Of a stretch of DNA of 38,502 nucleotides, positions 1-38,502 are shown piece by piece. Source of the DNA: Maricaulis sp. (GTDB taxonomy: Bacteria; Pseudomonadota; Alphaproteobacteria; Caulobacterales; Maricaulaceae). The notes beneath the pieces are model-generated. The model worked only from the letters and a program-made list of their open reading frames with translations, was not told the DNA's origin and ran no database searches. Within the stretch, counting starts at the first letter, position 1; the number at the start of each line of letters is the position of its first letter. The stretch spans positions 1-38,502 of the forward strand of contig JAEPND010000018.1 in the NCBI GenBank assembly GCA_017643585.1. Reading direction: 5' to 3'. A program made the translations under genes and the position numbers.

Positions 1-750
1 GAACCGGTTGGTATCGACGCGGTGACGCTGGACGTGATGAAGTCGATCGACCGGGTGTTCACGAAGTATCCCTTCTTCGGGTCGCGCCAGATCGCTGCGT
101 ATCTGCGCCGGGAAGCGATCATCGTTGGACGCCACCGGGTGCGGCGGTTGATGGCGAAGATGGGGCTGGAAGCGATCTACAAGCGGCCGCGAACCGGCCA
201 GCCGCATCCCCACCACCGGGTCTATCCGTATCTGCTCCGGGGCATGGCGGTCGAACGGGCCAACCAGGCCTGGTGTGCCGACATCACCTTCATCCCGGTC
301 CGCCACGGCTTCCTCTATCTGGTGGCGATCATGGACTGGGCGACGCGCAAGGTCCTGAGCTGGCGGCTCTCCAACACGATGCATGCGGACTTCTGCGTCG
401 AGGCACTGCAAGACGCCATCGCCCGCTTCGGCCCACCGCAGATCATGAACACGGATCAGGGCAGCCAGTTCACCGGGGCGGCCTGGATCACCACGCTCAG
501 TGAGGCCGGGGTCCAGATCTCGATGGATGGCCGCGGCCGCTGCATGGACAATACCTTCATCGAGCGACTGTGGCGGTCATTAAAGCAGGAGGCGATCTAT
601 CTTGAGGAGCTGAACGATGGCTTCGCTGCGCACCGGACCATCAAAAACTGGATGATCTTCTACAACACAGAGCGGCCTCATTCCGCCCTCTTGCGGCGTA
701 TGCCGCAAGAGGCATACTGGGGCTCAAGAGACGAAAAACAGGCGGCATGA
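1..750 (+). CDS. IS3-family transposase OrfB, 5' end outside window
   Basis: This is the DDE integrase-type catalytic subunit (OrfB) of an IS3-family transposase, normally made as an OrfAB fusion by a -1 frameshift. The frame is open to the first base of the window, so the GTG at 22 is not the true start. An HTH_21-like segment (YPFFGSRQIAAYLRR, then RVRRLMAKMGL) comes first. The rve core follows, with catalytic Asp in WCADITF, Asp in NTDQGSQFT and Glu in TFIERLWRSLK. The C-terminal YNTERPHSAL motif is typical of the family. All three acidic residues are present, so the visible part could be active. It stops 62 bp before the terminal repeat. Confidence 0.9.
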   Translation, partial: EPVGIDAVTLDVMKSIDRVFTKYPFFGSRQIAAYLRREAIIVGRHRVRRLMAKMGLEAIYKRPRTGQPHPHHRVYPYLLRGMAVERANQAWCADITFIPVRHGFLYLVAIMDWATRKVLSWRLSNTMHADFCVEALQDAIARFGPPQIMNTDQGSQFTGAAWITTLSEAGVQISMDGRGRCMDNTFIERLWRSLKQEAIYLEELNDGFAAHRTIKNWMIFYNTERPHSALLRRMPQEAYWGSRDEKQAA

Positions 751-812
751 CAACAATCCCGGATACACCTTAACTCAGCCGCCAAACTGTCCGGAAAACC
801 GGGACCACTTCA
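1..812 (+). mobile_element. Right part of an IS3-family insertion sequence
   Basis: The window opens inside an IS3-type transposase gene and the element ends about 60 bases after its stop codon. The last bases (786-812) read ACTGTCCGGAAAACCGGGAC and then CACTTCA. Read from the other strand this is a TGAAGTGGTCCC-type terminus, which fits the TG...CA ends of IS3 elements. The left end, the first frame (OrfA) and the other terminal repeat lie outside the window, so target duplication and intactness cannot be judged. The element ends 60 bp from the 3' end of uvrB and does not interrupt it. Confidence 0.8.
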
Positions 813-871
813 AGCCCCAACCCATAAAATGGTTCGGCCTCTTTCGCTAATTGCTTCGGAGGGCGAGCATC

Positions 872-3034
872 CTACTCCCCGGTCAGCCCCTTAATCTCAT
901 CCCGCAGTCGCGCCGCTTCCTCAAACTCCAGATCCGCAGCAGCTTCCCGCATCCGCTTCTCCAGGTCCGCCACCACAGCTGCCAGGTTCTCACCCACCAG
1001 CTCTGCCTGACCTCCATCGGAGACACCTTCCGGACGACCTGTGGCCCGCTTGCCGCGCCCCTTGGCAGCAACATTCCGTCCCTTGGCCTGGCTTTCCATA
1101 ACCTCTTCAAGAATATCGCTGATCGCACGCGTGATCGTTTTCGGCGTGATGCCGTGTTCCTCGTTATAGGCGATCTGCTTGGTGCGGCGGCGGCTGGTTT
1201 CGTCCATGGCGCGTTGCATGGAGCCGGTGGTGGTGTCGGCGTAGAGGATGACCTTGCTGTCCGCGTTGCGGGCAGCGCGGCCGATGGTCTGGACCAGTGA
1301 GGTTTCGGAACGCAGGAAACCTTCCTTGTCAGCGTCGAGAATGGCGACGAGGCCGCATTCGGGGATGTCGAGACCCTCGCGCAGGAGGTTGATGCCGATC
1401 AGTACGTCATAGGCGCCCAGGCGCAGGTCGCGGATCAGCTCGATGCGTTCCACCGTGTCGACATCGGAGTGCATGTAGCGGACTTTCAGCCCCTGCTCAT
1501 GCATGTATTCGGTGAGGTCCTCGGCCATGCGCTTGGTCAGGGTGGTGATCAGGGTGCGATAGCCCTGTTCGGTGGTCTTGCGGACCTCGTCGATGACGTC
1601 ATCGACCTGGCTGGCGCCATCCTTGGCCACCGGGCGGACTTCCACCGGCGGGTCGATGAGGCCGGTCGGGCGGATGACCTGTTCGGTGAACACGCCGCCG
1701 GTCTGGTTGAGCTCCCACGGGCCGGGCGTGGCCGAGACCTCGACGGTTTGCGGGCGCATGGCTTCCCACTCCTCGAATTTGAGCGGACGATTGTCCAGGC
1801 AGGAGGGCAGGCGGAAGCCGTGATCGGCCAAGGTTTTCTTGCGGTTATAGTCGCCGCGATACATCGCCCCGAGCTGGGGGATGGAGACATGGCTCTCATC
1901 GGCAAAGACGAGGGCGTTTTCCGGCAGGTATTCGAACATGGTGGGCGGCGGCTCGCCCGGTTTGCGGCCGGTGAGATAGCGGGAATAATTCTCGATGCCG
2001 GCGCAGGAGCCGGTGGCCTCGAGCATTTCCAGGTCGAACTCGGTGCGCTGTTGCAGGCGCTGGGCCTCGAGCAGCATGCCTTCCTTTTCCATCCAGGCGA
2101 GGCGTTCCTTCAGCTCGGCCTTGATCTGGACGATGGCCTGGTTGAGCGTCGGGCGCGGCGTGACGTAGTGGGAATTGGCGTAGAAGCGCACGCTTTTCAG
2201 CTGGGTGTGGGTCTTGCCGGTGAGCGGGTCGAACTCGGTGATGTCCTCGACCTCGTCGCCGAAGAAATTGATGCGCCAGGCGCGGTCGTCATAGTGGGCG
2301 GGGAAGACTTCCAGATTATCGCCCTTGAGACGGAAGGTGCCGCGGATGAAGGCGGCGTCATTGCGCGTGTATTGCAGGTCGACCAGCTGGCGCATGACGG
2401 CGCGCGGGTCCACCGTGTCGCCCGGCTTCACGTCGAACGTCATCGCCGTATAGGTCTCCACCGAACCGATACCGTAAATGCAGGAGACCGAGGCGACGAT
2501 GATCACATCATCGCGCTCCAGGATGGAGCGGGTGGCCGCGTGGCGCATCCGGTCGATGGCCTCGTTGATGCTGGATTCCTTCTCGATATACGTATCCGTC
2601 CGCGGCACATAGGCCTCGGGCATGTAGTAGTCATAATATGATACGAAGTACTCTACAGCATTGTTCGGAAAAAAGGATTTGAACTCGCCATAGAGCTGGG
2701 CGGCGAGGGTCTTGTTGGGGGCGAGGATGAGGGCCGGGCGCTGCACGGCCTCGATGATCTTGGCCATGGTGAAGGTCTTGCCGGTGCCGGTGGCGCCGAG
2801 CAGGACCTGGTCGCGCTCACCATCCTTGAGGCCTTCCACCAGCTCCTTGATGGCGGCGGGCTGGTCGCCCATCGGCTCGAATTCGGAGACACACTGGAAA
2901 CGCAGGCCGCCTTCGGCCTTTTCCGGGCGATCGGGGCGGTGCGGGGTCCAGGTGTCCGGCGTCTCGGTCGGCAGCGTGTCGAGCACGAAGTCTTCCGGCG
3001 CGGTCAGGGTGTCATCAACGGTAAGCTTGGCCAT
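872..3034 (-). CDS. uvrB: Excinuclease ABC subunit UvrB
   Basis: UvrB is the damage-verifying helicase-like subunit of nucleotide excision repair. It receives DNA from UvrA and recruits UvrC. The 720-residue product has the Walker A motif GATGTGKT at about 80-87, the aromatic beta-hairpin [16 protein letters not shown] at about 129-144 that inserts between the strands, the DESH box, the motif VI region QTIGRAARN and a C-terminal UVR domain ([15 protein letters not shown]) that contacts UvrC. About 45 extra N-terminal residues precede the usual start of homology. This is common in alphaproteobacteria, and the ATG at 3034 is the only obvious start. The gene is monocistronic, and no clear terminator is seen before the IS element. 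Confidence 0.98.
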
Positions 3035-3152
3035 GCCCGAGATATACGCATGCGCGCCGGGAGCGGCTAGGGGGCTGCTGCCAGGGCTGTGTCAGCAGAG
3101 TGCCGGGGCCGCACCGGCCGCTGGGTCATAATCGATGAGCGCTCGGTAGTCC

Positions 3153-3173
3153 GCCGTTAATTTGCGCCGTTAA
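3153..3173 (+). repeat. Two direct GCCGTTAA half-sites upstream of a receiver gene
   Basis: GCCGTTAA occurs at 3153-3160 and again at 3166-3173, a 13-bp period, 32 bp before the preferred start of the downstream receiver gene. The pattern resembles CtrA half-sites (TTAA), but the TTAA-to-TTAA gap is 9 bases rather than the canonical 7. I record it only as a possible regulatory repeat. Confidence 0.25.
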
Positions 3174-3204
3174 CCCTGTCGGCATGGATCGGGAGAATGT
3201 CCGC

Positions 3205-3636
3205 ATGCCCATACCTCTGGAAGGTTTGAGTGTCCTGTTGATCGACGATAGTCGCGCGGTTCGAAGCGTGATCCGGGTACTGCTGCACGGTTTGGGGGTC
3301 ACCGATGTGATCGAGAGTGGCGACGGGGAGGAGGCCGTGATTCTGGCCAATACCTGTCGGCCCGATGTGGCATTGGTTGATTATGATCTGGGACAGGCGT
3401 CGGGATTGGATGTCGTCCGCGAATTGCGGGACCAGAGCCTGGCAGACGCGTCTGACCTTGTGGTTCTGCTGCTCGCGCCGGTCGATCTGCCTTATCTTGC
3501 GGATGGCGCGACGGAAGCGGGGGCAAACGCAATCCTGCCCAAGCCGATCAACGCCTCGACTTTGGGGGCAAGCCTGGAAACCGTCATCCATGCGACGCGA
3601 TTAACCGAAATTCACGCAATTCGCGCGTTTCATTAA
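3205..3636 (+). CDS. Orphan single-domain response regulator with Ala at the Thr/Ser switch
   Basis: This is a stand-alone CheY-like receiver domain of 143 residues. The acidic pair is D14-D15 (LLIDDSRA), the phosphoacceptor is D59 (ALVDYDLG) and the conserved Lys is K113 (LPKPI). The usual Thr/Ser after beta-4 (T87 in CheY) is Ala (A91, in LLAPVD), so phosphorylation-coupled switching may differ from the norm. No output domain and no adjacent kinase are present. I prefer the ATG at 3205, which has GGGAG about 10 bases upstream, over the in-frame ATG at 3184, which has no visible ribosome-binding site. It is followed 47 bp later by a second receiver gene on the same strand, probably co-transcribed. 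Confidence 0.85.
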   Translation: MPIPLEGLSVLLIDDSRAVRSVIRVLLHGLGVTDVIESGDGEEAVILANTCRPDVALVDYDLGQASGLDVVRELRDQSLADASDLVVLLLAPVDLPYLADGATEAGANAILPKPINASTLGASLETVIHATRLTEIHAIRAFH

Positions 3637-3683
3637 GCGATTGTTCAATGCCCCTTGGCAAATACGGGGTGTAGCAAAAGCTT

Positions 3684-4148
3684 GTGAGCAAGACCATGCC
3701 GACGCAATTGCTTCAAGGATTGAACATTCTGGTGGTGGAGGATGTCGAGTCCATCCGCACCTTAATTGTACGCCTCGTCGAGGGGCTGAGTGCCGAGAAT
3801 GTGTGCTCCGCCATGGACGTGGACACCGGGTTGACCGCCTTGAAGTCGCAGGTGTTTGACGCCGTTCTGCTCGACTATGAGCTGGGTGGTCGCGATGGCA
3901 TCGAGATCCTCACAGCCATTCGCAATAACCGGGTGCATCCCAATCACAAGACGCCCGTTGTCCTGCTGACCGGCCATGCGGAGAGCCATGTGGTCAAGGA
4001 AGCCGTAATGGCGGGCGCCAACGGCTATCTGGTCAAACCGGTCATGCCGGAAGTGCTCGGCCAGCGTTTGCGCAAGGTCATCGCAGCACATGAAGAGACG
4101 CTGGGGGGTAATCCGGCGACCGAAGTCGTCTGGCGTCGTACGATCTAA
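3684..4148 (+). CDS. Orphan single-domain response regulator
   Basis: This CheY-like receiver of about 154 residues has all canonical residues: E19-D20 (VVEDVES), phosphoacceptor D64 (LLDYELGG), T96 (LLTGH) and K118 (LVKPV), numbered from the GTG at 3684. A short basic tail (VVWRRTI) follows the domain and no DNA-binding domain is present. An alternative ATG start lies at 3696. It resembles the receiver encoded at 6967 more than its direct neighbour. It probably takes phosphate from a histidine kinase encoded elsewhere, and its partner and output cannot be read from the sequence. Its stop codon overlaps the convergent lipocalin gene. Confidence 0.88.
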   Translation: MSKTMPTQLLQGLNILVVEDVESIRTLIVRLVEGLSAENVCSAMDVDTGLTALKSQVFDAVLLDYELGGRDGIEILTAIRNNRVHPNHKTPVVLLTGHAESHVVKEAVMAGANGYLVKPVMPEVLGQRLRKVIAAHEETLGGNPATEVVWRRTI

Positions 4149-4720
4149 CCCGGAAGACCTGACCGGGGCATGTCTTCAATTGAATTCCATTGTTGCGGCC
4201 GGATAAGCCCGTCCGTGTTGAAACCGCGTGCACGCAGTTCAGCGAGTCTGGCCTCTATAAAGGCCTCCCCCGGCTGAGGGTCGCGAGTCAGGATCCACAG
4301 ATAGCGTCCCTGGGGCTCCGAGACGACGGCCCAGGAATAATCATCGGCCAGGTCGATGATCCAGTAATCGCCGAAAAACGGACCAAAAAAGCTGACTTCA
4401 AGCTGTGCATTGGACACCGGATCGACGATGCGTGCGCGGCCTTCCGCGATGTCGAGCGCACCGTCCAGCCCGTTTTCCCAACACCGATTGATGACGCGGA
4501 TATCGCCATCCGGTCGGCGCTCGTAGAAGGCCGTCACGCCATCGCAACCGCGCTCGAAACTATGGTCCGCGCGAACCACTTCGAACCAGAGGCCAAGATA
4601 GCGGTCCGGATCCACGCTGGGGACGGTCTCCAGCTGCGTTCCCGCAGCAAGCCTCGCGGGCGGTGGTGTGCAAGCCGTGAGGCTGATGGCAAGGCATAGA
4701 AATCCGAGTGATCGCAGCAT
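4145..4720 (-). CDS. blc: Lipocalin-family outer-membrane lipoprotein (Blc-like)
   Basis: This is a bacterial lipocalin with a lipoprotein signal peptide. The lipobox is LTAC with Cys at 17, so the mature protein should be lipid-anchored, by analogy with E. coli Blc in the outer membrane. The lipocalin signature is seen as DPDRYLGLWFEV at about 38-49, followed by C-G-V-T-A-F-Y and RVINRCWENG. Later come FFGDYWIIDL, YSWAVVSEP and YLWILTRDP, in the order of the Blc family. The length of 191 aa is normal. The family binds lipids or other hydrophobic ligands and is tied to envelope stress; the ligand here is unknown. Confidence 0.93.
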   Translation of the reverse strand: MLRSLGFLCLAISLTACTPPPARLAAGTQLETVPSVDPDRYLGLWFEVVRADHSFERGCDGVTAFYERRPDGDIRVINRCWENGLDGALDIAEGRARIVDPVSNAQLEVSFFGPFFGDYWIIDLADDYSWAVVSEPQGRYLWILTRDPQPGEAFIEARLAELRARGFNTDGLIRPQQWNSIEDMPRSGLPG

Positions 4721-4773
4721 GGGTAACCTCCGTCTCGGGTCGGAGATGACACAATCCCACTGGAGTTCAAGCC

Positions 4774-5595
4774 TTACTGGCTTAAAAGCGCGCGGCTTTG
4801 ATCATCCGCCGGGAAGAAGAGTTCGAGGCGGAGGTCGCTGATTGTCACATCGAAGGCGGAACTGACCTCCATCACGCTTGAGAACAGGGTCAGTTCAACA
4901 CCGTCACCCAGTGCATAACGCACGGTCAGGCAAGGCGTGTTCGGCACCAGAGACGGCGTGCCTGGATGGATCAGCCGAGTCAGCCGGGCGGCAAATGCGT
5001 CCAGCACAGGATCTCCGCCAGCGTGTCGGGACTCGGCCTGCAGCCGGGTCAGCATGGCCGGAGCCATCTCGTTCCAGTTGAGGATGGGCGCGCGGGCTGC
5101 TGGATCAGTCAGCATGATCTCGACCAGATTGGTGTCCGGTCCGGGGGCGCGGCCTTGCAGGAATAGCGCGCCGGTCGCATTGGCATCGAGCACGTTGAAA
5201 TGCCTGTCCAGCAGGAGAGCGGGGAAGGGGGCGTGCGCATCCATCAACCGCGTCAGGCTGGATTTCAGCGGGGCAAGCTGTTCGCTGTCCCAGCCCGATG
5301 CCCGGAAGGCCGGGCTGAAGCCCGCGCTGCCCAGGAAGCTGTTCCTGATTTCCAGCGGCAGTTCCAGACCTTCGGCCAGGCGATGGATCATCTCGCGACT
5401 GGGGATCGAGCGCCCGGTTTCCAGAAAGCTGATATGGCGCGCGGACACGTCTGTTTCGAGCGCGAGGGAGAGCTGGCTCATGCGGCGGCGCTGGCGCCAA
5501 TCCTTGAGCAATTGGCCAAAGGCCGAACGGGCCGTGGGAGCCGTGCTGGTCTGGGTCATCCTGCCAATAGAGCGCAGCCGGTGGCCAAGATCCAT
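4774..5595 (-). CDS. XRE-family regulator with MmyB-like ligand-binding domain
   Basis: This is a predicted transcriptional regulator of 273 aa. Residues about 25-85 form a helix-turn-helix of the Cro/CI type (LLKDWRQRRRMSQLSLALE, then SARHISFLETGRSIPSREM). The rest matches the MmyB-like, PAS-like ligand-binding domain of this family (ALLLDRHFNVLDANATG, then a long C-terminal region). Family members often control a neighbouring, frequently divergent gene. Here the divergent neighbour is a small membrane protein. The start is uncertain: the ATG at 5595 lies inside a palindrome, while the ATG at 5559 begins closer to the conserved domain. Neither has an ideal ribosome-binding site. Confidence 0.85.
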   Translation of the reverse strand: MDLGHRLRSIGRMTQTSTAPTARSAFGQLLKDWRQRRRMSQLSLALETDVSARHISFLETGRSIPSREMIHRLAEGLELPLEIRNSFLGSAGFSPAFRASGWDSEQLAPLKSSLTRLMDAHAPFPALLLDRHFNVLDANATGALFLQGRAPGPDTNLVEIMLTDPAARAPILNWNEMAPAMLTRLQAESRHAGGDPVLDAFAARLTRLIHPGTPSLVPNTPCLTVRYALGDGVELTLFSSVMEVSSAFDVTISDLRLELFFPADDQSRALLSQ

Positions 5596-5610
5596 TACCT
5601 CGCGGGTAAT
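5594..5610. promoter_or_regulatory. Palindromic putative operator of the XRE regulator
   Basis: ATTACC-TCGCG-GGTAAT is a perfect 6+5+6 inverted repeat between the XRE regulator and the divergent membrane-protein gene. It overlaps the ATG at 5595. A dimeric helix-turn-helix regulator could bind here and control both genes, including its own. No binding data are available. Confidence 0.45.
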
Positions 5611-5664
5611 TGATGTGGTGACCCCGGGCGGGCTTCAATCCGTGGCATTGTGATGGAGAGCAAT

Positions 5665-6063
5665 ATGCAAGCGAAACACGTTACCCTGCCGGCCTGGACC
5701 CTGATCATTTCCGGCCTGCTGACCGCGTTGGCGGTGCTGCCGCCGCTTCGGCCTGTCCTGGTGACATTCGGTGATTTGGCCTTCTGGCCGCTGGATGGGA
5801 CGCCAGGCACGCTGGACAGTGTCCACCTGCTGGTTGCTGCCGTGGCCGGTGGCCTGATGACGGGCTGGGGCGTGTTCATGCTGGCCCTGTCAAAGGACTG
5901 CGACCTGTCCAAGGCGTTGCTCTTGGGCGCGCTGACCTGGTTTGTCGTTGATTCATCCGGTTCCGCGATCGCGGGCGCGCCGATGAATGGCGTCTTCAAT
6001 CTGGGTTTTCTGGCCCTGATGTTGTGGCCGGTCCTGGCCAGCCGCAAGGCGCAGCCGGCGTAA
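5665..6063 (+). CDS. Small integral membrane protein, function unknown
   Basis: The product of about 132 aa is very hydrophobic, with four likely membrane segments: WTLIISGLLTALAVLPPL, LLVAAVAGGLMTGWGVFML, ALLLGALTWFVV and VFNLGFLALMLWPVL. I do not recognise the family with certainty. The ATG at 5665 has GGAG 6 bases upstream and is preferred to the in-frame GTG at 5650. It is divergent from the XRE regulator with a shared 69-bp promoter region carrying a palindrome, so it is a natural candidate for that regulator's target. A hairpin with a short T run follows. Confidence 0.7.
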   Translation: MQAKHVTLPAWTLIISGLLTALAVLPPLRPVLVTFGDLAFWPLDGTPGTLDSVHLLVAAVAGGLMTGWGVFMLALSKDCDLSKALLLGALTWFVVDSSGSAIAGAPMNGVFNLGFLALMLWPVLASRKAQPA

Positions 6064-6073
6064 ACGACACCCG

Positions 6074-6103
6074 CGCCTCCCGGCCCGTGTCGGGAGGCGT
6101 TTA
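6074..6103 (+). terminator. Hairpin terminator after the membrane protein gene
   Basis: CGCCTCCCG and CGGGAGGCG form a perfect 9-bp stem with an 8-base loop, followed by TTTAT. The T run is short. The hairpin lies between convergent genes and may serve both. Confidence 0.6.
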
Positions 6104-6119
6104 TCCGTGGCGGGAGAGA

Positions 6120-6512
6120 TCAGGCGTCGTCGTAGACGTCCGCCTCGATCACTGCGTCCAGCCCGATCTCGATATAATCACCCATCAGCGGCGCACCGAG
6201 CAGATAGTCTGCTGTCGGCGTGGTCCGTCGCTCGCGAGCGGTATTGACGACACGCGGAAAGTCCCGGCCCTCAAAATCGCCCCGACCGATCCAGTACAGC
6301 GCCACGAGTTCGGCCTGGGCCTCCTCATCCAGTCCATCAATCCAGGCTTCGATTTCATCGCGCCCTTCATCGGTCTGGCCTGTCTGCAGGGTTTCCACCG
6401 CATCGGTTTCCGCGGTGTCCTGATCGCGTTCGAGATCGTCGATCTGTTCCTTGCCGTCATATCCGCGAGCCCGGACAATCAGGTCCCGCACGGCTTTCTC
6501 GGCAATATTCAT
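6120..6512 (-). CDS. DUF3775 domain protein
   Basis: This acidic 130-aa protein of unknown function matches my memory of the DUF3775 family of alphaproteobacteria. The N-terminus is a helix with MNIAEKAVRDLIVRARGYD. The core reads LDEEAQAELVALYWIGRGD at about 60-78. The C-terminus reads TADYLLGAPLMGDYIEIGL at about 99-117. No catalytic motif, signal peptide or membrane segment is seen. It stands alone, convergent with the membrane-protein gene, and has a repeat-rich non-coding region upstream. The role is unknown. Confidence 0.75.
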   Translation of the reverse strand: MNIAEKAVRDLIVRARGYDGKEQIDDLERDQDTAETDAVETLQTGQTDEGRDEIEAWIDGLDEEAQAELVALYWIGRGDFEGRDFPRVVNTARERRTTPTADYLLGAPLMGDYIEIGLDAVIEADVYDDA

Positions 6513-6966
6513 GGCTTCACCTTCCGTTTACACGCGTCAAACTCAGGCATGATTGCAACACTAACACGATTTCGATGCGCTGTGACCCGCCGCCGCGCGA
6601 CGGCGCGTCGCGGGGGAAAATGCGTCGGCGAGACTGAGGTGTAACAAACGCCCCTCAACACCGTCACCCCGATGAAGATCGGGGCCCAGTTCGAAGGGTG
6701 CAGATGTTTGAGGTGATGTTGCTTTCTGGAGCCAGAACGAGCCATGTGAACTGGGTCCCGGCCTTCGCCGGGATGACGTTGAGGGGGTGGACAAGCGTGG
6801 ACCAATTCAACCAAGCGTCTTCACCCGGACGTGCCGGGGAATTGCGCGGGGGAGCATCAAGCTTCACCTCCTGCGCAGCCGATCTCCGATGGTCAAGACT
6901 TGGTTAAGACCGCTGGGGCAGTATTCGGGTAAGCGTTCTGATTCTTTCATCGCGTCAGCGGGATCC
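6513..6966. other. Non-coding region with a dispersed palindromic repeat
   Basis: No convincing gene lies in these 454 bases. Open frames here are short, lack conserved features and run through a repeat element (6661-6778). The last ~150 bases should hold the promoter of the receiver gene at 6967. An in-frame extension of that gene to 6787 exists but is rejected, because it would translate the repeat flank. Confidence 0.6.
6661..6778 (+). repeat. Dispersed intergenic palindromic repeat, family A copy 1
   Basis: The element of about 118 bp has imperfect inverted ends. The left end contains CCCCGATGAAGATCGGGG and the right end contains CCCGGCCTTCGCCGGG, so each end is itself a hairpin. A second copy lies at 13190-13306 with the same ends and a diverged middle. 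Both are intergenic. This looks like a REP- or MITE-like genomic repeat. Confidence 0.8.
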
Positions 6967-7476
6967 ATGTCTGGAAGTTTTGACCGAATTCGAGTTCTGA
7001 TCGTCGAGGACAATGCGCACATGTCCACGATCCTGCGGACTATTCTTCAGGGTTTTGGTGTACGCACGATCGTCGAGGTGCGTGACGCGGCCGACGCTTT
7101 CGAGACGATGCGGGATGTGAACCCGGATTTTGCCCTGGTCGATTATATGCTGGGCGATCTGAACGGGCTGGAGTTCACCCGCCTGGTCCGAACGGCTTCG
7201 GACAGTGCCAACAAGTATCTGCCGATCATTATGGTCACGGGTCACACGGACAAGTCCAAGGTGCTCGAGGCGATCAATGCCGGCGTCAACGAATACCTTG
7301 CCAAGCCCGTACGCCCGGTAGACCTGTTCCATCGTATCTCCGCCCTGATTGAGCGCCCCCGTCGCTTCGTCAAGGCCGCGACCTATTTTGGTCCGGACCG
7401 CCGTCGCCGCCAGGATCCGCGCTATAATGGTCCCTGGCGTCGCTCGACCGATGAAGAACGGGCCGAGGCCAGCTAG
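6967..7476 (+). CDS. Single-domain response regulator with C-terminal GPDRRRR motif
   Basis: This receiver protein of 169 aa has all the key residues: E14-D15 (IVEDNAH), phosphoacceptor D59 (LVDYMLGD), T91 (MVTGH) and K113 (LAKPV). After the domain comes a basic tail with FGPDRRRRQDPRYNGPWRR at about 141-159. GPDRRR-type tails recur in alphaproteobacterial receivers (from memory), but their role is unknown to me. The ATG at 6967 starts six residues before the first beta strand and is preferred over the longer frame. No partner kinase is nearby. It is the third orphan receiver within 4.3 kb. Its stop codon overlaps that of the convergent gene in a CTAG. Confidence 0.88.
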   Translation: MSGSFDRIRVLIVEDNAHMSTILRTILQGFGVRTIVEVRDAADAFETMRDVNPDFALVDYMLGDLNGLEFTRLVRTASDSANKYLPIIMVTGHTDKSKVLEAINAGVNEYLAKPVRPVDLFHRISALIERPRRFVKAATYFGPDRRRRQDPRYNGPWRRSTDEERAEAS

Positions 7477-7796
7477 GCCGGTTCGATGCGCCGATAGGCA
7501 TCGAAGGCAATCACCACATCCTTGGCATCCACGACTTTGCGCTTGCGAATGATCGCTGCGAAGTCGGCATTATTGATCAGAAGCTCCGGGCCGATTTGTG
7601 TCAGCTCATGCCGCTGGATTAGCGCGCTGTCGCATGCGAGCGGCAATCCGCAACCGGATTGACAGGCGATCGCATCGGCCTCGCCAAGCAGGGCATGCAT
7701 GGCTTCGGCAGTTGTCCTGTCGAGGACGAGCGTGCGCCCGTAATCATCAAAGCGGACCTGGGATAGATCAAAACGAATTCCACGCGCTGAGGTCAT
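7473..7796 (-). CDS. Conserved-looking hypothetical protein downstream of threonine aldolase
   Basis: I do not recognise this 107-aa protein. The ATG at 7796 has a strong GGAGG 5 bases upstream and is chosen over an in-frame upstream ATG at 7817. There is no signal peptide or membrane segment. A Cys-containing stretch (ACQSGCGLPLACD, about 48-60) is conspicuous, as is the basic segment AAIIRKRKVVDAKDVV near the end. It lies 40 bp downstream of the threonine aldolase gene on the same strand, so the two are probably co-transcribed. The Cys pattern (C-x3-C-x5-C) might bind a metal, but that is speculation. Confidence 0.6.
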   Translation of the reverse strand: MTSARGIRFDLSQVRFDDYGRTLVLDRTTAEAMHALLGEADAIACQSGCGLPLACDSALIQRHELTQIGPELLINNADFAAIIRKRKVVDAKDVVIAFDAYRRIEPA

Positions 7797-7836
7797 GCTT
7801 TCCTCCATTGCACGCATAAAGTGTACTCTTTTTGTT

Positions 7837-8871
7837 CTACAGCTTCAAGTCCCTTCGTATCGCCTTCAGGGCTGCATCGATCTCGTTGTCGCTTGTGCAC
7901 CAGCTTGTGACCAGGCGTGCGGACCCGTCCGGCCATTGGTAGAATTGAACGCCTGCCGCACGCATATGCTCGGCCACGTCAGCCGGGATGGTCGCAAAGA
8001 TTTCATTGCCATCAACGTCGTGCAGGATCTCCACACCGTCAGTGGCGGCCAGCCCGACGGCCAGGCGGCGAGCCTGGCGATTGGCGGTGCCCGCCAGGTC
8101 CAGCCACAGATCATCGGCCAGCCAGGCGTCGAACTGGGCGGCGAGATAGCGCATTTTGGGCGCCATGTGGCCCCCGCGCTTCTGGCGCATTTGCAGCTCT
8201 TCAAACCGGTCCAGCACGGACGGGAAGAGGATGATCGCCTCCGATCCCATGGCCGCATTCTTGGTCGCACCGAAACACAGCGCATCCACGCCGGCTTTCC
8301 AGGTCAACTCTGCCGGCGAGCAGCCCAGCGAAACGAGGGCGTTGGTAAAACGCGCGCCGTCCATGTGAACGAATGCCGGTCGGTCCTTGAGCCGCCCCGC
8401 ACGTTCCGTCACCTCGGAGACGGTGTAGGCGGTTCCGCTCTCCGTCAGGTTGGACAGGGAGAGGGTGCGGACCGGGCTGGTATGGACAAAGCCTTCCGGG
8501 ATCTCGTCGAGCGCGCGATCCAGCTCGTCCAGCGAGATTTTTGCATGCGCCCCGCGCAGCGGGATCAGCTTGGCCCCCCCGGTATAGAATTCGGGCGCGC
8601 CCCGTTCATCGCGATGAATGTGCGCCTCGTCATGACACAGGATGGCGCCATGGCCGGGACAGAGGGTCGCCAGGGTCAGCGCATTGGCAGCGGTTCCCGA
8701 GACGGTGAACAGGACTCTCAGGTCGGTCTCGAAAATCTCCTTCAGCCGCGTTTCGACGCGGGCGCTGATGTCATCCGCGCCATAGCTCATGGCAAAGCCG
8801 GCATTGGCGGCCGTCAGGGCTTCAAGCAGTTTCGGGTGGGCGGGCGCGGTCGTATCGGAGAGGAAGTTCAT
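7837..8871 (-). CDS. ltaE: Low-specificity L-threonine aldolase family, PLP-dependent
   Basis: The protein belongs to the beta-eliminating lyase/threonine aldolase family. These fold-type I PLP enzymes split L-threonine or L-allo-threonine into glycine and acetaldehyde. The N-terminus MNFLSDTTAPAHPKLLEAL fits the family start. SGTAANALTL at about 58-67 is the cofactor phosphate-binding region. HMDGARFTNA at about 168-177 carries the Asp that contacts the pyridine nitrogen. The lysine in FGATKNAAMGSEA is the Schiff-base residue. The length of 344 aa is normal. A GAGGG ribosome-binding site precedes the ATG at 8871. Substrate stereospecificity cannot be predicted. Confidence 0.9.
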   Translation of the reverse strand: MNFLSDTTAPAHPKLLEALTAANAGFAMSYGADDISARVETRLKEIFETDLRVLFTVSGTAANALTLATLCPGHGAILCHDEAHIHRDERGAPEFYTGGAKLIPLRGAHAKISLDELDRALDEIPEGFVHTSPVRTLSLSNLTESGTAYTVSEVTERAGRLKDRPAFVHMDGARFTNALVSLGCSPAELTWKAGVDALCFGATKNAAMGSEAIILFPSVLDRFEELQMRQKRGGHMAPKMRYLAAQFDAWLADDLWLDLAGTANRQARRLAVGLAATDGVEILHDVDGNEIFATIPADVAEHMRAAGVQFYQWPDGSARLVTSWCTSDNEIDAALKAIRRDLKL

Positions 8872-8902
8872 GCCCTCTTTGGAGCGTGAACACTTCGGGG
8901 CG

Positions 8903-9616
8903 TCAATCCCCGAATGCCGGGTCTGGGTGCAGCGGCGGTAGGCTGTCCCGCATACTGTCCGCCGAAGAGGTGTGCTGGGAGTGTTGCGAGGAAACGGTGG
9001 GCTGGCCGGCCAGATCCCGAACGGGCAGACCGTCCGTAAACAGGGCCCGGATCTGATCCGGGGACAGGTTCAGACCAAAGGCCGCCTGCAGCGCTGTCAG
9101 TTCTTCATCGCTGTAGGAGCGTGCGAACACGCCGCCAGCCGGCCCGGTCTGATCCGGACAGGGCAGGCCTTCGCGATTGAACTGCGAAGTGGTCGAGCAG
9201 AACACGCTCTGCAAAACCGACTGCGTCGCTGTCGTGGTATTGGGCAGTGCCATCGGGCCGGTGAAGGCCTGCAGGCTGGTGATTGCCGCTGGCTCGTCTT
9301 CGTCGTCCGTCTGCGGTGGCAAAGGCGCTGCAGTGAGTGCGGGAACTTGATTGGGAGCTTCAGCGGGCCGGGTCTCGGGTTGGTCATCCTCGACGTGTTC
9401 GTCCGGTGTGACCGTCTCCTCTTGCGTTTCAACAACCGGCTCGGGCAGGGTCACCAGAGTGATCTCGAACGGGGGGAGTTCCCGCGCAGCATGCTCCGGG
9501 CGCGGAACGGCAAATACGAGCGCAAGGAGTAGAAGATTGGCGAACACGGCCGTCGCACCCGCGAGAACGCGGCGCGGCACAGGCTCGATCAGGGGCGACA
9601 ACAACACCTCGCCCAT
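8903..9616 (-). CDS. TonB-like N-terminally anchored periplasmic protein, unknown function
   Basis: The 237-aa protein has one N-terminal membrane helix (VLAGATAVFANLLLLALVFAV). A long acidic, Pro- and Thr-rich stretch follows, then a C-terminal part with two Cys (SVFCSTTSQ and LPCPDQTG) and YSDEELTALQAAFGLNLSPD. The layout resembles TonB or other energy-transduction accessory proteins, but I see no TonB C-terminal domain signature. The ATG at 9616 has GGGAGGA just upstream and is preferred to a TTG at 9628. It lies 31 bp upstream of the threonine aldolase gene, so the two may share a transcript. The paired Cys may form a periplasmic disulfide. Confidence 0.6.
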   Translation of the reverse strand: MGEVLLSPLIEPVPRRVLAGATAVFANLLLLALVFAVPRPEHAARELPPFEITLVTLPEPVVETQEETVTPDEHVEDDQPETRPAEAPNQVPALTAAPLPPQTDDEDEPAAITSLQAFTGPMALPNTTTATQSVLQSVFCSTTSQFNREGLPCPDQTGPAGGVFARSYSDEELTALQAAFGLNLSPDQIRALFTDGLPVRDLAGQPTVSSQHSQHTSSADSMRDSLPPLHPDPAFGD

Positions 9617-9683
9617 ACTTCCTCCCAATCGGCCCCCGCCAGGGCATAGGGGTAACGTGATCGGAGGGGTAGCACCAGATACA

Positions 9684-9716
9684 AAACCACCTTGTCCGAG
9701 AGGAACAGGGTGGTTT
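9684..9716 (-). terminator. Intrinsic terminator after azoR
   Basis: AAACCACC and GGTGGTTT form an 8-bp stem that, on the minus strand, ends in a short T run. It lies 23 bp beyond the azoR stop codon and separates azoR from the TonB-like gene. Confidence 0.6.
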
Positions 9717-9739
9717 CGCTTGCGGGGAGGGGATTGGTA

Positions 9740-10339
9740 TCAGGCGGCGAGCGCCTTGATGGTCGTTTTCGCGGCGGCAAGTTTTTCCTCGGCGACAAAG
9801 TTGAGCTGCCCGGCCTCGATCACGGTCACGTCGGTAATACCGATAAAGCCCATCACGTGGCGCATGTAACCGGTCGCGAAATCCATGTCGCTGCCCACCG
9901 GGACGCCGCCCGAGGTGACGACCAGATAGGCTTTCTTGCCTTCCAGCAGGCCAACCGGGCCGTTTTCGGTGTAGCGGAAGGTCTCGCGGGCGCGGGCGAT
10001 CATGTCGATCCAGGCCTTCAGGGCACCGGGAACGGAGAAATTATAGAGCGGGACACCGATCACCAGCGTGTCGGCAGCGCGAACTTCAGCGATCAGCGCG
10101 TCTGATGCCGCCAGCGCCGCTTTCTGGTCGTCCGTCCGCTCGGCCGGGTCGGTGAAATTCGCACCGATCCAGGCTTCATTGACGAAGCCGGGCGGGTTGT
10201 CGAGCAGGTCGCGCGTGATGATGCGAGTGTCTGCATCAGAGATCTGGTTGATCAGCGTATCGGTCAGGTCGCGGGATACAGAGCCTTCGCGACGCATGCT
10301 GGCATCGATGCGCAAAATGGTTCTGGCGGTGGCTGACAT
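9740..10339 (-). CDS. azoR: FMN-dependent NADH-azoreductase
   Basis: This flavodoxin-fold FMN oxidoreductase of the AzoR/AcpD family (199 aa) reduces azo dyes and quinones with NADH by two-electron transfer, so quinone detoxification is the likely physiological role. TILRIDASMRREGSVSR at the N-terminus is the FMN phosphate-binding loop region. GVPLYNFSVPGALKAWID at about 97-114 is the signature FMN contact. VTSGGVP and MRHVMGFIGI follow as in the family. The ATG at 10339 has GGAGAG upstream, and the longer frame to 10396 is not needed. It is monocistronic and divergent from the MotA-like gene. A palindrome near 10402-10422 may be a regulator site. Confidence 0.93.
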   Translation of the reverse strand: MSATARTILRIDASMRREGSVSRDLTDTLINQISDADTRIITRDLLDNPPGFVNEAWIGANFTDPAERTDDQKAALAASDALIAEVRAADTLVIGVPLYNFSVPGALKAWIDMIARARETFRYTENGPVGLLEGKKAYLVVTSGGVPVGSDMDFATGYMRHVMGFIGITDVTVIEAGQLNFVAEEKLAAAKTTIKALAA

Positions 10340-10401
10340 TGTTTCTCTCCGGTCCGGCGCCGGTTGGCGCGTTGTCTGGAGTGTTAAATGGGCCATTTCT
10401 G

Positions 10402-10422
10402 CGTGGAGATAATCTCTTCACG
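10402..10422. promoter_or_regulatory. Imperfect palindrome upstream of azoR
   Basis: CGTGGAGA-TAATC-TCTTCACG is a near-symmetric 21-bp sequence with one symmetric mismatch in each arm. It lies 63 bp upstream of the azoR start in the divergent region 10340-10555. Azoreductase genes are often controlled by redox-sensing repressors, but no such regulator is adjacent here. Confidence 0.3.
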
Positions 10423-10555
10423 TCGAAACTCATTCATTCCAAATTAGCAACAATCAGGATTTGATAGCCAAAATTCGCAGCCAAGCTTTGACGTCGCCTC
10501 CAAATTGTCCCAATGCGTGGCAATCAAAGAGGCTCGTGAGCGACGAGGGGACTCC

Positions 10556-11545
10556 ATGCCGGTACTGCACGATGATCAGGTGGAAGCGGAAACACCGCAG
10601 GTCAAATTCACGGGCCCGTGGCGCTATATCATCTGGATGGCCCTGTTCACGGCCGCCGTTCTGGCGATTGCCGTCTCCCTGCTGGAGCCGCTGACCGAGG
10701 CCTTCCGCGCCAACATGGCCATCAATGGCCTGATCCTCGCGGTGCTGGTGATCGGTGTCCTGTACACGTTTGCGCAGGCACTGGGCATTGGCCCCGCCGC
10801 GCGCTGGCTGGTGCGTTTCCGCTCCTCCGAACATCCCGGCAGCCTGCCACCGCCGCCCGCCATGATCGCGCCGATGGCCTCGATGATTGGTTCGGCCGAT
10901 GGACGGGTCCGGATTTCTGCCGGTTCGGTCCGCACCGTGCTGGACTCGGTCGGCGCCCGCATGTCGGAAGCCGGCGCCTTCACCCGCTATTTCGGCCGCC
11001 TGCTGATCTTCCTGGGCCTGCTGGGTACCTTCTGGGGTTTGCTGGAAGTGGTGCAGGATGTTGGCGATGCTGTCGCCACGGTCTCGGCCAACACCACAGG
11101 CGATGTCGACGCAGCGGCGCTGATCGGTGCCATCCAGGGACCAATCCAGGGCATGGGCACAGCGTTTGCCTCCTCGCTTTTCGGTCTGGCCGGATCACTG
11201 ATCATCGGCTTCCTGGATCTCCAGGCGAGCCGTGCCCAGAACCGCTTCTACAACGAGATCGAGGAATGGCTGTCGTCCATGTCGCGTGTCGCGGCCGCCG
11301 GTCCGGCCTCGGCGGGTGAGGGCGAGATGTCCTCGGCTTATGTCGGTGCGCTGCTCGAACAGACCGCAGAGACGCTGGACCGTCTGGCCCACACGATGGA
11401 ACGCCATACCCGCCAGATGGACACCACGCTGCAGCGTTTCGCCGAGGATGCCCGTGTTGGCCAGGAAGAAACCGCCCGTGCGATCCGCGACGAGATCCGG
11501 GTTCTCATCCGCGCGCTCGATGCGCGTGACCGGGGGGGCGAATAA
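10556..11545 (+). CDS. MotA/TolQ/ExbB-like membrane protein
   Basis: The 329-aa protein has two N-terminal membrane helices (YIIWMALFTAAVLAIAV and LILAVLVIGVLYTFAQAL). A cytoplasmic loop follows, then two further helices (LLIFLGLLGTFWGLLEVV and MGTAFASSLFGLAGSLIIGF). LGLLGTFWGLL and the G-x-AFASSLFGL segment resemble the MotA/TolQ/ExbB proton-channel core. The C-terminal ~90 residues are helical. The ATG at 10556 has GAGGGG upstream. It is followed 3 bp later by an OmpA/MotB-like gene, so the two likely form a stator-like, peptidoglycan-anchored ion-driven complex. No flagellar genes are nearby, so a flagellar role is not implied. Confidence 0.75.
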   Translation: MPVLHDDQVEAETPQVKFTGPWRYIIWMALFTAAVLAIAVSLLEPLTEAFRANMAINGLILAVLVIGVLYTFAQALGIGPAARWLVRFRSSEHPGSLPPPPAMIAPMASMIGSADGRVRISAGSVRTVLDSVGARMSEAGAFTRYFGRLLIFLGLLGTFWGLLEVVQDVGDAVATVSANTTGDVDAAALIGAIQGPIQGMGTAFASSLFGLAGSLIIGFLDLQASRAQNRFYNEIEEWLSSMSRVAAAGPASAGEGEMSSAYVGALLEQTAETLDRLAHTMERHTRQMDTTLQRFAEDARVGQEETARAIRDEIRVLIRALDARDRGGE

Positions 11546-11548
11546 GCC

Positions 11549-12559
11549 ATGTCCGCTCCGCGTTTCGGACGCTTCCAGGAGGCCGATAACGGCGATCACT
11601 GGCCGGGATTTGTCGATGCCCTGGCAACCCTGTTGCTGGTCATCGTCTTCCTGCTGGCCGTGTTTGTCGTCAGCCAGGTCTCGCTGAGCCAGGCCCTGAC
11701 GGGGCGCGACGAACAGCTCGCAGCGCTCAATGCGCAACTGGCGGTGCTGGCCGACGAGCTGGCCCTGGCGCGTGACGAGAATGCCGATCTCAACCTGCGC
11801 ATCACCGGACTGGAGACCGAGATTGCCGGCCTTGAGGACGAGCGCGACGCGCTGACCGGTGCGCTGGGTCTCGCCCAGACGCAGAGCCAGATCCTGCAGG
11901 ACGAGCTGGATGCGGAACGTGAGCTCTCCGAGGAGAGCATGCGGGCGCTGGCGCTGTTGAACCAGCAGATCTCTGTCCTGCGTGACCAGATCGCGACCCT
12001 GAACGCGGCGCTGGATGCTGCCGAGCAACGTGCCGAGGATGCCGAGGCCCAGGTGATCAATCTGGGCGAACGTCTCAATGCGGCCCTGGCGGAACGCGCG
12101 GCCGAACTGGCGGTCTATCGCTCCGACTTCTTTGGGCGTTTGCGCGCCATTCTGGGCAATCGCACCGGTGTGCGCATTGTCGGCGACCGCTTTGTCTTCG
12201 AGACCGATGTCCTGTTCGCCTCGGGCTCGGCCGCACTGTCGACCGAGGGCCGGGAAAGCCTGCGTCCGATTGCTGATGCCATCCTGCAGCTGACCAATGA
12301 AATCCCGGACGATCTGGAATGGGTGATCCGCATTGACGGCCACACCGACCCGGTCCCGATCCGCACGACCTATCAATCCAACTGGCATCTCTCCGCCGCC
12401 CGCGCCATCTCGGTGGTCAACTGGATGGAAGATCTCGGCGTCCCGTCTGAACGCCTGGTCGCGGCCGGTTTCGGTGAACACCACCCTCTGGTGGAAGGCC
12501 GCAGCGCGGCGGCGAATGCCCAGAACCGCCGGATCGAGCTGAAGCTGACGTCTCGGTGA
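11549..12559 (+). CDS. OmpA/MotB-like peptidoglycan-binding membrane protein
   Basis: The 336-aa protein starts with a short cytoplasmic tail, then a single helix (FVDALATLLLVIVFLLAVFV) as in MotB-type proteins. A long predicted coiled coil of about 130 residues follows, and then an OmpA-like C-terminal domain. Peptidoglycan-binding features are VLFASGSAALS, IDGHTDPVPI, NWHLSAARAISVVNWM and a final QNRRIELKL. The Asp in FVDALATL sits where MotB has its proton-binding Asp. That is suggestive of ion coupling to the MotA-like partner directly upstream, but unproven. The unusually long coiled coil would let the anchor span a wide periplasm. Confidence 0.8.
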   Translation: MSAPRFGRFQEADNGDHWPGFVDALATLLLVIVFLLAVFVVSQVSLSQALTGRDEQLAALNAQLAVLADELALARDENADLNLRITGLETEIAGLEDERDALTGALGLAQTQSQILQDELDAERELSEESMRALALLNQQISVLRDQIATLNAALDAAEQRAEDAEAQVINLGERLNAALAERAAELAVYRSDFFGRLRAILGNRTGVRIVGDRFVFETDVLFASGSAALSTEGRESLRPIADAILQLTNEIPDDLEWVIRIDGHTDPVPIRTTYQSNWHLSAARAISVVNWMEDLGVPSERLVAAGFGEHHPLVEGRSAAANAQNRRIELKLTSR

Positions 12560-12599
12560 TCTGCAACCCCGACAAGGTGGGCGGACTTGGTGTGGGGAA

Positions 12600-12655
12600 C
12601 AATCAGTCTCAAGGCTTCAGCCCGGGTAAACAACCCTATAAACATTCACACCTAG
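12600..12655 (-). repeat. 56-nt dispersed element, copy A
   Basis: Read on the minus strand, these 56 bases match 38426-38481 at 49 of 56 positions with no gaps. The best-conserved part contains ACCCGGGCTGAAGCCTTGAG. The element sits between the OmpA-like gene and a small membrane-protein gene. Six of the seven differences are transitions. AGGGTT here (AAGGTT in copy B) can pair with AGCCTT, so a hairpin is kept in both copies. Confidence 0.75.
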
Positions 12656-12689
12656 CAACTGGCGGAGAAGCCAAATTGGGAGAGGTGGC

Positions 12690-13022
12690 TTGTCCGGATT
12701 AACTAAGGCAAACGAGTTGAGCGAAAGATTGTTCGGTGTCCGTTTGGGGGCATTGGGATGGATGCTTGCGTACGTTCTGATCGCGACGTTTGCCTATGGC
12801 CTACTAGGTGCTGGAATCGCGATTGCGACCGTTCTCGGTGCTTTCCTCTTCACCGCCGCACTCCTGCGCGGGAACTATGTATCCGCATTTGTGCTGGGTA
12901 TTTTGAGTGTCATCATCCTGTACCTATTGGGTGCGGTTGAGGCCGTGCTCTTATATGTGCCGATCATTTTGTTCCTGTACTTGGTACGGTCGCTTCAAAG
13001 GCGATCGACAAAAATGCGGTGA
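12690..13022 (+). CDS. Small integral membrane protein, function unknown
   Basis: The protein of about 110 aa is almost entirely hydrophobic after the first 20 residues, with three to four helices (LGWMLAYVLIATFAYGLL, IAIATVLGAFLFTAALL, AFVLGILSVIILYLLGA and VLLYVPIILFLYLV) and a basic tail (RSLQRRSTKMR). The start is probably the TTG at 12690, with GGGAGAGG 5 bases upstream; no ATG fits better. I do not recognise the family. It lies 130 bp after the OmpA-like gene, separated from it by the 56-nt element. Codon use is less GC-biased than in its neighbours, which may mark recent acquisition or weak selection. Confidence 0.55.
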   Translation: MSGLTKANELSERLFGVRLGALGWMLAYVLIATFAYGLLGAGIAIATVLGAFLFTAALLRGNYVSAFVLGILSVIILYLLGAVEAVLLYVPIILFLYLVRSLQRRSTKMR

Positions 13023-13189
13023 CAGGCACGCACCTCCACGCTGGCGACTGCAGCGCTGATGCTAGGTCGGCCTGACCGTCAGACCACGACTGCTCCTATG
13101 CCAGGCTCCGCTATCCCCATATCGGAGAGAAACCGCCTTGAGCGGGTGCGACGACCGGTTAGATTCGTTTTTCGTTACTTCCACAAAAA

Positions 13190-13306
13190 CCGTCACCCCG
13201 ATGAAGATCGGGGCCCAGTTCGAAGGGCGCGGTGTTTCACGGAATGGCGCTTCCTGGAGCGGAACCTGGCCTTATGAACTGGGTCCTGACCTTCGTCAGG
13301 ATGACG
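13190..13306 (+). repeat. Dispersed intergenic palindromic repeat, family A copy 2
   Basis: This matches 6661-6778. The first 37 or so bases are nearly identical, the middle is diverged, and the right end reads GAACTGGGTCCTGACCTTCG instead of GAACTGGGTCCCGGCCTTCG. The terminal hairpin of copy 2 keeps pairing (CCTGACCTTCGTCAGG). Confidence 0.8.
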
Positions 13307-13350
13307 GGGGTAGAAGGCGCAGTTGTCTTCATCCTCTACCTTGATGGGAA

Positions 13351-13500
13351 AGGTCCCTCCGTAGCCTTGGCGAAGGAGGGGGATAGGGTGCGGCCTGTAG
13401 GGCCCACTTTAAGTCGCGCCTTTGGCGCGCACCCACTCCACCATTGCTCCGCAATGGTCCCCCTCGCCCATCAAGGGCGAGGATGGAGCTGCCCCGCCGC
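13351..13500. repeat. Hairpin-rich intergenic repeat (family B)
   Basis: The stretch contains consecutive small hairpins: CTCCGTAGCCTTGGCGAAGG, GCGCCTTTGGCGC, CCATTGCTCCGCAATGG and CTCGCCCATCAAGGGCGAG. The GTAGCCTTGGCGAAG core recurs at about 31034-31050, again next to a GGAGGGGGA run, so this is a second dispersed repeat family. Confidence 0.6.
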
Positions 13501-13569
13501 CCCTACTTTTCCGTCATCACCCGGACAAGCCGTGGGATGACGCATGTGAGAGAGATCGAAGTATCACTC

Positions 13570-13689
13570 CTTGTCATCCCTGCCGAACGCCCCGCGAAAG
13601 CGGGGCGCAGAGCGGGGATCCACACGCTCGCGCTATGGGGCCCGGATCTCCGCCCGGCTCAAGGCCGGGCTTCCGTCCGGGATGACAAG
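13570..13689. repeat. Palindromic intergenic repeat (family C)
   Basis: CTTGTCATCCC at the left and GGGATGACAAG at the right form perfect 11-bp inverted ends of a 120-bp element. Inside are the hairpins GCCCCGCGAAAGCGGGGC and GCCCGGCTCAAGGCCGGGC. It lies 45 bp downstream of the MFS gene stop and might act as a strong 3' structure for that transcript. Confidence 0.7.
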
Positions 13690-13734
13690 TGCTTGGTGTG
13701 GGATGCCGCGTTGGCTGCGCATCCAGAGCCGCTC

Positions 13735-15099
13735 CTATCCCTCGATATCGTCCGCCAGTGTCCGCGAGGCGAGCCAGAAGCAGGGCAGGGCCAGGAGGCC
13801 GATGGCGCCGACGGTGATGAGGGAATAGCGCAGGCCTTCGGCGACACCGTGCTGGGTGGCGAAACTGTCGCTGATAATGCCGGCGGCCAACGGGCCTAGG
13901 CCCAGGCCGATCAGATTGATCACGAACAGGATCACCGCCGAGGCCGTGGCGCGGGTCCGCGGCTTCACCAGGCTCTGTGCGCAGGCGAAGATCGGGCCAT
14001 ACCAGACCGAGCCGAGCAGGGTGACGATGGCCAGGGCCATCAGCGAGATGACTACCGAGCCGCTCATCATGGCGAGCAGGAAGGGCAGGAAGCTTGCCGC
14101 GCCTGCAATGGCAGGCAGATAGGCATAGGCGCGTTTGTCCTTGGCGACCCAGCGGTCGGCGATCTGGCCGCCGGCAAAGGTGCCGATGGCGCCGAAAATG
14201 CCGATCAGGATACCCAGGGCGAGGCCGAGAAAGCCCAGCACACCCATCTGTGTGCCCAGCATGTCGTTGACACCCTGGGCCATTGCCGCGAGGCCCTCGG
14301 TGTGATTGCGGGCGTAGAAAGAGCCGTAAAAGGCGATGTGTCCGTAGGAGACCATGGCGTTGATCGCCGCGGCCAGTGAAATCCAGAGGAAGGCCGGTTT
14401 GAGTAACAGCTCCTCTGTAGCGTCCATCAGCGACGGATGGTCCTTGGCCTCGACCGGTGCCGCATTGCGGCGCGGTTCCGGCAGGGTGAACCAGGCGGCA
14501 AGGGCCAGCAGGATGCCGGGTGCACCGGCAACAAAGAAGGCCACACGCCAGCCATAGCTGTCGGCGATCATGCCGCCCAGGGCCATGCCGGCCAGGGATC
14601 CCAGCGGGATACCCATGGAATAGAAGGCGATGGCCGATGTGCGTTTCTCCGCCGGCGTGTAATCGGAGATCAGCGAGTGGGCGGGCGGCGTACAACCGGC
14701 TTCACCTACGCCGACACCGATACGGGCCAGCAGAAGCTGGACAAAATTGCCAGCCATGCCACAGGCGACGGTAAAGGCACTCCACACGCCCACGGCGATG
14801 GAGATGATCTTGACCCGGTCAGCGCGCTCGGCGAGGCGGGCGATGGGCAGGCCCAGAACGGTGTAGAATAGCGCGAAGGCCAGGCCCGTCAGCGCGCCCA
14901 GCTGCCAGTCGGCAAGGCCGAGCTCGACCTTGATCGGTTCGGCCAGGATGTTGACGACCTGCCGGTCGAGGAAGTTGAGTACGTAGATGAGCAGCAAGAG
15001 TCCCAGCGCATATTTGCGCGGACCTTCCGCCAGGGGTTCGATCCCCGCCGGTGCGCCAGACGGTGCGGCTTGTTCATTCCCGTTATCGACCTTGGCCAT
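13735..15099 (-). CDS. MFS transporter, spinster-like family
   Basis: This is a major facilitator superfamily permease of 454 aa with 12 predicted helices. YVLNFLDRQVVNILAEPIK in helix 1, LARIGVGVGEAGCTPPAHSL in helices 4-5 and LISDYTPAEKRTSAIAFYSM are typical of the spinster-like branch common in marine and environmental alphaproteobacteria. The conserved loop 2-3 motif is LPIARLAERADRVKI. The substrate is unknown; members are linked to lipids, aromatic compounds or drugs. The ATG at 15099 has GGGGAG upstream and is preferred to the longer frame to 15120. It is likely monocistronic. Confidence 0.88.
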   Translation of the reverse strand: MAKVDNGNEQAAPSGAPAGIEPLAEGPRKYALGLLLLIYVLNFLDRQVVNILAEPIKVELGLADWQLGALTGLAFALFYTVLGLPIARLAERADRVKIISIAVGVWSAFTVACGMAGNFVQLLLARIGVGVGEAGCTPPAHSLISDYTPAEKRTSAIAFYSMGIPLGSLAGMALGGMIADSYGWRVAFFVAGAPGILLALAAWFTLPEPRRNAAPVEAKDHPSLMDATEELLLKPAFLWISLAAAINAMVSYGHIAFYGSFYARNHTEGLAAMAQGVNDMLGTQMGVLGFLGLALGILIGIFGAIGTFAGGQIADRWVAKDKRAYAYLPAIAGAASFLPFLLAMMSGSVVISLMALAIVTLLGSVWYGPIFACAQSLVKPRTRATASAVILFVINLIGLGLGPLAAGIISDSFATQHGVAEGLRYSLITVGAIGLLALPCFWLASRTLADDIEG

Positions 15100-15183
15100 G
15101 CGTCTCCCCTCGCAGTCCAAATTATTGTGTTGATAGGGATATAGGCAGCAGACCGGGGAGGCAAACAGAACCGGCCCAGGTCG

Positions 15184-15489
15184 TCAAAAACCCTGGAACA
15201 GGAAGTCGATCGCGGCGGTGATCTGGTCGCGGTGTTCGGCGATGTTGCCGACCGGCGGGCCGAGGCCGATGAGCGGGAGCGAGCCGAGGTCGGGCGTCTC
15301 CAAGACATAGTCGCCGGTCGAAAGGCGCAGAACCGGTTTGAGGCGGGGTATCAGGCTATCCGGCGCGGTCTCCAGCTGCCTCAGCGGAATGACGATGCGT
15401 GAGGACAGCTCATCGAGGTGATCGGCTTGTACATCCACCATCAGCGGAATGCGCCAGCCCTCGACCAGGTAGAGATCAAAGCGGGCCAA
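15184..15489 (-). CDS. ccdB: CcdB-family toxin
   Basis: This is a CcdB-type toxin, a DNA gyrase poison in the F-plasmid prototype. It has 101 residues, exactly the length of F-plasmid CcdB. FDLYLVEGWRIPLMVDVQ, LDELSSRIVIPL and the C-terminal DQITAAIDFLFQGF follow the family pattern. The last three residues are Q99-G100-F101, where the F-plasmid protein has W99-G100-I101. W99 is important for gyrase poisoning there, although natural homologues vary here. Translation appears to start at TTG, directly after the ccdA stop codon with no gap, which implies translational coupling and low toxin output. GGGGAGG inside the ccdA end can serve as ribosome-binding site. Confidence 0.9.
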   Translation of the reverse strand: MARFDLYLVEGWRIPLMVDVQADHLDELSSRIVIPLRQLETAPDSLIPRLKPVLRLSTGDYVLETPDLGSLPLIGLGPPVGNIAEHRDQITAAIDFLFQGF

Positions 15490-15762
15490 TTATGCCTCGT
15501 CCTCCCCGTCCGGCTCTGCCCACCAAGGTCGAGGTAGATAGACGCCTTCGCGCTCCACCCGCTCGTTGTGGGCCCGGATGGCGTCGCGGTTCTCTTCCTT
15601 CCAGCGGCGGCCCTTTTCCTTGCGGATGGCCGCCTCGATGCCGGCTTCAGCGGCGCGGGAGGTGTTGAGGCCAAGCTCGCGCGCCTCTTTCATCACGTCC
15701 TCGCGGACGGTCAGGTTGACGCGCTTGCGACGCTCTGCGGGCGGATAGGCAGGTCCGGTCAT
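15490..15762 (-). CDS. ccdA: CcdA-family antitoxin
   Basis: The 90-aa protein has an N-terminal ribbon-helix-helix domain (KRVNLTVREDVMKEARELGL, then NTSRAAEAGIEAAI). The C-terminal part is acidic and Trp-rich (RRWKEENRDAIRAHNERVER, then a WWAEPDGEDEA end). In CcdA this part is the intrinsically disordered tail that wraps and neutralises CcdB and is cut by Lon. The ATG at 15762 has GGAG 6 bases upstream; a much longer upstream frame is spurious. It is the first gene of the ccdAB operon. A palindrome 16 bp upstream is the likely autorepression site. Confidence 0.92.
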   Translation of the reverse strand: MTGPAYPPAERRKRVNLTVREDVMKEARELGLNTSRAAEAGIEAAIRKEKGRRWKEENRDAIRAHNERVEREGVYLPRPWWAEPDGEDEA

Positions 15763-15777
15763 GGCGGGCTCCAGGGA

Positions 15778-15795
15778 TGTGTATAAGCATACACA
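15778..15795 (-). promoter_or_regulatory. Predicted CcdA/CcdAB operator overlapping the promoter
   Basis: TGTGTAT-AAGC-ATACACA is a perfect 7-bp inverted repeat with a 4-base spacer, ending 15 bp before the ccdA start. On the minus strand it contains TATGCT and TTATAC, which could serve as a -10 box. Binding of the ribbon-helix-helix dimer would therefore block transcription of its own operon. Confidence 0.65.
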
Positions 15796-15957
15796 CTGGG
15801 TCGGTGGCGAGCAATGAAAGACCGGACTTTCCGGGCGAACCGCCTTGCCTGCTTGCCCTGACCCGACTCTTCGGGTAATAGCCCCGCTCCTGAGTTTATT
15901 GAGCTGCGTGCACGGCAACGTAATCGTGTGGCGCGGCGAAGAAAGAAAGCCGGATCG

Positions 15958-16176
15958 ATGAAAAGCGATATCCATCCCGAGTACCACATCATCAATGTCG
16001 TGATGACGGACGGCACCACCTTCCAGACCAAGTCCACCTGGGGCAAGGAAGGCGACACGCTGAACCTGGACATCGACCCGACCTCCCACCCGGCCTGGAC
16101 CGGTGGTAACCAGCAGCTGATGGACCGCGGCGGCCGCGTGTCTCGCTTCAAGGACAAGTTCAAGGGCTTCGTCTAA
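15958..16176 (+). CDS. rpmE: 50S ribosomal protein L31
   Basis: This is ribosomal protein L31 (72 aa) of the large subunit, at the bridge between subunits. [55 protein letters not shown] and FKDKFKGF are diagnostic. No cysteine is present, so this is the zinc-free form usual in alphaproteobacteria. The ATG at 15958 starts at the conserved position. It is divergent from ccdAB and ends in a strong terminator, so it is monocistronic. Confidence 0.98.
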
Positions 16177-16202
16177 GCGATATTCCTGCTGCTGGCAGAG
16201 AG

Positions 16203-16236
16203 AAAAGCGCTCCGGTTTCCGGGGCGCTTTTTCTTT
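16203..16236 (+). terminator. Intrinsic terminator of rpmE
   Basis: AAAAGCGC and GCGCTTTTT flank an inner CCGGTTTCCGG, and the hairpin ends in a T-rich tract. It lies about 27 bp after the rpmE stop. A TATAAT box at 16240-16245 just downstream may belong to the chemoreceptor promoter. Confidence 0.85.
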
Positions 16237-16331
16237 TAATATAATATTAGTCGTACACGAAATGTGGTTAAGCAATCGCAAGGTGGCGGGGCGTAGTTTT
16301 GCAAGGCAACTACACTCGGGCGGTCCTCGCG

Positions 16332-18382
16332 ATGCTGAAATTCCCGCGAATCCGATGGATGAAACTCTCGGTCCATGTACGACTGGGAATTTTGATCGGC
16401 GTCGCTGCGATCGGTACGCTCGCGGGCCTGTTTTGTTCCTGCAATCGCTGTCGACATCCGCTCAATGGCGATCGGAGTTCGAGGCGCAGGAAAAAATGCT
16501 GCTGGTCGAACAGACCCTGCGTGCTGAAATCCTTGAAATCGGACGTCTTGCCGAGCGCTTCCTGATCGAAACGGATGAACGTGTACTGGACGAGGTTGAT
16601 GCCACCCAGGCGCAGATCGAGATTATCGCGAGCGGGCGGGCCGAAAGCCTCTCTGTCGTGTTGCAGGATGTGCGCCTGTTGCGTTTTCTGATTGATCGTA
16701 TCGTCGCGGCGCAGATGGCCAGCGGCCTTGATGAGGCGTCCGGCCTGCGAGGCTCGATGCGCGAGGCGGCACATCATTTGGAACAGGAATTTGCCCTGCT
16801 TGATGAGGCTGGCGGCGCACCGTTGCTGGTGGAGTTGTTGCAGATGCGACGCCGGGATAAGGACTATATTCTTCGAGACGACCCGCGATACCTGGTCATG
16901 GTCAATGACCATAGTGCCCGCCTTGGCCGATTGATTGGCGCCGCCGAGATTGGCAATGTTCAGCGCGAGCGCTGGAGCGCATTATTGCAAAGCTATCGCC
17001 GGGACTTCGAGGCCTGGAGCGAGCAGAGTGCCCTGCGCAGCGAGGCCATCAGCGCGTTCCGCTCCGAACTCTCCGATATCCAGCACAGCATGGCAGAGAT
17101 GAGTGCTCTGCAGGCCGAGCAGGTCGAGAGCGGCCGCCAGGCTTTCGAACTGGCCCGTGCTGAGCAGACACGGTTTGTCATTTTGATGTCGGCCATGACC
17201 CTGCTGGGCGTTGTGTTGGCCGGAATTTACGTGTCCAGGTCCATCTCCAATCCGCTGAAGGAGATCTCGGTCGCGATCAAGGACATCAATAATGCGGACG
17301 GGATCGAGCGACTGAAATCGCTGGAGGTCAGCGAGGAGCTGGGTGAGATGGCGCGTGCGGCCATCGATTTCCATGCCGGAGAGAAGCAGAAGGAAAGCTT
17401 CATCGAACAGGAGCGCGTGAAGCTCGACGCACAGATTGCCCGACACAGGGCGCTGGAAAGCCGAATTGAACAGTTCCGGGATGATATCGCCCGGCAATTG
17501 GGCGAAGTGACATCCGTTGCCACAGCCATGCGCGAGGCCTCGACGAGCCTGTCAGGTCAGACGTCCACAGCAAGCGATCGGGCAGGCGATGTCTCCGAGC
17601 GGTTTGTCTCCGCCGCAGAGGATGTCCGCACGCTGCAACAGGCCGTGGGAGACCTGGCCGGAGCGATTGACCGGGTGCGCGGGCAGACACGCGAATCCGA
17701 GGAGGCCTCCGCATCCGTTACCGGTCAGGTAGAGCGGGCGGGCAGCCAGGTGCATGCATTGCGGTCCGCAGCGCCAGCAATCAGCGAGAGTGCGCTTCTG
17801 ATTGCCGAGATTTCCGGTCGCACAAACCTGTTGGCGCTGAATGCCACGATCGAGGCCGCGCGGGCCGGCGAGAGCGGTCGGGGCTTCGCTGTTGTCGCGG
17901 GCGAGGTCAAGCAATTGTCCGAACAGACCGCGCAGGCGACCACTTCGATCCACAAACAGATTGAACATCTTACCGAGGCGGTGAGCCAGGTGGCCGGCGC
18001 GATGGAACGGATCGAGGCGCTGAGTTCGACCTCGAGCGAGTTCGTATCCGCCGTTTCCGACGCGATCGCAGATCAGGCCCGCGCCAGCGAGGCGATCGAG
18101 GCGAATTCCCAGTCCGTGTCCGACGGTGCGGTGTCGGCACGTCAGCAAATGTCCAATCTTTCCGACGCCGTTGCGTCATCCAGCAGCGTTGCGGTGCAGA
18201 CTGACCAGCTCTCGGACGAGCTGGCGGGCTTTGTCGACGCCCTGGCGCGGGCGATTGATACATTCCTGCAGGATGTCGCGCAGGAGACGCCGGACGATGC
18301 CAAGGACAGCGCCGAAGCGGATGTGGATCTGTGGGGAGATGACGAGGCCGCCAGTGGTGACCTCAATGTCGAGCTGTTCTAG
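16332..18382 (+). CDS. Methyl-accepting chemotaxis protein, apparent frameshift near its start
   Basis: This is a transmembrane chemoreceptor. The first membrane helix ([19 protein letters not shown]) is read from ATG 16332, in a different frame from the rest of the protein. The frames join at CTGTTTTGTTCC, where one extra T in the TTTT run at 16431-16434 would give continuous L-F-L-F-L. After the join come a helical periplasmic sensor domain of about 190 residues, a second helix ([20 protein letters not shown]), a HAMP domain and the signalling hairpin ([20 protein letters not shown], then [18 protein letters not shown]). The frameshift may be a sequencing error, a pseudogene mutation or slippage. 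The uninterrupted second frame (from 16262) would lack the first helix. The C-terminus carries no CheR-binding pentapeptide. Confidence 0.82.
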
Positions 18383-18900
18383 CGTTCGCTGAAAGCACCG
18401 CGCAGCATCGCCATCTGGTCTGCGACCGGATTGGCGTCCGTTTCCGGGGCTTCTTCCGAGTACAGGTTATCATCCAGACGCTTCAGTCGCGCATAGAGTG
18501 CACGTGAGCGCGCCACGAGGGCGGACAGGATCTGGGGCGGTGTTTCGCCTTCCGGCCACAGATCATCGGTCGGACGATCAAAACCAAGGCGGTATTTGTT
18601 GTCGAGCACATCATCCGGGCTCATTTCACCCTCGGCAACGGCCCGCTGCGCCAGCAGCCAGGAGGCCGCCTGCATCAGGCGTGTTGTCAGCTTCATGCTC
18701 TCGGTGGCGTAGGACAAGGCGCCAGCACGGTCGAGAGATTTGGAATCATCACGACCCGGGCCATCCAGATAGCTTGCCGTCTCTTCGACAAGGTCCATGC
18801 CTTCGGCAAAGAGCTTCTGAAACATTTCCGAAGCCGCAAAGTCGCGAGTCCGGCTCGCTGCGCCCCCTCCGGCGGGGAAAAGTGTTGGTGCATCCGTCAT
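18379..18900 (-). CDS. rcdA: RcdA-like protein (DUF1465), CtrA degradation adaptor family
   Basis: The 173-aa protein belongs to DUF1465, the family of Caulobacter RcdA. RcdA works with CpdR and PopA as an adaptor that brings CtrA and other substrates to ClpXP. The helical core reads [20 protein letters not shown], then [26 protein letters not shown] and [17 protein letters not shown] three-helix bundle is expected. The tail after about residue 145 looks disordered ([14 protein letters not shown]), as in RcdA. The ATG at 18900 fits the family. It is preceded 74 bp upstream by the DUF1192 gene on the same strand. Its stop overlaps that of the chemoreceptor by 4 bp. The CtrA role here is inferred. 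Confidence 0.85.
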
Positions 18901-18974
18901 AACGCGTCCATCTGTCCGTCGTGCCTTGAACGAATCGATGCAAGGCCAGGGCCAGAATCCCCCCAATACGTTGA

Positions 18975-19172
18975 CTAAATCTTGAAAACGGCCTCGGCGG
19001 CGTCCAATCCGGCCTTCTTTTTGTCAGTTATTTCATCGATACGCCGGATTTCCGCTTCCAGCAATCGGCGCCGTTCTGCCAGCCCGTCCAGAGAGAAACC
19101 GCTCAAGTCTTCGCCCGGACGGATCAGGTTATCGTCCTTGGTGCTTGTACTGGCTTCATCATCATGGAACAT
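18975..19172 (-). CDS. DUF1192 small protein
   Basis: This is a 65-residue protein of the DUF1192 family. It has an acidic N-terminus followed by GEDLSGFSLDGLAERRRLLE and a short coiled coil (AEIRRIDEITDKKKAGLDAA). Such proteins are found in alphaproteobacteria next to DUF1465 genes, as here (from memory). No function is known to me. It is encoded on the same strand as rcdA and 74 bp upstream of it, so they are probably co-transcribed. It is divergent from the quinone oxidoreductase gene. Confidence 0.8.
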   Translation of the reverse strand: MFHDDEASTSTKDDNLIRPGEDLSGFSLDGLAERRRLLEAEIRRIDEITDKKKAGLDAAEAVFKI

Positions 19173-19227
19173 CTGACGCCTCCTTCACTGCTATCCCAAA
19201 GCATAGCGCTATCTGCGGGAAAGTCCC

Positions 19228-20214
19228 ATGGCACAAAGTCGCACACACCGTATCATTCTTGCCCAACCCCCCGGCGGGCCGGAGGTTTTGACCGTTGAAA
19301 CGCGTCAGATTCCAGACCTTCAGGCGGACGAGATCCTGATCCAATCCGCGGCCTGTGGCATTAACCGTCCCGATCAGATCGAGCGGTTGGGATTCTATCC
19401 GGCACCGGCCTGGGCCCAACCGGGGCTGGGGCTGGAAGTGTCCGGAGTGGTGGTCGCCGTCGGCGCGGAGGTAACCACATTCCGCACGGGAGATGAGGTC
19501 TGTGCCCTGGTCTCTGGCGGCGGATATTCCGACTATGTGATCGCCAAGGCTGGCGCGGCCTTGCCCAAACCCGCAGGTCTGGACCTGGAAGATTCAGCAG
19601 GTTTGCCTGAAACCGTCTTCACCGTATGGGCGAATGTGTTCGAAAGCGGTGCACTCGCCCCGGGCGAGACGTTTCTGGTTCATGGCGGGACGAGCGGTAT
19701 TGGAACAACTGCGATCCAGATGGCCAAGGCGCACGGCGCCCGGGTCATCGCGACCGCTGGCACCAAGGATAAATGCTCGCTTTGCCGGGAGCTGGGCGCG
19801 GATGTCGCGATCAATTATCGCGAACAGGATTTCGAGACTGTTTGCCAGGACGAGGGCGGTGTCGACGTTGTGCTCGACATGGTGGGTGGGCCCTATGTGC
19901 AGAAGAATATCAACATCCTGAAACAGGGCGGTCGCATGGTGTCGATCGCCTTTCTGCAGGGCAGCCGGTGCGAGATCGACCTGATGCGGGTCATGTTGAA
20001 ACGCCTGACCCTGACGGGGTCTACACTGCGGGCGCGTCCGGACAGTGAGAAGGCGCGTCTGGCCGAGGCCATCCGCGCCCGTGTATGGCCATGGATCGAG
20101 GCGGGACGTCTCAAGCCTGTTATCGACAGCCGGTTTGCCCTGGGCGATGTCCGCTCGGCACATCAACGACTGGATGGCGGCGAGCACTCAGGCAAGATCC
20201 TGCTGATTCCGTGA
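19228..20214 (+). CDS. NAD(P)H quinone oxidoreductase, PIG3/QOR-type MDR
   Basis: The 328-aa protein is a zinc-free medium-chain dehydrogenase/reductase close to the quinone oxidoreductase PIG3 (TP53I3) family, which reduces quinones with NADPH. The N-terminal catalytic domain has SAACGINRPDQIERLGFYP and LGLEVSGVVVAVG. The cofactor domain has LVHGGTSGIGTTAIQMAKA at about 150-168, then GADVAINYREQDF and VLDMVGGPYV. No structural zinc Cys cluster is seen. The ATG at 19228 is preceded by GCGGGAAAG. The gene lies within the rcdA-DUF1192-QOR-trcR block, divergent from DUF1192. A candidate small RNA follows it. Confidence 0.88.
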   Translation: MAQSRTHRIILAQPPGGPEVLTVETRQIPDLQADEILIQSAACGINRPDQIERLGFYPAPAWAQPGLGLEVSGVVVAVGAEVTTFRTGDEVCALVSGGGYSDYVIAKAGAALPKPAGLDLEDSAGLPETVFTVWANVFESGALAPGETFLVHGGTSGIGTTAIQMAKAHGARVIATAGTKDKCSLCRELGADVAINYREQDFETVCQDEGGVDVVLDMVGGPYVQKNINILKQGGRMVSIAFLQGSRCEIDLMRVMLKRLTLTGSTLRARPDSEKARLAEAIRARVWPWIEAGRLKPVIDSRFALGDVRSAHQRLDGGEHSGKILLIP

Positions 20215-20223
20215 TAATGTATT

Positions 20224-20343
20224 CAGCGAAGTGCTTTGCAGGTCTCGCGAGCTGAGCTATATGGGGTGCAAATCGCTTCGCTGGAGCTTGCTCTCGGTGA
20301 AGCGTCGGAAGCCCAAGCCCGGCCGCCGTGTCGGGCTTTTTTT
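20224..20343 (+). ncRNA. Candidate structured small RNA or leader upstream of trcR
   Basis: Bases 20224-20240 pair with 20267-20283 in a 17-position stem with one mismatch and one G-T pair. The arms begin CAGCGAAG and end CTTCGCTG, and the loop is 26 bases. A small hairpin GAGC-TT-GCTC follows, then an intrinsic terminator (20315-20343). A GATAAT box at 20214-20219 lies just upstream at the right distance for a start near 20224. The whole unit of about 120 nt sits between QOR and trcR. No known RNA family (tRNA, SRP, 6S, tmRNA) fits. It may be a free sRNA or a trcR leader that ends in an attenuator. Confidence 0.55.
20315..20343 (+). terminator. Intrinsic terminator just upstream of trcR
   Basis: AAGCCCG and CGGGCTT form a 7-bp stem with a 10-base loop and a run of seven T. 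It ends 23 bp before the trcR ATG and only a few bases before its ribosome-binding site. It could therefore be either the end of an upstream transcript or an attenuator. Confidence 0.85.
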
Positions 20344-20366
20344 ATTTTCCAGGGAGCAAAACTGGC

Positions 20367-21041
20367 ATGACTGAAATTCTGATGCCGAAAGCCACAGCGG
20401 TATGGCTCGTCGACAATACGTCCCTGACCTTTGATCAGATTGCCGACTTTTGCGGCCTGCACCCGCTGGAAGTCAAAGGTATCGCTGACGGCGACGTCGC
20501 GACCGGCGTACGTGGCGCTGACCCGATTTCCAATGGTCAACTGACGCGGGAAGAAATCGCCAAGGCAGAAGACAATTCCGATTACCGGATGTCGGTCGTG
20601 AAGCCGAAATATGCTGATCTGCATCAGCCGTCCAAGCGCCGCGGCCCGCGCTATACGCCGCTGTCGCGTCGTCAGAATCGTCCGGACGCCATTGCCTGGC
20701 TGGTTCGCAACCACCCGGAACTGGCCGATGCCCAGATTTCCAAACTGATCGGCACGACCAAGACCACCATTCAGGCTGTTCGTGAGCGTACGCACTGGAA
20801 TGCGGCGAACATCAAGCCGACCGACCCGGTCTCGCTGGGCCTTTGCACGCAAATCGATCTTGATGAGCAGGTGAAGAAGGCCTCGGCCCGTCGCAAGAAG
20901 ATCGAAGAGGAAAATCCGGAACTGCTGGCCGATACGCTCAAGCCGACGGATGAGCTCGAGACGCCGGAAAATGATGATCTGCCGACCGGCGAGATCAATC
21001 TGGAAACCCTGTTCGGTGGGTCCGGTTCCAGCGACGACTAG
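20367..21041 (+). CDS. trcR: TrcR-type cell-cycle regulator (DUF1013)
   Basis: The 224-aa protein belongs to the DUF1013/TrcR family, described as a cell-cycle transcriptional regulator in alphaproteobacteria. The N-terminal part has PKATAVWLVDNTSLTFDQIA and FCGLHPLEVKGIADGD. The middle has DAIAWLVRNHPELADAQISK and LIGTTKTTIQAVRERTHWN, two helix-turn-helix-like units. The tail is acidic and low in complexity. The ATG at 20367 has AGGGAG upstream; a 13-residue longer frame would start inside the terminator hairpin and is rejected. It is monocistronic, with terminators on both sides. Direct DNA binding is inferred from the family. Confidence 0.9.
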   Translation: MTEILMPKATAVWLVDNTSLTFDQIADFCGLHPLEVKGIADGDVATGVRGADPISNGQLTREEIAKAEDNSDYRMSVVKPKYADLHQPSKRRGPRYTPLSRRQNRPDAIAWLVRNHPELADAQISKLIGTTKTTIQAVRERTHWNAANIKPTDPVSLGLCTQIDLDEQVKKASARRKKIEEENPELLADTLKPTDELETPENDDLPTGEINLETLFGGSGSSDD

Positions 21042-21062
21042 TCTTCGTTAAATGCAAACAAG

Positions 21063-21089
21063 AAGGCCGCCCGGTGGGCGGCCTTTTTT
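21063..21089 (+). terminator. Intrinsic terminator of trcR
   Basis: AAGGCCGCC and GGCGGCCTT form a 9-bp stem followed by TTTTTT. It lies between convergent trcR and the SDR gene, so it may act on both transcripts. Confidence 0.9.
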
Positions 21090-21092
21090 GTG

Positions 21093-21899
21093 TCAGTCCT
21101 TAGGGACGGTGTAGTTCATGGCCATCCGGCCACCGTCTGCATAGAGCGTGGTTCCGGTCATGTAACTGGCATCCTTCGACGCCAGGAAAGAGGCGATCGA
21201 GGCGATCTCGTCGGGATCGCCGATCCGGCCCAGCGGCGTGCGGGACATGATCTTGTCCATCGCCTCGGGATTGTCATTCACCGCCTTGAGCACATCGGTA
21301 TTGATACTGCCCGGGCCGATCGCATTGACCCGAATGCCGTATTTCGCCAGCGCCAGCGCCATGGACTTGGTCATCTGGGTCAGTGCGCCCTTGGTGGCGC
21401 AATAGGCCAGCTGGTCGGGAATGGCCATGACCGCATTGACCGATGTCATGTTGATGATCGCATAGCGACGACGCACATCATCGGCCCGTTCCTCGTCGGC
21501 CTCGATCTGATCAACCATCTGGCGCGCGGCTTCACGGGCGACAAGAAACGCACCCTTGAGGTTCACGCCCATCACCTTGTCGAAATCGGCTTCGGAGAGT
21601 GTGAGGATATCGCCTCCGGCCACGACACCGGCATTATTCACCAGGATATCCAGCCGGTCGAAGCTGGAGCGCGTCTCGGAAAGCAGGTTGTTGACGGCCA
21701 GCCGATCCGAGACATCACACTGGACGAACAGGGCCTTGCCCTTGTCCGAGCCCAGCTCTTCCGCGAGCGCCTGGCCGGCGTTTGAGTCCATGTCTGCAAT
21801 CACGACATTACAGCCATCTTCGCTGAGACGGCGGGCACAAGCCTTGCCGATACCATTTGCTCCGCCGGTGATAATCGCGACGCGATCCGTGGCTGCCAT
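21093..21899 (-). CDS. SDR-family oxidoreductase
   Basis: This classical short-chain dehydrogenase/reductase has 268 aa. The cofactor motif TGGANGIG is at about 11-18. D-M-D after beta-2 suggests NAD(H) preference. NNAG (about 87-90) is present, and the catalytic Ser (NMTSVNAV), Tyr and Lys (YCATK) are all in place. The C-terminal RIGDPDEIASIASFLASKDA and YADGGRMAMNYT are family-typical. An insertion of charged residues (QIEADEERADDVRRR) precedes the catalytic Ser strand. The substrate is unknown. It lies 88 bp downstream of the TPR gene on the same strand. Confidence 0.88.
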   Translation of the reverse strand: MAATDRVAIITGGANGIGKACARRLSEDGCNVVIADMDSNAGQALAEELGSDKGKALFVQCDVSDRLAVNNLLSETRSSFDRLDILVNNAGVVAGGDILTLSEADFDKVMGVNLKGAFLVAREAARQMVDQIEADEERADDVRRRYAIINMTSVNAVMAIPDQLAYCATKGALTQMTKSMALALAKYGIRVNAIGPGSINTDVLKAVNDNPEAMDKIMSRTPLGRIGDPDEIASIASFLASKDASYMTGTTLYADGGRMAMNYTVPKD

Positions 21900-21961
21900 G
21901 CTTGAGGTCCTCTTGAAGGGGCAAAATCAACGAGCGCGATGAACTGGCACACCCGGGCCGG

Positions 21962-21983
21962 GAGCGCAATCTCAATTGCGCTC
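21962..21983 (-). terminator. Hairpin after the TPR gene
   Basis: GAGCGCAAT and ATTGCGCTC form a perfect 9-bp stem with a 4-base loop, 4 bp after the TPR gene stop. There is no T run, so it may be an mRNA-stabilising or Rho-related structure rather than an intrinsic terminator. Confidence 0.4.
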
Positions 21984-21987
21984 GGGA

Positions 21988-22839
21988 TCAGGGGCGCTGG
22001 GTGCGCTCATAGTCGGCGGTGATCTCCGGATCATCCGGTTCCATCCGGTGGGCCTGGGCATAGAGCCGACGCGCACGCCGCGTTTCGCCGGTGGCCTCCA
22101 GTGCGGCGGCCAGGGAATGCACGATGTGGCCGCTATCCGGCTCCAGCTCGACAGCCTGTCGGCAAAGCGGGAGCGCTGTTTCCGCGCGATCATCCTGGAT
22201 CAGCGTCCAGCACAGCATGTTCAGGGTCGACCCGTTTTCGGGTTCGATTTCCACGGCGCGTCTGGCATCCGAGACCGCTTCGCTGATCATGCCGATTTCC
22301 AGGAATGCGGCGGACCGGTTCAACCAGGCGCCTGACCAGTCCGGTTCGGTGCGAACCAGCCGGTCATAGATCACAACTGCGTCTTCATGGCGTTCCAGCT
22401 GACCGTAGATCCAGCCGATATTGATCAGGGTCAGCGGGTCATCGCCCAGCATGGACTGGGCCCGGTAGAGATCTCTCAAGGCGCGCTCGAAGGCTTGTGT
22501 CTGGCCCAGCGCGATACCGCGGTTGCGGTAAATCATCGGGTGAGAAATCTCGGCCCCCTGGGTCTCGGCAATGGCAAAGGTGAAGGCGTAAGCCTGCAAG
22601 GCGGCTTCGTAATCCTCTCGCGCCAGGTGGACCGAACCCAGCTCGGCATAGATCATGACCTCCTGGTCGGGCGTAAGCTCCTCACTCGCCAGGCAGGCCT
22701 CAAATCCCTCGATCGCCGAATCATATTCGGCATTGTCCGCCGCCTGCAGCGCGGCCATGCAGGTGTCTTCAACCTGTTGAGCCTGTGCTGCTGGTATCAG
22801 CCAAACAGAAAAGAGGAGGAGGGTGGCGAGTTGTCTCAT
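21988..22839 (-). CDS. Secreted or periplasmic TPR-repeat protein
   Basis: The 283-aa protein has a clear Sec signal peptide (MRQLATLLLFSVWLIPAAQA, cleavage after AQA). About six tetratricopeptide repeats follow, for example AEYDSAIEGFEACLAS, REDYEAALQAYAFTFA, LINIGWIYGQLERHEDAVVI and SGAWLNRSAAFLEIGMISEA. The repeats form a helical scaffold for protein contacts. No catalytic domain is present and the partner is unknown. It may be co-transcribed with the SDR gene downstream, although a hairpin stands between them. Confidence 0.8.
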   Translation of the reverse strand: MRQLATLLLFSVWLIPAAQAQQVEDTCMAALQAADNAEYDSAIEGFEACLASEELTPDQEVMIYAELGSVHLAREDYEAALQAYAFTFAIAETQGAEISHPMIYRNRGIALGQTQAFERALRDLYRAQSMLGDDPLTLINIGWIYGQLERHEDAVVIYDRLVRTEPDWSGAWLNRSAAFLEIGMISEAVSDARRAVEIEPENGSTLNMLCWTLIQDDRAETALPLCRQAVELEPDSGHIVHSLAAALEATGETRRARRLYAQAHRMEPDDPEITADYERTQRP

Positions 22840-22886
22840 TTATATCTCCGGCTTGCGCCCTATGTCTTACAATTGACATCTAACCA

Positions 22887-22913
22887 AGAAAAAGGGCGAC
22901 CTGAAAGCCGCCC
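22887..22913 (-). terminator. Intrinsic terminator of the DUF465 gene
   Basis: On the minus strand, GGGCGGCTTTCAGGTCGCCC followed by TTTTTC forms a hairpin with a T run. It lies 9 bp after the DUF465 stop codon. Confidence 0.75.
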
Positions 22914-22921
22914 AATCCTCA

Positions 22922-23110
22922 CTAATTCGCCATGCTAGTTAATTCTGTTCGTCGGAGTGACTCGATCTGCTCCTTTATTCGGAGTTTCTCCTTCTTTAGA
23001 TTGGCCACCTCTAGCGAGTCCGCGGACGGATGTCGTTTAACCTCGTCGATCTGGGCATCAAGACGCGAATGTCGAGCGTCGAGCTCACGGATGCGGGCGT
23101 CGATTGGCAT
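22922..23110 (-). CDS. DUF465 (YdcH-like) small coiled-coil protein
   Basis: The 62-residue protein is of the DUF465/YdcH type. It begins MPIDARIRELDARHSRLDAQ and ends in a coiled coil with VANLKKEKLRIKEQIESLRR. The KKEKLR(I/L)K(E/D) core is the family hallmark. The function is unknown. The ATG at 23110 is chosen because the longer frame reads into the upstream promoter region. It is divergent from ubiX with a 93-bp spacer and has its own terminator. A related gene lies on the other side of ubiX at 23948. Confidence 0.85.
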   Translation of the reverse strand: MPIDARIRELDARHSRLDAQIDEVKRHPSADSLEVANLKKEKLRIKEQIESLRRTELTSMAN

Positions 23111-23203
23111 GGAGTTGTCTCCCTCTACTGAAGTGGAACCCGAGTATTGAAAGCAAACTCTGACATTCTGTCTATTCACGAAACGTTTCGCGGTTGAGGA
23201 AGA

Positions 23204-23791
23204 ATGAAGACTCAAAGACTTATCGTCGGTGTTTCCGGCGCCTCGGGCATCATATACGGCATGCGGGCGCTTCAGATTCTCCGTGAACTGAATGTTGAAA
23301 CGCACCTGGTCGCGTCCAAGGCGGCCGAAATGACATTGAATTACGAGACTGATTCCTCGATCGCGGAATTCCGCGGCATGGCGGACCAGGTCTACAAAAT
23401 GCCGGATGTCGGTGCCTCGATTGCCTCGGGTTCCTTTCGCACGATGGGGATGCTGATCGCCCCCTGTTCGGTTCGCACCATGTCGGAGATCGCCGCCGGC
23501 GTGACCTCAAGCTTGCTGACACGGGCAGCGGATGTCGTCCTCAAGGAAAGGCGCCGGCTGGTGTTGATGGTCCGTGAAACCCCCTACCACCTCGGTCACA
23601 TCCGGACGATGGAAAGATTGACCGAGATGGGGGCGATCATCTGTCCCCCTTTGCCGGCCTTCTATACCAACCCCAAATCCATCGACGACATCGTCGACCA
23701 GTCTGTCGGACGCGCGCTCGACCTGTTCGACCTGGACTGGCAGGACACCCGGCGGTGGGGCGAGGACCTCGAGAAGGGTCGCAGGGGGTAG
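23204..23791 (+). CDS. ubiX: Flavin prenyltransferase UbiX
   Basis: UbiX joins dimethylallyl phosphate to FMN to make prenylated FMN, the cofactor of UbiD decarboxylase in ubiquinone synthesis. The 195-aa product starts with QRLIVGVSGASGIIYGMRAL, the FMN-binding loop. SGSFRTMGMLIAPCSVRTMS at about 75-94 and RRRLVLMVRETPYHLGHIRT at about 116-135 are the conserved phosphate- and flavin-contacting segments. PPLPAFYTNPKSIDDIVDQS follows as in the family. The ATG at 23204 is preceded by GAGGAAGA. The gene is flanked by two DUF465 genes. No ubiD is in the window. Confidence 0.96.
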   Translation: MKTQRLIVGVSGASGIIYGMRALQILRELNVETHLVASKAAEMTLNYETDSSIAEFRGMADQVYKMPDVGASIASGSFRTMGMLIAPCSVRTMSEIAAGVTSSLLTRAADVVLKERRRLVLMVRETPYHLGHIRTMERLTEMGAIICPPLPAFYTNPKSIDDIVDQSVGRALDLFDLDWQDTRRWGEDLEKGRRG

Positions 23792-23947
23792 CCGGGCGGC
23801 AGTGATATAGAATTCTTTGAATCTTGCTCGCCAGACGTTTATTTGCACCTCGAAACGGGTTAGATTACTAGCTTCCGCCGAACGCTATGCGGACTGAGTT
23901 TGCGTTCGCATGCATGGTATCAATTCAACTGAAGAGACCGGTCACGA

Positions 23948-24160
23948 ATGGACGGAGAATCCCTCGACCAGGCAGATCTGCTGGCTCAGCTGGAAACGCT
24001 GAAGGAAGAGCACGAGGCGTTGAACGCCGAAGTGGATGCGCTTGCTGAAAACGGCGTCATCGACCAGTTGAAATTTGCGCGCATGAAAAAGGAAAAGCTG
24101 AGGCTCAAGGACGAGATCAGCAAGGTCGTCGACCAGATCACGCCTGATATAATCGCCTGA
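23948..24160 (+). CDS. DUF465 (YdcH-like) small coiled-coil protein, second copy
   Basis: The 70-residue protein has an acidic N-terminus and a coiled coil (LETLKEEHEALNAEVDALAE), then the family core LKFARMKKEKLRLKDEISKV. It shares the KKEKLR-K motif with the gene at 22922-23110. It is 156 bp downstream of ubiX on the same strand and stops immediately next to the convergent GGDEF gene. The intergenic 23792-23947 contains an inverted GAACGC/GCGTTC pair but no clear terminator. Confidence 0.82.
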   Translation: MDGESLDQADLLAQLETLKEEHEALNAEVDALAENGVIDQLKFARMKKEKLRLKDEISKVVDQITPDIIA

Positions 24161-24904
24161 TTAACCGACCTGTTTCTGGTCGTCGTCTGATTTTTGAGCC
24201 TGTTTGCGCGCATACATGGCGGCGTCGGCCTCGGCCAGTGCCTCGTCAGCATTGCGCCCTGCGACGAGCGGCTGCGTACCCCAGGCCGCGCCCACAGTCA
24301 GCGGTCGCCCGGCATATTCGAATGGAGTGCTGTCGATCAGATCGACCAGTTCCTGGGCCTTGGCTTCAGCGCCTTCCGGTCCGGTCAGGGTCAGGACCAC
24401 ACCAAATTCATCACCACCGAGACGACCCACCGAGTCGGTTTCACGCACATGTGCGCTCAACAGGGCAGAGACATGGTGAAGCGCGGCATCGCCGGCGGCA
24501 TGGCCATAGGTGTCATTGACCGCCTTGAAGCCGTTGAGATCGATAAAGACCAGTGCTGACGGTGCATTATGGCGTTCGGCCAGGGCCAGGGCCCGGCTGA
24601 CCTCGCGCAGGAAGGCGCGACGGTTGAGGACCGGTAGCATGACGTCGTGATCGGCCAGGCTTTCCAGCTCGCGCACCCGGCCGCGTAGACGTTCCGTCTC
24701 CTTGCGCAGCTGATCCACTTCGCCCATCAGCGAGAGCAGGGCGCGCTGGACATTCGGCGTCAGCTCGGCTTCCGGCACACCCATGATGGACGCGGCGTCA
24801 CGCGGGGCCGCTGCACCGCCTGTCGAGGACGAGGCGGATGAGGCGCTCTTCGTCTTGCTTGTTCGCGTCACCGACTGGGGCGTATTTACCGGTCCAATGC
24901 GCAT
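24161..24904 (-). CDS. Diguanylate cyclase, GGDEF domain with I-site
   Basis: This protein (about 247 aa) makes cyclic di-GMP from two GTP. An N-terminal Ser/Ala-rich region is followed by a short coiled coil (LMGEVDQLRKETERLRGRVR) and a complete GGDEF domain. The signature is intact (SVGRLGGDEFGVVL). RETD stands five residues before GGDEF, which is the canonical RxxD inhibitory site for product feedback. FIDLNGFKAVNDTYGHAAGD is the substrate-site region. No sensor or membrane domain is seen. The ATG at 24904 has GGAG upstream. It is divergent from purE. Confidence 0.93.
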   Translation of the reverse strand: MRIGPVNTPQSVTRTSKTKSASSASSSTGGAAAPRDAASIMGVPEAELTPNVQRALLSLMGEVDQLRKETERLRGRVRELESLADHDVMLPVLNRRAFLREVSRALALAERHNAPSALVFIDLNGFKAVNDTYGHAAGDAALHHVSALLSAHVRETDSVGRLGGDEFGVVLTLTGPEGAEAKAQELVDLIDSTPFEYAGRPLTVGAAWGTQPLVAGRNADEALAEADAAMYARKQAQKSDDDQKQVG

Positions 24905-25070
24905 CGCGCGCTCCTGGTGATTCTTTTCCAACATCAGGCTCGGCATTCGAGGTTAAGAAAACCTCAAGCAGGGCAGGATTCCCCGAGTCGAAGACGATAC
25001 AATCACGACTCTTGACCTTGCCGCCGGTGCAGCTATGGTCGCGCGCTTCCTTTTCAAGGCAGGAAGCAAG

Positions 25071-25580
25071 ATGAGCGACATTTCGCCCGCCAATTCCCAG
25101 CACCCCGACGTGGCCATTGTCATGGGCTCGCGCTCCGACTGGCCAACCATGGAAAGAGCCGCTGCTGTGCTCGACGAGCTGGGCGTGGCTTATGCGTCAA
25201 AGGTCGTCTCGGCGCACCGCACACCGGATCGCCTGGTTGAGTTTTCCAAGTCCGCGCGGGATGAAGGCATCAAGGTCATCATTGCCGGTGCCGGTGGCGC
25301 TGCACACCTGCCGGGAATGGTCGCCTCGATGACGTCTCTGCCGGTATTGGGGGTGCCCGTGAAGTCAAAGGCCCTGAGTGGCAAGGACAGCCTGCTCTCC
25401 ATCGTTCAGATGCCGGGCGGTATTCCTGTCGGTACGCTGGCGATTGGCGATGCCGGGGCCAAGAATGCCGGTCTGCTGGCCGCCTCCATCCTCTCCCTGT
25501 CCGATGCGGATCTTGCCGCACGTCTCGATGCCTGGCGCCAGGCCCAGACGGACAGTGTCGTTGAAAGCGTCAAGGACTAG
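25071..25580 (+). CDS. purE: N5-carboxyaminoimidazole ribonucleotide mutase PurE
   Basis: PurE converts N5-CAIR to CAIR in purine synthesis, using the product of PurK. The 169-aa protein has [19 protein letters not shown] at about 13-31, [12 protein letters not shown] with the catalytic His, and [20 protein letters not shown], all diagnostic of class I Pur[21 protein letters not shown] and [14 protein letters not shown] close the domain. The ATG at 25071 has AGGAAG upstream. It is 6 bp upstream of purK, so the two are one operon. Confidence 0.98.
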
Positions 25581-25586
25581 ACACGC

Positions 25587-26666
25587 ATGAGCCACGCGCC
25601 TCTCGCTCCCGGATCGGTTATTGGAATTCTTGGCGGGGGGCAGCTGGGCCGCATGCTCGCTGTTGCCGGCGCCGAGCTGGGTTTCGACATCCATATCTTT
25701 GATCCCGAACCGGAATGCCCGGCCTCGCGTGTCGCCGCCCGTGCCTGGGCTGCGCCCTGGTCGGATGTAGGCGCCGTTGAGGGCTTTGCCGATCGCTGTG
25801 ACGCCATCACCTATGAATTCGAAAACGTCCCGGTCTCGGCCGTCGAGATCGCCGCGCGCGTGTCCGGTCTGCGTCCGGGCGCGCGCTCGCTTGAGCTGAC
25901 CCAGGACCGGGTAATCGAGAAGACCTTCATCAACGAGGCCGGTGTCGCAACTGTGCCATTTGCACCTGTGGGTGATCTGACCGAGCTGATGGAAGCGGTA
26001 GCCTTGATCGGTACGCCCTCCGTACTCAAGACCCGGCGTTTCGGTTATGACGGCAAGGGCCAGGCGTGGATCCGCTCTCATGATGATATCGAACACGCTT
26101 GGAAAGCGATCGGTGAACAGCCAGCCATTCTGGAAGGCGCGGCCGCCTTTGTGCGTGAGCTTTCCGTCGTTGCCGCCCGCAGCCTGGACGGCGAGGTCCG
26201 GGCCTATCCGCTGGGCGAGAATGTGCATGGCGACGGGATCCTGAAGACGACAACGGCTCCGGCGCCGAATCTGCCGGCGGCGACGCTGGCCCGGGCCGAG
26301 GAGATCGCCGGCGCCATCGGTGGCGGCCTCGATCATGTCGGCGTGTTCGCTGTCGAGCTTTTCGAGCTGAAAAGCGGAGAGCTTCTGGTCAATGAAATCG
26401 CGCCGCGTGTGCACAATACGGGTCACTGGACCCAGGACGCCTGTGCCTGTTCGCAGTTCGAACAGCATATGCGCGCCGTGGCCGGCTGGCCGCTGGGCGA
26501 TGCCCGCCCGCACTCGTCAGCGGTGATGACCAATCTGATCGGTCATGACGCGGATGACTGGCAGGCGCTCTCTGCAGATCCCGAAGTCCGCCTGCATCTT
26601 TATGGCAAGCGCACCACCAAGCCGGGCCGCAAGATGGGCCATATCAATCGGCTGGGGCGGTTGTAG
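25587..26666 (+). CDS. purK: N5-carboxyaminoimidazole ribonucleotide synthase PurK
   Basis: PurK is an ATP-grasp enzyme that carboxylates AIR with bicarbonate to N5-CAIR. The 359-aa product has SVIGILGGGQLGRMLAVAG, then FDPEPECPAS and ITYEFENVPV. The ATP-grasp core follows (VLKTRRFGYDGKGQAWI), and the metal/substrate segment is VNEIAPRVHNTGHWTQDAC at about 270-288. It is translationally close to purE (6-bp gap) and convergent with the PilZ gene. Confidence 0.98.
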   Translation: MSHAPLAPGSVIGILGGGQLGRMLAVAGAELGFDIHIFDPEPECPASRVAARAWAAPWSDVGAVEGFADRCDAITYEFENVPVSAVEIAARVSGLRPGARSLELTQDRVIEKTFINEAGVATVPFAPVGDLTELMEAVALIGTPSVLKTRRFGYDGKGQAWIRSHDDIEHAWKAIGEQPAILEGAAAFVRELSVVAARSLDGEVRAYPLGENVHGDGILKTTTAPAPNLPAATLARAEEIAGAIGGGLDHVGVFAVELFELKSGELLVNEIAPRVHNTGHWTQDACACSQFEQHMRAVAGWPLGDARPHSSAVMTNLIGHDADDWQALSADPEVRLHLYGKRTTKPGRKMGHINRLGRL

Positions 26667-26669
26667 GGG

Positions 26670-27233
26670 CTAGTCCAGCGCTGCTTCCCGGGGCGGGTGG
26701 AAGCGGACTGCAAAGCGGTCATTCACGACTTTCATGACGGTTGCCGGCATGTCGCAAATGGTGACGGTCTCGTCGACCTCGGGCAGGGTGTCGGCCGTGA
26801 AACTGGCGCCCTCCACCGTGAGTTTTTGCAGGGTGACTTCAGAGCTCTCGCCATTCTCGCGACTGAGAGTCAGCGTAGGGGCCTGGCCATCCTTGCGCAG
26901 GGTGATGTTCATGCGTTCCAGGCTGCGGCGGGTGGACAGCTCGTTGGCGAGTGCCCGTGCCCCGGCAGACGCGGTGAACTGGACGCCGAACTCATTGCCG
27001 TCAACCCAGGCGACCTTGCCCACGAACCGGCCGAGAGCCGGGATGTTGAGGCCGATCCGGTCATCCTGGGAGGGTTGGCGCGTGGCGGACAGGCGGACAC
27101 CACCCGGGGCCAGGTCACAGATCTCACAGGCTGTTGCCCCGATCGCATCGGTCATGAAGCTGCCCAGGATCTGCATCTGGATGCGGGTTCCACCGCGACG
27201 TTCTTCCGGATTTGTAGACTCGCTGATCGCCAT
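26670..27233 (-). CDS. PilZ-domain protein, probable c-di-GMP effector
   Basis: The 187-aa protein has an N-terminal PilZ domain. The c-di-GMP contacts are RxxxR as R13-G-G-T-R17 and D40-L-A-P-G-G, which is the DxSxxG motif with Ala in place of Ser. V-A-W-V-D-G-N-E-F-G-V-Q-F matches the usual last strand. The second half (LTLSRENGESSEVTLQKLTV and onward) may be a degenerate second PilZ domain. The ATG at 27233 is chosen; the frame extends further without support. It stands 4 bp from the purK stop, convergent. Binding is likely but the Ser-to-Ala change makes it uncertain. Confidence 0.78.
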   Translation of the reverse strand: MAISESTNPEERRGGTRIQMQILGSFMTDAIGATACEICDLAPGGVRLSATRQPSQDDRIGLNIPALGRFVGKVAWVDGNEFGVQFTASAGARALANELSTRRSLERMNITLRKDGQAPTLTLSRENGESSEVTLQKLTVEGASFTADTLPEVDETVTICDMPATVMKVVNDRFAVRFHPPREAALD

Positions 27234-27411
27234 GAATACAGGACCTCTCACGTATGCGCGGGACAGATATGGCCCGAATTCGTGAACAATCACGTGATGC
27301 AACTCACGGTGACCGGTAATATTGTATGACAGCTTCGGGTAACGCTTTGTTAAGCTGACCGGGCAGCGGATGAAACGCGCATTCCCGTGCCACCCGGCGT
27401 ATAAGAGCGTG

Positions 27412-28200
27412 ATGGCAGACATATCTCCCAACCGGTTTCGAAATGATTGCGGCCCGTTCGACCTGATCGGGGACATTCATGGCTGTGCCGCGGAAACCGA
27501 GATGCTGCTGGAAAAACTGGGGTATCGCATCGAGTTCCAGGGTCCAGCGGGCAGCCGCTCCTATGACATCTCCCATCCGCAGCGGCGCAAGCCGGTCTTC
27601 CTGGGGGACCTGGTTGATCGCGGCCCGCGATCGCCGGATGTGATGCGCTTGGTCATGGGCATGGTCAAACGCGGCGATGCGCTGGCGGTGGTTGGCAACC
27701 ATGATGACAAGTTCCGCCGCTGGCTCGATGGCAAGACTGTGCGCATGACCCACGGCATCGAAGAGACAGCGGAGCAGTTCGAGCGGGAAGACGCAGCCTT
27801 CAAGGCCGAGTGCCGGGCTTTCATACGGGGGCTGCCAACCCATCTCATTCTGGACGAGGGGGAATTGCTGGTGGCCCATGCTGGTCTGGCCGAGAAGTTC
27901 CACGGTCGGTTCAGCGGCGAGGAACGGTCCTTTGCCATGTTCGGCGATGTCGCCAAACAGCGCGACCAGTACGGCCTGCCGGTGCGTCTGAACTGGGCGG
28001 CGGAGTATTCAGGCAAGCGCACGGTTGTCCACGGTCATGTTGCCGAGCCGGACGTGCGTGAACTCAACAATGTCTATTGCATCGATACCGGCTGTTGTTT
28101 CGGCGGGCATCTGACGGCCATGCGCTGGCCGGAGCGCGAGCTGGTCCAGGTCCAGGCGAAAGAGGCCTATTTCCATTCACCGCGCTGGGCTCAGGCATAG
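27412..28200 (+). CDS. Metallophosphoesterase family protein (PrpE/PNKP-like)
   Basis: The 262-aa protein is a calcineurin-type phosphoesterase close to Ser/Thr phosphatase-like and PrpE/PNKP proteins. The metal motifs are all visible: DLIGDIHG (GDxHG), VFLGDLVDRGPRS (GDxVDRG), VVGNHDDK (GNHD), LLVAHAGL and VVHGHVAEP (GH). C-terminal NNVYCIDTGCCFGGHLTAM is typical. Nucleotide-polyphosphate or protein phosphatase activity is possible. The ATG at 27412 is preferred; an in-frame ATG at 27370 exists. The end overlaps the convergent GST gene by 10 bp. Confidence 0.85.
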   Translation: MADISPNRFRNDCGPFDLIGDIHGCAAETEMLLEKLGYRIEFQGPAGSRSYDISHPQRRKPVFLGDLVDRGPRSPDVMRLVMGMVKRGDALAVVGNHDDKFRRWLDGKTVRMTHGIEETAEQFEREDAAFKAECRAFIRGLPTHLILDEGELLVAHAGLAEKFHGRFSGEERSFAMFGDVAKQRDQYGLPVRLNWAAEYSGKRTVVHGHVAEPDVRELNNVYCIDTGCCFGGHLTAMRWPERELVQVQAKEAYFHSPRWAQA

Positions 28201-28793
28201 ACGACCGGTTCCGGCGGGCTTGAGGCTGCGATGCTCGCATGGCCCCGTAGCTTGTCCCGGAGCACCCTGAGGGGCGGCTGGTCTGGCGTGGCGAGGCCAT
28301 AACACTCCATGTGATCAAGGGACGAGATCAGGTGGAAGTCGAGATAACGCGGTGTCTCGGCATTGAAGAGATCGATATTGGCGTCGAGCCAGTCGAATCC
28401 CTTGGTGAAAACCGCCCGGGCCTTGTCGAAAAACGGCTGGTTCTCGGTGTTCAGCCCCGTCCGGGCGCCCAGTAACAGGCGCGTTTCCGCCGACATCATC
28501 CCGTTCAGGACCGTACGGGCATTCAGCTCCCGCACATCAGTGGTCAACACACCATAGCGGTCGGCCGGGTCATGTTTGCGCACCAGATAGGCGGCGATGT
28601 GGTCGCTGTCATAGACCGTCAGATCACCGTCATTGAGCACCGGCACCAGCATCAGCGGATTGCCGGCAAACTTGTCCTCGCTGAACTCGGCAACATTGCC
28701 GGCATCCACCATGTCATAGGCCAGCCCGTAATGGTCGAGCAGGAGACGCACCTTGCGGGCGAAGTGTGAGGCGGGTGTGGCGACAAGCTGCAT
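28191..28793 (-). CDS. Glutathione S-transferase family protein
   Basis: The 200-aa protein has a GST N-terminal thioredoxin-fold (VATPASHFARKVRLLLDHYG, then NPLMLVPVLNDGDLTVYDSD with the cis-Pro V-P and the DSD glutathione contact) and a helical C-terminal domain. Catalytic Ser or Cys near TPASHFARK is plausible. The substrate is unknown. The start codon is directly preceded by a perfect 13-bp hairpin that contains the ribosome-binding site, so translation is probably restrained. It is 67 bp downstream of the alternative oxidase gene on the same strand. Confidence 0.85.
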   Translation of the reverse strand: MQLVATPASHFARKVRLLLDHYGLAYDMVDAGNVAEFSEDKFAGNPLMLVPVLNDGDLTVYDSDHIAAYLVRKHDPADRYGVLTTDVRELNARTVLNGMMSAETRLLLGARTGLNTENQPFFDKARAVFTKGFDWLDANIDLFNAETPRYLDFHLISSLDHMECYGLATPDQPPLRVLRDKLRGHASIAASSPPEPVVYA

Positions 28794-28794
28794 G

Positions 28795-28825
28795 GATATC
28801 TCCCCTGGCTGACAGGGGAGATATC
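28795..28825 (-). promoter_or_regulatory. RBS-sequestering hairpin at the GST start
   Basis: GATATCTCCCCTG and its exact complement CAGGGGAGATATC form a 13-bp stem with a 5-base loop. On the mRNA the 3' arm contains AGGGGAG, the Shine-Dalgarno sequence of the GST gene, and ends one base before its AUG. The structure could act as a translational switch or RNA thermometer, or it may serve as a 3' end for the oxidase message, although it lacks a U run. Confidence 0.7.
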
Positions 28826-28860
28826 GAGATTGCCAGCTCCGGGTTCAAGCCGGGCCGGGA

Positions 28861-29514
28861 TCAAGCCGCGGCGGTTCGCGCCTTGCGGCCCAGCGCGTCG
28901 GCAAAGCCGTGATTGACATCGCGGTGTTCGGCCTCGTCGGCGCGCACAGCGATGACGACATCGCGCAGGCGGGCATCCGCCGGCAGGTTCCAGTACTTGA
29001 TGGCGATATCCGGTGCCGGAACATTGTCGTGGCGGCCGGCATCAATCTCGTTGAGATAGGCGGTGTAGCTGATCACGGCCTCTTCCTCGAAATAGCCGAT
29101 CACGCGATGGGCGGTGCGCGGGGCGAAGAGGTAGAGGAAGAAATAGGCGTTATAGAAAATCGCCTGCGTGATCATGATGACCAGTCGCTCGAACAGGGTC
29201 GGCTTGGCGATCTCGATGAAGGTCATCAGGTGCATGCGCTCATTCTCGGCCTCGTCCAGCAAGGTGCGGATCCAGCCCTCATCATCACGGATCCGGCGCA
29301 GTGCTTTGAGATGCTGCAGCAAGCCACCCACCATGCCGGGCACAGCGGCCACCGTCTCCAGCACAACGGCCCGGTGGCCGTAACGCTTGGCGAAAAACGT
29401 GTCGGCGAAAAAGCGCAACATCTTCACAAAACCCAGGGCGATATGGTCGCCCAGGCCCTGCGGTTTGAGGTGATAGTCCAGGTCGTGGGTCCGACCCCGG
29501 TTTCCGGTCTGCAT
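28861..29514 (-). CDS. aox: Alternative oxidase (ubiquinol oxidase)
   Basis: This is a di-iron ubiquinol oxidase that passes electrons from ubiquinol to oxygen without proton pumping, membrane-bound on one leaflet. All six ligands are present: E53 ([10 protein letters not shown]), E92 and H95 (NERMHL), a Glu of the EEE at 143-145, and E194 and H197 ([11 protein letters not shown]). [20 protein letters not shown] is the second hydrophobic helix. The regulatory Cys of plant forms is not seen. The preferred ATG is 29514, with GGAGGG 6 bases upstream; an in-frame ATG lies at 29541. Bacterial AOX is uncommon but known from Novosphingobium and other marine alphaproteobacteria. Confidence 0.93.
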
Positions 29515-29632
29515 CTGGCCCTCCTTGTCGGGCAATGTCATGCCGACAATCTAGGAAATCTGGACACAAGAATCCCTATGGCACGCCGTCGCGCGGCGGC
29601 TAAGCGCACACTTATTGTAGGGTTGTTTCGGA

Positions 29633-30310
29633 TCAGACCCGCGGGCCGAAACCGTAACGCATCTTGCCGAGGATGGAGCCGAGATCAGGCAGGTTGGCGG
29701 TGGCCTTGCGGAACTGCCACTTGGCCTTCTCGAACTGCATCACATTCTCGATGCGATGATCGAGGAATTCCCGTGCGCGCGGTTTTTCCGGGTCGCTCTC
29801 GCCCAGCCAGACGCTGAGTGTTGAGCCATAGACACCGGACAGGATGGCGCGTTTGGAATAGAAGTTGAAGTCGGTCGACTGATCGCCGATCGCCCGCCAG
29901 ACCGTGTCACAGCTGTTCCAGACCAGGCTGGCGCTCTCGATCACGGCGTCCGGCAGCAACAGGCGCGCACGCGCGCGGCGAGCTGCTTCCTCGTTGGAGC
30001 CGATGGCTTCCAGACGGGCCAGCACGCAGAACGTCACCCGGTCGCGCACTTTCATGTCCGCGATGTCCTTGTCGAGAATCGCTTTTTCAGCCTCTGCATC
30101 CATCTGGTTGGACCAGTGAATGATCAGGTCGAGTTCTTCGCGCGGGCAGGCCAGGTGTGCCAATCCTGCATCGACGCCGGATTCTTTTACAGCGGCCGCG
30201 AAACTGTCGGCGGTCCAGCCGTCAAATGCTGCAATCCCCAGTGCAGACTGCAAAATCGCGTCTCTTGTGATATGGTGAAGGTCTGGAGCGGTGTCGGAAG
30301 AACGTGTCAT
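29633..30310 (-). CDS. COQ9-family ubiquinone biosynthesis protein
   Basis: COQ9 is a lipid-binding TetR-like-fold protein that presents ubiquinone precursors to COQ7. The 225-aa product starts like a TetR helix-turn-helix fold ([20 protein letters not shown]). It carries the COQ9 signature [20 protein letters not shown], followed by [20 protein letters not shown], and a C-terminal amphipathic segment ([20 protein letters not shown]). It is 118 bp upstream of the alternative oxidase, on the same strand, and divergent from rpsU. Confidence 0.92.
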
Positions 30311-30462
30311 GCGCCCTGTCTACGTCATCTTTGCTGCAAGGTCATCCGTCCGAGATGTCACAGCACTGTGGACACAGCGTCGCAGCTCTGCTATCTGCCG
30401 CGCCTCTGGCGAACCAGCGATGTGGGGAAGGTCCTCGCATCCTAATTAATGGAGAGAGAGCC

Positions 30463-30693
30463 ATCGTACAGATCGTTGTGCGCGATAATAACGTGGAGCA
30501 AGCGCTCCGCGCGCTGAAAAAGAAAATGCAGCGGGAGGGTACCTTCCGTGAGATGAAGCGCCGGAATCATTTTGAGAAGCCGTCGGAGAAAAAAGCTCGC
30601 CAGAAGGCTGAAGCTATTCGCCGTGCGCGCAAGCTCGCTCGCAAACGCGCCCAGCGCGAAGGCCTCGTAGGCCGCCGTGGCGGACGTCGCTAG
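30463..30693 (+). CDS. rpsU: 30S ribosomal protein S21, apparent ATC start codon
   Basis: S21 is a small basic protein of the 30S subunit (76 aa). [40 protein letters not shown] and [20 protein letters not shown] are diagnostic. In relatives the protein begins M-V-Q-I, but here the codon before GTA-CAG-ATC is ATC, not ATG. GGAG lies 8 bases before the ATC at the normal spacing. The next in-frame candidate, GTG at 30478, would drop conserved residues and is too far from the ribosome-binding site. An ATG at 30449 is out of frame. An ATC start would be IF3-sensitive, as ATT is for E. coli infC. A terminator follows. Confidence 0.9.
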
Positions 30694-30720
30694 GGTCGCC
30701 AGGACCTATAGTAAGTCAAG

Positions 30721-30759
30721 AAAAGGCCGTTCCCGAAAGGGAGCGGCTTTTTCTTTTTT
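30721..30759 (+). terminator. Intrinsic terminator of rpsU
   Basis: GCCGTTCCC-GAAA-GGGAGCGGC is a 9-bp stem (one G-T pair) with a GAAA tetraloop followed by a long T-rich tract. It lies 27 bp after the rpsU stop. Confidence 0.92.
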
Positions 30760-30764
30760 GATCT

Positions 30765-30932
30765 TGGTTTTTTATCTCACGGCAGTTCGCTGCACTCACG
30801 CCTCCGATGGGGCGGCGCATGGGCGCCGGCGCGCGGTCGCGCTTGCGACGTGGTTTTCGATCTCACGGCAATTCGCTTTGCTCACACCTCCGATGGGGCG
30901 GCCTGACCGGCCGACGCGCGGTCGCGCTTGCG
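30765..30932 (+). repeat. Tandem pair of ~82-bp repeats
   Basis: Two direct copies (30765-30847 and 30851-30932) begin TGGTTTT, share ATCTCACGGCA and CCTCCGATGGGGCGGC, and end CGCGCGGTCGCGCTTGCG (first copy) or CGCGGTCGCGCTTGCG. They are about 85% alike and are separated by 3 bp. Neither contains a gene. Confidence 0.75.
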
Positions 30933-31239
30933 CCGCCTTTGGCGTCGGAGGAGCCTCGCTCCTATCCTTTTCCCTTGGGGGGATAAGTTTAGCTCTTTCC
31001 GGCCTCCCCCGCCTGCGGGGGAGGTGTCCTTCGTAGCCTTGGCGAAGAAGGACGGAGGGGGACAGAATGTTCCGGAGAAAACACCGACAGCGGCCCCCAT
31101 CAGCCCGGCCACTCTGTGAGCGCCCGGACAGCTCCCCCGCAAGCGGAGGAGCCCGGAGGATCGGCGACACGCCGGGGTAAGCCCGGAATGGCGGGTTGAA
31201 GCGCGTATTTGAGAAGCTTCAGCGGAAGAAAGAACAACG

Positions 31240-31836
31240 CTACCCGACCCGCTCCGCGATCTCCCATAGCGTGTCCTTGCCGAAATAGAGGTCATCGCCG
31301 ACGAAGAAGCTGGGAATGCCGAAGACATCGCGGTCGACAGCGGCCTGGGTGCTGTCCATCAGCGCTTTCTTGATGGCCGGTTCCTGGCTGCGTGCCAGGA
31401 TGTGCGCTCCGTCCAGGCCCGCGTCATTGAAGGCTTTGGCGAAAGTGTCCGGATCATCCATCTTGGTGCCGGCTTCCCAGATGTGGTGGAATCCTGCAGC
31501 GAGATACTCGTCCAGATAACCTTCACCGATGGCCACGAAACACCCGCGCATCAACATCAGCGTATTGACCGGGAAATTGGGATTGAACTGGAAGTCCGTA
31601 ATGCCGTGGCGTGTCTGAAAGCGCTCCATCTCGGTGCCCAGATACCTCATCTTCGCGGGCACACTGCCGAAGGCCAGCATGGGCGGCGTATTGCCTGTCG
31701 ATTTGAAAATACCGCCCAGCAGGACAGGGGTCGTCTTGATCTCGGCCGTCTTGAACGCCTCCATTGTCTGCATGGCCTTCCAGGCCAGATAAGCGTTGGG
31801 GCTGCCGAAATCGAACAGGAATTCTACATCAGACAT
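31240..31836 (-). CDS. 2-hydroxychromene-2-carboxylate isomerase family, DsbA-like
   Basis: The 198-aa protein has the thioredoxin/DsbA-like fold of the HCCA isomerase (kappa-GST-like) family. EFLFDFGSPNAYLAWKAM carries the family FDFxSP motif, with the Ser that replaces the DsbA catalytic Cys. GIPSFFVGDDLYFGKDTLWE closes the fold with the cis-Pro. The prototype acts in naphthalene breakdown with glutathione; here the substrate is unknown. Its ATG overlaps the stop of the SDR gene by one base (TAATG), so the two are translationally coupled. It is likely under control of the divergent HxlR regulator. Confidence 0.88.
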   Translation of the reverse strand: MSDVEFLFDFGSPNAYLAWKAMQTMEAFKTAEIKTTPVLLGGIFKSTGNTPPMLAFGSVPAKMRYLGTEMERFQTRHGITDFQFNPNFPVNTLMLMRGCFVAIGEGYLDEYLAAGFHHIWEAGTKMDDPDTFAKAFNDAGLDGAHILARSQEPAIKKALMDSTQAAVDRDVFGIPSFFVGDDLYFGKDTLWEIAERVG

Positions 31837-32579
31837 TACCAGGTCTCTCCATAGGGACGCAGGTCCATTTCAAAGGTCCAGGCGTCACGGCTCTGCTGGT
31901 GCAGGGCCCAATAAGCGTTTGCGATTGAGGTCGGATCCATGAGCCGGTCGGCGGGCATGTTGTCGAGCGCCTCCTTGCCGACGGTTGCCTCGATAAGTTC
32001 GCGGACAAAGGCCGTGTCGACCCCGGCATCGATCACCAGGTGGGCGACGTGGATATTCTGTGGGCCCAGTTCACGCGCCATGGCCTGGGCCATCAGGCGC
32101 AGCCCGCCCTTGGCACTGGCAAAGGCTGCATAACCGGTCCCGCCGCGCATGCTGGCCGTGGCGCCCGTAAAGAAGATCGAGCCGCGCCCGTGCTCCAGCA
32201 TGATGCGCGCGGCCTCGCGGCCCGTCAGGAAGCCGGATTTGCAGGCCATTTCCCAGACCTTGAAGAAGACCCGCTCGGTCGTGTCGAGCAGGGGATAGTT
32301 CACATTGGCGCCGGGGTTGGAGATGACGACCTCCAGCGGTGCAGCTTCATTGGCGGCGTTGAGAAAGTCGGTGACGCTTTTTTCCTCGCGCGCATCCATG
32401 GAGACCGGGACCAGCGTGCCGCCTGCCGCCTCGATCTCGGCCCGTAACGGCTCCAGCTTGTCGCCATTGCGGCGGCCGGCAAAGACCGTATAGCCCTCGC
32501 TGGCGAATTTTCTGGCAATGGCAGAGCCGATGTAATCACCGGCACCAACGATGGCGCATGAGGCATTTCGTGAGCTCAT
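31836..32579 (-). CDS. SDR-family oxidoreductase
   Basis: This short-chain dehydrogenase has 247 aa. The cofactor loop reads VGAGDYIGSAIARKFASEGY, and A-G-R-R-N after beta-2 suggests NADP(H). ISNPGAN stands where NNAG is usual. The active-site strand reads FTGATASMRGGTGYAAFASAKG; in this subfamily the Tyr-x3-Lys is replaced by a Y-A-A-F-A-S-A-K pattern, so the catalytic geometry may be atypical. It is the first gene of a pair with the isomerase and is divergent from the HxlR regulator. Confidence 0.82.
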   Translation of the reverse strand: MSSRNASCAIVGAGDYIGSAIARKFASEGYTVFAGRRNGDKLEPLRAEIEAAGGTLVPVSMDAREEKSVTDFLNAANEAAPLEVVISNPGANVNYPLLDTTERVFFKVWEMACKSGFLTGREAARIMLEHGRGSIFFTGATASMRGGTGYAAFASAKGGLRLMAQAMARELGPQNIHVAHLVIDAGVDTAFVRELIEATVGKEALDNMPADRLMDPTSIANAYWALHQQSRDAWTFEMDLRPYGETW

Positions 32580-32599
32580 TTCTCACTCCATCTTAATTT

Positions 32600-32616
32600 A
32601 AGACTAGCTAAGTCTT
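32600..32616. promoter_or_regulatory. Palindromic operator between SDR and HxlR genes
   Basis: AAGACT-AGCTA-AGTCTT is a perfect 6-bp inverted repeat with a 5-base spacer in the 40-bp divergent gap. This is the expected site for an HxlR dimer controlling both directions. Confidence 0.55.
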
Positions 32617-32619
32617 GAA

Positions 32620-33099
32620 ATGGAACTGGGTCAATGTCAAAAGATCGACATGCGCTGGAATGAACTTCGATCCGAGAAATGCTCGCTGGCCCGGACCTTG
32701 TCCGTGATCGGCGATCGCTGGACCCTGCTGGTCCTGCGGGAAGCGTTCTTGCGCGTTCGCCGCTTCGAGGACTTCCAGAAAAACCTGGGCATTGCCCGCC
32801 GTGTCCTGACCGAGCGCCTGGCGCATCTGGTCGAGGAGGGGGTGCTTGAAAAACACGCCTATCAGGAACGCCCGGTGCGTCATGAGTATCGCCTGACGCA
32901 AAAAGGGCTGGATCTCTATCCAGCCCTCATGGCGATGGTGAATTGGGGCGATCGACATTATGCCGATGCCGAGGGCCCGCCCCTGGTCCACACCCACAAG
33001 AGCTGTGGCCATGACTTCCACACCGTCACGACCTGTTCGGAGTGTGGAGAGGTGGTGGACCCGCGAGCCGTGCGGGTCCGACCCAATATCGCCAGCTAG
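32620..33099 (+). CDS. HxlR-family transcriptional regulator
   Basis: The 159-aa protein has the winged-helix HxlR domain at about 15-110: CSLARTLSVIGDRWTLLVLR, then FLRVRRFEDFQKNLGIARRV, LTERLAHLVEEGVLEK and YRLTQKGLDLYPALMAM. The C-terminus has C-x2-D-F and C-S-E-C-G (GHDFHTVTTCSECGEVV), a zinc-ribbon-like addition that may bind metal or act as a thiol sensor. Start codons at 32620 and 32650 are both possible and neither has a clear ribosome-binding site, so a leaderless mRNA is possible. It ends 4 bp inside the convergent ABC permease gene. Confidence 0.87.
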   Translation: MELGQCQKIDMRWNELRSEKCSLARTLSVIGDRWTLLVLREAFLRVRRFEDFQKNLGIARRVLTERLAHLVEEGVLEKHAYQERPVRHEYRLTQKGLDLYPALMAMVNWGDRHYADAEGPPLVHTHKSCGHDFHTVTTCSECGEVVDPRAVRVRPNIAS

Positions 33100-34487
33100 C
33101 TCTTCTTGCCGAAGCTGAACCAGCCCTTGATGGTCTCCTGGTTGGCCTGGTTGAGGGAGCCCATCCTGAACAGCACACCGGAGCCCCAGATGACCACCAC
33201 GGCCGTCACAAGCATCACTGCGGTGGTGCCGATAAGCTCGATCATTGGTGGGTCGTGTGGCAGGCGAGCTAACATAATGAACGGCGTCCAAACCGGGACC
33301 CAGCTCGCGATCGAAACAACAGCGGAGTCCGGAGCGTCGGCCGCCACCATCATGATCAACATGGGTGCCATCATGACCAGCATAAGCGGGCTCATCAGTG
33401 TCTGCGCATCCTGCAGGGTTTCACACAGGGAGCCGATGGCCAGGAAAATGGCTCCATACATGAGATAGCCGATGATGAAGTATCCCAAGGCTGGCAGCAG
33501 TAACGCTGGATCCAGTACGGCGCTGGTGATGTCGTTCACAGGCACATCGGCGCTCGGGATAAACTGCGAGATCAGCAGGGGACCGCTTGAGCCTAGGAAG
33601 GTCCAAAATAGCAGCAAGGTGGCCGAAACCGCGGCAACACCTAGGAGCTTGCCGACCAGGATCTCATGGTGACGTGTCGACGCGAGCATCATTTCTAGGA
33701 CCTTGTTGCCCTTCTCCTCGATCATGGCGGTCAACAGCATGTTGACGACCGAGAAAATGATGATCCAGAGAACAAAACCGACAGCCAATCCAACGATGAC
33801 GGGCAAGCGGTCGGCCAGCGTGATCTCAGCTGATCCGCCTTCGCGTTCCGGGTTGAGTTCGCGTACGACCGGTCTCAATGCGTCCGCAGCGGCCAAGACC
33901 TCGGAAGAGACGCCTTCTTCCAGAAGCCGGGTCGAACGCATATGGGCTGCCAACGCACGTTCGATCAATCCCTTCAGGCCATCATCCGTTACGTTTGCGC
34001 TCCAGTATTCGATCTCGATGCCGTCATCGACACTGCCGCGGAGGTATATCGCGGCAAACAATGGCTGCGGTCCTGCTGGAGTTTCGATGTTGGCCTCACC
34101 CGTCAGATAAGGGCGCAGCGACTCCAGGTCGGTCGATCCGGGGTTTACGCGTTCATATCCATCATCAGCGAACATGCTGCCAAGGCTGGATTCCAGCATT
34201 TGCTGGGCTTGCGGCGGCAGGGTGATCAGCTCCGACGCTTGTTCGAGAACCTCTTCTCTCAAGGCCGCCGGCTGGGCGCTGATACCATTTAGAATGGCGC
34301 GTTCAAGATCACCACCGCTCTCGTCCACAAGAACGTAGTGACGTGTGGGTTGTGAGTTTTCAAGGAAGGCCAAGAAGCCAAATCCTACGGCCATGAACAG
34401 CGGAACGGAGGCCAGAGAAAGCCAGAACCCCCAGGTGGCGACATAAGACAGGAACTCACGCCGGGCGATCAGATAGATATTACGCAT
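33096..34487 (-). CDS. ABC-2 type transporter permease (NatB-like)
   Basis: The 463-aa membrane protein has an N-terminal helix (FWLSLASVPLFMAVGFGFLA), a large periplasmic loop of about 190 residues, and five to six C-terminal helices (LPVIVGLAVGFVLWIIIFSV, SATLLLFWTFLGSSGPLLI, LPALGYFIIGYLMYGAIFLA and others). MIEEKGNKVLEMMLAST is the conserved coupling segment of NatB/ABC-2 permeases. The substrate is unknown; family members export Na+ or other compounds. The ATG at 34487 overlaps the ATPase gene by 8 bp. Confidence 0.88.
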   Translation of the reverse strand: MRNIYLIARREFLSYVATWGFWLSLASVPLFMAVGFGFLAFLENSQPTRHYVLVDESGGDLERAILNGISAQPAALREEVLEQASELITLPPQAQQMLESSLGSMFADDGYERVNPGSTDLESLRPYLTGEANIETPAGPQPLFAAIYLRGSVDDGIEIEYWSANVTDDGLKGLIERALAAHMRSTRLLEEGVSSEVLAAADALRPVVRELNPEREGGSAEITLADRLPVIVGLAVGFVLWIIIFSVVNMLLTAMIEEKGNKVLEMMLASTRHHEILVGKLLGVAAVSATLLLFWTFLGSSGPLLISQFIPSADVPVNDITSAVLDPALLLPALGYFIIGYLMYGAIFLAIGSLCETLQDAQTLMSPLMLVMMAPMLIMMVAADAPDSAVVSIASWVPVWTPFIMLARLPHDPPMIELIGTTAVMLVTAVVVIWGSGVLFRMGSLNQANQETIKGWFSFGKKS

Positions 34488-35430
34488 CAGCCGTCTCCTC
34501 GATCGTCTGGCCTGCATTCTCGACAAGGTGGACAAAGGCATCGTGCAGATGCGCGCGAACCGGTTCGAAGCGGGTCAGTTTCACGCCTGCATCCACGCAG
34601 GCTTTCAGCACGTCCTGGGCATCAGCCTCGGGGGCAAGGTCGAGCGACCAGCAGCGTACACCGGCCTCGCCACCTTCATCGCGGCGGACATCGCCATAGG
34701 CATCCAGCAGGGCGACCAGGTCGTGTTCGGACACGGTTTCCAGGAAGATCCGGCGCGGGACTTCGCCGAGCGCCTGTTTGACGGACCCGTCAAAGATCTT
34801 GGTGCCATTGGCGATCAGCAGGATCTTGTCGCACAGGCGTTCCGCATGCTCCATCACATGGGTGGAGAACAGGATTGTGCGACCGGCATCGGCCTGGGCG
34901 CGTACAATGCGCTCAAGGGATTTCTGGTTGACCGGGTCGAGACCGGAAAACGGCTCGTCCAGGATGATGAATTCCGGCTGGTGCACCAGGGTGGAGATGA
35001 TCTGGACCTTCTGGGCCATGCCCTTGGAGAGGGTTTTGACCGGCTGTTCCGCGGCGTGCAGAAGCTCGAACTCGTCGAGCATTTTCAGCCCGCGTTTCTT
35101 GGCCTCACCGGCTTCAACACCCTTGAGGCGGGCAAAGAAGACGATGACATCAATCACCTTCATGCGGCGATAGATGCCGCGTTCCTCCGGCAGGAAGCCG
35201 ACACGGTCCAGCGCCTTCGCACCGGGTTTGCTGCCGAACAGGGTCACCTTGCCGCGATCCGGCGTCAGGATGCCCAGCGACATGCGCAGGCTGGTTGTCT
35301 TTCCCGCTCCGTTCGGGCCGAGAAAGCCGGTGATCTGGCCGCGTTTAACGGAAAAACTGACGTCGTTGACCGCGGTCTTGCCCTTGAACGTCTTGGTGAC
35401 GTTGGCAAGCTCTAGAATTGTTTCGGGCAT
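34480..35430 (-). CDS. ABC transporter ATP-binding protein
   Basis: This ATPase subunit (316 aa) belongs with the permease downstream. The Walker A is GPNGAGKTT (about 38-46), the Q-loop GFLPEERG, the signature LSKGMAQ (about 134-140), Walker B FIILDEP (about 154-160) and the H-loop STHVM. A C-terminal domain of about 90 residues (RRIFLETVSEHDLVALLDAY and onward) resembles the NatA/DUF4162 extension. The ATG at 35430 is the family start. The 8-bp overlap with the permease supports coupled translation. Confidence 0.94.
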   Translation of the reverse strand: MPETILELANVTKTFKGKTAVNDVSFSVKRGQITGFLGPNGAGKTTSLRMSLGILTPDRGKVTLFGSKPGAKALDRVGFLPEERGIYRRMKVIDVIVFFARLKGVEAGEAKKRGLKMLDEFELLHAAEQPVKTLSKGMAQKVQIISTLVHQPEFIILDEPFSGLDPVNQKSLERIVRAQADAGRTILFSTHVMEHAERLCDKILLIANGTKIFDGSVKQALGEVPRRIFLETVSEHDLVALLDAYGDVRRDEGGEAGVRCWSLDLAPEADAQDVLKACVDAGVKLTRFEPVRAHLHDAFVHLVENAGQTIEETADA

Positions 35431-35525
35431 ACATCCCCCAATTGTTACAGCGCTTTTGCTAGTCAGTTTGGTCTGCAAGGGCCAGTGGAATTGTGCGCAT
35501 GCTCAATCCCCCGTTACGGCGTCAC

Positions 35526-36017
35526 TCACAAATCAAGCAGGTAGAAGGGCATATCCAGAATGGGGGCGTCGGCGCCCAGCTGGGTCAGCATGTGATGGCA
35601 CTGGCCACGGTGATGCGTGGCGTGATTGAACAGGTGCAAAAGGATCAGGCCCTTCTGCAGTTTCAAGGGCTCTCCGGCCATGTTGCGATAGCTGAGCTCC
35701 TGCGCCAGACCATCTGCATCATTCTGGTCTACCAGGGCGCTCAGCACTCCATCCTGCTCCCGCCGCGCCTGGTCCAGTGCATCGAAATCGTCGTGCAGCG
35801 GCGTTGCCAGGTCGTCATAGGGTTGGGGTTCACCATGCCAGCGCGCCAGCCAGATGCGCTCAGCGACGATGACATGGTCCAGCGTCGCATGCAGGCTCAT
35901 GAAAAAGCCCTGGCAATCGCGGCGGCGATCGACCTCGGCGAGGGCATAGGCGACATCAAAGATGCGGGCATTGGCCCAGCGATTATATCCGGCAAGATAG
36001 AGCAGGTGATCGCGCAT
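35526..36017 (-). CDS. DinB-family four-helix metal-binding protein
   Basis: The 163-aa protein is a DinB/YfiT-like helical bundle. The presumed metal histidines are in ATLDHVIVAERIWLARWHG and in HLFNHATHHRGQ, the hallmark third-helix motif. The family includes damage-inducible proteins and thiol-dependent transferases; the activity here is unknown. The ATG at 36017 is chosen. The open frame extends far upstream antisense to the agmatinase gene and is not real. Confidence 0.88.
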   Translation of the reverse strand: MRDHLLYLAGYNRWANARIFDVAYALAEVDRRRDCQGFFMSLHATLDHVIVAERIWLARWHGEPQPYDDLATPLHDDFDALDQARREQDGVLSALVDQNDADGLAQELSYRNMAGEPLKLQKGLILLHLFNHATHHRGQCHHMLTQLGADAPILDMPFYLLDL

Positions 36018-36116
36018 GCTTGTGTCTCCGGCGGCAGGGGCAAGCTTGCACAAACGCTGCAGTATGGGAGCGTTATCGCAGCTTGCCACGCCCGCTTTGC
36101 GTGATAGGACGGGGGT

Positions 36117-37058
36117 ATGAGCGAGATAGATTTCACACCGATCCCGGGTCGCGAACAACCGCGTTTTGCGGCCATCAAGACCTTTTTCCGCCTGCCGCAT
36201 GTCGGCATTGATGCGGGTTATGATGTGGCCCTGGCGGGCCTGCCTTATGACGGCGCGCTGAGCTATCGCCCGGGTGCGCGGTTTGCGCCGACAAAAGTAC
36301 GCGAGCTGTCCTCGATGGGGCGCGGCTATCACATGACGCGCGAGATCAACTTCGTGGAGAAGCTGAAATGCGCCGATATCGGTGACTGCCCGACGGTGCC
36401 GATCGACATGGCGCAGACCGGTGAGCGGGTCGAAAAATTCTTCGGTGACATCCTGGCGCGCGACAAGAAGTTCATCGCGGTCGGGGGCGATCATTCCAAT
36501 ACCCTGCCGCTGCTGCGTGCTGTGGCGAAGAAATACGGCCCGGTGAACTTCATCCATTTTGATGCCCACCTGGACACTTATCCGGCCGCCTGGGGCTGTG
36601 AGTACCACCACGGGGCCTTCCTGCGTCATGCGCTGGAAGAGGGCTTGGTGAAGCCGCAGAACACCTGGCAGTTCGGCATTCGTGGTCCGCTGGCGGCCAA
36701 TGATGATCTGGGCGTGGTCGAGAAATTCGGCGTCAATGTCACCACCGTGGATGATGTGCGTATCGGTGGCCTCGAGGCTTTCCTCAAGCGTCTGCCGAAA
36801 TTCGAGGGGCCGACCTATATGTCCTTCGACATCGACGCACTGGATCCGGCCTATGCGCCGGGGACGGGGACGCCGGTGCCCGGTGGTCTTACCACCTATG
36901 AAGCCCAGCGCATCCTGCGCGCGTTCGAGATCGACAATCTGGTTGCGGCCGACATCATGGAAGTCTCGCCACCTTATGATCCGACTGAGATCACGGCCCT
37001 GGCCGCTGTCGACGTGATGTTCGAACAGCTCTGTCTGATGGCGTCCAACGTCAAGTAA
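36117..37058 (+). CDS. speB: Agmatinase-like ureohydrolase
   Basis: The 313-aa protein is a binuclear Mn2+ ureohydrolase. It would hydrolyse agmatine to putrescine and urea, or a related guanidino compound. The metal ligands are all seen: H126 (GGDHS), D149, H151 and D153 (FDAHLD), D238 and D240 (SFDIDALDP). GTGTPVPGGLTTYEA and EVSPPYDPTEITALAAV complete the family pattern. Substrate choice between agmatine, guanidinobutyrate and other compounds cannot be made safely. The gene is divergent from the DinB gene and 64 bp before the DUF1028 gene. Confidence 0.88.
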   Translation: MSEIDFTPIPGREQPRFAAIKTFFRLPHVGIDAGYDVALAGLPYDGALSYRPGARFAPTKVRELSSMGRGYHMTREINFVEKLKCADIGDCPTVPIDMAQTGERVEKFFGDILARDKKFIAVGGDHSNTLPLLRAVAKKYGPVNFIHFDAHLDTYPAAWGCEYHHGAFLRHALEEGLVKPQNTWQFGIRGPLAANDDLGVVEKFGVNVTTVDDVRIGGLEAFLKRLPKFEGPTYMSFDIDALDPAYAPGTGTPVPGGLTTYEAQRILRAFEIDNLVAADIMEVSPPYDPTEITALAAVDVMFEQLCLMASNVK

Positions 37059-37122
37059 GCAAGCTGACAGTCCGCTCCAGCTGTCTATACTCGCCTCGAA
37101 TACAGATTTGAGGGGAGAGATC

Positions 37123-38109
37123 ATGTCTGTCAGCAAGAGCCTTATCGGCGCGAGCGCGCTGCTCGCGGTTGGATCCGCTGCCATGGCCGAAACGCCTGTC
37201 CCGATGCGCCCGGTCAATACCTATTCCATCGTCGCGCGTGATGCCGAGACCGGCCAGATGGGGGCGGCGGTGCAGTCGCACTGGTTCTCCGTCGGCTCGA
37301 TCGTGGTCTGGGCCGAGCCGGGCGTCGGCGCGGTGGCGACACAATCCTTCGTACTGCCGGACTATGGTCCCAATGGTCTCGCCTCCATGCGGGCCGGCAT
37401 GAGTGCACGTGAAGCGCTGGATGCAGCGCTGGCAACCGATGACGCGACCGCCGTGCGCCAGGTCGGCATGGTCGACGCCCAGGGCAATGTTGCGGCGCAT
37501 ACGGGCGAGAATGCCATTGCTGCCGCCTGCCACATCGAGGGCGACGGCTTCAGCGTCCAGGCCAACATGATGGTCAACGATACGGTCTGCCAGGCCATGT
37601 ATGACGCCTATCTGGGCGCCGAGGGAGACCTGGCCGAACGCCTGATGGTGGCGCTGGAAGCCGCCGAAGCCGAGGGCGGGGATATCCGCGGCAAGCAGTC
37701 GGCGGCCATGCTGGTCGTCTCCGGGGACGCCAGCCAGCCGGCCTGGGGTGGGCGTGTCGTGGATCTGCGTGTGGAAGACGCGCCGGACCCGCTGGCCGAA
37801 ATGCGGCGCCTTCTGACCATTTCCCGCGTTTACACCCTGATGACCGAGGGTGATGACGCCATGGCCGAGGGCGATATGGAACATGCCGGCCGCGCCTATG
37901 CGCAGGCGGGCGAGCTGGCGCCGGACAATCACGAGGTCACTTTCTGGCATGCTTTCGGACTGGCGACCGCCGGTGACATGGAGGGGGCACGCCCGCTGTT
38001 CAGCCGCGCATTTGCCGCCTGGCCGCAATGGCGAGACATTATCCCGCGCCTTGTCGACAGCGAGCTTCTGGCTGACGAGCTGGGCGAGGAAATCGCGGCG
38101 ATTGAATGA
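37123..38109 (+). CDS. Secreted DUF1028 protein with TPR-like C-terminus
   Basis: The 328-aa protein has a Sec signal peptide (MSVSKSLIGASALLAVGSAAMA) and a DUF1028 domain, an Ntn-hydrolase-like fold of unknown function. NTYSIVARDAETGQMGAAVQ, then WAEPGVGAVATQSF and GLASMRAGMSAREALDAAL, are the signature. The C-terminal part (YTLMTEGDDAMAEGDMEHAG, then RAYAQAGELAPDNHEVTFWH) is TPR-like. The ATG at 37123 has AGGGGAG upstream. Its stop overlaps the ATG of the next gene (ATGA), so the two are translationally coupled. Confidence 0.82.
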   Translation: MSVSKSLIGASALLAVGSAAMAETPVPMRPVNTYSIVARDAETGQMGAAVQSHWFSVGSIVVWAEPGVGAVATQSFVLPDYGPNGLASMRAGMSAREALDAALATDDATAVRQVGMVDAQGNVAAHTGENAIAAACHIEGDGFSVQANMMVNDTVCQAMYDAYLGAEGDLAERLMVALEAAEAEGGDIRGKQSAAMLVVSGDASQPAWGGRVVDLRVEDAPDPLAEMRRLLTISRVYTLMTEGDDAMAEGDMEHAGRAYAQAGELAPDNHEVTFWHAFGLATAGDMEGARPLFSRAFAAWPQWRDIIPRLVDSELLADELGEEIAAIE

Positions 38110-38429
38110 GTGATGCCCGGATCCGTGAGACCCTGACAGCGCTGAAGGCCGAGCTGGTGGCGCTGTCGCAGGGTGCGGATGATGATCGCAAACCCGTGGA
38201 GCTTGACCAGCAATCGGTTGGCCGATTGTCACGCATGGATTCCCTGCAGGTCCAGGCCATGGCCAAGGCTGCTGATGCCCGCCGTGCCCAGGAGATCCGA
38301 CGCATCGATGCGGCGCTCCAGCGGCTGGAGGAGGGGGATTACGGCTGGTACGTGGAGTGCGGTGAGGCGATCGAGATCAAACGATTGGAGATTGCCCCGG
38401 CGGCGCCACGCTGTTCGGGCTGTGCCTAG
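38106..38429 (+). CDS. DksA/TraR-family protein with a three-Cys zinc motif
   Basis: The 107-residue protein has a coiled-coil N-terminal part and a C-terminal DksA/TraR zinc-finger region. The usual pattern is C-x2-C-x17-C-x2-C. Here the first Cys is Tyr (GWYVECGEAI), leaving Y-x2-C-x17-C-x2-C with APRCSGC at the end. Zinc binding may be weakened or use another ligand. Canonical members bind the RNA polymerase secondary channel; whether this one does is unknown. It is coupled to the DUF1028 gene by a 4-bp overlap. Confidence 0.82.
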   Translation: MSDARIRETLTALKAELVALSQGADDDRKPVELDQQSVGRLSRMDSLQVQAMAKAADARRAQEIRRIDAALQRLEEGDYGWYVECGEAIEIKRLEIAPAAPRCSGCA

Positions 38430-38481
38430 GTGTGAGTTCTCATAAGGTTGTTCACCCGGGCTGAAGCCTTGAGACTGGTTG
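38426..38481 (+). repeat. 56-nt dispersed element, copy B
   Basis: This is the plus-strand partner of 12600-12655 (49 of 56 matches, no gaps). It begins within the last codons of the DksA/TraR-like gene, just before the stop, and runs into the non-coding sequence beyond. Both copies can be read as the peptide LFTRAEALRL in one frame, but neither shows a supported gene. The 21 bases after it to the window end show nothing else. Confidence 0.75.
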
Positions 38482-38502
38482 ATGCGAAGCAAACAGCGAT
38501 CA

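Follow-up and report, generated by a model that had tools for sequence, protein, structure and literature searches.

In Escherichia coli, the short 5' leader of greA carries an intrinsic terminator before the coding sequence. According to parts of the report on this system (PMC6829880), about one third of the transcripts pass the terminator and the others end up as a short RNA, GraL; GreA down-regulates itself in cis by way of GraL, which also acts in trans. Passages of another paper (PMC2965389) predict an antiterminator in greA leaders. They also describe the rimP-leader of the rimP-nusA-infB operon, a short leader terminator of strongly conserved sequence and with no visible antiterminator, and its authors read this pattern as control by a termination/antitermination protein, with NusA as the best candidate. 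In Rhodobacter sphaeroides, the dcw cluster has a 268-nt 5' leader, and its terminator yields the sRNA UpsM, as stated in sections of PMC5089854.

Here we analyse the region directly upstream of trcR in a 38,502-nt stretch of DNA from Maricaulis sp. (in the following, the window) and in related genomes. TrcR is an RNA-polymerase-associated factor according to portions of the literature, and the title of a PNAS 2021 paper has TrcR tracking with RNA polymerase. On the strength of sequence comparisons, we consider it probable that the region serves as the 5' leader of trcR and contains an intrinsic terminator, which would end part of the transcripts early and let the rest through.

The terminator upstream of trcR

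The gene downstream of the element was confirmed as trcR (20367-21041, + strand; PF06242, transcriptional cell cycle regulator, Pfam E 2.9e-65), as the first-pass annotation had proposed; its start codon is the ATG at 20367. A quinone oxidoreductase gene (19228-20214, + strand; TIGR02824, 429.5 bits) lies upstream, and rcdA (NF051867) is located upstream of trcR on the opposite strand. The intrinsic terminator (20315-20343, + strand) has the sequence AAGCCCGG...CGGGCTT. It consists of a hairpin of -14.3 kcal/mol, in which 20315-20323 pairs with 20330-20338, and a run of seven T (TTTTTTT, 20337-20343); the annotation had noted the terminator and its seven T. The annotation had also placed the end of the unit a few bases before the ribosome-binding site of trcR, and this holds true: 7 nt separate the end of the T run from AGGGAG (20351-20356, + strand), a site that was read from the sequence.

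TrcR was detected in 114 of the 119 genomes of the window's family, which comprises mostly marine bacteria, and the DNA upstream of 110 trcR genes was read. To be counted, a terminator had to have a hairpin score of at least 12 and at least 5 T in 8, and to lie no more than 150 nt from the start codon. With these settings, a terminator was found in 110 of 110 sequences, representing all 18 of the 18 genera that have trcR. Resampled sequences gave a mean of 11 hits per 110. Unfiltered open reading frames scored in 17 of 117 cases, but this set included spurious reading frames, and a codon-filtered set was thus used instead; it yielded 13 hits among 89 genes, 7 of which represent one neighbouring gene in seven species. 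The distance between terminator hairpin and trcR start codon ranges from 19 to 95 nt (median 38, 110 sequences) and is 28 nt in the window. The exact terminator sequence of the window was found as a single copy in 12 of 14 Maricaulis genomes, the other two lacking it, and another version occurs once in six of ten genomes of other genera and is missing from four. All 18 of these places (12 in Maricaulis, 6 in other genera) are directly before trcR. Directly after the leader terminator, TTTTTTAATGNCTNAATTT or near variants of it were seen in genera g2, g9, g11, g12, g16, g18 and g19 (e.g. loci L179, L196 and L209); in the few cases inspected by eye, its reading frame relative to trcR was not constant.

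Outside the family, the U-rich terminator before trcR is not general. The same rule detected it in 7 of 60 other alphaproteobacteria. Among loci grouped by title and leader, the T rule was passed by 14 of 31 Caulobacteraceae (with loose rules), 1 of 17 Parvularculales and 0 of 17 Rhizobiales; a strong GC hairpin within 90 nt was present in 31 of 31 Caulobacteraceae, 9 of 17 Parvularculales and 9 of 17 Rhizobiales, these hairpin values being counts without a shuffle control.

Other conserved blocks were noticed upstream of trcR in these lineages. The Caulobacteraceae-like loci L047 and L053-L108 have a near-invariant 22-nt hairpin, CGCCCGGCCGAAAGGCCGGGCG, right after the -10 element and 21-56 nt before trcR. 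A regular expression for it matched 26 of 31 loci, and 14 of the 80 genomes of the order have the pattern in exactly one copy, all of these 14 being among the 16 of family f2; the location was checked in genome G170. Between promoter and trcR, the Parvularculaceae loci L044-L046, L049-L052, L056, L057, L066 and L104 share the strongly conserved block CGCTTTCCCCGAAAATCCGGCGGTTAGCGCGG, which varies slightly among them; the two loci that were scanned (L044 and L045) had no Rfam match. The Rhizobiales loci L074, L076, L084, L085, L097 and L101 have a conserved block of their own, CCGTCATG...GTGAGGCT or TTTGAGGCT...GCCGGGCC.

Because the oxidoreductase gene of the window reads in the same direction as trcR and stops 100 nt short of the terminator, the terminator could in principle serve that gene. 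We consider this very unlikely. A conserved promoter (see below) stands between the two, and in every one of ten loci examined, which represent eight genera (g2, g6, g9, g11, g12, g16, g18 and g19), the upstream genes are divergent from trcR and the terminator is nevertheless kept, ending 27-76 nt before trcR. An rcdA-family gene (DUF1465 by Pfam, E at most 2.5e-48) is present in all ten of these loci, and nine have a DUF1192-like gene, Pfam-confirmed in three, between it and trcR; short reading frames on the trcR strand that are antisense to the divergent genes were taken as spurious. In such an arrangement the terminator can hardly act on anything but the trcR transcript, and service to the oxidoreductase gene is contradicted as a general explanation. 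Together with the gap of 19-95 nt to the start codon, the divergent neighbours thus place the terminator in trcR's own leader.

Elsewhere in the window, a hairpin GGGCGGCTTTCAGGTCGCCC followed by TTTTT was observed on the minus strand (22839), 54 nt upstream of the start of a TPR-like protein. It has counterparts in six Maricaulis loci and is probably the terminator of a DUF465 gene (22922-23305).

Putative promoter, transcript and 5' hairpin

Upstream of the terminator we identified a putative sigma-70-type promoter (20235-20263) that, judged by consensus, is conserved in Maricaulis. It consists of a -35 element TTTGCA (20235-20240, + strand) and, after a spacer of 17 nt, a presumed -10 element TATATG (20258-20263, + strand). 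Among 16 Maricaulis sequences, the -35 place reads TTTGCA in 10, TTTCCA in 3 and is poorer in 3 (TAGGCA twice, TTCCAA once), and the aligned -10 place has TATA in 15 and TATG in 1. A promoter scanner that requires a T at the -10 end found no site. By its position, the promoter consensus suggests a start at about 20267-20272. The terminated leader RNA (20267-20343, + strand) would thus likely be about 75 nt long rather than the roughly 120 nt estimated in the first-pass annotation. The fold of RNA 20267-20343 is dominated by two hairpins and has a z score of -2.25, and 3 of 200 shuffled sequences folded as stably.

The annotation had put the start near 20224, with a GATAAT promoter box and a 17-position stem with one mismatch (20224-20240 with 20267-20283), and these parts of it did not stand. 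GATAAT does exist at 20213, but there it belongs to TGA TAA, the two consecutive stop codons that end the quinone oxidoreductase gene, and 2 of 16 Maricaulis sequences have it. The left arm of the stem covers the -35 element and lies upstream of the probable start; given a start at about 20267-20272, this arm would belong to the promoter and would not be transcribed. The stem itself can be drawn, with 16 pairs (one of them G-U) and one mismatch, and part of it appears in the centroid fold of 20224-20343. It is not kept in relatives: across 16 Maricaulis sequences, 55.5% of its cells are paired compared to 54.3% in shuffles. Pairs lost in close relatives, with no compensatory change, had been named beforehand as grounds for giving up the proposed structure, and such losses are what we found for this stem. 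Five places in the window satisfy the stem rule (17 positions, at most one non-pair, loop of 3-40), and 30 first-order resamplings gave 1.9 such places on average and 5 at most; the stem is within chance expectation for a window of this size. The fold of the whole 120 nt (20224-20343) has a z score of -1.09 and barely stands out, as 26 of 200 shuffles reached it. An RNA of 120 nt built on the 17-position stem is thus the least credible of the explanations considered here, and we give it almost no weight.

The right arm of this stem overlaps a second hairpin, P1 (20274-20304, + strand), so that the two folds are mutually exclusive. In P1, 20274-20286 pairs with 20291-20304, with a bulge at 20294, and AAAU and UCGG flank it on the two sides. 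The nearest relative, L003 (95% identical), discriminates between the two structures: it differs at 20279 and 20280, where P1 keeps both pairs and the 17-position stem loses one. In the Maricaulis alignment (A2), 95.8% of the cells of the outer six P1 pairs are paired, compared to 79.4% in shuffles (none of 500 reached it), and if the partner is displaced by 1-3 columns, the value falls to 26.0-62.5%. The covariation score is 0.456 in P1 and 0.154 in shuffles. Pairs that are changed on both sides (3 versus 2.2; 123 of 500 shuffles) and pair types (8 versus 7.3; 216 of 500 shuffles) did not exceed the shuffles of this alignment, and these are the two P1 measures that are least swayed by relatedness. 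After adding five g8 sequences, 96.0% of the cells were paired in P1 and 100% in the main terminator helix. Across 21 aligned leaders, AAAU before P1 and UCGG after it are almost invariant, and the sequence of P1 is free to vary.

RNAalifold on MAFFT alignments of genera g5 (13 sequences) and g12 (9 sequences) showed no pair changed on both sides. We therefore used an alignment-free swap test, in which the 5' half of each leader was paired with the 3' halves from other species of its own genus. For the 105 of 110 sequences that belong to genera with more than one sequence, own halves gave -14.38 and permuted halves -12.14 kcal/mol, and none of 2000 permutations was as good. The difference persisted without g1 and g8 (83 sequences; -12.95 versus -11.12 kcal/mol, 0 of 2000), and a control window 70 nt further upstream showed no signal (358 of 2000). 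It is clear in g1, g5, g7, g12, g14 and g18 and small in g8, g9, g11 and g19; in g9, g11 and g19 the test showed a weak P1. The 55 nt before the terminator also outfold their shuffles, with a mean z of -1.61 compared to -0.22 further upstream, a difference whose p of 8e-13 is overstated since the sequences are related. For this measure, g4 and g13 are without effect, P1 being absent from g4 by z score, and g14 and g16 show an equal effect in the control stretch.

The first-pass annotation had left open whether the unit is an independent sRNA or a leader that gates trcR. The terminator and the 5' hairpin, both conserved in cis, back the leader, and the independent sRNA has become the less likely half of this proposal. 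A trans-acting sRNA gene that lies upstream of trcR by chance, with trcR using another promoter, would account for the compact unit of promoter, hairpin and U-tailed terminator, an architecture that is typical of sRNAs. It would also account for the single strong copy in the window's genome, where a covariance model (R1), trained on 21 leaders including that of the window, scored 87.1 bits at the trcR leader and 20.4 bits at the next best place. Still, we regard it as unlikely, since the terminator precedes trcR in 110 of 110 sequences and 29 of the 30 best R1 matches in the family are trcR leaders, one being elsewhere. Moreover, P1 is hypervariable in sequence while its pairing is kept, and thus offers no conserved seed, and the 28 nt between terminator hairpin and ATG are too short for a promoter. 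A terminated leader RNA would, of course, itself count as a small RNA. R1 matched 75 of the 119 family genomes with an E of at most 0.01; most of the weak matches lie elsewhere than the trcR leader and are probably due to chance. A match of 34.8 bits at G017:C111:19340-19410 is not a trcR leader.

That no known RNA family fits, as annotated, is true for Rfam 15. The window gave 0 matches, and a sub-threshold scan of 20100-20450 had a best score of 18 bits (E 0.74) and a lowest E of 0.45. A scan of 20 relatives returned only the sRNA BjrC1505, near Rhizobiales trcR loci (L081:433-571 and L109:1328-1472), outside the leader and with no match within it. The trcR leader RNA was not found in the papers searched on TrcR, on Maricaulis small RNAs or on sRNAs and attenuation, with the PNAS 2021 paper covered by title; passages of PMC4117421 contain nothing on trcR.

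Possible control of termination in the leader

The preferred reading, a trcR leader with a built-in terminator, can be put into steps as follows. Transcription would start at about 20267-20272 from the promoter at 20235-20263, and the 5' end of the leader would fold into P1. RNA polymerase would then meet the terminator at 20315-20343, where a fraction would stop, releasing about 75 nt of RNA, and the other polymerases would read through to make trcR mRNA. We infer this partial termination and read-through from the arrangement of the elements; probably many trcR transcripts end early in this way and yield a small RNA.

How the ratio might be set was approached by looking for competing structures. 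In truncated RNA, an alternative hairpin between GUCGG (20304-20308) and the rising arm of the terminator is predicted in 14 of 16 Maricaulis leaders. Among the 31 leaders folded, it also appears in five of seven g8 leaders and one g15 leader and not in the others, automatic arm assignment having failed for L011, L015, L022 and L026. By these fold predictions, a classical antiterminator attenuator is possible in Maricaulis, g8 and the one g15 leader. No antiterminator is conserved family-wide in the 31 leaders. An attenuator with an ATG-started leader peptide was ruled out, as 20267-20343 contains no ATG; an ATG is present in 11 of the 31 leaders.

Without a family-wide antiterminator, the ratio is probably not set by two competing folds, and would instead depend on an influence exerted on the polymerase or on the RNA of terminator and P1. 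The leading candidate would be TrcR itself, in a feedback loop such as that of GreA via GraL. Its association with RNA polymerase makes feedback on its own terminator attractive, and by analogy we put this forward as a tentative proposal that we hold to be less likely than not. The predicted structure of TrcR (28 sequences; mean pLDDT 71.8, pTM 0.41) contains, by visual inspection, what may be two three-helix groups of helix-turn-helix-like appearance. The model had no fold match in the PDB at E 0.001 or better and the sequence had no PDB match at E 1, and RNA binding by TrcR thus gains no support.

The strongest competitor of a regulated leader is a passive one, in which an unregulated leaky terminator and a stabilising 5' hairpin simply fix trcR at a low level. 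We take this seriously, at somewhat less than even odds. Neither a conserved sensor domain nor a family-wide antiterminator was seen, and P1 begins within about 7 nt of the likely 5' end; RNA-stabilising hairpins begin close to the 5' end. What argues for more than passive leakage is that the exact terminator sequence and its loop are kept across genera, and that a weak promoter would presumably be a simpler route to low expression.

Comparison with described leader terminators

A leader terminator before the gene of a polymerase factor is a kind of element already known, and the trcR leader RNA would add a new case to it. If the terminator is a target of TrcR, it would provide a ready-made reporter of TrcR activity and link the cell-cycle programme to termination. 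In any case, the trcR leader is an RNA element with family-wide conservation of its terminator that is absent from Rfam.

UpsM resembles it as an alphaproteobacterial leader terminator that yields an sRNA before cell-division genes. It differs in the length of the leader (268 nt), in its genes (dcw) and in its host family (Rhodobacteraceae), and RNase E cleavage and Hfq dependence are features of UpsM. With the rimP-leader, the trcR leader has in common a conserved leader terminator without a visible antiterminator. The rimP motif, however, has a G-rich 5' arm and a C-rich 3' arm, whereas the 5' arm of the trcR terminator is C-rich, and P1 precedes the terminator in the trcR leader. The rimP-leader pattern GGGc(...)gCCC before rimP is accordingly absent here, where the terminator reads AAGCCCGG...CGGGCTT and the gene is trcR.

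The likeness to greA/GraL is that a leader terminator stands before the coding sequence of an RNA-polymerase-binding factor, the association of TrcR being taken from the literature. Host, gene and sequence are different, and the trcR leader has P1 before the terminator. GraL also acts in trans, and termination was measured for greA, whereas the trcR leader is known from its sequence. Since antiterminators are predicted in greA leaders and the trcR family as a whole is without one, the parallel is incomplete. The trcR leader may thus work like GraL by analogy, without being a member of that group, its gene being trcR and not greA. It is conceivable, though we would not bet on it, that TrcR senses its own level via leader termination, that the RNA of about 75 nt acts on other mRNAs, and that the arrangement evolved independently beside greA/GraL and rimP-nusA. 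The trcR leader fits the idea that genes of polymerase factors have repeatedly acquired leader terminators.
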